A DNA stretch of 50,236 nt from Heyndrickxia ginsengihumi (lineage in GTDB: Bacteria > Bacillota > Bacilli > Bacillales > Bacillaceae_C), in assembly GCF_011008565.1 (NCBI RefSeq), contig NZ_JAAIWK010000026.1:1-50236 (forward strand), in the 5' to 3' direction. The notes under the pieces were generated by a model. It worked only from the letters and a program-made list of their open reading frames with translations, was not told the origin of the DNA and ran no database searches. Shown in pieces: positions 1 to 50,236 of the stretch. Made by a program: the position numbers and the translations under genes. Positions within the stretch are counted from its first letter, which is position 1. Every line of letters starts with the position of its first letter.

Positions 1-389
1 GTCTGAACTAGAACAACAAACTGCCTTTTTTCTGCCTTTGCTAAATCAATTTATATAAAAACGTAAGATTTTCAGTGGCCTCCGTGCAGCGCCGAGGAGG
101 CTCATTATTCGCCCGCGGAAAGCGAGCATCCTGGAGCGGAAATCAACTAACTACCCCTTTTAATAAACAAACAAGGTTTACGAAAACAGCGTTTAGTTTA
201 TATAAAAATGAATCCACTTATTTTTTACTACTTGGCTATTTAAGTAATTTGCATAAGTACAGGGAACAATCCTGTTATAGGAATTAATAAGTCTTTATAA
301 AGTTATGCCCATTCAGTAAAATGAGTTATGTACTGCCATTTTTTACATATCATTGGAAATAGCAAAGAAATAGAAGGGATGAATGATAT
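1..389. other. Intergenic region upstream of sppA
   Basis: No convincing gene is seen here. The open frame at 75-287 runs straight through a GC-rich intergenic repeat and has no ribosome-binding site, so I do not call it. The segment holds that repeat (about 75-147) and AT-rich DNA that must contain the sppA promoter, which I could not place with confidence. Confidence 0.6.
75..147 (+). repeat. Degraded copy of a GC-rich intergenic repeat (right half)
   Basis: The segment is much richer in G+C than its surroundings. It carries GCGCCGAGGAGGCTCAT, then CGCCCGCGGAAAGCGAGCAT and ends CTGGAGCGGAAATCAAC. The same end, in decayed form, recurs at 10441-10464 and, inverted, at 30700-30735. As I recall, this type of sequence is common between genes in Bacillaceae; it has no ORF of its own. 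Confidence 0.75.
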
Positions 390-1400
390 ATGAGCAAAAA
401 AAGGTGGGGAGCACTTGCAATAGCCGTAGGATTATTTATTGTTTCAATAATCGTTAATATTGCAAGTATTGCAGTCAAAAAAGATTTTTCTAAAATGTTC
501 GATGAAAGTTTTTCTACCTCTGATAATGATTTATCTGAAAAGACGATTCATGATGGGAATGAGAACAAGAAAATTGTTATTTTAAATGTAGAAGGTACGA
601 TCCAAGATACAGGAGAGTCCAATAGTCTTTTGAGTACGGGCGAATATAATCAGCATACGTTTCTACAAGAATTAAATCAGGCAGAGCATGATTCAAGTAT
701 AAAAGGAATCATTTTACGGATTAATTCACCTGGAGGTGGCGTAGTTGAATCAGCAGAAATTCATAAAAAATTAATGGATATAAAAAAGAAAACGAAAAAA
801 CCGATTTATGTATCTATGGGCTCAATGGCTGCATCAGGAGCTTATTATATTTCCACGGCTGCCGATCAAATTTATGCAAGTCCCGACACTCTAACGGGTT
901 CTTTAGGCGTCATTATGGAAAGTGTAAATTACGGAAAGTTGGCGAAAAAGCTTGGTATTGAATTCCCGACAATCAAAAGCGGTGAATATAAAGATATTAT
1001 GAGTCCAAGCAGAGAAATGACAGATAGTGAAAAAGAGATTCTGCAAAAAATGGTGGATGATTCATATGAAGGATTTGTGAGTGTAATTGCAAGCGGACGT
1101 CATATGTCTAAGAAAGAAGTGCGTAAGATTGCGGATGGCCGTGTATATGATGGGAAACAAGCTAAACAATTAAATTTAATTGATCATTTCGGTTATTTAG
1201 ACGATACGATTACGCATATGAAGAAGGACCATCATCTTGATGGTGCAGAAGTAGTTGAATACGAAACAAGCGGCGGATTGGAATCGTTATTATCCGCTTC
1301 TACGCAAAAAATATTTGGCAAAGAAGCAGAGGCTACAGGGCTAATGCAATTACTTACACAATCTAATACACCCCGGTTAATGTATATGTACTCAAGGTAA
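390..1400 (+). CDS. sppA: Signal peptide peptidase SppA
   Basis: This is a membrane-anchored serine protease of family S49 that degrades cleaved signal peptides and other membrane-embedded fragments. The 336-residue protein has an N-terminal transmembrane anchor (about residues 7-29) and a ClpP-like fold. The catalytic Ser/Lys dyad is visible: Ser149 in the MAASGAYY motif and Lys201 in GEYKDIMSP. The glycine-rich NSPGGG turn at about 112-117 is the usual oxyanion region. Length matches the short, single-domain Bacillus SppA rather than the double-length E. coli enzyme. The start has an AGAAGGGAT-type binding site upstream. The next gene, yteJ, begins 15 bases after the stop and is probably cotranscribed, as in B. 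subtilis, where SppA and YteJ are linked to lantibiotic and membrane-stress resistance. Confidence 0.96.
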
Positions 1401-1415
1401 GAGGAGGTGATCGTC

Positions 1416-1934
1416 ATGGATCAACAGTTTAAACAAGAGGTTGATAATGAAATAGAGGAAATTGAGACACAAAAGAAAAATGATTCCTATCGGTTAGCTG
1501 GATTTTGGATAAGATGTTGGGCATATTTGTTAGATCTCGTTGTGATTGGTAGCATTGATCGTCTCATTGTGCATCCGATTTTTCGCATAGCTGATGTACC
1601 TTTACATGATGGTAGCATGTTTTCTCCTATTTCTATTGTTTCTGCACTTGTTTTTTACGGATATTTTGTTCTCATGACAAAATGGTGGGGACAGACAATT
1701 GGAAAAATGGTTTTTGGAATCAAAGTAGTATCTGAAAAGCAACTCGAGTGTATTAGTTGGAGTTCAGTGATCTTTCGTGAAATCATTGGTAGATATATAT
1801 CCGTTACAATTTTTATTCTATATATTATTGTGGCGTTCACATCAAAAAAACAAGGATTACATGATATGTTTGCAGATACTGTAGTAATACACGAACGCGC
1901 TTTAAAAACAATTCAAACAGTAAAACCTGCTTAA
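1416..1934 (+). CDS. yteJ: RDD family membrane protein YteJ
   Basis: A 172-residue integral membrane protein of the RDD family. The domain begins with AGFWIRCWAYLLDLVV, in which the conserved Arg and Asp are visible, and ends with the typical KKQGLHDMFADTVV segment. I expect three to four membrane segments. An open frame exists from a GTG at 1407, but that codon lies inside the very strong binding site GAGGAGGTGATC. The ATG at 1416 is the sensible start. In B. subtilis YteJ works with or modulates SppA, which fits the tight spacing to the upstream gene. The biochemical activity is unknown. A rho-independent terminator follows at about 2010-2057. Confidence 0.9.
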   Translation: MDQQFKQEVDNEIEEIETQKKNDSYRLAGFWIRCWAYLLDLVVIGSIDRLIVHPIFRIADVPLHDGSMFSPISIVSALVFYGYFVLMTKWWGQTIGKMVFGIKVVSEKQLECISWSSVIFREIIGRYISVTIFILYIIVAFTSKKQGLHDMFADTVVIHERALKTIQTVKPA

Positions 1935-2009
1935 ATAACGAGCTTACTTTGAGACTCGAAACAATGTATGATGAAAACTTAAAGAAATTTACGGGAAATA
2001 ATTGTGCAA

Positions 2010-2057
2010 GGCTGTTGACAGACTTATTGCTTTTTAGTTTGTCGGCAGTCTTTTTTA
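2010..2057 (+). terminator. Terminator after sppA-yteJ
   Basis: GGCTGTTGACAGAC pairs, with a few G-T wobbles, with GTTTGTCGGCAGTC, followed by TTTTTT. The stem sequence resembles those of the terminators at 12510-12553 and 30653-30698. Confidence 0.8.
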
Positions 2058-2141
2058 ATTTAGATGGGCGGTTCTTACGGAACGCGAACTCCTTAAAGCA
2101 AAAAACAATCTCGTCTTTACAATATTAAATTAGCGGGTGTA

Positions 2142-2171
2142 GTTTATTTTTTTTAGACGTTGGCGATAATG
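2142..2171 (+). promoter_or_regulatory. Candidate sigma-F (or sigma-G) promoter of ytfI-ytfJ
   Basis: GTTTA at 2142-2146 and GGCGATAATG at 2162-2171 are separated by 15 bases. The forespore consensus is GYWTA, 15 bases, then GGNRANAHTW. The -35 matches fully and the -10 in nine of ten positions. It lies just upstream of ytfI-ytfJ, and ytfJ belongs to the sigma-F regulon in B. subtilis. Confidence 0.75.
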
Positions 2172-2187
2172 ATAAGCTGAAAGGCTG

Positions 2188-2880
2188 ATGATTAATATGA
2201 TATGGGCGATTTCAATTGTTTTTATCTTATTGTTTCTAATAATTTTACTTTGTATTTCATCGTTAGTCATAACGCTCGATTTTGCGCATCAACAAGACAA
2301 TGATCATTTCACAATCCAAGTTCGTTTATGGCGCTTTATTCGGCATACGATTGCAATTCCGATGGTAAAAGTAGAAGAAGATGCGCCAAATATAGTATTT
2401 AAGAAAGAAGGAAAAGGAAAAGGGGCAGAGACAGAGGCAGAGACAACAAAGAAAATTACTCCGGAAAAAATAGAAACGAATATACACCGTTTTAAAATTT
2501 TATTAGAAAAAGTCTTCGGGTTAAAGATTATAATAGGCGATTTTATAAAATCAATTCAAATTAAAAAATTGGAATGGCATACAACAATAGGCTTATATGA
2601 TGCCGCCACGACGGGGATTGTAACTGGAGGAATATGGGCAGCAAAAGGTGGCATACTAAAATTAATTTTAGAAAATCTTATTGTACATACGACACCGAAT
2701 ATTTCTGTCACTCCTTCGTTTCAGCGCCCAATTTCTGAAATACATTTCGTATGTATGTTTCAATTTCAAATAGGAAAAGCTATATTGACTGGTTTAAAAA
2801 TCATCAAATACTGGCGAGGTAGTAAGAATCCAAAAAAGATTCAAACTCTGTTTAAACATGAGGAGAACCAAACAGGCTGA
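2188..2880 (+). CDS. ytfI: DUF2953 family membrane-anchored protein YtfI
   Basis: A 230-residue protein of unknown function, recognised as YtfI by its position directly before ytfJ and by its layout: one hydrophobic N-terminal segment (about residues 3-28), a basic and Glu/Lys-rich stretch (about 70-95), then a mixed domain containing the TAAT/TGIVTGGIWAAKGG region. Start choice is uncertain. The ATG at 2188 lies only 3 bases after AAAGG, and the ATG at 2197 would leave 12. It follows a sigma-F-like promoter and ends 37 bases before ytfJ, so a role in the forespore is likely, but no activity can be assigned. Confidence 0.8.
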   Translation: MINMIWAISIVFILLFLIILLCISSLVITLDFAHQQDNDHFTIQVRLWRFIRHTIAIPMVKVEEDAPNIVFKKEGKGKGAETEAETTKKITPEKIETNIHRFKILLEKVFGLKIIIGDFIKSIQIKKLEWHTTIGLYDAATTGIVTGGIWAAKGGILKLILENLIVHTTPNISVTPSFQRPISEIHFVCMFQFQIGKAILTGLKIIKYWRGSKNPKKIQTLFKHEENQTG

Positions 2881-2917
2881 TGATTTTTAAGGAAAAATAT
2901 GGACAGGAGGCATTTAA

Positions 2918-3370
2918 ATGGGTTCACATCCAATTGAAGGTTTGATGACTGCAGCAATGGAAAATTTAAAAGAAATGGTCGATGTTAATACGATCATAGG
3001 TGATCCTGTTGAAACACCTGACGGCAGTGTAATTCTCACTGTATCTAAAGTTGGTTTTGGATTCGCGGCCGGCGGTAGCCAATTTAACACGAAGGCGAAA
3101 CAAGATACTAATCAAAACGGTCAAGCGCAAGTTGATCTCCCGTTTGGCGGTGGAAGCGGCGGCGGTGTTTCAATTACACCAATTGCTTTTCTCATTGTTC
3201 AATCTACGGGAGTTAAAATGCTTCATCTCGATGAAAGCACACATTTATTTGACAAAATAATAGATATTGCACCTAGTGTAGTTGAAAAAATTCAAGGAAT
3301 GCTTAAACAGAAATCCAATAATTCTAATAATATGAATACAGCATCTGCACCGCAAGCAGGAAATCAATAA
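2918..3370 (+). CDS. gerW: Spore germination protein GerW (YtfJ)
   Basis: A 150-residue member of the GerW/YtfJ family. It opens with the family signature around HPIEGLMTAAMENLKEMVD and contains the glycine-rich FGFAAGGSQF and FGGGSGGGVSI turns. The Asn/Gln-rich tail (about residues 127-150) is variable in the family. In B. subtilis YtfJ is made in the forespore, is found in the inner spore, and is needed for function of the cortex-lytic enzyme SleB during germination. A strong GGAGG binding site precedes the ATG. It is probably cotranscribed with ytfI from the sigma-F-like promoter at 2142-2171 and is followed by a clean terminator. Confidence 0.93.
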   Translation: MGSHPIEGLMTAAMENLKEMVDVNTIIGDPVETPDGSVILTVSKVGFGFAAGGSQFNTKAKQDTNQNGQAQVDLPFGGGSGGGVSITPIAFLIVQSTGVKMLHLDESTHLFDKIIDIAPSVVEKIQGMLKQKSNNSNNMNTASAPQAGNQ

Positions 3371-3385
3371 AAGAGTTTCATTTTC

Positions 3386-3414
3386 AAAAACTCGCCGTAT
3401 TGGCGAGTTTTTAA
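3386..3414 (+). terminator. Terminator after ytfI-gerW
   Basis: AAAAACTCGCC, a GTAT loop, then TGGCGAGTTTTT: a perfect stem merging into a T run. Confidence 0.85.
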
Positions 3415-3444
3415 TTGGAAATTTTATTCATAGTTCAGTATGAT
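3415..3444 (+). promoter_or_regulatory. Candidate sigma-A promoter of tpx
   Basis: TTGGAA at 3415-3420 and TATGAT at 3439-3444 with an 18-base spacer, about 80 bases before tpx. Confidence 0.5.
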
Positions 3445-3524
3445 AGTATGTGAAAGACTTTTGTTTACATATGTCCTTTTTGTAAACTGATATTTCTTGA
3501 AAACAATTTTAAGGAGGTTTTTTT

Positions 3525-4028
3525 ATGGCTTCAGTTACTTTCAAAGGAAATCCAGTTACACTGTTAGGTAGTGAAGTAAAAGCAGGAGATAAAGCTCCAA
3601 ATTTTACAGTTTTAGATAATGATCTTAATGAAGTAACATTAAATGATACTAAAGGATCTGTTCGAATTATTAGTGTTGTTCCTTCTATTGATACAGGTGT
3701 TTGCGATGCTCAAACTCGTCGCTTTAACGAAGAAGCAGCTAAATTAGGCAAAGATGTAAAGGTGTTGACTATTTCTGTTGACTTACCGTTTGCACAAAAA
3801 CGTTGGTGTGCAGCTTCTGGTCTTGAGCATGTACAAGTACTATCTGATCATCGTGATCTTTCATTTGGTCAAGCGTACGGTGTAGTAATGAAAGAATTAC
3901 GCTTACTTGCACGTTCAGTATTTGTAATCGATTCAAATGATCAAGTTACATATGTTGAATATGTAAGTGAAGGCACAAATCATCCAGATTATGAAAAAGC
4001 TCTTGAAGCAGCGAAACAAGCAAACTAA
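3525..4028 (+). CDS. tpx: Thiol peroxidase Tpx
   Basis: An atypical 2-Cys peroxiredoxin that reduces hydrogen peroxide and organic hydroperoxides using thioredoxin. The 167-residue length is normal. The peroxidatic cysteine is Cys60 in [14 protein letters not shown], preceded by the conserved P-S/T pair of the active site. The resolving cysteine is Cys95 in KRWCAASG. A strong AAGGAGG site sits before the ATG. The gene appears to be monocistronic, with its own candidate promoter and a terminator. Codon use is very A/T-rich with repeated favoured codons, which suggests high expression. Confidence 0.97.
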
Positions 4029-4037
4029 TATTTAACA

Positions 4038-4064
4038 ATTCCCCGATTTAGGTCGGGGATTTTA
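4038..4064 (+). terminator. Terminator after tpx
   Basis: TCCCCGA and TCGGGGA form a short GC-rich stem around TTTAGG, followed by TTTTA. Confidence 0.8.
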
Positions 4065-4117
4065 TATGAAGATACAGTTTTGTTTAATATAAAGTAAAGC
4101 AGTAGGAGGCAAAATGT

Positions 4118-5116
4118 ATGAGTGAATCTCCAGTAGAAAAGATTTTTGAAGTGCTGAATGAATCTTCTCAGATCTTGCAGCATAGCCTTTCATGTACATA
4201 TTTAGAAGCACTTGCTGAAACAGGAGAAAATCTTTTTGAAGGAAAGATTTTACAGGAAGGTCTAAAAGACAATACGATAAAGAAATTGGAAGATCTGTAC
4301 CATCATTTTAATATTGGTGAATTTTCCAAGGAACAAGTTCGCAAAGCCTATCAATTGGCTATGTTAAAAGGAATGAAGGACTATGTTCAAGCCAATCATC
4401 AAATGACACCTGATACGATTGGCTTATTTATGAGCTATCTCATATCAAAATTTATGGATCGTGTTCAAGCATATTCAATGTTAGATCCTGCAGTTGGGAC
4501 AGGTAATTTACTTACGACCATTTTAAATCAGCAAGAAAATAAAAACATTACAGCATACGGTGTTGAAATCGATGAAATCTTAATTAAACTTGCTTACGTT
4601 GGGGCTAATTTACAACAACAGCAAATTGAATTTTTTAACCAAGATTCTCTTGCACATCTTTTCATTGATCCAGTTGATGTCGTTGTTTGTGATTTACCGG
4701 TTGGCTATTATCCTAATGATATTGGTGCCAAAGAATACATACTTAAAGCCGATCAAGGCCATTCGTATGCACACCACCTATTTATTGAACAAAGTCTAAA
4801 ACATACAAAACCAGGCGGATATTTGTTTTTCTTAATCCCTAATCAATTATTTGAATCAAAGGAAGCGCCAAAGCTTCATCAATTTTTAAAGGAACATGCT
4901 TATATCCAAGCGATACTACAACTTCCTTTGTCAATTTTTAAAAATGAACAGTCTGCCAAAAGTATTTTTGTCCTTCAAAAAACAGCAGAAAATATTAGTG
5001 CTCCTAACCAAGTACTCCTTGCAAATCTACCATCATTATCAAATCAACAGGCAGTGCAGGATATGATTAAAAAAATTGATGCATGGTGTGCAGAAAATAT
5101 TCCGACAAATTCTTGA
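4118..5116 (+). CDS. ytxK: YtxK, class I methyltransferase-like protein of the N6-DNA methylase group
   Basis: A 332-residue protein with an all-helical N-terminal part (about 1-115) followed by an S-adenosylmethionine-binding Rossmann domain. The motif I loop is DPAVGTGN (residues 123-130). The acidic end of the second strand is GVEID (148-152). The catalytic-loop position that reads NPPY or DPPY in adenine-N6 enzymes is DLPVGYY here (from Asp192). The fold is therefore that of a type I restriction-type methylase, but the target-modifying motif is altered, and the substrate is unknown. No specificity or restriction subunit is nearby. Position before ackA matches B. subtilis ytxK. A GGAGG site and a following terminator support a real gene. 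Confidence 0.88.
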   Translation: MSESPVEKIFEVLNESSQILQHSLSCTYLEALAETGENLFEGKILQEGLKDNTIKKLEDLYHHFNIGEFSKEQVRKAYQLAMLKGMKDYVQANHQMTPDTIGLFMSYLISKFMDRVQAYSMLDPAVGTGNLLTTILNQQENKNITAYGVEIDEILIKLAYVGANLQQQQIEFFNQDSLAHLFIDPVDVVVCDLPVGYYPNDIGAKEYILKADQGHSYAHHLFIEQSLKHTKPGGYLFFLIPNQLFESKEAPKLHQFLKEHAYIQAILQLPLSIFKNEQSAKSIFVLQKTAENISAPNQVLLANLPSLSNQQAVQDMIKKIDAWCAENIPTNS

Positions 5117-5146
5117 CATTGGTGATAACCAATGTCTTTTTTTATA
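5114..5146 (+). terminator. Terminator after ytxK
   Basis: GACATTGG, TGATA loop, then ACCAATGTC and a seven-T run. Confidence 0.85.
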
Positions 5147-5172
5147 AAATAAAGTATGATATAATCAATATA

Positions 5173-5188
5173 TGAAAGCGCTTGCGCG
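5173..5188 (+). promoter_or_regulatory. Candidate cre (CcpA) site upstream of ackA
   Basis: TGAAAGCGCTTGCGCG fits the core of the CcpA box TGNAARCGNWWNCA except at the last position. B. subtilis ackA is activated by CcpA through a site with the same TGAAAGCGCT core. A TATAAT at 5160-5165 lies just upstream but lacks a good -35. A weaker TTGATT-17-GATACA pair lies downstream at 5230-5258, so whether the site activates or represses cannot be told from position. Confidence 0.55.
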
Positions 5189-5323
5189 GAATAAATTTTT
5201 TTATCGGATAAATAAAATGAAAATTATTTTGATTTTACGAAAAATTCTTTAGATACAGGCAGCATGATAGTCAACATGATAAGTCAGTAAGTTTCATCAT
5301 TGAAATATGAAAGGATGAAGTAT

Positions 5324-6568
5324 ATGACAAAGATTATGGCTATAAATGCAGGAAGCTCATCTTTAAAATTTCAATTATTTAATATGCCAAAAGAAGAAAT
5401 CATTACAAAAGGGGTTATTGAAAGAATTGGATTTAAAGATGCGTTCTTTAAAATTATGGTAAAAGGAAGAGAGGTGCAAGAAGTCAAACCAATTCTCAGT
5501 CATGAAGAAGCGGTGAAACTGCTTTTAAAAAAATTAACACAATTGAACATTATCCATTCCTTAAATGAAATTGATGGAGTAGGTCATCGAGTCGTTCATG
5601 GTGGAGAAATGTTTGAGGATTCGGCCATTGTGGATGAAAACGTCTTACAAAGAATCGAAGAATTAGCAGAATTGGCACCTCTTCATAATCGTGCCAATGC
5701 AATTGGAATACGGGCATTTCAATCTGTTTTGCCTAATGTTACACAAGTTGCTGTTTTCGATACAGCTTTTCATCAATCGATGCCACCTAGCTCTTATTTA
5801 TATAGTTTGCCTTATGAATATTACGAAAAATATCGTATTCGTAAATACGGATTTCACGGAACATCTCATAAATATGTAAGTAGAAGAGCTGCGCAGCTAT
5901 TAAGAAGACCAATAAAAGATTTGCGGCTTATTAGTTGTCACTTGGGGAATGGTGCGAGTATTACTGCTATTCAAGGGGGGAAATCGGTAGATACTTCAAT
6001 GGGATTTACACCTTTAGCAGGGGTAACAATGGGGACGCGTTCAGGGGATATAGATCCAGCGCTAATTCCTTTTATTATGGAAAAGACAGGAAAGACTGCT
6101 GAGGAAGTGATCGATATCCTTAACAAAGAGTCTGGTCTTCTTGGATTATCAGGTGTTTCAAGCGATCTCCGCGATATTCAAGAATCTGTAGAGCAACAAC
6201 ATAATCATCGTGCTGAATTGGCACTAGAAGTATTTGCAAGCAAAATTCATGAATATATAGGTTCATATGCTGCAAAAATGGCTGGAGTTGATGCGATCAT
6301 TTTTACAGCGGGCATTGGTACAAACAGTGATTTTATTCGTGCAAAAATATTGACTGGGTTGGAATTTATGGGAGTTTATTGGGATCCAAATTTAAATAGA
6401 ATAAATGGAAAAGAAGCGTTTATTAACTACCCGCATTCACCTGTAAAAGTACTCATCATTCCTACAAATGAAGAGGTTATGATTGCACGTGATGTTGTTC
6501 GACTTGAAAAAGATTTTCTTAATGAGAGCTATGAGGCTAATGAAGTAATCGAAAGCTCTTCATATTAA
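5324..6568 (+). CDS. ackA: Acetate kinase
   Basis: Converts acetyl phosphate and ADP to acetate and ATP, the last step of overflow metabolism. The 414-residue protein starts [19 protein letters not shown], with the ASKHA-fold N-terminal phosphate loop NAGSSS. It also has HRVVHGG, the catalytic region [18 protein letters not shown], and the C-terminal FTAGIGTNS and NEE motifs, all typical of acetate kinases. A longer frame from a TTG at 5300 exists, but the binding site AAAGGA and homology both point to the ATG at 5324. The gene stands alone between ytxK and a membrane protein gene. A cre-like site upstream suggests CcpA control. No clear terminator follows. Confidence 0.97.
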
Positions 6569-6654
6569 AATATGTATTAATCCCTTCCTTTGTTTTGTAT
6601 AGTAGCTGATTTAACGGGAAAGAATAAAGTAATTAGTTATTACAAAGGTTGGGA

Positions 6655-7221
6655 ATGCAAATGAGCCTATATTTACTCAATTCATATCATACGATTGAAA
6701 TGAAACAACAAGAGCTTCATCAATTATCATTGCATTTTTGGCTGGATCATAATCTATGGACTTGGAAATGGTGGCTTTTACTCGTATTAACTGTATTGCC
6801 TTTAATTATTTGGTGGAAAGTTTTAGAGAAAACAAAAGGGTTTGAAATTGCCTTTTATGGATCTATGTTAAGTCTTTCGGCATTAATACTAGATGTCATT
6901 GGGTCGGAGTGGGATTGGTGGGCTTATCCAGTTAAATTGCTGCCAGGAATACCGCCGTTTATAACTGCAGATTCGATATTAGTGCCGGTTGTTTTTATGA
7001 TCGTTTATCAACATTATTCCTTAACCTGGAAGACATTTTTTATTTCCTCATTTATAACGGCAATGATTGTTGCATTTTTATGTGAACCTATAATGATCTG
7101 GGTTGGATATTATCAGCTTGTTAAGTGGAAACTCGTCTATTCTTTTTTATACTATTTGTTAGCAACATGTATTGCAAGATATTTGATCGTTAAAATAAAA
7201 CGTCTTTCTTCTAAAGAATAG
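6655..7221 (+). CDS. CBO0543-type multipass membrane protein
   Basis: A 188-residue membrane protein with about five hydrophobic segments: near residues 40-57, 63-80, 100-118, 124-142 and 155-172 counted from the ATG at 6655. The segment DVIGSEWDWWAYP, with its run of Trp before a Tyr-Pro pair, is what I recognise from the CBO0543 family, a group of uncharacterised membrane proteins often present in many copies in Bacilli. Start choice lies between ATG 6655 and ATG 6661, both served by AAAGG or GGGA. The function is unknown. It sits in the less conserved part of the window between ackA and ald. Confidence 0.7.
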   Translation: MQMSLYLLNSYHTIEMKQQELHQLSLHFWLDHNLWTWKWWLLLVLTVLPLIIWWKVLEKTKGFEIAFYGSMLSLSALILDVIGSEWDWWAYPVKLLPGIPPFITADSILVPVVFMIVYQHYSLTWKTFFISSFITAMIVAFLCEPIMIWVGYYQLVKWKLVYSFLYYLLATCIARYLIVKIKRLSSKE

Positions 7222-7474
7222 TCGACTTACTATTCTTCACGTCATTGGTTACTTACAGGTGAAAATGATCATGATTGCCTGAACAATTTCTTAATATGGT
7301 ATGATTAATTTAAAGAGTCGATATGATAGATTTTTTTGATTCAACGTTCATAACTGTTGTAAATCGGATTTTTCTTTTTAGTAAAAGTAGCATCTAGAGA
7401 AAGAAAAGGTAATGCTGCAATATTTGTTAGGTTAGAAATTACTATATTGCTTAAAAAGGGGAGAATCAGTACAT

Positions 7475-8377
7475 ATGGACCGTATTCAATTGGCACCGGA
7501 TTTAAGCTTTTCACGCTTTATTCACGGTTTTTGGAGAGCCGCAGAATGGAAAATGAGTGATCAAGAACGGCTAACTTTTATTGAAGAATGTAGAGAGCAA
7601 GGGATTTCAACATTTGATCATGCAGATATCTACGGTAGTTATACATGTGAAAGCCTTTTTGGCGAGGCATTACGTTTACAGCCAACCATTCGCGATCAAA
7701 TTGAAATTGTAACGAAGTGTGGAATTGTCCTTCCTTCATCAAATCGGCCTAATCATACATCACATTATTACAATACGAGCTACGAACATATTATTCAATC
7801 ATGTGAAACTTCTTTAAAAAATCTTCATACAGATTATATAGACGTACTTTTAATTCACCGCCCAGATCCATTTATGAATCCTGAAGAAGTGGCAGAGGCA
7901 TTTACTAAATTAAAAAGAGAAGGAAAAGTTCGTTATTTTGGTGTATCAAATTTTAAATTTCATCAGTTTCAACTACTTCAATCTTATTTAGATTTTGATT
8001 TAGTTACAAACCAAATTGAAATTTCGGCATATGAATTAGAAAATATTCATGACGGCACTTTGAATTTTTGCCAAGAAAAAAGAATTCCGCCGATGGCTTG
8101 GTCACCGCTTGCTGGGGGAAAAATCTTTAAAGGTTCTGACGAAAAAGTGTGCAGACTACGTACGGCATTAGAAGAAGTGCAGGGAGAAATTAATGCGCAT
8201 TCTATTGATGAAGTTTTATATGCATGGTTGTTGTCACATTCAGCTAAAATTATGCCGATTATCGGATCTGGAAAAATAGATCGAATTAAAACGGCAGTAC
8301 AATCATTATCATATAAATTGACGCCAGAACAATGGTATAACATTTATACGAGCTCTACTGGATATGATGTACCATAA
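7475..8377 (+). CDS. Aldo/keto reductase, YdhF-like
   Basis: A 300-residue NAD(P)H-dependent oxidoreductase with a TIM-barrel fold. The AKR catalytic tetrad is visible: Asp48 and Tyr53 in FDHADIYG, Lys81 in VTKCG and His128 in LLIHRPDP. The coenzyme-binding GSGK segment near residues 263-266 and the GVSNF turn are also present. It most resembles the E. coli YdhF subgroup, whose physiological substrate is not known. A GGGGAGA site precedes the ATG. It is transcribed towards the universal stress protein gene, with a shared bidirectional terminator between them. There is no operon partner to hint at the substrate. Confidence 0.9.
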   Translation: MDRIQLAPDLSFSRFIHGFWRAAEWKMSDQERLTFIEECREQGISTFDHADIYGSYTCESLFGEALRLQPTIRDQIEIVTKCGIVLPSSNRPNHTSHYYNTSYEHIIQSCETSLKNLHTDYIDVLLIHRPDPFMNPEEVAEAFTKLKREGKVRYFGVSNFKFHQFQLLQSYLDFDLVTNQIEISAYELENIHDGTLNFCQEKRIPPMAWSPLAGGKIFKGSDEKVCRLRTALEEVQGEINAHSIDEVLYAWLLSHSAKIMPIIGSGKIDRIKTAVQSLSYKLTPEQWYNIYTSSTGYDVP

Positions 8378-8384
8378 TATTTAT

Positions 8385-8440
8385 AAAAACAACAATGGCC
8401 TTTTCGAATATTAATCGAAAAGGCCGTTGTTATTTTTATG
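8385..8440. terminator. Bidirectional terminator between the aldo/keto reductase and usp genes
   Basis: An almost perfect long stem: AACAACAATGGCCTTTTCG pairs with CGAAAAGGCCGTTGTT, with A and T runs on the two sides. It serves both converging genes and its right arm touches the usp stop codon. Confidence 0.85.
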
Positions 8441-8891
8441 CGTCTTCAAACTCCTTTGAAGTTCGAACAACAAGCACGTCACAAGATGATGAACGTACAA
8501 TATGTTCAGATACACTGCCGATAAAAAGTCGTTCGACTGCATTTAGTCCTGTCGCTCCACAAACGATTAAATCAGCTTTTACTTTTGGAGCAATATCTGC
8601 TGTAATAGCCGTTTTTGGTGAGCCGAGATGAATAAATGTTTCAGCCTTGATCCCTTTTTCTTCTGCCTTTTTCTGATAGGTCTGAAGCAATTTCTCACCA
8701 AACTTTTCATTTTCATTATAAAGAGTAGAATCAATCGGTGTAAGTGTTGAGAGTGCTCTATTATCAATGATATGTACAATTGATAATTGTGCATCGTTTC
8801 GCCTTGCAATTTCAATCGATTTCGTAAACGCCCATTCCGCTTCTTTTGAACCATCGACTGCCACTAGAATATGACGGTAGGTTAAACTCAT
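8436..8891 (-). CDS. Universal stress protein, UspA family
   Basis: A 151-residue single-domain UspA protein of the ATP-binding type. The strand-1 motif ILVAVDGSKEA and the C-terminal nucleotide loop GATG-(9 residues)-GSVSEHIV match the G-2X-G-9X-G(S/T) pattern that separates ATP-binding Usp from non-binding ones. The role is presumably stress tolerance; no partner is encoded next to it. The start has AGGAG 9 bases upstream on the minus strand. It is convergent with the aldo/keto reductase and divergent from ald. Confidence 0.93.
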   Translation of the reverse strand: MSLTYRHILVAVDGSKEAEWAFTKSIEIARRNDAQLSIVHIIDNRALSTLTPIDSTLYNENEKFGEKLLQTYQKKAEEKGIKAETFIHLGSPKTAITADIAPKVKADLIVCGATGLNAVERLFIGSVSEHIVRSSSCDVLVVRTSKEFEDA

Positions 8892-9222
8892 GATTACTCA
8901 TCTCCTTTTAAAGCAATAGTGTTCCCTTTCTATTTTACTAAACTTTTTAAATTTTGTATGTGTATAAAATGCGAAATATTTTTATTATATATTTTATTCA
9001 CCTATTGAAAGAAAGGGTTTTCATGATAAAATATAATAGAAAAAGGCATAGAAAACTTTACATAGATTTGATAAAATGAAGATGTTTTAAGAATATTCTT
9101 AGTATTTGTAAGATTATCTTACAAGCTTTTTTCGTGTAAAAGTTATGAACCTGATAAGATGATTACACAGTACTAAGATATATTTATATACTAATAGTTC
9201 ACATACTAAGGAGGAAGTTTTT
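8892..9222. other. Divergent control region between usp and ald
   Basis: A 331-base AT-rich stretch with no ORF. It must hold both promoters. TATAAT at 9032-9037 and TTGATA at 9068-9073 are visible, but neither has a well-spaced partner. GTAAG/CTTAC at about 9107-9121 is a small dyad of unknown meaning. Confidence 0.5.
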
Positions 9223-10338
9223 ATGCGCATCGGAGTTCCAAAGGAAATCAAAAACAACGAAAATCGTGTGGCGATGACCCCAGCAGGAGTTGTTACCTTA
9301 GTACAAGCAGGACATGAAGTATTTATTGAAACGAATGCAGGACTTGATTCAGGTTTTACAAATGAGGATTATATTCAAGCTGGCGCAAACATTGTTGATA
9401 CAGCGGAAGCAGCATGGTCATATGACATGGTGTTAAAAGTAAAAGAACCAGTTGAAAGTGAATATCCTTATTTTAGAGAAGGAATGATTTTATTTACATA
9501 TTTACATCTTGCGGCAGCACCGCAATTAACGGAGGAATTATTAAAGAAAAAAGTTGTAGGAATTGCCTACGAAACTGTTCAGCTTGCCAATCGTTCACTG
9601 CCATTATTAACACCAATGAGTGAAGTAGCTGGTAGAATGGCTCCACAAATAGGTGCGCAATTTCTTGAAAAGAATAATGGTGGTAAAGGTGTGCTACTGT
9701 CAGGTGTTCCTGGTGTACTTCCAGGGAAAATTACGATCATTGGCGGAGGTGTAGCAGGGACGAATGCTGCTAAAATCGCTACTGGTTTAGGTGCTGATGT
9801 TACAGTTATTGAGTTGAACCCTGAACGGTTAAGACAATTGGATGATATTTTTGGAAATAAGATCAAAACGTTAATTTCCAATCCTTTTCATATTGCTGAG
9901 GCTGTCAAAGAATCTGATTTGGTAATTGGTGCTGTGCTCATCCCAGGTGCAAAAGCTCCAAGGTTGGTGACAGAAGAAATGATTCGTTCTATGCAACCTG
10001 GATCAGTAATAGTGGACATTGCAATTGACCAAGGAGGAATTTTTGAAACGACTGATCGTGTTACAACTCATGACGACCCAACATATGTAAAGCATGATGT
10101 TGTTCATTATGCTGTTGCGAATATTCCTGGTGCTGTTGCTAGAACCTCTACTATTGCGTTAACAAATGTAACGGTTCCGTATGCGCTTGAAATTGCAAAT
10201 AAAGGTTACAAAAAAGCAACTTTAGAAAATGAGGCTTTATTTAAAGGAGTCAATACATTAGGAGGACACGTTACTTATAAAGCAGTCGCTGATTCCCTAG
10301 AATTACCGTATGTAGAAGCAGGATCATTATTAAAATAG
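9223..10338 (+). CDS. ald: Alanine dehydrogenase
   Basis: NAD-dependent L-alanine dehydrogenase, giving pyruvate, ammonium and NADH. It lets the cell use alanine, and in Bacillus it supports sporulation. The 371-residue protein shows the pyruvate-binding Arg15 (ENRVAMTP) and Lys74 (LKVKEP), the catalytic His95 (TYLHLAA), the Rossmann loop [11 protein letters not shown] (about 173-183) and the catalytic-Asp segment VDIAIDQGG (about 264-272). An AAGGAGG site precedes the ATG. It is monocistronic: usp is divergent upstream, and a convergent peptidase gene follows beyond a strong terminator. Alanine induction through a PucR-type regulator is known in B. subtilis, but no such regulator gene is in this window. 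Confidence 0.97.
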
Positions 10339-10374
10339 GCTCTATTGTAAGAGGTGTGATTCATAAAGGAAACT

Positions 10375-10464
10375 GATTGGAGCAGAAGTGAGACGCTTGT
10401 GGGAATAGCGAAATGGTGAAACGCCGAGAAGACTCCGAACCGCCCACTGGAAGTGAAAATCAAC
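10375..10464 (+). repeat. Degraded, near full-length copy of the GC-rich intergenic repeat
   Basis: It begins GATTGGAGCAGAAGTGAGAC and ends CACTGGAAGTGAAAATCAAC, so both ends of the family are present. The left end recurs at 34836-34888 and 48346-48375, the right end at 75-147 and 30700-30735. It lies between the ald stop and its terminator. Confidence 0.7.
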
Positions 10465-10495
10465 AAACACATCTTTTTTGGAACAAGCTTTAAAC

Positions 10496-10537
10496 GAAAA
10501 AAACTGCGTTAGAGCATGTGCTTTAACGCAGTTTTTT
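10496..10537. terminator. Bidirectional terminator between ald and the M24 peptidase gene
   Basis: AAAAAACTGCGTTA and TTAACGCAGTTTTTT form a perfect stem around GAGCATGTGCT, with A and T runs on the two sides. Confidence 0.85.
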
Positions 10538-10555
10538 ATGTCTGATGTAGCCGAT

Positions 10556-11653
10556 TTATTTCACATACTGTAGAGCTTTTGGATACTTCGTTAATACTTC
10601 CACACCATCTTTTGTCACATATACATCATCTTCAATACGAACACCAGCAATGTCCGGTACGTATATACCAGGTTCAATTGTGAACACCATTCCTTCTTGT
10701 AAAACAAGCTCATTCGTATTTGTTACAGAAGGATATTCATGGACACTAACGCCAAGTCCATGTCCGAGGCGATGGGTGAAATATTCTCCATAACCTGCTT
10801 CGGTAATGATGTTACGGGCTGTTAAATCAATATCTTTTGCAAGCATTCCTGGTTTTACTGCATTAATTGCCGCTTCTTCAGCTTTCAATACGGTTTCATA
10901 AATTTCAATTTGTCGTTCAGTTAAATCACCGAAAGCAACTGTTCGTGTAATATCAGAGCAATAACCTTTATGTACTACGCCAAGATCAAACAATATCAGA
11001 TTTCCTTTTGTAATCTTTGTTAAATCTGGATTACCGTGTGGTGATGCTGCTTTTGTCCCACTTAAAACAGTTGTTGCAAAGCTCATTTCAGAAATACCTT
11101 TTTTCTTCAGTTCATATTCAATCGCAGCAACAATGTCTAATTCTGTTTTTCCTTCTTTAATTTCACTAATTCCTACTTGGATAGCCAAATCCGCATATGC
11201 AGCTGCTTCTTGAAGAATTTGTTTTTCCTGTTCGTCTTTAATTAAACGTAAAGTTCGCAACTTTTCTTCTGCTGCTACAAATGCAGCATCTTTATAACGG
11301 GCTAAAAATTGTTCATATCTTTCGACGATTAAATGTTCTTTTTCAATTGCCCAAGTACGTACAGTATTTATACGCCCATGTACTTTTTTCTCAACAATGT
11401 CCCAAGGATTCTCAATATCTGTGTATCCTACAATTTCATACTCCCAGCCAGCATTTCTCGCATCATGAGCTTCCATTGCCGGACAAATTAAGAAAGGTTC
11501 CTTTTCTTGGAAAATTGCAATGCCAAGTAGTCTTTCATGAGGATCACTGCGAAAACCACTTAAATAAAAAACGTTGTCTGTTGAGGTGATGAATGCAGCA
11601 TCAATGTTTTCTTGTTGAAGCCAATTCATCACATGTTTCATGCGTTGATTCAT
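10556..11653 (-). CDS. M24 family metallopeptidase (Xaa-Pro peptidase-like)
   Basis: A 365-residue pita-bread-fold peptidase with an N-terminal creatinase-like domain (about 1-130) and a C-terminal catalytic domain. All five dimetal ligands are visible: Asp223 (LFDLG), Asp234 (CSDITRT), His298 (HRLGHGLG), Glu327 (TIEPGIY) and Glu341 (VRIEDD). It should cleave Xaa-Pro bonds in dipeptides or at peptide N termini; B. subtilis YkvY and YqhT are comparable, and I cannot say which it corresponds to. The start has TAGGAGA 7 bases before the ATG. It is divergent from ytkL, a neighbourhood often seen in Bacillus. Confidence 0.92.
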   Translation of the reverse strand: MNQRMKHVMNWLQQENIDAAFITSTDNVFYLSGFRSDPHERLLGIAIFQEKEPFLICPAMEAHDARNAGWEYEIVGYTDIENPWDIVEKKVHGRINTVRTWAIEKEHLIVERYEQFLARYKDAAFVAAEEKLRTLRLIKDEQEKQILQEAAAYADLAIQVGISEIKEGKTELDIVAAIEYELKKKGISEMSFATTVLSGTKAASPHGNPDLTKITKGNLILFDLGVVHKGYCSDITRTVAFGDLTERQIEIYETVLKAEEAAINAVKPGMLAKDIDLTARNIITEAGYGEYFTHRLGHGLGVSVHEYPSVTNTNELVLQEGMVFTIEPGIYVPDIAGVRIEDDVYVTKDGVEVLTKYPKALQYVK

Positions 11654-11792
11654 ATGTTCATCTCCTAATCGAAACTACCATTAGCATATCAAAAAATAGT
11701 GCCGGTTTCTATATCCAATGCTTATAAGAGGATTTCTTACGATAAAATCGAATATAATAGAGAAAGAATATTGACTAAGGAGTGAACAAACG

Positions 11793-12476
11793 ATGAAAGT
11801 ATCTTATCACGGACATTCAGTTGTGAAGATTGAAACAAACGGAAAAACGATCCTTATTGATCCTTTTATTACTGGAAATGGACAAACCGATTTGCGTGTA
11901 GAAAACGAAAGTCCTGATTTTATCGTGCTAACTCATGGGCATGATGATCATATTGGAGATACTATTGTACTTGCAAAGAAAAAAAATGCATTAGTCATTG
12001 CGAATAATGAAATTGCTCATTATTTAAGTTGGCAAGGATTGAACACGCATCCATTACATATCGGTGGTTCACGGGAATTTGAATTTGGAAAAGTGAAGTT
12101 AACTCAGGCTTTTCACGGTTCAGCATTGATGAATCCTGAAAAGCAAGAAATTATTTATTTAGGCATGCCTACCGGAGTCCTCTTATTTATTGAAGGGAAA
12201 ACAATCTATCATGCGGGTGATACAGGATTATTTTCAGATATGAAATTAATTGGTGAACGACATCCAATTGATTTGGCTTTTCTTCCGATAGGAGATAATT
12301 TTACAATGGGACCAGAGGATGCGGCCGTTGCAGCTGAGTTTCTAAAAGCGAAAACCGTTGTTCCAATTCATTACAATACGTTTCCGCCAATTAAACAAGA
12401 TCCACAAACATTCATCAATCTATTAAAAGAAAACAATGGTAAGATTATGAATGCTGGAGATGTTATTGAATTATAA
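11793..12476 (+). CDS. ytkL: YtkL, UPF0173 metal-dependent hydrolase
   Basis: A 227-residue metallo-beta-lactamase-fold protein of the UPF0173/YtkL family. Metal ligands are visible as His48, His50, Asp52 and His53 in [10 protein letters not shown], with further ligands in HAGDTGLF and PIHYNTFP. The fold resembles UlaG-type lactonases, but the substrate is unknown. An AAGGAGTGAA site precedes the ATG. The gene is transcribed away from the M24 peptidase gene and ends at a terminator. Confidence 0.93.
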
Positions 12477-12509
12477 TAATTATCTATCAAATTACGGCTA
12501 TTTCGGACT

Positions 12510-12553
12510 GTGGGCAAACTCCTGGAAAGGGAGGTTTGTTTGCAGTTTTTTCA
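12510..12553 (+). terminator. Terminator after ytkL
   Basis: ACTGTGGGCAAACTCC pairs imperfectly with GGAGGTTTGTTTGCAGT, followed by TTTTTT. It is closely related in sequence to the terminator at 30653-30698. Confidence 0.8.
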
Positions 12554-12693
12554 TACTTTAAAAGCAGATTTCCCGTCCTAGGATGCCTGTTTCTCCCAAG
12601 GTCACACTTGTTCCTTAAGGGTCTACCTTGAGTCCTTTCTGCAACTAATCATTTTAAATTTGAAGTAATTCTTAATGTGCCAAGTCTAATTGC

Positions 12694-12722
12694 TTGCATG
12701 TTATTTTTTTAGTTTATATAAT
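12694..12722 (+). promoter_or_regulatory. Sigma-A promoter of azoR
   Basis: TTGCAT at 12694-12699, a 17-base spacer and TATAAT at 12717-12722. Confidence 0.7.
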
Positions 12723-12781
12723 GACTAATGTTTTTACATATAAAAACATCCTTTATAATAAAATTTTAGGGGGAAAAGGAA

Positions 12782-13408
12782 TTGGCAAGTGTATTATTTA
12801 TAAAAGCAAATGATCGTGATGTAGAACAGTCTACAAGCGTAAAAATGTACGAAACATTTTTAAAAGCATATAAGGAAAGTCATCCAAATGATGAAATTGC
12901 GGAATTAGATCTTTTTAAAGTGGAGCTTCCATATTACGGAAACGATGCGATTATGGCTATGTATAAATCAAGCCAAGGTATGGAATTAACAGAAGCAGAG
13001 AAGGCTTATGCTAATCTTATTTCAAGTTATTTAGATCAATTTTTAGCAGCAGATAAAGTTGTATTTGCATTTCCATTATGGAACTTCACTGTTCCAGCAC
13101 CATTAATTACTTACATCTCTTACTTAGCTCAAGCAGGAAAAACATTTAAGTATACGCCTGAAGGAGCTGTCGGTTTAGTAGGTGATAAAAAAGTTGCATT
13201 ATTGAGCGCGCGCGGAGGCGTTTATTCTGTAGAACCAATGCTTTCTTCAGAAATGGCGCATCGTTATGTGAAAACAATTTTAAACTTCTTCGGAGTTAAT
13301 AATCCAGCAGAAGTTATTATTGAAGGTCATAATCAATTCCCAGATAAAGCTGCTGATATCGTATCAGAAGGCTTAAGTAAAACTGCAGAATTAGCCGCAA
13401 AATTTTAA
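12782..13408 (+). CDS. azoR: FMN-dependent NADH-azoreductase
   Basis: A 208-residue flavodoxin-fold quinone and azo-compound reductase (AzoR family), thought to protect against thiol-reactive quinones by two-electron reduction. Typical motifs are the flavin phosphate region near the N terminus, the FPLWNFTVPAPL segment (about 100-111) and the ARGGVYS loop (about 146-152). The start is TTG: AGGGGG lies 8 bases upstream and the first residues, (M)ASVLFIKAND, align with the family. It has a good sigma-A promoter and its own terminator, so it is monocistronic. It is most like B. subtilis AzoR2 by recalled sequence, at moderate certainty between paralogues. Confidence 0.93.
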   Translation: MASVLFIKANDRDVEQSTSVKMYETFLKAYKESHPNDEIAELDLFKVELPYYGNDAIMAMYKSSQGMELTEAEKAYANLISSYLDQFLAADKVVFAFPLWNFTVPAPLITYISYLAQAGKTFKYTPEGAVGLVGDKKVALLSARGGVYSVEPMLSSEMAHRYVKTILNFFGVNNPAEVIIEGHNQFPDKAADIVSEGLSKTAELAAKF

Positions 13409-13422
13409 GCTAGTAGATTAAA

Positions 13423-13464
13423 AGAAAAAAAGACGTGTACTCGTTCGGTACACGTCTTTTTTGT
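13423..13464 (+). terminator. Terminator after azoR
   Basis: AAAAAGACGTGTAC, TCGTTCG loop region, then GTACACGTCTTTTTT: a perfect stem with flanking A and T runs. Confidence 0.88.
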
Positions 13465-13534
13465 TGAAGCTATATTTCCTTGTATGCGTTTTAGTGTATA
13501 ATACTGATAAAATTAATCATAAGGAGTCTTGTGT

Positions 13535-14350
13535 ATGGAATTAATAACAGGGAAGGTCATGATTATCGCGATGTTCCTATTGATCATTACCATGATTGAA
13601 ACGTTAGCTTATACAACAAGGATTTCAGGTGCAAGAGTAAAATTAATTGCAACGGCATTATCTTTATTTAGTACCCTTGTCATCGTTTCAAGATTTTCCA
13701 CTATGATACAGCAACCGCTGACAGCGAAACTAATTGTAAATGCTCCGCATGAGCATAAACTAGCTTTTATCGAAGAGCAATATAGAATTCTTATTGCTGT
13801 AACGACAATAGGTGTTATCATCGGTATTTTTCTTTTTCCTACATTTATTAATATTTTTTCACGAGCAATTATTCTACTATCAAAGGAACGTGGAGCGGTC
13901 TTGTCGCTATTTATAAAACATTTTAATTTAAACGGGATAAAGAAAATAGGCAGCTGTTTTAGAATGCCGAAGCTATCATACTTAAAAGGGATTACATTAA
14001 AAACGATTCCTAAACGACTCTTTATCGTAAATGTGTTAATTACGGCAGTTTTCACAGTAGGAGTACTTTCTTCTATATATGCGTCGATGCTCGTTCCGTC
14101 CGACTACGCGCAGGCTGCGTTAATGTCATCGGGAATTATTAATGGTGTTGCGACAATATTACTGACGTTATTTATCGATCCAAAAGCTTCTGTATTGGCT
14201 GATAGAGTTATAAAAAATCAAAGTGCTTATATTTATTTAAAAAGTTATTCATTAACAATGGTTAGCTCAAAATTAGTCGGTACGATTGTTGCCCAACTAT
14301 TATTCATTCCAGCAGCTTATTATGTTGCATGGTTTGCAAAATGGATTTAG
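13535..14350 (+). CDS. amj: Lipid II flippase Amj
   Basis: A 271-residue polytopic membrane protein of the Amj (YdaH, DUF2837) family, which moves lipid II across the membrane as an alternative to MurJ. The family opening is visible: MIETLAYTTRISG, then ATALSLFSTLVIVSRFSTMIQQPL. I expect about six to eight membrane helices. The ATG at 13535 lies 8 bases after AAGGAG; an upstream in-frame TTG at 13529 is too close to the site. In B. subtilis amj is elsewhere on the chromosome and is induced by SigM when MurJ is missing. Its location here between azoR and ytoI is a local difference, and I see no clear SigM promoter. Confidence 0.85.
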   Translation: MELITGKVMIIAMFLLIITMIETLAYTTRISGARVKLIATALSLFSTLVIVSRFSTMIQQPLTAKLIVNAPHEHKLAFIEEQYRILIAVTTIGVIIGIFLFPTFINIFSRAIILLSKERGAVLSLFIKHFNLNGIKKIGSCFRMPKLSYLKGITLKTIPKRLFIVNVLITAVFTVGVLSSIYASMLVPSDYAQAALMSSGIINGVATILLTLFIDPKASVLADRVIKNQSAYIYLKSYSLTMVSSKLVGTIVAQLLFIPAAYYVAWFAKWI

Positions 14351-14796
14351 TTTTTTTATTAAGGCTTAAGTGTAGACAAATTCCTATTAAATCTATTTTT
14401 TGATGGGGGTTTGTCTTTTTTTAAAAAATCGCAAATTTGGAGAAGTGTCCGTTCGGCGCTTGCTGCAGAAAGTGAGCGGTAAGCTGTGTAAAACTACTAA
14501 ATATAAGATGAATAGTAGAAAAACATGTTATCATTATGAGATTTCTCTTATATTTTTTATTATTTTACACTGTCTTATTTTAAGAGCGGGAGGAATTTAT
14601 AGCGTTGTCATTGATATTCGACTGCTTTTCAAATTATAATGGAATAAAACCTTCATTATTTTTTGGGTGATCTACTAACCCTCCATCGTTTACCCCCGTT
14701 GCTTGTCCACTGTCTTGCATATACATATGGTAAAGTAATGTTATATTTGAGAAACGAATAACTCTGCGTTGAGAATGGATAAAAAGGGTGAGAAGT
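14351..14796. other. Intergenic region between amj and ytoI
   Basis: It contains the amj terminator and a weak possible promoter for ytoI (TTGTCC at 14703-14708, 17 bases, TATGGT). A 79-codon frame at 14400-14639 starts inside the terminator and has no binding site, so I do not call it. A short GC-richer patch lies at about 14440-14485. Confidence 0.5.
14374..14422 (+). terminator. Terminator after amj
   Basis: AGACAAATTCC pairs with GGGGTTTGTCT, followed by a T run. The loop is about 20 bases. Confidence 0.7.
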
Positions 14797-16113
14797 TTGG
14801 CAACTAAGCATGAACAGATTTTACAGTACATTAACAAATTAGCAATAGGTGAGAAAATATCAGTACGACAGATTGCAAAAGCTTTAAATGTTAGTGAGGG
14901 AACTGCTTATCGTGCAATAAAAGATGCTGAAAATAAAGGTTATGTAAGTACGATTGAACGGGTCGGAACAATTCGAATCGAGCAAAAAAAGAAAGAAAAT
15001 ATTGAAAAATTAACGTTTTCTGAAGTTGTGAATATTATTGATGGACAGGTGCTTGGAGGAAGGTCCGGGCTGCATAAAACATTGACGAAATTCGTAATTG
15101 GGGCAATGGAACTGGAAGCAATGTCTAAATATACTGAGGCAGGAAATTTGCTGATCGTAGGAAACCGTGTGGATGCCCATGAACTGGCATTAAGCTCCGG
15201 TGCAGCAGTGTTAATTACCGGTGGATTTGATACAGAGGATTATGTAAAGAAAATAGCTGACGAAAAAGAATTGCCAATTATATCAACGAGCTATGATACA
15301 TTTACAGTTGCGACGATGATTAACCGTGCTGTATATGACCAATTAATCAAAAAAGAAATTATTTTAGTAGAAGATATTTTAACACCTTTGCAAAACACTG
15401 CTTATTTGTATACTGATGATACCGTTCAAAAATGGTATGAACAGAAGAGGGAAACTGGTCACTCTCGATTTCCTGTTGTAGAAAGGAATTTAAAAGTAGT
15501 TGGGATGGTTACCTCGAAAGACATTATGGAAAATGATAACAACATCCCTGTAGAAAAAGTAATGACGAAAAGTCCGATCACAGTTAGTGAAAAAACGAGT
15601 GTTACTTCTGTTGCTCATATGATGATATGGGAAGGGATAGAAATTTTACCTGTTGTTGATGAATTGAATCGTTTGAAGGGGATTGTAAGTCGTCAAGATG
15701 TTTTAAAAGAGCTGCAGATGACGCAAAGACAGCCTCAAGTGGGGGAAACTATCGATAATATTATTACCACGCAGTTAGATGCATCTTCGCAAAAATCAGA
15801 TCATGGTGAGTTGTTTCAATTCGAAGTAACACCGCAAATGACTAATCCATTAGGAACAATTTCCTATGGAGTGTTTACTTCCTTAATTTATGAGGTTACA
15901 AATCGGTATTTACGATCTCTAAAAAAAGGGGAAATTATTATTGAAAGTATGACCACTTATTTTATTAAACCAATTCAATTAGAAAGTTTAATTGAAATTG
16001 TTCCTAAAGTACTTGATTTAGGACGAAAGTTTGCCAAAGTGGATATAGAAGTTTTCAATAAAGGTCATTTAGTCGGAAAAGTACTCGTAATGTCCAATTT
16101 AATTGAAAGATAA
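14797..16113 (+). CDS. ytoI: YtoI, HTH-DRTGG-CBS-hotdog regulatory protein
   Basis: A 438-residue multidomain protein. An N-terminal winged-helix region (about 1-60, with KISVRQIAKALNVSEGTAYR) suggests DNA binding. A DRTGG domain follows (about 70-180), then a pair of CBS repeats (about 190-305), which usually bind adenine nucleotides. A C-terminal hotdog domain of the thioesterase type (about 325-435) closes the protein. The layout suggests a transcription factor sensing a nucleotide or acyl-CoA, but its targets are unknown. The start is TTG: the GTG at 14788 lies inside the binding site AAGGGTGAGAAG, and (M)ATKHEQIL fits the family. nrnA follows after 46 bases. ytpI, usually found here in B. 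subtilis, is absent. Confidence 0.88.
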   Translation: MATKHEQILQYINKLAIGEKISVRQIAKALNVSEGTAYRAIKDAENKGYVSTIERVGTIRIEQKKKENIEKLTFSEVVNIIDGQVLGGRSGLHKTLTKFVIGAMELEAMSKYTEAGNLLIVGNRVDAHELALSSGAAVLITGGFDTEDYVKKIADEKELPIISTSYDTFTVATMINRAVYDQLIKKEIILVEDILTPLQNTAYLYTDDTVQKWYEQKRETGHSRFPVVERNLKVVGMVTSKDIMENDNNIPVEKVMTKSPITVSEKTSVTSVAHMMIWEGIEILPVVDELNRLKGIVSRQDVLKELQMTQRQPQVGETIDNIITTQLDASSQKSDHGELFQFEVTPQMTNPLGTISYGVFTSLIYEVTNRYLRSLKKGEIIIESMTTYFIKPIQLESLIEIVPKVLDLGRKFAKVDIEVFNKGHLVGKVLVMSNLIER

Positions 16114-16159
16114 ATCAATGACAAAAAAAGAATAATGGTGATGAGGAAGGATGGTTGGA

Positions 16160-17095
16160 ATGAAGGAGAAAATTTTACAAACAATTCAACAATATAATAC
16201 GATTATTGTGCATCGTCATGTACGTCCAGATCCAGATGCATATGGTTCGCAAGGCGGATTAGTAGAGGTGTTGAAGGCTTCTTTCCCAGACAAACATATT
16301 TATGCAGTTGGTAAGCCTGAACCTAGTTTAGAATTTTTACATACTTTGGATCAAATTCCGGATGAAACGTATGACAAAGCACTTGTCATCGTATGTGATA
16401 CGGCAAATCAAGAGCGTGTTAGTGATCAGCGATATAAAAATGGAGACATGCTTATCAAAATTGACCATCATCCGAATGTTGATGCTTACGGAGATATTCA
16501 GTGGGTTGATACAAATGCTTCATCCGTAAGTGAAATGATTTATGAATTTTATTTATTTGGCAAAGAAAAAGGGTTAAAAATGAATGATAAAGCTGCGAGA
16601 TTGATTTATGCTGGAATTGTTGGCGACACCGGCCGTTTTCTTTATCCGAGTACAACAGAAAAAACTTTTGATTATGCTGGAGAACTGATTCACTATTCAT
16701 TTGATCGTACTGAGCTGTATAATAAACTATATGAAGTAGATTCGAAAGTGATCAGGTTACAAGGGTCAATCTATCAAAACTTTGAATTGCTTGAAAATGG
16801 GGCAGCTATCGTTAAGATCTCAAAAGAGATGCTCCAGGAATATGGTGTTCAAGCGACACAAGCATCACAGCTCGTTAGTACATTAGGAGATATTAAAGGA
16901 TTAAAAGCATGGTGTTTCTTTGTAGAGGAAGATGATCAAATTCGCGTCCGGCTTCGTTCGAAAGGTCCTGTTATTAATACGCTCGCACAAAAATATAACG
17001 GTGGCGGACATCCGCTAGCTGCAGGAGCTTCAATTTACTCTTGGAATGAAGTGGAATCGATTAAAGAAGATTTAATTACTCTATGTAAAGAATAA
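16160..17095 (+). CDS. nrnA: Bifunctional oligoribonuclease / pAp phosphatase NrnA
   Basis: A 311-residue DHH-DHHA1 phosphodiesterase that degrades 2-5-mer nanoRNAs and dephosphorylates 3'-phosphoadenosine 5'-phosphate, linking RNA turnover with sulfur metabolism. Metal-site motifs are visible: VHRHVRPDPDA (His20, Asp24, Asp26), CDTAN (Asp80) and the signature DHHPN (102-106). The DHHA1 substrate site is at YNGGGHPLAAGA near the C terminus. An in-frame ATG at 16151 abuts the GAGGAAGG site, so the ATG at 16160 is the likely start. It is downstream of ytoI and convergent with ytrI, with which it shares a terminator. Confidence 0.96.
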   Translation: MKEKILQTIQQYNTIIVHRHVRPDPDAYGSQGGLVEVLKASFPDKHIYAVGKPEPSLEFLHTLDQIPDETYDKALVIVCDTANQERVSDQRYKNGDMLIKIDHHPNVDAYGDIQWVDTNASSVSEMIYEFYLFGKEKGLKMNDKAARLIYAGIVGDTGRFLYPSTTEKTFDYAGELIHYSFDRTELYNKLYEVDSKVIRLQGSIYQNFELLENGAAIVKISKEMLQEYGVQATQASQLVSTLGDIKGLKAWCFFVEEDDQIRVRLRSKGPVINTLAQKYNGGGHPLAAGASIYSWNEVESIKEDLITLCKE

Positions 17096-17147
17096 TGATG
17101 AGGCAAACGAGAGGAACAAATACTGTCGTTTGCCTCTAATCATCAAG
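17092..17147. terminator. Bidirectional terminator between nrnA and ytrI
   Basis: GATGAGGCAAACGA and TCGTTTGCCTCTAATC form a long stem around a 15-base loop. Its right arm overlaps the last codons and stop of ytrI. There is no long T run, so the call is moderate. Confidence 0.6.
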
Positions 17148-17642
17148 CTTAAGTTCTAAATTAATCGTGATTGTAGTATAGAAGAGAATGTTTCTAACGA
17201 CAAAAGTATATCGTCTATTATTAATTTTAATCGTTTTATTTTCTAACATTTTAATAACTAAATCTTTGTTTTGATAGGCAGAATTCAAGTTTTTTGCAAT
17301 AAGTGGACTTAAATCTTTTTTTATTTCTTCTTCTGCTTCGAAAATGCTTTGGGAATCCTTAATATCGTATCTCTCAAAGTTTTTAATTTTAACCTCAATA
17401 TTTTCAATTGTAAGGAGCTTTGAATTTTTACGGTTTAATTTTTGATATGCTTCCTGCCAAATTTGCTTTTCCTGCTGTAAATCTTGTATCGTTTGTTCCT
17501 GTTTTTCAAGGGTCTTCGCTTGGCGTTCATGAATCGTTCCAAACATAAACAGAAATATGAGCCAGCTAAGACAGCCACCGACAATTGCCCCTGCCAAAAA
17601 TCGTTGCCAACTAGGCTTTCTATAAAGAGGTGGAATTCTCAT
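17136..17642 (-). CDS. ytrI: Sporulation membrane protein YtrI
   Basis: A 168-residue protein that begins MRIPPLYRKPSWQRFLAGA. It has one transmembrane segment (about residues 15-37), then a coiled-coil-like stretch rich in Glu, Gln and Lys (about 40-75) and a soluble C-terminal domain. In B. subtilis ytrH-ytrI are transcribed by sigma-E in the mother cell and are needed for efficient sporulation. The start is the ATG at 17642, which overlaps the ytrH stop in an ATGA arrangement and has AGGA 9 bases upstream. An extended frame to 17666 lies within ytrH and is not preferred. The molecular role is unknown. Confidence 0.9.
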   Translation of the reverse strand: MRIPPLYRKPSWQRFLAGAIVGGCLSWLIFLFMFGTIHERQAKTLEKQEQTIQDLQQEKQIWQEAYQKLNRKNSKLLTIENIEVKIKNFERYDIKDSQSIFEAEEEIKKDLSPLIAKNLNSAYQNKDLVIKMLENKTIKINNRRYTFVVRNILFYTTITINLELKLDD

Positions 17643-17971
17643 AGTACGTTTTCCTGTGTAATCCACGAGATAATAAGAGCAGCCGATTTTGCTCCGCCCA
17701 TAGCAGATAAAATGAGAAGAAATTGTTTGAAAAGCACAATTGTCTCACCTTGCAGGAATCCTCTTTCAAAGCTGTAAACCGTGTCAAATGTTCCTCCGAT
17801 CGCCGCAATGATTGCCCAAATTCGCAATCCTCTGGCAATCTTTGATATTTCTGTTAAGAGTGGTTCTCCTGTAATAAATGAAGCAAGGCCACCGATTAAA
17901 GTTCCACCTATCATAACTCCAAAGGCAATAAAAAAGCTATTAAAAAAAGCAGGGAAAAATCCTTCTGTCAA
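17639..17971 (-). CDS. ytrH: Sporulation membrane protein YtrH
   Basis: A 110-residue membrane protein with three hydrophobic segments. It contains FNSFFIAFGVMIGGTLIGGLA near the N terminus and IGGTFDTVYSFERG in the middle, both characteristic of YtrH. The open frame extends to an ATG at 17992, but that codon would lie about 5 bases from the predicted start of transcription with no binding site. The TTG at 17971 has GTGGAG 9 bases upstream, so I take it as the start. It is cotranscribed and translationally coupled with ytrI and divergent from dnaE. Confidence 0.88.
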   Translation of the reverse strand: MTEGFFPAFFNSFFIAFGVMIGGTLIGGLASFITGEPLLTEISKIARGLRIWAIIAAIGGTFDTVYSFERGFLQGETIVLFKQFLLILSAMGGAKSAALIISWITQENVL

Positions 17972-18004
17972 AGAAACCAACTCCACAAACATATTTATTA
18001 ATAA

Positions 18005-18033
18005 AATATATGGGACAACATCTTCCTATATGA
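18005..18033 (-). promoter_or_regulatory. Candidate sigma-E promoter of ytrH-ytrI
   Basis: On the minus strand TCATATA (18033-18027) is followed after 14 bases by CATATATT (18012-18005). The sigma-E consensus is KMATATT, 13-15 bases, CATACANT. ytrHI is a known sigma-E operon in B. subtilis. Confidence 0.75.
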
Positions 18034-18069
18034 AATCGAACATATTTTCTTTTTTTAAATAAGGAATTA

Positions 18070-18195
18070 TAATAAGAAAAGCGGAGGCGACTTGAATACA
18101 CCCGACAAGCAAATGTTCTTTCGACAAGCAAGTGGTACTGTAACTTGATTGGCGAAAGGTTATTTGACCGCGATTAACTAAGTGCTAATATGAAT
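18070..18195. repeat. GC-richer intergenic element in the dnaE leader, possible second repeat type
   Basis: The segment begins AGAAAAGCGGAGGCGACTTG and contains a direct repeat of CGACAAGCAA followed by RTG, at 18103 and 18122. It is unlike family copies elsewhere in this window but resembles, from memory, another class of Bacillaceae intergenic repeat. The dnaE promoter lies in its right part. Confidence 0.45.
18164..18191 (+). promoter_or_regulatory. Candidate sigma-A promoter of dnaE
   Basis: TTGACC at 18164-18169, a 16-base spacer and TAATAT at 18186-18191, ending 37 bases before the dnaE start. Confidence 0.6.
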
Positions 18196-18228
18196 GTTTA
18201 ACGAATGAATAAAAAGGTGGTGTTGATT

Positions 18229-21200
18229 TTGGCTTTTGTACACCTGCAGGTTTCAACTGCATATAGTCTTTTATCAAGTACAATTTCGATTTCCAAATGG
18301 GTACAACAAGCAAAAAAATTCCACTATGATACATTGGCAATAACAGATAGAAATGTTCTATATGGAACGATTTCTTTTTATAATGAATGCAAAAAAAATG
18401 GGATTAAGCCAATTATTGGATTAACAGCAGATGTTGTGAGTCCAGTTGCACATGATCAAGGATATCCGCTTGTATTGTTGGCTAAAGATGAGACGGGCTA
18501 TCAAAATTTATTGAAAATATCAAGTACGATACAAACAAAGTCTCCTCAAGGTATTTTGCTGAATTGGTTGCGTGCCTATAGTGAAGGTTTATTTGCAATT
18601 TCCCCAGGAATAGATGGTGAAATTGAACAATATGTGTTGCAAGGAGATATGGAAAAGGCGGAAACAATTGCGTGCCATTTCAAACAAATATTTGGCGAGG
18701 ATTCCTTTTTTTTATCATTGCAGCAGCATCAGTTAGAAGAGGAAAACATTATTTTGCCGAAAATCGTTGAGCTAAGTGAAAAAATCGGTGTGAAGACGAT
18801 TGTAACAAACAACGTGCAATATTTAAGCAAAGACGATGCATTTGCACATGAATGCCTCTTAACCATTAAAGCAGGCATGAAGCTTTCAGATGAAAACCGC
18901 CCAAAGCTTTTTTCAGAAGAATATTATTTCAAATCGCAAGATGAAATGAACGAACTTTTTTTTGATTATAAAGAAGCTTTACTGAATACAGAAAAAGTGG
19001 CTGCAGCTTGTAATCTTGAAATTAAGATGAATCAGCGATTGCTCCCAAAATATCCACTAGAAGATGGACGCTCTGCAGATCAATGGTTGGAACAATTGTG
19101 CCGTGAAGGATTGGCAAAGCGTATTAAGGATGTAAATAAAGTATATGAAGACCGCTTGCAATATGAATTGGAAATCATTCAAACGATGCAATTTAGTGAT
19201 TATTTTTTAATCGTTTGGGATTTTATGAAGTATGCAAGAGAAAAGGGGATTATCACAGGTCCAGGGCGGGGGTCGGCGGCAGGTTCGTTAGTAGCATACG
19301 TTTTATATATTACGGATGTAGATCCAATTAAACATGAGCTATTATTTGAACGGTTTTTAAACCCTGAAAGAATTACGATGCCGGATATTGATTCAGATTT
19401 TCCAGATCATCGCCGCGATGAAATGATTCAATATGTAGCCAAAAAGTACGGACAACTTCATGTTGCACAAATTATTACGTTTGGGACGTTTGCTGCGAAA
19501 GCGGCGGCTAGAGATGTTGCAAGAATATTTGGCTTTAATTCAAAAGAAATGGAGTATTTATCTAGGATTATACCTTCTCAATTAGGAATGACGCTGAAAC
19601 AAGCATATCAGGAGTCAGAACAGCTTCGTCAATTCATTCAGGAATCACAACTAAATCGCAAACTTTTTGAGACAGCATTAAGAATTGAAGGTCTTCCGCG
19701 ACACGCATCTACGCATGCCGCCGGCGTTATCATATCCGATAAACCGCTCGTTCACTTTGTTCCAATTCAAGATGGTCATGAAGGTGTTTATTTAACTCAA
19801 TTCCCAATGAATCATTTGGAAGAAATTGGATTGCTAAAAATGGACTTCCTCGGATTGCGAAATTTAACGATATTAGAGCAAATTTTAACGAATATTCGAA
19901 AGGGGACCGGCAAAATGATCCGGCTCCAAGAGATTCCACTAAACGACTCTAAAGCATTTGAATTATTAAGCAAGGGAAATACAACAGGCGTTTTTCAGTT
20001 AGAATCTGATGGGATGCGTAAAGTTTTACAATTACTAAAACCGACGGAACTTGAAGATATCGTTGCAGTGAATGCACTATATCGACCAGGGCCTATGGAA
20101 AATATATCGGTCTACATAAAAAGAAAACATGGTGAAGAGCCTGTTTTTTATGCACATGAAGATTTAAAGCCAATTTTAGAAAAAACTTATGGAGTCATTG
20201 TCTATCAAGAACAAATTATGCAGATTGCTTCTAAGATGGCAGGCTTTACACTCGGAGAAGCAGATTTGCTTAGAAGGGCTGTTAGTAAAAAGAAAAAAGA
20301 AGCACTTGACCGGGAGAGAAATCATTTTATAAATGGCGCGTTAAAAAAAGGATATGATGAGAAAATGGCGAATCATATTTATGACTTAATAATCCGTTTT
20401 GCGAATTATGGATTTAATCGAAGTCATGCTGTTGCATACAGCTTCATTGCCTACCAGCTTGCATATTTAAAAGCCCATTATCCTGTTTATTTTATGGCGA
20501 GCTTATTAACTTCGGTGATTGGCAATGAGGATAAAATTTCTCAATATGTCCGCGAAGCTCAGCAAATGGGAATAGAGATATTGCCACCTTCCATTAATCA
20601 TAGCTACTACTCTTTTGCAGTTGAGAAAGGTGCTATTCGTTTTAGTCTGGCGGCAATAAAAGGGATTGGTTACGCTTCATTAAAGGACATCATGAAAAAT
20701 CGAAGCGGCCGTCCATTTTCAACTCTATTCGATCTTTGCTTACGGGTTAAAGGGCTAAATCGAAAAATATTGGAATCATTCATATTAGCAGGTGCTTTGG
20801 ATGATTTCAACAAAGATCGGGCTGTTTTGTTGGCAAGTATTGATGTTGCTTTGGAGCATGCTGATGTGATGAGGCCGCTAACAGAAGAAGGAGATCTATT
20901 TTTTGATGATGAGTCGCTTCAAATCGAGCCCAATTACGCAGAAGCGGAACCGATGCCATTAATTGATAAACTAACATATGAAAAACAATTTTTAGGTTTA
21001 TATTTAACCGACCATCCCGTTCGCCACTATCGTTCTAGATGGGAGCGAGAAGGATTTGCGACGATTGAGAGCTTACAATTTGGTAAGCGAAAGTTTCATG
21101 CTGGAGTCTACGTTAATGATGTGAAGACGATTCGGACGAAAAAAGGGGAAATGATGGCATTTCTTAAATTGAGTGACGAAACCGGAGAAATTGAGGGTGT

Positions 21201-21582
21201 TGTATTTCCAAAAACTTATAATCAGTATCATTCTGTTTTTCAAAAAGATGATGTGATTGTAATAGAAGGTACTGTAGAAAACAGAAATGAAAAAGCACAA
21301 CTCATTGTACAAAAAATAATAGATATGGCAAATATTCACAACGTGGAGAATAAGGAAACAAAGTTATTTTTAAGGATCCCTTCAAATGCCATAAAAACAG
21401 AATTACTAATTGAAATAAAACAGCTGCTTAATGATTTTCAGGGAAGTACGCCTGTCATTTTACATTATGAAGATGACCATCAAACGATACAACTCTCAAG
21501 GAAAGACTGGGTTAACCCAACGAGTCATTTTTTGAATAAACTAATAGATTTACTAGGTTCACAAAATGTAATTTTGAAATAA
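18229..21582 (+). CDS. dnaE: DNA polymerase III alpha subunit DnaE
   Basis: A 1117-residue family C polymerase of the DnaE type. In B. subtilis it extends RNA primers before handing over to PolC. Order: PHP domain (about 1-270), polymerase core with catalytic Asp388 and Asp390 in PDIDSDF and a third Asp in LLKMDFLGLR, the GPGRGSAAGS motif, helix-hairpin-helix region, OB fold (about 960-1040). The start is TTG: AAAGGTGGTG lies 7 bases upstream and (M)AFVHLQV aligns with the family. The PHP metal motifs have decayed (see findings), so proofreading there is unlikely. ytsJ follows after 106 bases. Confidence 0.97.
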   Translation: MAFVHLQVSTAYSLLSSTISISKWVQQAKKFHYDTLAITDRNVLYGTISFYNECKKNGIKPIIGLTADVVSPVAHDQGYPLVLLAKDETGYQNLLKISSTIQTKSPQGILLNWLRAYSEGLFAISPGIDGEIEQYVLQGDMEKAETIACHFKQIFGEDSFFLSLQQHQLEEENIILPKIVELSEKIGVKTIVTNNVQYLSKDDAFAHECLLTIKAGMKLSDENRPKLFSEEYYFKSQDEMNELFFDYKEALLNTEKVAAACNLEIKMNQRLLPKYPLEDGRSADQWLEQLCREGLAKRIKDVNKVYEDRLQYELEIIQTMQFSDYFLIVWDFMKYAREKGIITGPGRGSAAGSLVAYVLYITDVDPIKHELLFERFLNPERITMPDIDSDFPDHRRDEMIQYVAKKYGQLHVAQIITFGTFAAKAAARDVARIFGFNSKEMEYLSRIIPSQLGMTLKQAYQESEQLRQFIQESQLNRKLFETALRIEGLPRHASTHAAGVIISDKPLVHFVPIQDGHEGVYLTQFPMNHLEEIGLLKMDFLGLRNLTILEQILTNIRKGTGKMIRLQEIPLNDSKAFELLSKGNTTGVFQLESDGMRKVLQLLKPTELEDIVAVNALYRPGPMENISVYIKRKHGEEPVFYAHEDLKPILEKTYGVIVYQEQIMQIASKMAGFTLGEADLLRRAVSKKKKEALDRERNHFINGALKKGYDEKMANHIYDLIIRFANYGFNRSHAVAYSFIAYQLAYLKAHYPVYFMASLLTSVIGNEDKISQYVREAQQMGIEILPPSINHSYYSFAVEKGAIRFSLAAIKGIGYASLKDIMKNRSGRPFSTLFDLCLRVKGLNRKILESFILAGALDDFNKDRAVLLASIDVALEHADVMRPLTEEGDLFFDDESLQIEPNYAEAEPMPLIDKLTYEKQFLGLYLTDHPVRHYRSRWEREGFATIESLQFGKRKFHAGVYVNDVKTIRTKKGEMMAFLKLSDETGEIEGVVFPKTYNQYHSVFQKDDVIVIEGTVENRNEKAQLIVQKIIDMANIHNVENKETKLFLRIPSNAIKTELLIEIKQLLNDFQGSTPVILHYEDDHQTIQLSRKDWVNPTSHFLNKLIDLLGSQNVILK

Positions 21583-21688
21583 ACTTTTTATCTACAAGTT
21601 AATTATGTTATATTGTTTAGTAGACCTGTCTATTCTGACCATCATAGAAGTGCATAAATTGCCTTTTTAAGAAATGGGGAGTGAGTTC

Positions 21689-22927
21689 ATGTCATTGAGA
21701 GAAGAAGCATTACATATGCATCGTGTTAACAAGGGGAAATTAGAATCAAAATCAAAAGTTTCTGTGAAAAACGCAAATGATTTAAGTTTAGCATATTCAC
21801 CTGGAGTGGCTGAACCTTGTAAAATGATTTATGATAAACCAGAAACCGTGTATGAATATACGATGAAAGGCAATATGGTTGCAGTTGTGACAGATGGCAC
21901 AGCTGTTTTAGGCTTAGGGAATATTGGACCGGAAGCTGCCATGCCAGTTATGGAAGGTAAGGCAATTCTGTTTAAAAGCTTTGCAGGCGTAGATGGATTT
22001 CCGATCTGTTTAAATGCGAAAAGCGTAGATGAAATTGTTGAGACCGTAAAGCGTCTTGAGCCAACTTTCGGTGGAGTGAATTTAGAAGATATCGCTGCAC
22101 CAAACTGTTTTGCAATAGAAGAAAGGCTAAAGAAGGAAATGAATATTCCTGTTTTCCATGATGATCAACATGGGACTGCTATTGTAACGGTTGCCGGCTT
22201 AGTAAATGCGTTAAAAATTGTTGGCAAAAAGATGTCAGAAATTAAAGTGGTAGCAAGCGGTGCAGGAGCAGCTGGTATCGCTATTATTAAATTACTATAT
22301 CATTTTGGTGTTCGTGACATTATTATGTGTGATTCTAAAGGCGCAATTTATGAAGGCCGCACATACGGCATGAATAAAGTAAAGTCAGAAGTTGCGAAAT
22401 ATACGAACCGTGATAAAAAAGAAGGTACGTTAGCAGACGTTATAAAAGATGCTGATGTATTTGTTGGTGTATCTGTTGAAGGGGCACTTACAAAAGAAAT
22501 GGTTGAATCAATGAACAAAGATGCTATTATTTTTGCGATGGCCAATCCAAACCCAGAAATTATGCCAGCTGATGCAAAAGCCGCTGGTGCAAAAGTTATT
22601 GGTACAGGTCGCTCTGATTTTCCAAACCAAGTCAATAATGTTCTTGCTTTTCCTGGCATATTTAGAGGAGCTTTAGATGTAAGAGCAACACATATCAACG
22701 AAAAAATGAAGCAAGCAGCTGTGAAGGCTATTGCTGATTTAATTGAAGAGCATGAACTAAATGCGGACTACGTAATTCCACGTCCATTTGATCCTCGTGT
22801 AGCGCCTGCAGTTGCTGCCGCGGTAGCAAAAGCTGCAATGGAAACAGGTGTAGCAAGAATTCAAGTTGATCCAGAGGCTATTAGAGAAAAAACAATGCGA
22901 CTTGCGCAAATTGATAAAAATGTGTAA
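21689..22927 (+). CDS. ytsJ: Malic enzyme YtsJ
   Basis: Oxidatively decarboxylates malate to pyruvate. B. subtilis YtsJ is the main NADP-dependent malic enzyme needed for growth on malate. The 412-residue protein carries the malate and metal-binding region YSPGVAEPC, GLEDI-type NLEDIAAPNCF, FHDDQHGTA with the metal-ligand acids, and the Rossmann loop GAGAAGIA. The start is the ATG at 21689, with GGGGAGTGAG just upstream; the ATG at 21674 lies in front of that site. Location between dnaE and accD matches B. subtilis. Supplying NADPH next to the acetyl-CoA carboxylase genes fits fatty acid synthesis, though no cotranscription is shown. Confidence 0.95.
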   Translation: MSLREEALHMHRVNKGKLESKSKVSVKNANDLSLAYSPGVAEPCKMIYDKPETVYEYTMKGNMVAVVTDGTAVLGLGNIGPEAAMPVMEGKAILFKSFAGVDGFPICLNAKSVDEIVETVKRLEPTFGGVNLEDIAAPNCFAIEERLKKEMNIPVFHDDQHGTAIVTVAGLVNALKIVGKKMSEIKVVASGAGAAGIAIIKLLYHFGVRDIIMCDSKGAIYEGRTYGMNKVKSEVAKYTNRDKKEGTLADVIKDADVFVGVSVEGALTKEMVESMNKDAIIFAMANPNPEIMPADAKAAGAKVIGTGRSDFPNQVNNVLAFPGIFRGALDVRATHINEKMKQAAVKAIADLIEEHELNADYVIPRPFDPRVAPAVAAAVAKAAMETGVARIQVDPEAIREKTMRLAQIDKNV

Positions 22928-23169
22928 TGATTTTACATGTCCACAATAAATGTTAAAATTGTATAGTTGGAGTTTGAGACAAAAAAGAAATATATTATTA
23001 CTTAATGCAATTATTTTATTATTTTAGCAGTTAAAGCTAATGTGCCTAATGCATGCATGTTAGTAAAATTCATATTAAATAACATTATAACAGCTATTTA
23101 AGGAAAAATGAGTGAGGAGCTCTTTTCCTATGTTCTGGATGCTGCCTGCATAAAAAGGAGGGGTAATAC

Positions 23170-24039
23170 TTGCTGAAAGATTTTTTTTCTAAGCCGAAAA
23201 AAAGAAAATATGCGACTATCCCTTCAGAAAAAGTAAAACAAGATGTTCCTGAAGGAATTATGTCAAAATGTCCAAACTGCCGCACAATTATGTATACGAA
23301 AGAATTACAAAAAAATCAAAAAGTATGCATACACTGTGGATATCACTATCAGATGACAGCATTTGAAAGAGTTGAAAGCTTTATTGATGAAGGGACTTTT
23401 GAGGAGTTCGATCAATTGTTAGTTTCAAAAAATCCATTAGAATTTCCTGGATATCTTGAAAAACTAGAAAAAGATCGTCAAAAGACAAACATGAATGAAG
23501 CAGTTATGACTGGTAAAGGAAAAATCAATAATATTGACATTGTGCTTTCTGTTATGGATGCTCATTTTAGAATGGGAAGCATGGGGTCTGTTGTGGGCGA
23601 AAAAATCACCCGGGCGATTGAAGAGGCTGATAAACTGCAAGTTCCGTTTATTATTTTCACAGCTTCTGGCGGTGCAAGAATGCAAGAAGGAATTTACTCA
23701 TTAATGCAAATGGCGAAAACAAGTGCAGCATTACAAAAATTTAGTGATCATGGCGGTTTGACCATTTCTATCATGACACATCCAACAACAGGCGGAGTAT
23801 CTGCTAGCTTTGCCTCACTTGGAGATTTTAATTTTGCAGAACCTGGAGCACTTATCGGTTTTGCTGGTCGCCGTATTATTGAACAAACGATTCGTGAGGA
23901 ACTACCTGAAGATTTCCAAACGGCTGAGTTTTTATTAAAACATGGTCAATTGGATGAAGTTGTTCATCGTCACGATTTAAAAGAGACGATCACGAAAATT
24001 CTTGATATGCATCAGCAAGTAGGTGAATTACAATGGTAA
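23170..24039 (+). CDS. accD: Acetyl-CoA carboxylase carboxyltransferase beta subunit
   Basis: The beta half of the carboxyltransferase that moves the carboxyl group from biotin to acetyl-CoA, giving malonyl-CoA. The 289-residue protein has an N-terminal zinc ribbon (Cys34, Cys37, Cys53, Cys56) followed by a crotonase-type domain with [11 protein letters not shown] and [12 protein letters not shown]. The start is TTG with AAGGAGGGG upstream, which agrees with (M)LKDFF in other Bacillus. The stop overlaps the accA start by 7 bases, so the two subunits are translationally coupled, as expected for a complex with equal numbers of each. Confidence 0.97.
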
Positions 24040-25016
24040 ATGAACTTGAATTTGAAAAACCATTAGTTGAGCTGAAAAGAAAAATAGCAGAGCTTAGGGA
24101 TTTTACAAGTCAATCTGATGTAGACTTATCTAATGAAATTGAAAAGCTTGAGTCGCGTTTAACGGTTCTTGAGAAGGAAATTTATGAAAATATGGAGCCT
24201 TGGGATCGCATTCAGATTGCCCGTTTTCCAGAGCGTCCAACTTCATTAGATTATATCCAATATCTATTTACGGATTTCATCGAACTCCACGGTGATCGTC
24301 TATATGGTGATGATGAGGCGATCGTAGCCGGGATTGCAAAGTTTAAAGGATTGCCAGTAACCATCATTGGACAGCAACGAGGAAAAGATACAAAGGAAAA
24401 TATCCGTCGGAACTTTGGAATGCCGCATCCTGAAGGCTATCGAAAGGCATTACGCCTGATGAAGCAAGCGGAAAAATTCCATCGTCCAATTATCACTTTT
24501 ATTGATACTAAAGGTGCTTATCCTGGTAAAGCAGCAGAAGAACGCGGGATAGCGGAGGCGATCGCCCGTAATTTGTTTGAAATGGCGGGCATGAGTGTTC
24601 CAATTATTTGTTTTATTATCGGTGAAGGTGCTAGTGGTGGGGCACTAGGAATTGGTGTTGGTGATCATGTGCATGTGTTAGAGAACTCATGGTTTTCAGT
24701 TATTTCCCCAGAATCTGCCGCAGCATTGCTATGGAAGGATGCTAGTCAAGCAAAACGCGCTGTTTCAACGATGAAAATGACTGCACCTGAAATTAAAAAA
24801 ATGGGTATTATTGATGAGCTTATTCCTGAAGTAAAAGGTGGGGCTCATAAAGATGTCCAAGCACAGGCTGATTTGATGAGTCCTTTCTTAGAAGCATCTT
24901 TGAAAGCATTACTTTCTTTACCTTCAGATGAACTTATTCAACAACGTTATGAAAAGTATCGAAAGATCGGAGAATTTTCAGTTTTAGATTCATTCGTGAA
25001 TTCACAGCAATCATAA
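24033..25016 (+). CDS. accA: Acetyl-CoA carboxylase carboxyltransferase alpha subunit
   Basis: The alpha half of the carboxyltransferase, 327 residues. It has an N-terminal helical part (about 1-50), [27 protein letters not shown] (about 110-137, given by its key residues), [10 protein letters not shown], and the oxyanion region [12 protein letters not shown]. All are standard for AccA. The ATG overlaps the accD stop. A GC-rich hairpin after the stop probably separates it from pfkA, although the T run is poor, so some read-through into the glycolytic genes is possible. Confidence 0.97.
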
Positions 25017-25025
25017 CTTTTCTCA

Positions 25026-25060
25026 CGGTAGGCAAGCGGATGTTAATAACCGCTTGCCTA
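25026..25060 (+). terminator. Terminator-like hairpin after accD-accA
   Basis: TAGGCAAGCGG and CCGCTTGCCTA form a perfect 11-bp stem; the following TCTAATTGT is a weak T run. Confidence 0.5.
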
Positions 25061-25263
25061 TCTAATTGTAAATATTTACTTCTGTTTAATTATGTGTGCA
25101 TTCAATTACATAAATAGGGATAAAATAAAGGTACTTCGGTCATAAGACTGATACAACATTCAGTCAATTGCGAATATTGTACACTTGTTAACGTCCTCAA
25201 TTTGTCTAGACACATATTGTTCAAAGAATCACATTTTAAAAATTCTTACTTTTTCACAATTGA

Positions 25264-25292
25264 TTGAGAACCTGTATCTAAAGTGGTATTTT
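25264..25292 (+). promoter_or_regulatory. Candidate sigma-A promoter of pfkA-pyk
   Basis: TTGAGA at 25264-25269, 17 bases, TATTTT at 25287-25292. Confidence 0.5.
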
Positions 25293-25363
25293 AGATATAT
25301 TCAAAGGCAGAGTTGGCGATAATAATTACGTTAAAAAATCGTCTGCCATTTAAGACTACATAA

Positions 25364-26338
<975 letters not shown>

Positions 26339-26358
26339 GCAAAATAGGAGGAAATACG

Positions 26359-28119
26359 ATGAAAAAGACAAAAATTGTATGTACAATTGGACCAGCAAGT
26401 GAATCTGTAGAAATGTTAGAAACATTAATGAAGAATGGAATGGATGTTGCCCGTCTTAACTTCTCACACGGTGACTTTGAAGAACATGGCGCACGTATCC
26501 GTAACATTCGTCAAGCTGCTGCTAATCAAAATAAAACAGTCGCTTTGCTACTTGATACAAAAGGTCCGGAAATTCGTACGCATAATATGCAAGATGGGGC
26601 TATTGAACTAATAGAAGGTACAAATGTTACTATTTCGATGAAAGAAGTTCTTGGTACAACAGAAAAATTTTCTGTAACGTATGAAGGTCTTATTGATGAT
26701 GTAACAGCAGGGTCTAAAATTTTACTAGATGACGGTTTAATTGAACTTGAAGTAACAAGTATTGATAAAGCAAATGAAGAAATTCATACAAAAGTATTAA
26801 ACCGCGGTGTATTAAAAAATAAAAAAGGTGTCAATGTTCCAGGTGTATCTGTAAACCTACCAGGTATTACAGAAAAAGATGCACAAGATATTTTATTTGG
26901 TATTGAACAAGGCGTTGACTTTATTGCTGCATCATTTGTTCGTCGTCCTTCTGATGTATTAGAAATTAGAAGATTGCTTGAAGAAAACAATGCATTGCAC
27001 ATTAAAATCATTCCTAAAATTGAAAACCAAGAAGGCGTAGATAATATTGATGAAATTTTAGCTGTATCTGACGGCCTAATGGTTGCTCGTGGTGACCTTG
27101 GTGTAGAAATTCCAACTGAAGCTGTACCTTTAGTACAAAAAGAGTTAATTAGAAAATGTAACACATTAGGTAAACCAGTTATTACAGCTACACAAATGCT
27201 TGATTCAATGCAACGCAACCCACGCCCAACTCGCGCAGAAGCTAGTGACGTTGCAAATGCAATTTTCGACGGAACAGACGCAATCATGCTTTCAGGTGAA
27301 ACAGCTGCAGGAAAATATCCAGCAGAAGCGGTACAAACAATGTACAATATTGCCATTCATGTTGAACAAGCTTTAGATCATCGCAGTATTTTAACAAATC
27401 GCAGTAATGATACTGAGCATAATATGACAGATGCCATTTGCCAATCAGTTGCACACACTGCTTTAAACTTAGATGTAAAAGCTATCATCGCACCAACGGA
27501 AAGCGGATATACTGCACGCATGATTTCAAAATATCGACCAAAAGCACCAATTATTGCGGTTACTTCTAATGAAAATGTAAAACGTAGCCTAACATTATTA
27601 TCTGGTGTTTATCCACAATTAGGCGAAAAAGCGCAAACGACAGATGAAATGCTTGAAATTGCTGTAGATGAAAGCTTGAATTCAGGAATTGTAGATCATG
27701 GAGATCTTGTTGTTATTACAGCAGGTGTACCAGTTAGCGGTACAGGTACAACTAACTTAATGAAAGTTCATTTAATTGGTGATGAGCTAGCAAAAGGTCA
27801 AGGAATTGGCCGCAAAACTGCATATGGTAATGTTGTAATTGCGAAGAATGCAGAAGAAGCAAATGCAAAAGTAACAGAAAATGCAATTTTAGTGACAACA
27901 AGTACTGACAAAGACATGGTTCCAGCAATCGAAAAATGCCGTGCGTTAATTGTAGAAGAAGGCGGACTTACTAGCCATGCTGCTGTTGTTGGCATCAATC
28001 TTGGTATTCCTGTTATTGTTGGCCTTAAAGAAGCAACAACTTTATTTGCTGATGGACAACAAGTAACAGTCGATGCTGCTCATGGAAAAGTGTACAATGG
28101 ACGTGCTAGCGTTCTATAA
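26359..28119 (+). CDS. pyk: Pyruvate kinase
   Basis: Converts phosphoenolpyruvate and ADP to pyruvate and ATP. The 586-residue protein is the long Bacillus form: a normal pyruvate kinase body (about 1-470, with [11 protein letters not shown], the active-site [10 protein letters not shown] and [10 protein letters not shown], and ATQMLDSM) plus an extra C-terminal PEP-utilising-enzyme domain. That domain keeps its [11 protein letters not shown] motif with His540, although in Bacillaceae pyruvate kinases it is not needed for catalysis. An AGGAGG site precedes the ATG. It is cotranscribed with pfkA; fxsA follows after 29 bases. Confidence 0.97.
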
Positions 28120-28148
28120 TTAAAAATTTACGGAGAGAAGGAGATTTG

Positions 28149-28532
28149 ATGAGGTACATAATGCCTATTTTCATTATTGTACCAGTAATTGAAATTGCTC
28201 TATTTATATGGTCAGGTCGTGTGTTTGGGTTTCTGCCAACCATTTTGTTCATGATCTTGTCAGCAATCATTGGCGCTTATTTAACAAAACGTCAAGGATT
28301 AACAATGATCCGAAATGCACAAAGACAACTGTCATATGGACAAATACCTGGCAATACAATATTAGATGGAATATGTTTGCTATTTGGTGGCATATGTCTA
28401 ATGACACCTGGCTTTCTAACAGATACCATCGGTCTCCTTTTTCTCATTCCGTTTACACGAAAGTTATTGAAACCAGTTGTCATAAAAATGATAAAACAAT
28501 GGTTTTATCATCGACAATTTAAATTCTATTAA
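28149..28532 (+). CDS. fxsA: FxsA family membrane protein (YtzA)
   Basis: A 127-residue membrane protein of the FxsA family. It has an N-terminal helix pair with the VPVIEIALFIWSG opening, the cytoplasmic KRQGLTMIRNAQRQL segment, and two more helices around DGICLLFGGICLMTPGFLTD, which is the family hallmark. E. coli FxsA interferes with F-plasmid exclusion of phage T7; the role in Bacillus is unknown. Start ATG 28149 has AAGGAGA upstream. It is the last gene of the pfkA-pyk-fxsA series and runs into the long hairpin shared with ytvI. Confidence 0.9.
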   Translation: MRYIMPIFIIVPVIEIALFIWSGRVFGFLPTILFMILSAIIGAYLTKRQGLTMIRNAQRQLSYGQIPGNTILDGICLLFGGICLMTPGFLTDTIGLLFLIPFTRKLLKPVVIKMIKQWFYHRQFKFY

Positions 28533-28535
28533 TAA

Positions 28536-28656
28536 AAAAGAGGATGTCTTAAAAAAAGGCCAAACACGATATCAACATATATTGGGTATACTGAATGGTA
28601 TAGTACCTAATATATTGTGATATGTATTTGACCTAAGAGAGATCCTCTTTTTATTA
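28536..28656. terminator. Long imperfect hairpin between fxsA and ytvI (bidirectional terminator, possibly a repeat)
   Basis: The outer arms AAAAAGAGGATGTCTT and AAGAGAGATCCTCTTTTT, the next arms AGGCCAAA and ATTTGACCT, and the inner arms ATCAACATATATTGGGTATAC and its near complement form one imperfect palindrome of about 120 bases. That is far longer than a simple terminator needs. Both flanking genes converge on it. Confidence 0.7.
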
Positions 28657-28660
28657 TGTT

Positions 28661-29782
28661 TTATTTGAGTGTATCTTTTCCTACTATGTAATACCAAACA
28701 TCTCGGAATACATTAGTTCGAATAAGTGTTTGAATAATAACGAGGACGATTGGACCGAGAATAAGCCCTAAAAATCCAACTACCTTAAATCCTACAAAGA
28801 TAGAAATTAAAGTTGCAAGTGGATCAAGGCCAATACTTGAAGATAAAACTTTCGGTTCCATGATTTGTCTTTGCGCAACAACGATAATATAGAGGACAGA
28901 CAAACCAATTGCCAAAGGATAGTTTCCTGTGATGATCTCATATATAATCCAAGGAATAAACACAGCGCCTGTCCCTAAGTACGGCAAAATGTCTACAAGC
29001 CCGCAAACGAGAGCAATCGTGATGGCATAGTCAACACGTAAAATGAGAAGCCCAATAAGTACAAGTACTAATGTCATAGAAATAAGTGTTAGTTCAGCAC
29101 GAACAAATCCGAGCAAAGCTTTACGCAAATCGCCAATGACATTCGCACTACTTTTACTTGCTTTTTCAGGAAGTAATTGAGTCACTTTTCTTGCTAGCTT
29201 GTGCCAGTCTTTACTGATAAAAAATGTAGCTAAAAAGGCAAATAAAATGACTGTAGCTGCATTTGGTATCCATGAGACAAGTGCTGGTAATTTCCGAAAT
29301 AATGCTTGTAAAAAGTCTCCAGCATTTGAGGCAATTTTCTGCCCAGTATTTTGGATGTTATGAACAATTGTATCTTGTTGACCGTTATTTAAATTGTTAA
29401 ACATCCCAGCTAGTTTATCGTACAGCGGCAAAACTTGAGATGTAATGAGTTTTTCAGAGTACGTTACGACTGTTTGCACATGTTTTGGTAGAATATCTGC
29501 AAGATAATTCGCTCCATTTACAATTTCAGCAACTAATAAAGTAACAAGCCCTACAAAAAACGCGATGAGTAAGATAATAGTTGTAATGACAGCGAGAGTT
29601 CGTGGGAACTTTGCTTTCTTTTCTAAAAAATTCACAATCGGATTAATGAGCAATGCGATAAAAACAGCGATTAAAAAAGGATATGCATATTTAATCATCA
29701 AGTAAATTGCAAATAATGATATAAGTGTGACTGCAACAACATTAAAGATTCTAATCGCTCGATGAATATATATAGAATTCAA
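28661..29782 (-). CDS. ytvI: AI-2E family transporter / sporulation integral membrane protein YtvI
   Basis: A 373-residue polytopic membrane protein of the AI-2 exporter superfamily (the former PerM/UPF0118 group). It has two N-terminal helices, a large soluble loop (about 85-150), and five to six helices with the conserved LGTGAVFIPWIIYEI and VLSSSIGLDPLATLISIFVG segments near the C terminus. Bacillus YtvI is annotated as a sporulation membrane protein, but its substrate is not established. The start is TTG with AAAGGAGG 7 bases upstream. It is divergent from ytwI. Confidence 0.9.
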   Translation of the reverse strand: MNSIYIHRAIRIFNVVAVTLISLFAIYLMIKYAYPFLIAVFIALLINPIVNFLEKKAKFPRTLAVITTIILLIAFFVGLVTLLVAEIVNGANYLADILPKHVQTVVTYSEKLITSQVLPLYDKLAGMFNNLNNGQQDTIVHNIQNTGQKIASNAGDFLQALFRKLPALVSWIPNAATVILFAFLATFFISKDWHKLARKVTQLLPEKASKSSANVIGDLRKALLGFVRAELTLISMTLVLVLIGLLILRVDYAITIALVCGLVDILPYLGTGAVFIPWIIYEIITGNYPLAIGLSVLYIIVVAQRQIMEPKVLSSSIGLDPLATLISIFVGFKVVGFLGLILGPIVLVIIQTLIRTNVFRDVWYYIVGKDTLK

Positions 29783-30108
29783 TGATAAACCTCCTTTTTA
29801 TTTTTATTGTACATGTTGGATTCATTAAACTAAAGAGAAAAATTTACTCTCCACCCAGGCTAATAAAATGAAAAAACACTTTTATTATTATAGCTGACGT
29901 ATCAATATATGGTAAAACATAACTATTTTTTTGTCTTTATTTGACATCATTATAAAAAATTGAGAAATTCTGTATTATAAGAATTGATTAGCATATTTTC
30001 ATTCTCGACATATATTTGCACGCTCATACTCTTTAGTTGCGATTTACGTTTCTAGTAACAAAACTTTTATTTGAATATATTTTTGACAAAAGGTTAGAAG
30101 GTGTATGA
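29783..30108. other. Divergent control region between ytvI and ytwI
   Basis: A 326-base AT-rich stretch with no ORF. A ytvI promoter candidate lies on the minus strand (29887-29915). TTGACA at 29940-29945 on the plus strand lacks a well-spaced -10, so the ytwI promoter is unresolved. Confidence 0.5.
29887..29915 (-). promoter_or_regulatory. Candidate sigma-A promoter of ytvI
   Basis: Minus strand TTACCA, 17 bases, TATAAT. Confidence 0.45.
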
Positions 30109-30579
30109 ATGATGAATCAAGCTTATTTATTTTTACTTATGTTAATGGTGATTGGGTTAGTAGCAAAAAATCAGTCATTAATTATTGCGATTGTAGTGTT
30201 ACTGCTATTAAAAATTTGCGGTTTAGATGGAAAGGCGTTTTCGTTTATTCAATCGAAAGGAATAAACTGGGGTGTTACAGTTATTACGATAGCTGTGTTA
30301 GCACCGATTGCAAGCGGACAAATCGGTTTTAGGGAATTATTAGATTCTATGAAATCACCATATGCATGGATCGCCCTTGCTTCGGGAATTGCTGTTGCAT
30401 TAATCGCAAAGAACGGGATATCATTGCTTTCTAGTGATCCACAAATAACGACAGCTCTAGTCATTGGAACAATTGCAGCGGTAGCATTATTCAGGGGTGT
30501 AGCTGTAGGGCCGTTGATTGGAGCCGGAATTGCATATATGGCAATGAAAATTGTAGAATGGGTAACGCATAGTTTATAA
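30109..30579 (+). CDS. ytwI: UPF0756 (DUF441) membrane protein YtwI
   Basis: A 156-residue protein, almost entirely hydrophobic, with four to five membrane helices. Family-defining segments are KNQSLIIAI, KGINWGVTVITIAVLAPIASG, and RGVAVGPLIGAGIAYM near the C terminus. The function is unknown. Two adjacent ATG codons (30109 and 30112) are both usable from the GAAGGTG site; 30112 has the better spacing. It is divergent from ytvI, and the citZ operon lies downstream beyond a strong terminator, the same neighbourhood as in B. subtilis. Confidence 0.9.
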   Translation: MMNQAYLFLLMLMVIGLVAKNQSLIIAIVVLLLLKICGLDGKAFSFIQSKGINWGVTVITIAVLAPIASGQIGFRELLDSMKSPYAWIALASGIAVALIAKNGISLLSSDPQITTALVIGTIAAVALFRGVAVGPLIGAGIAYMAMKIVEWVTHSL

Positions 30580-30652
30580 TTTTTAACATTTAATTTCATT
30601 CTAGCGGTGATCGTTAAAAGAAAAAGAATCTATGCTATTCTTTCGTCAAACT

Positions 30653-30698
30653 GTAAACAAACTCCTTTAAAATGGAAGTTTGTTTACAGTTTTTTTAG
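30653..30698 (+). terminator. Terminator after ytwI
   Basis: ACTGTAAACAAACTCC and GGAAGTTTGTTTACAGT form a near-perfect stem followed by seven Ts. Confidence 0.88.
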
Positions 30699-30699
30699 T

Positions 30700-30740
30700 G
30701 TTGATTTCACTCCAGTGGCTCGCTTTTTGCGGGTGGAAAC
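30700..30740 (-). repeat. Fragment of the GC-rich intergenic repeat, inverted
   Basis: GTTGATTTCACTCCAGTGGC followed by TCGCTTTTTGCGGGTGG is the reverse complement of the right end seen at 75-147. Confidence 0.65.
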
Positions 30741-30909
30741 CGTTTATCTAAATTTCCGACAAACAAAAAAAGAATAAATTTTTCGGCAGTCTGAAGCTAT
30801 TTCATTCTTTCTTTTTTTCGTTTTGAAGACATCATAAATAACTATAAGACTATAAAAAAATGTTAAGATTTTTTGACGAAATGATATACAAAAGTATCAG
30901 ATTATTGTT

Positions 30910-30934
30910 TATAATAAATATGTAAGCGAAAACA
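30910..30934 (+). promoter_or_regulatory. citZ promoter region with CcpA cre box
   Basis: ATGTAAGCGAAAACA at 30920-30934 matches the cre consensus WTGNAARCGNWWNCA at every position. It lies directly after TATAAT (30910-30915), around the likely start of transcription, so CcpA would block the promoter. The -35 is weak; TTGACG at 30873-30878 may instead pair with TATCAG at 30895-30900. Confidence 0.75.
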
Positions 30935-31115
30935 GTAAGTTCAAACAATAGACAAATATAAATATTATATTATAATAAGTTATGTGATCGCTTGCATAGT
31001 TCAAAAAATACAGATATTAATATCAATTTATTTGTTTCTAAATTTCATTTCAGTAAATAATGAAAGCTCGGTTAACAAGAAAGTGTAAAAACCTTAGGGA
31101 AAAGGAGAGATCGTT

Positions 31116-32231
31116 ATGACAGCAACACGTGGTCTTGAAGGGGTTGTAGCTTCAGAAACTTCAATCAGTTCCATTATTGATGACACGCTTACATATGTCG
31201 GCTATAACATTGATGATTTAGCTGATCATGCTAGTTTTGAAGAAGTCATCTACTTATTATGGCATCTAAAATTGCCAAATCAACAGGAACTTGATGAATT
31301 AAAGCAGCAATTAATCGAAAATATGGAGTTGCCACAAGGGGTTATTGATGCTTTTAAATTGTATTCGCTTCAAAATGTTCATCCTATGGCTGCATTACGA
31401 ACTGCTGTATCACAACTTGGGCTGTACGATGATGAAGCTGATATAATGGAAAAAGAGGCGAACTATCGTAAAGCTATCCGCCTCCAAGCAAAAATTCCAA
31501 CTATTGTTGCTGCATTTGCACGCATTCGCAAAGGTTTAGATCCAGTATCTCCAAGGAAAGATTTAGGCTTGGCTGCAAACTTCTTATATATGTTAAAGGG
31601 AAAAGAACCTGATGACATTGAAGTTGAGGCATTTAATAAAGCGCTTGTTTTACATGCAGACCATGAATTAAACGCATCAACATTTACAGCACGTGTTTGT
31701 GTTGCAACATTATCTGATATCTATTCTGGAATTACAGCTGCAATTGGCGCTTTAAAGGGGCCTCTTCATGGTGGTGCAAATGAACAAGTAATGAAGATGC
31801 TGACAGAAATTGGTTCAGCTGATAGAATTGAAGATTATCTCCATGAAAAATTCCGAAATAAAGAGAAGATCATGGGTTTTGGTCACCGCGTTTATCGTAA
31901 AGGCGATCCGCGCGCGAAACATTTAAAGAAAATGTCAGAAAAATTGACAAAGCTAACTGGGCAACCATATTACTATGATATGTCTGTGAAAATTGAACAG
32001 ATTGTTACTTCTGAAAAGGGCATACCTGCCAATGTAGATTTTTACTCTGCATCTGTTTATCATAGTTTAGGCATTGACCATGACTTATTTACACCAATTT
32101 TTGCTGTAAGCCGTGTATCAGGATGGTTAGCCCATATTTTAGAACAATATTCAAATAACCGTATCATCCGTCCGCGTGCTGAATACGTGGGACCAGGTAT
32201 GCAAACTTATGTAAAAATTGAAGATCGCTAG
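31116..32231 (+). CDS. citZ: Citrate synthase CitZ
   Basis: Condenses acetyl-CoA and oxaloacetate to citrate at the entry of the TCA cycle. The 371-residue length is that of the short Gram-positive type. Catalytic residues are visible: His218 (GPLHGGANE), His257 (GFGHRVY) and Asp308 (VDFYSA). An additional substrate histidine lies in HADHELNAS (His183). An AAAGGAGAG site precedes the ATG. It heads the citZ-icd-mdh group. The 190-base gap to icd contains only a weak hairpin, so partial read-through is likely, as in B. subtilis, where the three genes are cotranscribed. A cre box upstream implies glucose repression. Confidence 0.97.
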   Translation: MTATRGLEGVVASETSISSIIDDTLTYVGYNIDDLADHASFEEVIYLLWHLKLPNQQELDELKQQLIENMELPQGVIDAFKLYSLQNVHPMAALRTAVSQLGLYDDEADIMEKEANYRKAIRLQAKIPTIVAAFARIRKGLDPVSPRKDLGLAANFLYMLKGKEPDDIEVEAFNKALVLHADHELNASTFTARVCVATLSDIYSGITAAIGALKGPLHGGANEQVMKMLTEIGSADRIEDYLHEKFRNKEKIMGFGHRVYRKGDPRAKHLKKMSEKLTKLTGQPYYYDMSVKIEQIVTSEKGIPANVDFYSASVYHSLGIDHDLFTPIFAVSRVSGWLAHILEQYSNNRIIRPRAEYVGPGMQTYVKIEDR

Positions 32232-32281
32232 AATGAAATTGTTTTGAACCTCGCATTTAACTGTTGAGGATCATATAAAAA

Positions 32282-32312
32282 ACACTCATTGGGGAATGGG
32301 ATTTTTTATAGA
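32282..32312 (+). terminator. Weak attenuator-like hairpin between citZ and icd
   Basis: A short stem of CTCATT with AATGGG, with loop GGGG, then TTTTTTATA. The short stem suggests incomplete termination. Confidence 0.45.
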
Positions 32313-32421
32313 GGAAACTAACTTATCTTTTGGATTAACCTTGTCATATAGTGCTATGCGTCAAGGTTAATCCAGCACAAATGCATTTGAAAGATTTTAT
32401 TGAATTGGAGGAGAAAGCATT

Positions 32422-33696
32422 ATGTCAAATGGCGAAAAAATCACAGTTAATAATGGTGTTTTACAAACACCTAATCATCCAATTATTCCTTTTATCGAAG
32501 GTGATGGAACAGGACCAGATATTTGGGCAGCTTCACAAAGAGTACTAGATGCTGCAGTTGAAAAAGCATATAATGGCGAAAGAAAAATTGAGTGGAAAGA
32601 AGTTTACGCTGGAGAAAAAGCATTCAATAAGACAGGTGAATGGTTACCAGCAGAAACATTAGATGTTATTCGTGAATATTTAATTGCAATTAAAGGACCT
32701 TTAACAACACCTGTTGGTGGCGGCATTCGTTCTTTAAACGTTGCTTTACGTCAAGAACTAGATTTATTTGTATGCTTGCGCCCAGTTCGTTATTTTGATG
32801 GTGTGCCTTCTCCCGTAAAACGTCCAGAAGATACTGATATGGTTATTTTCCGTGAGAATACTGAAGATATTTACGCAGGTATTGAATATCAAGAAGGTTC
32901 AGCAGAAGTAAAGAAAGTGATCGAGTTTTTACAGAATGAAATGGGTGTTAAGAAAATTCGTTTTCCTGAAACTTCAGGCATTGGTATTAAACCAGTTTCA
33001 AAAGAAGGTACTGAACGTCTAGTACGCGCTGCAATTAATTATGCTATAAAAGAAGGACGTAAATCTGTTACACTAGTACATAAAGGAAATATTATGAAAT
33101 TCACTGAAGGAGCTTTCAAAAATTGGGGCTATGAATTAGCTGAAAGAGAATTTGGTGATAAAGTATTTACTTGGGCTGAATACGACCGTATTAAAGAAGC
33201 AAATGGTGTAGACGCTGCAAATGAAGCACAAAAAGATGCTGAAACAAATGGTAAAATCATTATTAAAGATTCTATTGCTGACATCTTCCTACAACAAATT
33301 TTAACTCGTCCACGTGAGTTTGATGTAGTTGCAACAATGAATTTAAATGGTGACTATATCTCTGATGCACTTGCTGCTCAAGTTGGTGGAATTGGAATTG
33401 CACCAGGTGCAAACATTAACTATGAATCTGGTCACGCTATTTTTGAAGCAACACATGGAACAGCTCCTAAATATGCAGGGCTAGATAAAGTGAACCCTTC
33501 ATCTGTTATTCTTTCAGGAGTATTAATGCTTGAACATTTAGGTTGGAATGAAGCAGCAGATTTAATTACAAAATCTATGGAAAAAACAATTGCTTCTAAA
33601 GTTGTTACTTATGATTTTGCACGTTTAATGGAAGGCGCTACAGAAGTAAAATGTTCAGCTTTTGGCGATGAGCTTATTAAAAACATGGCTGAATAA
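32422..33696 (+). CDS. icd: NADP-dependent isocitrate dehydrogenase
   Basis: Oxidative decarboxylation of isocitrate to 2-oxoglutarate with NADPH formation. The 424-residue length is typical of the B. subtilis and E. coli type. Substrate site residues lie in [13 protein letters not shown] (Ser104, Asn106, Arg110) and RPVRYF. Ser104 corresponds to the E. coli phosphorylation site, but no AceK gene is in the window. The NADP-binding region HGTAPKYAG is near residue 340. A TTGGAGGAG site precedes the ATG. It lies between citZ and mdh in the usual TCA-cycle cluster. Confidence 0.97.
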
Positions 33697-33765
33697 TATT
33701 GTTTCCAATTGACTGAATTTACTCCAGCCAATTTATATTATTATATTTTATAAGGAGGAATTGTC

Positions 33766-34704
33766 ATGGCTTTGAATAGAAAAAAAGTTTCTGTTATTGG
33801 TGGCGGATTTACTGGTGCAACGACAGCCTTTTTATTGGCTCAAAAAGAACTTGCAGATGTTGTGTTAGTGGACATTCCTAAAATGGAAAATCCAACTAAA
33901 GGTAAGGCGTTAGATATGTTAGAAGCCTCACCGGTACAAGGATTTGATGCAAATATAAAAGGTACATCGAACTATGAAGATACGAAAGATTCAGATGTTG
34001 TTGTTATAACTGCAGGTATTGCCCGAAAACCAGGTATGAGCCGTGACGACCTCGTACAAACGAACCAAAAGGTAATGAAGAGCGTAACACAAGAAATCGT
34101 TAAATATTCTCCAAACGCGATTATTATTGTGTTAACAAATCCTGTTGATGCAATGACATATACTGTCTTTAAAGAATCAGGATTTCCTAAAGAGCGTGTA
34201 ATCGGGCAATCGGGTGTCTTAGATACTGCCCGTTTCCGTACATTTATCGCACAAGAATTAAACCTTTCTGTGAAGGATGTTACAGGTTTTGTATTAGGTG
34301 GACACGGTGATGATATGGTTCCACTTGTACGCTATTCTTATGCTGGCGGCATTCCATTGGAAACATTAATTCCGAAAAAACGCCTTGACGAAATTGTAGA
34401 ACGTACACGTAAAGGTGGAGGAGAGATTGTTAATCTTCTTGGAAATGGCAGTGCTTATTATGCTCCTGCAGCGTCACTTGTAGAAATGGTAGAAGCAATA
34501 TTAAAAGATCAGCGTCGTGTACTGCCGGCTATTGCATATTTAGAAGGCGAGTACGGCTACGATGGTATTTATCTAGGCGTCCCAACTATTTTAGGCGGAA
34601 ATGGATTAGAAAAAGTAATTGAACTTGAATTAACTGATGAAGAAAAAGCAGCATTAGACAAATCTGCTAATTCTGTAAAAAATGTAATGCAAGTTTTAGC
34701 ATAA
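33766..34704 (+). CDS. mdh: Malate dehydrogenase
   Basis: NAD-dependent oxidation of malate to oxaloacetate. The 312-residue enzyme belongs to the lactate-dehydrogenase-like MDH group. The Rossmann loop is [10 protein letters not shown] (11-20). Asp36 in VLVDIP favours NAD. Substrate arginines are Arg87 and Arg93 in [10 protein letters not shown] and Arg156 in LDTARF, and the catalytic pair is Asp153 with His180 (GGHGDD). Arg rather than Gln at position 87 supports malate over lactate. A strong AAGGAGG site precedes the ATG. It is followed by a terminator and then polA; phoP-phoR, which follow mdh in B. subtilis, are not here. Confidence 0.97.
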
Positions 34705-34718
34705 AAGTGATTGCTAGA

Positions 34719-34760
34719 AAGGACAGATTCCCTTTAATCATAGGGGATCTGTCTTTTTTT
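34719..34760 (+). terminator. Terminator after citZ-icd-mdh
   Basis: GGACAGATTCCC and GGGGATCTGTC form a stem around TTTAATCATA, followed by TTTTTTT. Confidence 0.87.
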
Positions 34761-34835
34761 GATCTATTTTAAAAGATTTTATTATACATGTTGCTCACTT
34801 TAGCAGCTCCTATTATTATTCAGTTAATTATTTTA

Positions 34836-34888
34836 GATTGAAGCGGAAGGACGAAATTCCTGCAGAAACGAGGCCCCTGGCTACTCCC
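34836..34888 (+). repeat. Left-half copy of the GC-rich intergenic repeat
   Basis: It begins GATTGAAGCGGAAGGACGAA, matching the left end seen at 10375 and 48346, followed by CCTGCAG and a C-rich tail. Confidence 0.6.
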
Positions 34889-35029
34889 TTTTTGAGGATA
34901 AATAGAATCTGAAATAAGATAAAAGAAACGGCCATCCCATCTAGCATATTTTCTCTTTTTCCATGAACATGCTAAAATGAGAAAAGAATATTTCTGACGT
35001 ATTCTCCATATAATCAGGGGGTTTTCATA

Positions 35030-37654
35030 TTGAAAAAAATTGTATTAATAGATGGGAATAGTATTGCCTATCGGGCGTTTTTCGCCTTGCCACTGTTAAA
35101 TAACGATAAAGGCATACATACAAATGCTGTGTATGGTTTTACAACAATGTTAACGAAAATATTAGAAGAGGAAAAACCTACACATATTTTAGTCGCTTTT
35201 GATGCGGGGAAAACTACCTTTAGACATCAAACATTTCAAGAGTATAAAGGAACGCGGCAAAAAACCCCTCCAGAGCTCTCAGAACAGTTCCCTATTATTC
35301 GTGAGTTGTTAACTGCATTTGGTATTAAGTTTTATGAACTAGAAAATTATGAAGCAGATGATATTATCGGCACGTTCTCGAAAATTGCTGAAGAAGAGGA
35401 TTTTACTGTGAAAATCATCTCTGGGGATAAAGATATGACACAGCTTTCTTCGCCGAAAACAACAGTAATGATTACGCGCAAAGGTATTACGGATATGGAA
35501 GAGTATACACCGGAACATCTTCAAGATAAGTATGGGTTAACTCCAGAACAAATTATTGATATGAAAGGACTTATGGGAGATACATCTGATAATATTCCAG
35601 GTGTTCCTGGAGTAGGCGAGAAAACAGCCATTAAGTTGTTGAAACAATTCCCAACAGTTGAAGAGTTACTGGACCATATTGATGAAGTGAGTGGAAAAAA
35701 ACTTAAAGAAAAATTAGAGGAATTTAAAGAACAAGCGCTAATGAGTAAGAAACTCGCAACGATTTACCGTGAAGCACCTCTTACACTATCTATTCAGGAT
35801 ACGGCATATACAAATCCGGATACAAATAAATTAAGCGCCTTATATCAAGAACTTGGTTTTAAATCATTATTAGAAAAAATAGATGGAGCCGTTTCAGAGT
35901 CACCAAAAGTATTAGATGATATTACTTTTACTTTTGCTGAAGAGATAACAGAAGAATTATTTACTGATGACTCATCACTTTACATTGAAATACTTGACGA
36001 TAATTATCATACAGCAGATGTCATCGGGATCAGCATAAAAAATGAAAATGGATTATTTTATGTGAGAACAGAGCAGGCTCTCCAATCAACTTTATTTAAA
36101 AATTGGATTGAAGATGAAACGAAGCGAAAATATGTATATGATGCAAAACGATCAATCGTTGCATTAAGACGATTTGATTTAGATTTAAAAGGGATTGATT
36201 TTGACCTCCTTCTTGCGTCATACATATTGAATCCTTCTGATAATGTAGACGATTTTGCTTCGGTTGCGAATAAGCACGGCTACAATAATGTACAAAAAGA
36301 TGAAGTTGTATACGGTAAAGGGGCAAAAAGGAAACTACCTGAGGAACATGTGTATGCTAAACATATTGCCCGTAAAGCGCAAGGTATTGAAGAATTAGTC
36401 GAGCATTGCAGAAAGGCTCTTTCTGAGAATGAGCAGCTAGATTTGTTTCATAAACTAGAAATGCCATTATCATTAATATTGGCAAATATGGAATCTATTG
36501 GCGTCAAGGTCGACATCGAGCGCTTAAAGGAAATGGGAGAAGATATTACAAACCAGCTCCATGCAATTGAAGAAAGTATTTATCAGCATGCCGGTGAAAC
36601 ATTTAACATTAATTCTCCAAAACAATTAGGTGTCATTTTATTTGAAAAATTAGGTCTTCCCGTTATTAAAAAAACAAAAACAGGATATTCGACTTCAGCA
36701 GATGTATTAGAAAAGTTGGAACCGGCCCATGAAATTGTAAAAGAAATTCTTCATTACAGACAATTAGGGAAATTACAATCGACTTATATTGAAGGACTAT
36801 TGAAAGTTGTTCATGACGATCAAAAAGTTCACACTAGATTCAATCAAGCATTGACACAAACAGGAAGACTGAGCTCAACAGATCCTAATTTACAAAACAT
36901 TCCTATTCGTTTAGAAGAAGGACGGAAAATTAGACAAGCATTTATACCTTCGGAGAAAGATTGGGTTATTTTTTCTGCGGATTATTCACAAGTTGAATTG
37001 CGTGTATTAGCACATATCTCTGGTGATGACAAGCTAATCTCAGCTTTCCAGGAGGATATGGATATTCATACGAAAACGGCGATGGATGTTTTTCATGTGA
37101 AAGCAGAAGAGGTAACAGCCAATATGAGAAGGCAAGCAAAGGCTGTTAATTTTGGCATCGTCTATGGAATTAGTGATTATGGGTTATCACAAAATTTAAA
37201 TATTACGAGAAAAGAAGCAGGACAATTTATTGAGCGATATTTTGACAGTTATCCGCGTGTAAAACAATATATGGAAGAGATTGTACAAGAAGCGAAGCAA
37301 AAGGGCTATGTCTCTACATTATTAAAACGCAGACGTTACATCCCTGAAATTACGAGCCGCAACTTTAATATTCGCAGTTTTGCGGAGCGTACAGCTATGA
37401 ACACGCCGATTCAAGGGAGCGCCGCAGATATTATTAAAAAAGCGATGATTGACATGGCTGAACGTTTACAGCAAGAAAAATTACAAGCGCGTCTATTACT
37501 GCAAGTTCATGATGAACTTATTTTTGAAGCACCAAAAGATGAAATTGAAATATTAAAACAAATCGTTCCTGATGTCATGGAACATGCACTCGAACTAGCT
37601 GTACCGCTTAAAGTTGATTATGCTTATGGGCCAACATGGTTCGATGCAAAATAA
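35030..37654 (+). CDS. polA: DNA polymerase I
   Basis: An 874-residue family A polymerase for repair and Okazaki-fragment processing. Order: 5' nuclease domain (about 1-290, with DGNSIAYRAFFALP, FDAGKTTFRH, YEADDIIGT, GDKDMTQL and the GVPGVGEKTA helix-hairpin-helix), a 3'-5' exonuclease-like domain (about 300-470) and the polymerase domain (about 470-874). Polymerase motif A is SADYSQVELR, motif B RRQAKAVNFGIVYG and motif C QVHDELIFE. The middle domain lacks the DEDD metal residues, as in B. subtilis and Geobacillus Pol I, so there is no proofreading. The start is TTG with AGGGGG 8 bases upstream. mutM follows after 39 bases. Confidence 0.97.
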   Translation: MKKIVLIDGNSIAYRAFFALPLLNNDKGIHTNAVYGFTTMLTKILEEEKPTHILVAFDAGKTTFRHQTFQEYKGTRQKTPPELSEQFPIIRELLTAFGIKFYELENYEADDIIGTFSKIAEEEDFTVKIISGDKDMTQLSSPKTTVMITRKGITDMEEYTPEHLQDKYGLTPEQIIDMKGLMGDTSDNIPGVPGVGEKTAIKLLKQFPTVEELLDHIDEVSGKKLKEKLEEFKEQALMSKKLATIYREAPLTLSIQDTAYTNPDTNKLSALYQELGFKSLLEKIDGAVSESPKVLDDITFTFAEEITEELFTDDSSLYIEILDDNYHTADVIGISIKNENGLFYVRTEQALQSTLFKNWIEDETKRKYVYDAKRSIVALRRFDLDLKGIDFDLLLASYILNPSDNVDDFASVANKHGYNNVQKDEVVYGKGAKRKLPEEHVYAKHIARKAQGIEELVEHCRKALSENEQLDLFHKLEMPLSLILANMESIGVKVDIERLKEMGEDITNQLHAIEESIYQHAGETFNINSPKQLGVILFEKLGLPVIKKTKTGYSTSADVLEKLEPAHEIVKEILHYRQLGKLQSTYIEGLLKVVHDDQKVHTRFNQALTQTGRLSSTDPNLQNIPIRLEEGRKIRQAFIPSEKDWVIFSADYSQVELRVLAHISGDDKLISAFQEDMDIHTKTAMDVFHVKAEEVTANMRRQAKAVNFGIVYGISDYGLSQNLNITRKEAGQFIERYFDSYPRVKQYMEEIVQEAKQKGYVSTLLKRRRYIPEITSRNFNIRSFAERTAMNTPIQGSAADIIKKAMIDMAERLQQEKLQARLLLQVHDELIFEAPKDEIEILKQIVPDVMEHALELAVPLKVDYAYGPTWFDAK

Positions 37655-37693
37655 TTTCTTATTGCGCACATAATTAGGAAAGGAGGAGAGTAT

Positions 37694-38527
37694 ATGCCGG
37701 AATTGCCAGAGGTAGAAACGATACGAAGGACATTAGAAACACTTGTGATTGGCAAGAAAATTAAAAGTGTAAGTATTTATTGGCCGAAAATCATTAAACG
37801 GCCAGAGATTGTTGAGCAGTTTCAAGATGCATTAGTCGATCAAACAATCTTATCAATCGGCAGACGTGGGAAATTTCTTATTTTCTATACAGATGATTAT
37901 GCACTTGTGTCACATTTGCGCATGGAAGGAAAGTATCGTGTCTTTCCTACAGATGAACCGATAGACAAGCACACACATGTTATTTTCCATTTTACCGATC
38001 ATTTTGATTTAAGATACAATGATGTTCGTAAATTTGGAACAATGCATTTATTTAATAAAGGTAAGGAACTGGATTCAGAGCCGCTTGTACAGTTGGGACC
38101 TGAACCGTTTTTTGAAGATTTCACCGCGGCCTATTTATATGCAAAACTACAAAAAACGGAACGAAGCATTAAAGCAGTTTTACTTGATCAAAAGGTAGTG
38201 ACAGGGCTCGGAAATATATATGTTGATGAATCTCTGTTTAGAGCGGGAATTTATCCGGAAAGAAAAGCTAAATCCTTAACAAAAAAAGAGGTAAACAAGC
38301 TTCATAAAGAGATTATTAGTACTTTACAGGAAGCGGTAGATAAAGGTGGCAGTACAATCCGTTCGTATATCAATTCTCAAGGACAGATGGGAATGTTTCA
38401 GCTAAATCTTTTTGTATACGGACGCAAAGGTGAAGCATGCCGAAAATGTGGCACTTTAATTGAAAAAAACGTTACTGCTGGTAGAGGAACTCATTATTGC
38501 CCAAATTGTCAAAGAAAACGTAAATGA
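37694..38527 (+). CDS. mutM: Formamidopyrimidine-DNA glycosylase
   Basis: Removes 8-oxoguanine and formamidopyrimidines and nicks at the abasic site. The 277-residue protein starts MPELPEVETIRR, so after Met removal Pro is the catalytic N terminus, followed by Glu. The H2TH region contains VTGLGNIYVDE. The C-terminal zinc finger uses Cys249, Cys252, Cys269 and Cys272. An AAAGGAGGAG site precedes the ATG. It is probably cotranscribed with polA, a sensible pairing for base-excision repair. Confidence 0.97.
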   Translation: MPELPEVETIRRTLETLVIGKKIKSVSIYWPKIIKRPEIVEQFQDALVDQTILSIGRRGKFLIFYTDDYALVSHLRMEGKYRVFPTDEPIDKHTHVIFHFTDHFDLRYNDVRKFGTMHLFNKGKELDSEPLVQLGPEPFFEDFTAAYLYAKLQKTERSIKAVLLDQKVVTGLGNIYVDESLFRAGIYPERKAKSLTKKEVNKLHKEIISTLQEAVDKGGSTIRSYINSQGQMGMFQLNLFVYGRKGEACRKCGTLIEKNVTAGRGTHYCPNCQRKRK

Positions 38528-38535
38528 TTATATAG

Positions 38536-38564
38536 GAACATTGGCTAAGCTCCTTCCATATACT
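38536..38564 (+). promoter_or_regulatory. Candidate sigma-E promoter of ytaF
   Basis: GAACATT at 38536-38542, 14 bases, CATATACT at 38557-38564. That is six of seven and seven of eight matches to the sigma-E consensus KMATATT and CATACANT. It lies just after mutM and 35 bases before ytaF. Confidence 0.6.
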
Positions 38565-38599
38565 ATTTTAGTGATGTGAAAACAGGAAGGAGAATAACA

Positions 38600-39244
38600 A
38601 TGTTTTTTAAGCTATCTATTTTTATATTGGCTTTCGCTGTAAGTTTAGATAACTTTAGTACTGGATTCACATATGGCTTAAGAAAGATGAGAATTCCTCT
38701 TAAATCGGTTCTTATAATAGCGATTTGTTCTGGGGTATCCTTATTTATTTCAATGCTTTTTGGAAAATCATTACTTACTTTTATGCAACCAGAAGTTGCA
38801 AATCGCATTGGTGGTACTATTTTAATTTTAATTGGCGCATGGGTATTGTTTCAGTTTTTCCGCTCTCGTCATGAGCAAGAAGATGATGAAGCAGTATTAG
38901 AGGAAAAAGTAGTGCTGAATTTAGAAATTCGTTCATTAGGTTTTGTGATCCATATTTTGAAAAAACCAACGAGTGCTGATTTTGACCGTTCAGGAACAAT
39001 TACTGGCATTGAAGCGTTTATGTTAGGAATTGCTTTATCATTAGATGCGTTTGGAGCGGGGATAGGAGCAGCAATGATGGGCTACTCATCATACTTATTA
39101 AGTATATTAGTTACTTTAATGAGCTTTTTGTTTGTTTCAGGGGGATTAAAGTTAGGAAACATATTTTCACACTTAAGCTGGATGAAAAAAGTCTCATTTT
39201 TACCAGGAATTTTACTTATATTAATTGGAATCTATAAATTCTAG
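38600..39244 (+). CDS. ytaF: Sporulation membrane protein YtaF
   Basis: A 214-residue, six-helix membrane protein of the YtaF branch of the MntP-like superfamily. The two halves carry related motifs: AVSLDNFSTGFTYGL in the first and ALSLDAFGAGIGAAM in the second, the LysE/MntP-type internal repeat with an Asp in a membrane helix. Between them, residues 127-138 form DFDRSGTITGIE, which fits the EF-hand calcium loop (D-x-D-x-S-G-x-I-x-x-x-E). The ATG at 38600 follows AGGAAGGAG; a GTG at 38576 is not needed. YtaF is annotated as a sporulation protein in Bacillus, and a sigma-E-like promoter upstream supports this. Its transported ion is unknown. coaE follows after 15 bases. Confidence 0.88.
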   Translation: MFFKLSIFILAFAVSLDNFSTGFTYGLRKMRIPLKSVLIIAICSGVSLFISMLFGKSLLTFMQPEVANRIGGTILILIGAWVLFQFFRSRHEQEDDEAVLEEKVVLNLEIRSLGFVIHILKKPTSADFDRSGTITGIEAFMLGIALSLDAFGAGIGAAMMGYSSYLLSILVTLMSFLFVSGGLKLGNIFSHLSWMKKVSFLPGILLILIGIYKF

Positions 39245-39259
39245 AGAGGCATTAGGGGT

Positions 39260-39862
39260 ATGGCAAATATTATTGGATTAACCGGCGGGATCGCAAGTGG
39301 AAAAAGTACAGTTTCAAGTATGTTGAAGTCGAAAGGTTTTACGATCATTGATGCTGATATTGCAGCAAGAAAAGTGGTAGAAAAAGGAGAACAAGCCTAC
39401 ACCAAAATTATTGAGGCTTTTGGCAGGACAATTCTTCATGAAAACGGATCAATTGATCGAAAAAAACTTGGGGAAATTGTTTTTAATGATGAAAAAAAAA
39501 GGCAGCTTTTAAACGGTATTATCCATCCGGAAATTCGGGCATGTATGTTGCGTGAGAAAGAGGATGCAGTAAAAAAAGGAAAACAGACGGTGATCTTAGA
39601 TATACCGCTGTTATTTGAAAATAAACTTGAATGGATGGTTGATCGAACGATTTTAGTATATGTTGATGACCATATTCAATTAGAAAGACTTATGCTGCGC
39701 AATCATTTTTCAGAGCAGGAAGCAAAAAGCAGAATTCAGGCACAAATGCCGTTAATAAAAAAACGTGCTTTAGCTGATAAAGTGATTAATAATAATGGCA
39801 GTATGACAAATACTTTAAAGCAATTAGAACAAATTATTCATGAGTGGAATTTAAAGCCTTAA
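39260..39862 (+). CDS. coaE: Dephospho-CoA kinase
   Basis: Catalyses the last step of coenzyme A synthesis, phosphorylating the 3'-hydroxyl of dephospho-CoA. The 200-residue P-loop kinase has GGIASGKST at residues 9-17, the acceptor-site region DIAARKV with Asp33 nearby, HPEIR, DIPLLFE, and the lid segment LMLRNHFSEQEAKSRIQAQM (about 144-163). A GAGAGGCATTAGGGGT site precedes the ATG. It is probably cotranscribed with ytaF. A long hairpin terminator follows. Confidence 0.97.
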   Translation: MANIIGLTGGIASGKSTVSSMLKSKGFTIIDADIAARKVVEKGEQAYTKIIEAFGRTILHENGSIDRKKLGEIVFNDEKKRQLLNGIIHPEIRACMLREKEDAVKKGKQTVILDIPLLFENKLEWMVDRTILVYVDDHIQLERLMLRNHFSEQEAKSRIQAQMPLIKKRALADKVINNNGSMTNTLKQLEQIIHEWNLKP

Positions 39863-39869
39863 TAGTCAT

Positions 39870-39945
39870 AGTGAATAAGGTCCGATATCCTTGCTACATT
39901 ACAGGTTGTAATGTAGTGAGGAATATCTGCCTTATTTTTTTATAG
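39870..39945 (+). terminator. Long terminator after coaE
   Basis: AATAAGG-GATATCC-CTACATTA on the left pairs with TAATGTAG-GGAATATC-CCTTATT on the right, an interrupted stem of about 27 bp ending in a run of Ts. Confidence 0.82.
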
Positions 39946-39990
39946 TGAAATAACAGAAAAAAGAAAATAATGATTTCACAGGAAAATAAA

Positions 39991-40034
39991 TATGTTATAC
40001 TATATGTAGAATTTAGTGATATAAGTATAACATT
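39991..40034 (+). promoter_or_regulatory. gapB promoter with two CcpN-type operator boxes
   Basis: TATGTTATACT at 39991-40001 matches the CcpN box TRTGHYATAYW at all positions and contains the likely -10, TATACT. A second box in inverted orientation, AGTATAACATT at 40024-40034, differs by one base. TTTCAC at 39974-39979 could be the -35. In B. subtilis CcpN represses gapB and pckA during glycolysis. Confidence 0.8.
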
Positions 40035-40056
40035 ATTTTTAAAGGGGTTGTACGAT

Positions 40057-41088
40057 ATGACAACAAAAATAGCGATAAACGGTTTTGGTCGTATTGGTCG
40101 AATGGTTTTTAGAAAAGCAATGGCAGACCATACTTTAAATATTGTTGCGGTGAATGCAAGTTATCCTGCTGAAACATTAGCACATTTAATAAAATATGAT
40201 ACGATCCATGGCGTTTTTAAAGGAGAAATACAAGTTGAACAAGATGCATTAATCATCGACGGAAAACGGGTACAATTAATAAGTGAACGTGATCCAGCAC
40301 AATTACCATGGAAGAAGCTAGGAATCGATATTGTCATTGAGGCGACAGGAAAGTTTAACAGTCGTGAGAAAGCAGCTCTTCATTTACAGGCCGGGGCCAA
40401 AAAGGTTATTTTAACAGCGCCAGGAAAAAATGAAGATGTGACAATTGTAATAGGAGTGAATGAAAACGTTTTAAATGTTGATCATCACCAAATTATTTCC
40501 AATGCGTCATGTACAACAAACTGCCTTGCCCCTGTAGCAAAAGTGTTAGATGAGCAGTTTGGCATTATAAACGGATTAATGACGACGGTACATTCATATA
40601 CAAATGATCAAAAAAATATTGATAATCCACATAAAGATTTACGACGTGCCCGTGCATGCGGTCAGTCCATTATTCCGACAACGACAGGTGCTGCAAAAGC
40701 ATTAGGTATCGTGTTGCCGAAACTACAAGGAAAATTACATGGTATGGCATTAAGGGTACCAACACCAAATGTTTCATTAGTGGATTTAGTAGTGGACTTA
40801 CGGAAAGAAGTGACGGCAGAGGAAGTCAATGAAGCATTTATGTCAGCTGCCAAAGGATCAATGCGCGGCATTTTAGATGTTACATTTGAACCGCTTGTAT
40901 CAACTGATTTTAATACGAATGAGCATTCTGCCATTATTGATGGCCTTTCGACGATGGTAATGGGGAAGAATAAAGTGAAAGTACTTGCTTGGTATGATAA
41001 CGAATGGGGTTATTCTTGCCGTGTTGTTGATTTAGTATCATTTGTAGCCAATAAAATTAATGATCACAATAAAATTACGATGGCATAA
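40057..41088 (+). CDS. gapB: Gluconeogenic glyceraldehyde-3-phosphate dehydrogenase GapB
   Basis: NADP-preferring GAPDH that works in the gluconeogenic direction. The 343-residue protein has INGFGRIGRM at the N terminus, catalytic Cys152 in SNASCTTNC and His179 in TTVHSYT. At the adenine-ribose site the sequence is AVNASYPAE (31-39), where NAD-specific GapA has an Asp after Val-Asn. The Ala-Ser there is the GapB mark and explains NADP use. The frame extends to 39970, but the ATG at 40057 has GGGGTTG upstream and fits the family. The CcpN-type boxes over the promoter agree with this assignment. Confidence 0.95.
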   Translation: MTTKIAINGFGRIGRMVFRKAMADHTLNIVAVNASYPAETLAHLIKYDTIHGVFKGEIQVEQDALIIDGKRVQLISERDPAQLPWKKLGIDIVIEATGKFNSREKAALHLQAGAKKVILTAPGKNEDVTIVIGVNENVLNVDHHQIISNASCTTNCLAPVAKVLDEQFGIINGLMTTVHSYTNDQKNIDNPHKDLRRARACGQSIIPTTTGAAKALGIVLPKLQGKLHGMALRVPTPNVSLVDLVVDLRKEVTAEEVNEAFMSAAKGSMRGILDVTFEPLVSTDFNTNEHSAIIDGLSTMVMGKNKVKVLAWYDNEWGYSCRVVDLVSFVANKINDHNKITMA

Positions 41089-41138
41089 TCAATTTTCTTA
41101 TAATTAAATATTGTTTTAATCATTCTTTATGTTTAATT

Positions 41139-41184
41139 TTAAAAAAGCCTTCACATGATAAGACGTATAGTGAAGGTTTTTTAT
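41139..41184 (+). terminator. Terminator after gapB
   Basis: AAAAAAGCCTTCAC and GTGAAGGTTTTTT flank a 15-base loop. Confidence 0.85.
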
Positions 41185-41353
41185 TGCCTTTTTTTACTAG
41201 CTCTGCACATTGCAATTGTAAGAGATCGTAATGTTGTTTACTTTTGAAAGACGTATCATAACTTATGCTTCCCTATTAAAGAAACAATATCTGTAAATAG
41301 AATTTTTCAAGTGCGAAAGCATAACGTTTTTAAATAAAAATAAAAAACTTGTA

Positions 41354-41382
41354 TTGCAAATAATAAACAAAATAAGTATACT
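41354..41382 (+). promoter_or_regulatory. Sigma-A promoter of speD
   Basis: TTGCAA at 41354-41359, 17 bases, TATACT at 41377-41382; predicted start of transcription near 41389. Confidence 0.72.
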
Positions 41383-41391
41383 ATGTTTCGT

Positions 41392-41556
41392 GAACTTCTA
41401 CGTTTTTTGTTTGTAACAAAAATGAAGTTGGCCGATAATGTCGCTACTTAAAGGGTTAGGACCTCTTTGGACTAACTTTCCCCCGTGGTAGCTACAAATA
41501 AGCAACATGCAAAACTGTTCTTAGATCGCTAAATTCATGTTAAAGGGGGAACGATC
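41392..41556 (+). promoter_or_regulatory. Structured speD leader RNA, riboswitch-like, class unknown
   Basis: The leader first forms a hairpin: AACTTC 41393-41398 with GAAGTT 41424-41429, and inside it TTTTTGTT with AACAAAAA. Next comes a two-stem unit. GCTAC 41443-41447 pairs with GTAGC 41488-41492, and within it AGGGTTAG 41452-41459 pairs with CTAACTTT 41472-41479. TTCCCCC at 41478-41484 is exactly complementary to the speD ribosome-binding site GGGGGAA at 41545-41551. This suggests control of translation by sequestering the site. I could not match it to a riboswitch class that I know. The gene makes decarboxylated S-adenosylmethionine, so SAM or a polyamine would be natural ligands (inference). 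Confidence 0.6.
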
Positions 41557-41940
41557 ATGGAAACAATGGGTCGTCATGTTATTGAAGAATTATGGGGCTG
41601 TAATATTGACAAGCTTAATGATATAGAATTTATTGAACAAATGTTTGTTGATGCAGCATTGAAATCTGGAGCTGAAATTCGCGAGGTAGCCTTTCATAAA
41701 TTTGCACCTCAAGGTGTAAGTGGGGTTGTAATTATTTCTGAGTCTCACTTAACGATACACAGTTTTCCAGAACATGGATATGCAAGTATTGACGTGTATA
41801 CTTGTGGTGATTTAGATCCAAAGATTGCGGCAAACTATATTGCTGAGAGATTGGATGCAACTTCTCGCGAGACAATTGAACTTCCCCGTGGTATGGGTCC
41901 CGTGCAAGTAAAGTCACCTGTGCGAGAAGAAGTAAAATAA
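41557..41940 (+). CDS. speD: S-adenosylmethionine decarboxylase proenzyme
   Basis: Pyruvoyl enzyme that decarboxylates S-adenosylmethionine to the aminopropyl donor for spermidine. The 127-residue length is the small prokaryotic class 1B form. Self-cleavage is expected between Glu62 and Ser63 in [19 protein letters not shown], where Ser63 becomes the pyruvoyl group. His68 and the later Cys (CGDLDP) are the other processing and catalytic residues. The start has AAAGGGGGAA upstream, which is complementary to part of the leader. speE is not in the window. Position after gapB is conserved in Bacillus. A terminator follows. Confidence 0.97.
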
Positions 41941-41948
41941 CGAATAAT

Positions 41949-41982
41949 CAACGAGATGATGCTATTCATCTCGTTTTTAATT
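41949..41982 (+). terminator. Terminator after speD
   Basis: AACGAGATGA and TTCATCTCGTT form a stem followed by TTTT. Confidence 0.83.
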
Positions 41983-42066
41983 TGGCAATAATAAGTAATG
42001 GTTGTGATTTTTAGTTCTTTTTTATATGATGTAGTTAATAATGTTCATTAAAACGGAGCTGGTATT

Positions 42067-42525
42067 ATGAAATGTCCGTCATGTCATCATAATAATACGC
42101 GTGTCATTGATTCACGGCCTGTAGATGAAGGACGTTCAATTAGAAGAAGACGTGAGTGTGAAGTTTGTTCATTTCGATTTACAACTTTTGAAAAGGTAGA
42201 AGAGACTCCACTAATTGTTGTTAAAAAAGAAGGAATTAGAGAAGAATTTGATAGAGAAAAAATTTTACGTGGTCTTATTAAGGCTTGTGAAAAACGTCCA
42301 GTTTCATTAGAAGTTCTTGAAAATATGTCAATGGATATTGAGAAAAATATTAGAAGTCAAGGCTACGCAGAGGTTAAATCAGATTTAATTGGTGAAATGG
42401 TGATGGACAGGCTCTCAAAAGTAGATGAAGTTTCGTATGTAAGATTCGCTTCTGTTTATCGCCAATTTAAAGATTTGAACGTGTTTTTAGATGAACTTAA
42501 AGAACTTTTGAACAAGAATTCATAA
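42067..42525 (+). CDS. nrdR: Transcriptional repressor NrdR
   Basis: An ATP/dATP-sensing repressor of ribonucleotide reductase genes. The 152-residue protein has an N-terminal zinc ribbon with Cys3, Cys6, Cys31 and Cys34, the basic SIRRRRECE stretch, and an ATP-cone domain (about 49-139) with [20 protein letters not shown] and the conserved [17 protein letters not shown] end. Its targets bind through NrdR boxes; none were looked for outside this window. A GGAG site lies upstream. The small hairpin after it is a terminator, although dnaB-dnaI follow closely, as in B. subtilis, where they form one operon. Confidence 0.97.
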
Positions 42526-42557
42526 AAGGCTAGAGTGGCTCATTCTAGCTTTTTTAC
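42522..42557 (+). terminator. Terminator after nrdR
   Basis: AAAGGCTAGA, GTGGCTCAT loop, TCTAGCTTTTTT. Read-through to dnaB is possible. Confidence 0.72.
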
Positions 42558-42605
42558 ATATAAAAGGTTCAACAGAGCTTTTTTTGTAAGTAAGGATGTG
42601 CCAGC

Positions 42606-44003
42606 ATGAAACAAATATGGAATGAAATACAGCCAGTAGATCAGTACAAAATTGTATTAAAAGGAATGTTAAACCATTTTGATCAAAAGGTGATGTCTCT
42701 TTTATATCAACCGCTTATTGGACCGAACTGTTACAGTCTCTATATGACGCTATGGAATGAAGTGGAAGTAAATCGCCTATGGTCTGAGACATGGAATCAT
42801 TATCATCTAATGAATTTTTTGCATTTAAATTTACAACAGATTTATGAAGCACGCCTAAAGCTTGAAGGGATTGGGCTGCTAAAGACATATACAAAAAACG
42901 TTGACGATGTACGAACGTTTATTTATGAGTTGCAACCTCCTTTATCTCCAGAACAATTTTTTAACGATGGATTTTTAAATATTTTTTTATATCGTCAAAT
43001 TGGGAAAACGCATTTTTTAAAATTAAAGAAATTTTTCTCAGATCAACGAGTGGAAGCATCAGATTTTCAAGATATTACTCGTTCTTTTCATGATGTGTTT
43101 AAAACTTCAATCGATGAACAAATGATTTATAACGAAGAATTGCAGGAAATCAGCAAGCTTCATGGTGATGAACAATTTATTGCAAGGCGTGAAGCAGAGC
43201 AAATTAAAATTGAAAATCATCATTTTAATTTCGATATTCTATTTGCTGAATTAAGAGACTTTATGATCCCGCAACGTGCCATTACATCTGAAGTAAAAGA
43301 AGCAATTATAAAATTATCTTATCTATATGGCATAAATGAATTAGATATGAAAAGTATCTTACTAAGTGCAGTAAATGCAGAACAGACAATTGAAATTGAT
43401 GAACTTCGAAAATTGGCAAGAGATTGGTATCAGATTGAACATCAAGAGGGGCTTCCTCAGCTTGTAGATCGGATACAACCAGCAATGTATCGGTCTTCGG
43501 TCAAAAATGAGGGAGATACAGAAGAAGAAAAATTAATTACTTATTTAGAAACTACTTCTCCAAGACAGGTGTTAATGGATATATCCGATGGTAGCGAACC
43601 TGCAAAGGCGGATCTTCAGGCAATTGAAGATGTGATGTTCCAGCAACAATTACCTCCAGGCGTTATGAATGTGCTTATCCAATATGTGCTCATTAAAACA
43701 GATATGAAATTAACAAAAAATTATTTAGAAAAAGTAGCCTCACATTGGGCCCGGAAAAAATTGAAAACTGTTAAAGAGGCAATGGAATTTGCAATAAAGG
43801 AAGACCGCCAGTACAAACAATGGGTGAATACAAAAGATAATAAGACACAAAGACGTAAACCTGTTCGAACAGAAAAGCTCCCTGATTGGTTTGCTGAGGA
43901 AAACAATGAAAAAGCGGCACAAAAGGAAATACAAAATACAGAATCATTAGAGGAAAAAAGGAAAAGGCTCGAACAAATTCGCAATCAATATAAGAAAGGG
44001 TGA
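42606..44003 (+). CDS. dnaB: Replication initiation and membrane attachment protein DnaB
   Basis: The Firmicute-specific DnaB, not the helicase. It works with DnaD and DnaI to load the replicative helicase at oriC and attaches the origin to the membrane. The 465-residue protein has an N-terminal winged-helix dimerisation domain (about 1-120, with KVMSLLYQPLIGPNCYSLY), a linker, and DDBH2-type helical domains (about 210-280 and 320-400). The last of these contains the YxxxIxxxW-like segment ending VASHWARKKLKTVKEAMEF. The C-terminal 60 residues are charged and likely disordered. dnaI starts 5 bases after its stop, so the two are translationally linked. Confidence 0.96.
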   Translation: MKQIWNEIQPVDQYKIVLKGMLNHFDQKVMSLLYQPLIGPNCYSLYMTLWNEVEVNRLWSETWNHYHLMNFLHLNLQQIYEARLKLEGIGLLKTYTKNVDDVRTFIYELQPPLSPEQFFNDGFLNIFLYRQIGKTHFLKLKKFFSDQRVEASDFQDITRSFHDVFKTSIDEQMIYNEELQEISKLHGDEQFIARREAEQIKIENHHFNFDILFAELRDFMIPQRAITSEVKEAIIKLSYLYGINELDMKSILLSAVNAEQTIEIDELRKLARDWYQIEHQEGLPQLVDRIQPAMYRSSVKNEGDTEEEKLITYLETTSPRQVLMDISDGSEPAKADLQAIEDVMFQQQLPPGVMNVLIQYVLIKTDMKLTKNYLEKVASHWARKKLKTVKEAMEFAIKEDRQYKQWVNTKDNKTQRRKPVRTEKLPDWFAEENNEKAAQKEIQNTESLEEKRKRLEQIRNQYKKG

Positions 44004-44008
44004 GATAA

Positions 44009-44947
44009 GTGGAAAATATCAATCGTACATTAAAAAAGCTTTCGTCTAGTCAGCAATTTCAACAACGCTATGAGATGATGAGAAATGAAATTATGTCTCA
44101 CCCTGATGTTCAACGATTTTTTGAACAGCATCGTGGAGAAATTACAAAAACGATCATCGAAAAAAGTTTAATGAAATTATATGAGTACATTTCACAAGAA
44201 AAAAATTGCAGTAAATGCAAAAATTTAGGACAATGTATCAATATGATGAAAGGTTATGTTCCAGAGCTAGTTTTACAAGGTGATATGATCAATATTGAAT
44301 ATAAACGTTGTCCAACAAAAATCGTTGCTGATGAGCGAAGCAAAACAGCTAAGTTGATTCAAAGCATGTATATGCCAAAAGATATTCTTCACGCTAATTT
44401 CGGTGACTTTTCTTTAGATTATAATGGCCGTTTCGTCGCTTATGAGTTAGCAGAACAATTCGTTCGCGAATATGAGCCTGGGAAAAGAATGAAAGGCTTA
44501 TATCTGTATGGGAAGTTTGGGGTTGGAAAGTCTTATTTACTAGGGGCAATTGCTAACCAACTTGCAGAAATGAAGCATGTTTCATCATTAATCGTGTATG
44601 TTCCAGAATTTTTCCGAGAAATGAAGCAATCTTTAGGCAATCATTCAACAAATGACAAAATTGAAGCGGTAAAAAAAGTACCAATATTAATGTTGGATGA
44701 TATTGGTGCGGAAGCGATGTCCAGTTGGACAAGAGATGAAGTGCTAGGTTCCATTCTTCAATATCGAATGCAGGAAGAACTGCCGACATTTTTTACATCA
44801 AATTTTAATTATGATGAGCTTGAATACCATCTTTCATATACGCAACGAGGCGAGGAAGAAAAGCTGAAAGCAGCAAGAATCATGGAAAGAATTCAATATT
44901 TAACAACTCCAGTATTAATGGATGGCCCCAATCAGCGAAAATCTTAA
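44009..44947 (+). CDS. dnaI: Primosomal helicase loader DnaI
   Basis: AAA+ ATPase that loads the replicative helicase DnaC onto DNA. The 312-residue protein has an N-terminal helicase-binding, zinc-binding domain with Cys67, Cys70, Cys76 and Cys101, followed by the ATPase domain. Walker A is GKFGVGKS (168-175) and Walker B is ILMLDD (226-231). A sensor-1-like TSNF and a terminal arginine-rich region follow. The start is GTG with AAAGGGTGAG upstream, immediately after the dnaB stop. A long hairpin terminator follows. Confidence 0.96.
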   Translation: MENINRTLKKLSSSQQFQQRYEMMRNEIMSHPDVQRFFEQHRGEITKTIIEKSLMKLYEYISQEKNCSKCKNLGQCINMMKGYVPELVLQGDMINIEYKRCPTKIVADERSKTAKLIQSMYMPKDILHANFGDFSLDYNGRFVAYELAEQFVREYEPGKRMKGLYLYGKFGVGKSYLLGAIANQLAEMKHVSSLIVYVPEFFREMKQSLGNHSTNDKIEAVKKVPILMLDDIGAEAMSSWTRDEVLGSILQYRMQEELPTFFTSNFNYDELEYHLSYTQRGEEEKLKAARIMERIQYLTTPVLMDGPNQRKS

Positions 44948-45024
44948 AGGTCTGATGCCGCCTGCTGTAAATGAGATATAGAGTGATCTCATTTGTGGCA
45001 TGGTGGCAGATGACCTTTTTTATA
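44943..45024 (+). terminator. Terminator after nrdR-dnaB-dnaI
   Basis: The outer arms AAAGGTC-TGATGCCGCC and GGTGGCAGATGACCTTTTT pair with a few mismatches, and an inner AAATGAGAT/ATCTCATTT hairpin sits in the loop. The stem ends in a T run. Confidence 0.78.
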
Positions 45025-45178
45025 TGATGAAAAAAGTGATTTACATTCTAAATAGTCCAAGTCCCCCATATACATGAAATATGGTAAAAGCTTTTAGAGC
45101 TTACATACAGATACTTGTAGGAATAAACAATGCGGATGGGATGACAGATTGATCTTCCGTAATAGGGGGGGACCATGC

Positions 45179-46036
45179 TTGGACTTAATTTTCAAATATA
45201 TGAAAGACGCTTTATGGCTACAGCAATATTTTTGTGAGCACTTTGAAGAAGACATCAATGTGTACGAAACACTTTTTCAAAACCAAGAACACGCACTTGC
45301 GACGATCCCAGATGATCAGGGGGCAAGCAAAGGTAAAGTAAAAGACGCTATTATTCAATTAATTTTATCGAAAAAAAGAAATGAATGGATTCGCAAAAGA
45401 TTATCAGAATTTTATTATTTCACCGAGGAGCAAGAGCAAAATAATATATTAGAAATTATCATTGATATGCTTAATGGTAGCCGTAAAGAATTACTAGCTT
45501 TCGTGAAACGATTAGATGAACCAAATGAGCTAGAAAAAGCAGTGTATTCATCACTGGAGTCTGATACAGTTTCCATTGATTCATTATTGACTTTTCGCTT
45601 AAAAGAATATTTTGAACGATTAGAAACATATATCGAAATTGCGATTGATGAATATAAGATGGAACAGGATTATCAAATTTATGTACAAACATTACGTGAC
45701 TACTTAAAGAATCGTGAGGCGCGCATCGCTCATATCAATCTTTACTTTGAAGAATATGGGAAGTTTTATAATGAGCAGTTCCAAGAAATATCGAAAAATG
45801 AAATGAGCGAATTGCTTGATCGCCGTTTATTGACCAATCATCCTATATATATTGATTCTGCGACCATTGCACCGTTGCTATCAATCGCACCGACTAACAT
45901 TTTTATTTATACAAATGAGCCGGATAGCGGATTAATTCGAACCATTTGTAATATTTTTGAAGAAAGAGTAACCATTTTATCAAAGGAAATATTTTTGCAA
46001 GCCAAAAAACATCCACGTGTGTTAAATGAATCATAA
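45179..46036 (+). CDS. ytxC: YtxC family sporulation protein
   Basis: A 285-residue soluble protein recognised as YtxC from its place between dnaI and thrS and from the central segment around LLTFRLKEYFERLETYIEIAIDEYKMEQDYQ (about 135-165, cited by its ends). It has long amphipathic helices and no catalytic motif I can identify. YtxC is annotated as sporulation-related, but its role is unknown. The start needs care. The strong AGGGGGG site at 45164-45171 is 7 bases before TTG 45179 in the coding frame. An ATG at 45175 in another frame runs only 20 codons. An upstream TTG at 45149 in frame has no site. Confidence 0.85.
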   Translation: MDLIFKYMKDALWLQQYFCEHFEEDINVYETLFQNQEHALATIPDDQGASKGKVKDAIIQLILSKKRNEWIRKRLSEFYYFTEEQEQNNILEIIIDMLNGSRKELLAFVKRLDEPNELEKAVYSSLESDTVSIDSLLTFRLKEYFERLETYIEIAIDEYKMEQDYQIYVQTLRDYLKNREARIAHINLYFEEYGKFYNEQFQEISKNEMSELLDRRLLTNHPIYIDSATIAPLLSIAPTNIFIYTNEPDSGLIRTICNIFEERVTILSKEIFLQAKKHPRVLNES

Positions 46037-46049
46037 AAAAGGAATGCCC

Positions 46050-46078
46050 TTGATTTTTTTTGAATGAACTCATATAAT
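46050..46078 (+). promoter_or_regulatory. Sigma-A promoter of thrS
   Basis: TTGATT at 46050-46055, 17 bases, TATAAT at 46073-46078. Confidence 0.7.
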
Positions 46079-46084
46079 TACTAA

Positions 46085-46350
46085 CATAATGTAATTATAT
46101 AAAATGAACAAGTAATGATGAGGACAAGGGTATTCTATTTACGGTTTACAGAGAGGAAAGTCATGGCTGCAAGCTTTCTAACACGACTAGATTACTTACC
46201 ACCTCTGAACTTCAACTGCGAACTTTAGTAGTAGTTGGCGGATACGTTCCGTTATCAATCACTAAGTCATATCTTATGCAAGATATGAAAATTAGGGTGG
46301 AACCACGTGTATTCAACTCGTCCCTTTCTTTAGGGACGAGTTTTTTATTT
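46085..46350 (+). promoter_or_regulatory. T-box riboswitch upstream of thrS
   Basis: The T-box core AGGGTGGAACCACG is at 46294-46307, the sequence that pairs with the uncharged tRNA acceptor end. The stem I elements AGAGAG and GCTGCAAG lie at about 46151-46173. The terminator stem ACTCGTCCCT with AGGGACGAGT, followed by TTTTTT, is at 46316-46346. Thr codons (ACC) occur near 46199-46204, but I did not fold the specifier loop. When threonyl-tRNA is uncharged the antiterminator forms and thrS is expressed. Confidence 0.93.
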
Positions 46351-46367
46351 TTTAAGGAGTGATAAAA

Positions 46368-48293
46368 ATGTCAGATGTATTAAAAATATCTTTTCCAGAC
46401 GGTGCAATAAAGGAGTTCCCTAATGGTACTACAACAGAAGATATTGCTGCTTCAATCAGCCCTGGGTTAAAGAAAAAAGCACTCGCTGGTAAAATAAATG
46501 GATCATTAATTGATTTGCGTACTCCAATTGAAGAAGACGGTGCGATTGAAATTGTGACACCAGATCATGAAGATGCATTAGGAATTCTTCGCCATAGTAC
46601 AGCACATTTAATGGCACAAGCAGTTAGACGTATATTTGGAAATGTGAAATTAGGTGTAGGTCCAGTAATTGAAAACGGCTTTTTCTATGACATGGATCTT
46701 GAAGAATCGATCACACCTGAAGATCTTCCAAAGATTGAAAAAGAAATGAAAAAAATTGTAAATGAAAATTTAGAGGTTGTTCGTAAAGTAGTGACTCGTG
46801 CTGAAGCGAAACAATTGTTTGCTGATGATGAATACAAACAAGAATTAATTGATGCTATTCCTGAAGAGGAAAAGGTTACAATTTATGAACAAGGAGAATT
46901 TTTTGATCTATGCCGCGGTGTGCATGTCCCATCAACAGGTAAAATTAAAGAATTTAAATTGTTAAGTATTGCCGGTGCATATTGGCGGGGTGACAGCAAT
47001 AATAAAATGATGCAACGCGTATATGGAACTGCATTCTTCAAAAAAGAAGATTTAGATGCACATTTAAAATTCCTTGAAGAAGCGAAAGAGCGTGATCATC
47101 GAAAAATTGGTAAGGAACTTCAATTATTTACGAATTCCCAAAAGGTTGGACAAGGTCTTCCGTTATGGCTTCCAAAAGGTGCAACTATTCGCCGCACAAT
47201 TGAGCGCTATATCGTTGATAAGGAAGAACGTCTTGGTTACAACCATGTTTACACACCAGTATTAGGAAGTGTTGAACTTTATAAAACAAGTGGACACTGG
47301 GATCATTACCATGAGGACATGTTTCCAGTAATGGAAATGGATAACGAACAATTAGTATTACGTCCAATGAACTGTCCGCATCATATGATGATTTATAAAA
47401 ATGCGATTCATAGTTACCGTGAGTTGCCAATTCGTATTGCAGAGCTTGGTACAATGCATCGTTATGAAATGTCTGGGGCACTTTCTGGTTTGCAGCGTGT
47501 ACGTGGTATGACTTTAAATGATGCTCATATTTTCGTCCGTCCAGATCAAATTAAAGAAGAATTTAAACGTGTTGTTCAATTAATTCTTGCTGTTTATGAA
47601 GATTTTGATATAAAAGAGTACTCTTTCCGACTTTCTTATCGTGATCCGAATAATACTGAAAAATATTTTGATGACGATGAGATGTGGAACAAAGCACAAT
47701 CAATGCTAAAAGAAACAATGGATGAACTTGAATTAGATTATTATGAAGCAGAAGGGGAAGCTGCTTTCTATGGTCCAAAGTTAGATGTTCAAGTTCGTAC
47801 AGCGTTAGGTAAAGATGAAACATTATCAACTGTGCAACTTGATTTCTTGTTACCAGAACGATTTGACTTAACATATGTTGGCGAAGACGGAAAACCTCAT
47901 CGTCCAGTTGTAATTCACCGTGGTGTTGTATCTACAATGGAACGCTTTGTTGCCTTCTTAATCGAAGAATACAAAGGCGCTTTCCCAACATGGTTAGCAC
48001 CAGTACAAGTAGAAGTTATACCAGTTTCTCCTGATGCTCATCACGACTATGCAAAACAAATTCAAGAACAGTTACAAGCAGAAGGCTTCCGTGTAGAAGT
48101 TGATGATCGCGATGAAAAAATGGGCTACAAAATTCGTGAAGCACAAATCCAAAAAATTCCTTATGCACTTGTTGTCGGGGATAATGAAGTAAATGCGCAA
48201 GCTGTTAATGTAAGAAAATATGGTGAAAAAAACTCAGAAACGATTCCGTTTGCTGAATTTCTAACAAAACTAAAAGAAGAAGTAAATAAATAA
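46368..48293 (+). CDS. thrS: Threonine-tRNA ligase
   Basis: Charges tRNA-Thr. The 641-residue protein has an N-terminal TGS domain (about 1-62), an editing domain with [13 protein letters not shown] and the C-terminal CRGVH motif, the class II catalytic core with RPMNCPHHM and [20 protein letters not shown]-type motif 2 (cited by its ends), and the anticodon-binding domain (about 540-641). The ATG at 46368 follows AAGGAGTGA; the GTG at 46359 lies within that site. Expression is governed by the T-box leader. Confidence 0.97.
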
Positions 48294-48296
48294 AGG

Positions 48297-48420
48297 CCAT
48301 TTTCGTAAACTTTGTTGTTAAATGAGTCGTTCATAAAATAAAAATGATTAGAGCGCAAGGTACGAATTCCTGTCCCTTGTGCCCCAATCATTTTTAAAAA
48401 TAGTTGAAAAAGTTCACGAA
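48297..48420. repeat. Nested inverted repeat after thrS, including a degraded GC-rich repeat fragment
   Basis: Outer arms TTTTCGTAAACTTT and AAAGTTCACGAAA enclose inner arms AAAAATGATTAGAGCGCAAG and its near complement ending CCAATCATTTTT. GATTAGAGCGCAAGG at 48346-48360 matches the left end of the family seen at 10375 and 34836. It may double as the thrS terminator. Confidence 0.6.
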
Positions 48421-48495
48421 ACAGCATGATGATAAGATCAATATTTAGTATTTTCCTGTATTTTCAGGCTCATTTTTTGTCATGAAAAAAAGTGC

Positions 48496-48524
48496 TTGCA
48501 ATTCAATTCAGTTTTCTATACAAT
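48496..48524 (+). promoter_or_regulatory. Candidate upstream sigma-A promoter of infC
   Basis: TTGCAA, 17 bases, TACAAT. Confidence 0.5.
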
Positions 48525-48608
48525 AAAAAAAGTTGATTACTAGAAAACTTAAATCCATTGTTTTCTTCTTCATTTAAGTAAGATCATCATATTGAGAATC
48601 ATATTGAA

Positions 48609-48637
48609 TTGACATATTGAAGTAATCATGATATATT
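48609..48637 (+). promoter_or_regulatory. Sigma-A promoter of infC-rpmI-rplT
   Basis: TTGACA at 48609-48614 (perfect), 17 bases, TATATT at 48632-48637. Confidence 0.75.
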
Positions 48638-48643
48638 AATTTG

Positions 48644-48797
48644 AGAAAAATGAATATATGTTTGTGGGAAAGAAGGAGCAACCCGCTTCTCACCTGTTGA
48701 CGCATATGTGTAGTTATCAGGTTTTGAAATTCATAGCATTCACGACTATTTATACGAATGTAGTGCGGGTTCTCATGACTCGCGCTTTTTTAGTTTT
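48644..48797 (+). promoter_or_regulatory. L20-type ribosomal protein leader with attenuator
   Basis: The leader before infC-rpmI-rplT ends in a terminator: GTGCGGGT with ACTCGCGC, then TTTTTT (48763-48791). AACCCGC at 48680-48686 is exactly complementary to GCGGGTT at 48765-48771, which makes a competing antiterminator pairing. In B. subtilis L20 binds such a leader and triggers termination, so the operon represses itself. Confidence 0.85.
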
Positions 48798-48916
48798 AAA
48801 ATGTTTTCATGCGTTTTTTTAAAAACGATAACGGGTTTGTTTTTCTATCCCAAACGATGTATTCTCTCACGCTCTATATGATGAGCATTTTTATGGAAAA
48901 CACTTGGAGGTGGCTA

Positions 48917-49435
48917 ATTATTAGCAAAGACATGATGGTAAACGATGGCATTCGTGCCCGTGAAGTTCGTCTTATTGGTCAAAACGGAGAACAGCTTGGT
49001 GTTAAATCACGCAATGAAGCTTTAGAAATTGCAACTCGTGTGAATTTGGATCTTGTTCTTGTAGCTCCAAACGCTAAACCCCCAGTAGCCCGTATTATGG
49101 ACTATGGAAAATATCGTTTTGAACAACAGAAGAAGGAAAAAGAAACACGTAAAAAACAAAAAGTCATTAATATTAAAGAGGTTCGTTTGAGCCCGACGAT
49201 TGAAGAACATGACTTTAACACTAAGCTACGCAATGCCCGTAAATTTTTAGAAAAAGGCGATAAAGTAAAAGCATCGATCCGTTTTAAAGGTCGTGCGATT
49301 ACCCATAAAGAAATTGGACAACGTGTATTGGATCGTTTTGCTGAAGCATGCGGAGATGTTAGTACAGTTGAATCCAAACCAAAAATGGATGGTCGTAGCA
49401 TGTTCTTAGTATTAGCACCAAAAATTGAAAAGTAA
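48917..49435 (+). CDS. infC: Translation initiation factor IF-3 (ATT start)
   Basis: IF-3 binds the 30S subunit and checks initiator tRNA and start codons. The 172-residue protein is (M)[20 protein letters not shown] at its start, with the N-terminal domain to about 75, the Lys-rich linker with [17 protein letters not shown], and the C-terminal domain with [13 protein letters not shown] and [11 protein letters not shown]. An in-frame ATG at 48809 would add 36 residues that look nothing like IF-3. The binding site GGAGGTGG at 48907-48914 directly precedes ATT 48917. Rare AUU-type starts are known for infC in E. coli and Bacillus and allow IF-3 to limit its own synthesis. Confidence 0.96.
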
Positions 49436-49464
49436 TTTGTCAAGATATTGAGGAGGACTACCAA

Positions 49465-49662
49465 ATGCCAAAAATGAAAACTCACCGCGGCTCTGCTAAA
49501 CGTTTTAAGAAAACAGGTTCTGGCAGCTTAAAACGTTCACACGCTTACAGAAGCCACTTATTTGCAAATAAAGACACGAAACAAAAACGTCACCTTCGCA
49601 AATCTGCGCTTGTATCAAAAAGTGACTTTAAACGTATTCGTCATATGTTAGATAATCTATAA
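49465..49662 (+). CDS. rpmI: 50S ribosomal protein L35
   Basis: A 65-residue, very basic ribosomal protein of the large subunit. The typical [20 protein letters not shown] opening and [13 protein letters not shown] segment are complete. A TTGAGGAGG site precedes the ATG. It is the second gene of the infC-rpmI-rplT operon, 29 bases after infC, and is controlled through the L20 leader. Confidence 0.98.
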
Positions 49663-49691
49663 GAAGATCGTTTTAATAGGAGGAAAATAAT

Positions 49692-50051
49692 ATGCCACGT
49701 GTAAAAGGCGGAACAGTTACCCGCAGACGTCGTAAAAAAGTAATTAAATTAGCAAAAGGTTATTTTGGTTCTAAACATACATTATTCAAAGTTGCTAACC
49801 AACAAGTAATGAAATCTTATATGTATGCGTATCGCGATCGTCGTCAAAAGAAACGCGATTTCCGTAAACTATGGATTACTCGTATCAATGCAGCTGCACG
49901 CATCAATGGTCTTTCTTACAGCCGTTTAATGCATGGTCTTAAATTAGCTGGTATTGAAGTAAACCGTAAAATGCTTGCTGACTTAGCGATTAATGATGCA
50001 CAAGCATTTGCTGAATTAGCAAACCAAGCTAAAGCACAATTATCTAAATAA
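49692..50051 (+). CDS. rplT: 50S ribosomal protein L20
   Basis: A 119-residue protein essential for early assembly of the 50S subunit. Its basic N-terminal extension [19 protein letters not shown] and the globular C-terminal domain with [22 protein letters not shown] are complete. The C-terminal domain is the part that binds 23S rRNA and, in autoregulation, the operon leader upstream of infC. A TAGGAGG site precedes the ATG. It is the last gene of the operon and is followed by a terminator. Confidence 0.98.
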
Positions 50052-50086
50052 TTGCCTGTTCTTATTGAGAATGGTTTAGTTTGTTG

Positions 50087-50132
50087 ATAAAAGGGATTTA
50101 GAATGTTTTCATTCTGAATCCCTTTTTTAATT
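50087..50132 (+). terminator. Terminator after infC-rpmI-rplT
   Basis: AAAAGGGATTTAGAATG and CATTCTGAATCCCTTTTTT form a long stem with a TTTT loop. The remaining 100 bases of the window hold nothing I can identify. Confidence 0.88.
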
Positions 50133-50236
50133 TAAACTGGCTCTATTATATTTGTTGGGGTGTGAATAAAATTCAGACATAAAAATACACGTAAACTCCT
50201 AAATCCTTTACACTTGAATTGTCGAGAAACAAATGA

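Follow-up and report, generated by a model that had tools for sequence, protein, structure and literature searches.

A conserved leader of speD in the Bacilli is probably a new class of cis-regulatory RNA and a candidate polyamine riboswitch

Several classes of riboswitch (SAM-II, SAM-V, preQ1-II and preQ1-III) control translation by pairing the ribosome-binding site (RBS) into a pseudoknot that adjoins the ligand domain. RNAs that sense polyamines have long been claimed and rarely proved, and the proven class that has been reported is rare (PMC10853860). This spermidine riboswitch, described in the same paper, is a variant of SAM-I with 13 representatives, which has four stems and acts through transcription termination. 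It precedes polyamine synthesis genes, including speD, in Gram-positive genera, Oceanobacillus and Bacillus among them, and is expected to exert feedback control; to its discoverers the existence of further polyamine classes seems certain. The speD leader described here shares the position before speD, but it matched no SAM family, it would act at the RBS, and it accompanied 200 of the 208 speD-bearing genomes in a draw from the class, against 13 representatives.

A second precedent is a 79-nt RNA of B. subtilis, located between speD and gapB, that was enriched with Hfq and entered as 'Unknown or speD leader region' (PMC3574147); the same enrichment was seen for known riboswitches. It belongs to the same gene and the same gapB-speD intergenic place as the element below, although the list, in the passages covered, gives no structure, conservation or mechanism. 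No earlier description of the speD leader was found in the open-access literature searched, most subscription papers and preprints lying outside that search; passages of PMC5519356 and PMC2743287 were among the texts covered. By term search, speD was absent from the main text of PMC11109978, PMC6429828, PMC8632094, PMC7266159 and PMC10043782, and in PMC4448311 it occurred only in a table of the Escherichia coli and Synechococcus section.

The window, meaning the whole stretch of 50,236 nucleotides from Heyndrickxia ginsengihumi that was analysed, has the gene order mutM, one further gene, coaE, gapB, speD and nrdR around the leader; gapB, speD and nrdR were named by profile match, and mutM and coaE through comparison with an annotated plasmid region. 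All features given here for the window are on the + strand. The speD gene (41557–41940, with its ATG at 41557) encodes S-adenosylmethionine decarboxylase of the B. subtilis type (TIGR03330, 138.1 bits against a cut-off of 75.65). The initial annotation had proposed a promoter at 41354–41382, and this was borne out: a -35 box TTGCAA (41354–41359) and a -10 box TATACT (41377–41382) are separated by 17 nt, and a -35/-10 pattern was found in 78 of 80 related loci. A promoter scan of 41000–42300 was at chance level, with 7 sites where 6.1 were expected. In 79 of the 80 related loci the -10 box was followed by (C/T)GTGA, and in these the leader measured 109 to 187 nt (mean 140); the leader in the window comprises 41389–41556. 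Between gapB and the speD promoter, a terminator-like hairpin with a T run was seen by eye (41143–41183), being absent from the list produced by the scan; with it, the gapB and speD transcripts would be separate. The arrangement mutM-coaE-gapB-speD-nrdR, with the core before speD, was also observed on a plasmid of Anoxybacillus amylolyticus (NZ_CP015439.1, 59211–64272).

The structure predicted for the leader consists of a stem P1 enclosing a hairpin P2 and a C-rich sequence complementary to the speD Shine-Dalgarno (SD). P1 is formed by GCTAC (41443–41447) and GTAGC (41488–41492), and P2 by AGGGTTAG (41452–41459) and CTAACTTT (41472–41479), where they had been annotated from the outset. Junction J1/2 is TTAA (41448–41451), with one change among 67 distinct cores, and the apical loop of P2, GACCTCTTTGGA (41460–41471), here termed module M1, is nearly invariant except for three loop bases. 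The anti-SD CCCCC (41480–41484) lies in junction J2/1 and is separated from the 3' strand of P1 by a conserved GTG (41485–41487); its partner is the SD GGGGG (41545–41549). The GGG of the P2 5' strand can pair either with the CTT of P2 or with the anti-SD. The complementary heptamers on which attention had been drawn to the locus, TTCCCCC at 41478–41484 and GGGGGAA at 41545–41551, are both present, and TTCCCCC arose in 0.2% of 5000 dinucleotide shuffles of 41389–41544. Single-sequence folding energy was ordinary (z = -0.52 for 41389–41570 and z = -0.60 for 41430–41500). The window taken by itself would not convince; it is comparison with relatives that settles the reality of the element.

Conservation of homologous speD leaders had been set beforehand as a test, and the core proved to be kept across the class. 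It was present in all of the best 80 speD loci among genome contigs, in the window and in six further loci, giving 87 rows of which 67 were distinct; outside these rows, L006 and L011 carried it on the other strand. Among the distinct rows, 33 of the 42 columns of the core (CTTAAAGGGTTAGGACCTCTNNNGGACTAACTTTCCCCCGTGG) were invariant. Mean pairwise identity of the core across the best 80 loci was 0.971 (3160 pairs), compared with 0.791 for the speD reading frame of the same loci, 0.390 at the four-fold sites of that frame and, in a comparison without gaps, 0.32 over the 30 nt on either side of the core. A coding origin for this conservation was rejected in view of one-base insertions or deletions within the core of L144, L202, L217 and L228. 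Nearly the same core precedes SpeD types that are about 43% identical to SpeD of the window.

Evidence for base pairing was sought in two alignments. In A1, comprising 26 chosen cores, six of seven P1 pairs had changed on both sides; none of 500 shuffles equalled the observed value in any of five measures, and the paired fraction fell from 97% to less than 50% when the pairings were slid. A2 comprised 97 matches from 96 sources (94 distinct) and, being fitted to the model, is biased towards the structure; here all seven P1 pairs had changed on both sides, and P1 accounted for 182 of 188 such cells. Four of the five measures in A2 exceeded every shuffle and slide; for the fifth, the number of pairs with changes on both sides (nine), 12 of 500 shuffles and the +2 column slide did as well. 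Within P2, G-C had replaced U-A in 5 rows and G-U in 14, and in 21 rows G-U had replaced A-U. P2 is invariant among near relatives, and its covariation therefore rests on a few distant lineages. Covariation of the stems, asked for in the first reading, was seen for P1 in both alignments and for P2 only in those distant lineages. A small pair within the loop, P3, showed a single change from C-G to U-A (L040), and L212 accommodated about 50 additional nucleotides in the loop, as expected at the end of a hairpin. The leader accordingly contains a conserved, structured domain with support from covariation, as riboswitches in general do.

Since CCCCC and GGGGG are constant in near relatives, covariation across the putative pseudoknot cannot be asked there. 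More divergent lineages did show changes. Both sides had changed in L167, to CCCTC and GGTGG, and one group had an anti-SD of CCCTC that still pairs with GGGGG through G-U. The second speD copies of family f58 and several other families had an anti-SD of CTCCTC or CTCTCCTC, in combination with SD forms AGGAGGGGGG, AGGAGAGGGGG or AGGGGAGGGG. With nine hand-picked rows per group, the CTCCTC type had a mean pairing energy of -11.9 kcal/mol with the SDs of its own group and -8.2 kcal/mol with the ordinary SD, while the C5 type paired with both SD groups (-13.0 and -12.0 kcal/mol). A permutation test of all pairings gave p = 0.099 (47 distinct pairs, with one SD, that of L219, misread). GGGGG is not a rare RBS in the window, occurring before 4 of 42 open reading frames, speD included. 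For the proposed pairing of TTCCCCC with the RBS, complementarity is kept and co-changes occurred in divergent lineages; against it stands the overall permutation test.

The two alternative forms of P2 were compared by enforcing their pairs. In the window, P2 with its two G-U pairs and CCCCC free had an energy of -17.1 kcal/mol, against -17.5 kcal/mol when GGG was paired with CCC instead; a shorter piece gave the same balance. When both wobble U were computationally exchanged for C, the values became -22.6 against -17.5 kcal/mol, placing P2 ahead by 5.1 kcal/mol. Across 92 of the 94 distinct cores the median difference was -0.4 kcal/mol (extremes -7.0 and +3.1); 58 cores had a gap of no more than 1 kcal/mol and 81 of no more than 2 kcal/mol, and in 66 the form with the hidden anti-SD was favoured. 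Since most cores differ little, 57 of the 92 having one P2 3' strand, these are far from 92 independent observations. Lineages with ACTAACCTT were also near zero (-0.1 to 2.8 kcal/mol, 11 rows). In these calculations the balance gives a reason for keeping the wobble pairs, as the GGG strand would decide whether the anti-SD is hidden or free. Taken with the complementarity of anti-SD and SD (permutation p of 0.099), the near-isoenergetic alternative of P2 could provide a platform through which access to the RBS is controlled.

The initial annotation had not recognised the consensus, and no known family was found in the leader. A search of Rfam at gathering scores returned two matches in the window, both away from the speD leader and both to known families: a T-box leader (46106–46328, 109.8 bits) and a ribosomal protein L20 leader (48664–48797, 64 bits). 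With E up to 10, the leader of the window gave five matches at chance level (E = 2.8 to 9, far below gathering scores), none of them to a SAM, preQ1 or polyamine family. With E up to 1, eight divergent loci gave 12 matches, the sole strong one being RNase P outside the leader, and none was to a SAM family. Membership of the SAM-II, SAM-V or preQ1 families of Rfam was rejected, no covariance model having matched, and so was identity with the SAM-I variant spermidine riboswitch, whose four-stem SAM-I architecture did not appear, there being no SAM family among the matches.

Within the order, model R1 matched 322 of 397 genomes, once each. In the class draw it matched 145 of 299 genomes (E = 0.01), again once each. 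Leaders missed by R1 were named type II, and 22 type II rows served to build a second model, R2, which matched 186 of the 299 genomes (E = 0.001): 130 that R1 had also matched, out of its 145, and 56 others. SpeD was identified in 208 (E = 1e-8). Counting by genome rather than by gene, R1 or R2 matched 201 genomes, of which 200 had speD; the exception, G654, had its match at the end of a contig. The element was missing from eight speD-bearing genomes (G428, G567, four from family f56 and two from f71), and 90 of the 299 had neither speD nor the element. Outside the class there was no R1 match: in a draw from the phylum, searched with R1 only, there were matches in 4 of 249 genomes, all of the window's own class. 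Viral contigs gave 0 matches to exact patterns of either core type. Among the close relatives of B. subtilis, B. tequilensis and B. halotolerans (L095 and L099) carry the element.

The gene downstream was speD in every match for which it was checked, an association with one pathway. SpeD was found by tblastn in all 85 loci fetched through R1 (the window included) and in all of 20 further R2 loci, and it lay close downstream of 97 of 97 matches, 24 of these coming from the window or from loci that a SpeD search had first brought up. Second speD genes do not always have a leader, which was absent from those of families f60 and f80 (L250 to L253). In the f58 genomes L257–L263 there were two speD genes and two copies of the leader, one with the CTCCTC anti-SD. 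A tandem duplication of the leader and the start of speD was observed in L032 (1824–2450); the first speD runs into N bases, and the two copies are therefore probably an artefact of assembly.

Type II leaders share P1, the C-rich anti-SD and the SD, while the M1 loop is missing; in addition they have AGGAACCAGG/GACGYAGGTCCT as an outer module and, between it and the SD, CCTAGC...GCTAGG. The apical loop, GGACCTC...GGA, is M1 and the outer module is M2. The window type has M1 only, families f68 and f58 have M2 only, and some families carry both. M1 and M2 (the latter an outer internal loop) were seen to be kept by different lineages, with some retaining both (L236–L240, L243, L254, L255 and L196–L201).

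The best explanation, to which a probability of about 0.6 is given, is that the leader is a new class of cis-regulatory RNA controlling translation of speD, and probably an OFF riboswitch that responds to a polyamine-pathway metabolite, with spermidine the first candidate. That a conserved cis-acting RNA acts on speD translation is very likely. It probably senses a small molecule without the aid of a protein. Spermidine itself is a tentative choice of ligand, drawn from the single regulated gene, a weak hold on ligand identity, and from the logic of end-product feedback. A shade more tentative is the full proposal of a second spermidine or polyamine riboswitch class, far more widespread than the first and structurally unrelated to it, found in species of the B. 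subtilis group and nearly every speD-bearing genome of the Bacilli, which would switch by strand exchange in P2 at two conserved G-U pairs, the ligand deciding whether CCCCC knots onto the RBS.

In the OFF state, P2 would contain its two G-U pairs and leave CCCCC free to form a pseudoknot with the GGGGG RBS across P1, the domain in which P1 encloses P2 and the anti-SD; in the ON state the GGG of P2 would pair with CCC, hiding the anti-SD and opening the RBS. The pseudoknot would be favoured by a polyamine-pathway metabolite, of which the end product spermidine is the likeliest. Such sequestration would resemble that of SAM-II, SAM-V, preQ1-II and preQ1-III, whereas the conserved sequences are different, the speD frame starts 33–92 nt past the core, and some lineages have an extra hairpin between the two. 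The type II leaders that lack the M1 loop, and the group with CCCTC, were counted against this explanation. The initial reading of a translational cis-regulatory RNA was nonetheless supported, the two outcomes named as grounds for abandoning it being a lack of conservation or covariation and a match to an Rfam family, neither of which occurred; that a ligand binds we infer. The leader is an explicit and conserved candidate for a polyamine-sensing RNA, and its presence in close relatives of B. subtilis means that feedback by spermidine at the level of RNA should be testable in a standard laboratory strain.

The same pseudoknot leader might instead be read by a protein, either a translational repressor or SpeD, with the invariant loop and junction as recognition site. 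The near-invariance of the 42-nt core would fit this also, as would the Hfq enrichment of the B. subtilis RNA, although that extended to known riboswitches (PMC3574147), but type II leaders do without the apical loop. SpeD is itself an unlikely binder given that types about 43% identical share almost the same core, which makes a small ligand likelier than SpeD, and that second speD genes lack the leader (L250–L253); autoregulation by SpeD was rejected as a first choice on the former ground. A protein reader is on the whole unlikely, and even then the element would regulate a key step in spermidine synthesis in a way so far undescribed. Rather more doubtful is that the fold serves as a riboswitch for SAM, decarboxylated SAM or methylthioadenosine in place of spermidine, perhaps with SAM opening the leader in a feed-forward manner. 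SpeD consumes SAM and yields decarboxylated SAM, and known SAM classes do sequester the RBS by pseudoknots; against this, SAM-sensing RNAs usually control genes for SAM and methionine synthesis, whereas the element stood only at speD wherever the gene was checked, and neither the window leader nor the eight divergent loci matched a SAM family of Rfam. For the SAM-I variant class, a test of methylthioadenosine led to its rejection (PMC10853860).

An element that senses nothing, for instance a thermometer, a target for a trans-acting small RNA or a determinant of RNA stability, is improbable: an RBS pseudoknot could merely set expression low, but near-invariant junctions, a nearly balanced P2 and association with one enzyme throughout the class exceed what a constitutive structure needs. 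Control by ribosome stalling on a short leader peptide is very improbable. By eye, a short frame in the window (ATGAAGTTGGCC...) ends at a TAA in the core, and, taking each reading frame in turn, 14, 24 and 13 of the 80 loci have a frame of at least 5 codons that enters the core, but an SD-like start was seen in 0 of 80, and the one-base indels of L144, L202, L217 and L228 would break any frame; a leader peptide attenuator was rejected, no translated and conserved short frame having been found. A transcription attenuator was also rejected, the scan having found no terminator in the leader and a five-T run being present in only 24 of 80 linkers.

Several other pairings in the leader were considered. 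The A/T-rich upstream hairpin of the initial annotation, TTTTTGTT/AACAAAAA, does lie at 41404–41422, outside the conserved element; inspection by eye did not show it in the near relative L031, and it looks lineage-specific and was dropped as part of the element. The 5' end of the leader, CGTGAACTTCT (41389–41399), may be the 5' side of an outer stem, P0, whose other strand would lie around 41531–41539. Compared with shuffles, the P0 duplex with the linker had a mean rank of 23 of 100 among 103 leaders with a recognisable 5' end; in 28 of these it was matched by no more than 5 of 100 shuffles, and in the window by 26 of 100. A possible linker hairpin in the P4 position, AACATG/CATGTT (41504–41541), was noted by eye and lacked statistical support in the window. 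Scored only where the predicted linker fold ends in it, P4 was strong next to the SD in some lineages without being general (mean z = -0.95, 141 distinct linkers); at most 3 of 60 shuffles were as good in 27% of these linkers, with none in the window. Lastly, GATCG (41524–41528) is complementary to CGATC (41552–41556), so that the two flank the SD and could make an extra stem around it; by eye, the same pair is found in L009 and in L005/L038, and in partial form in L031.
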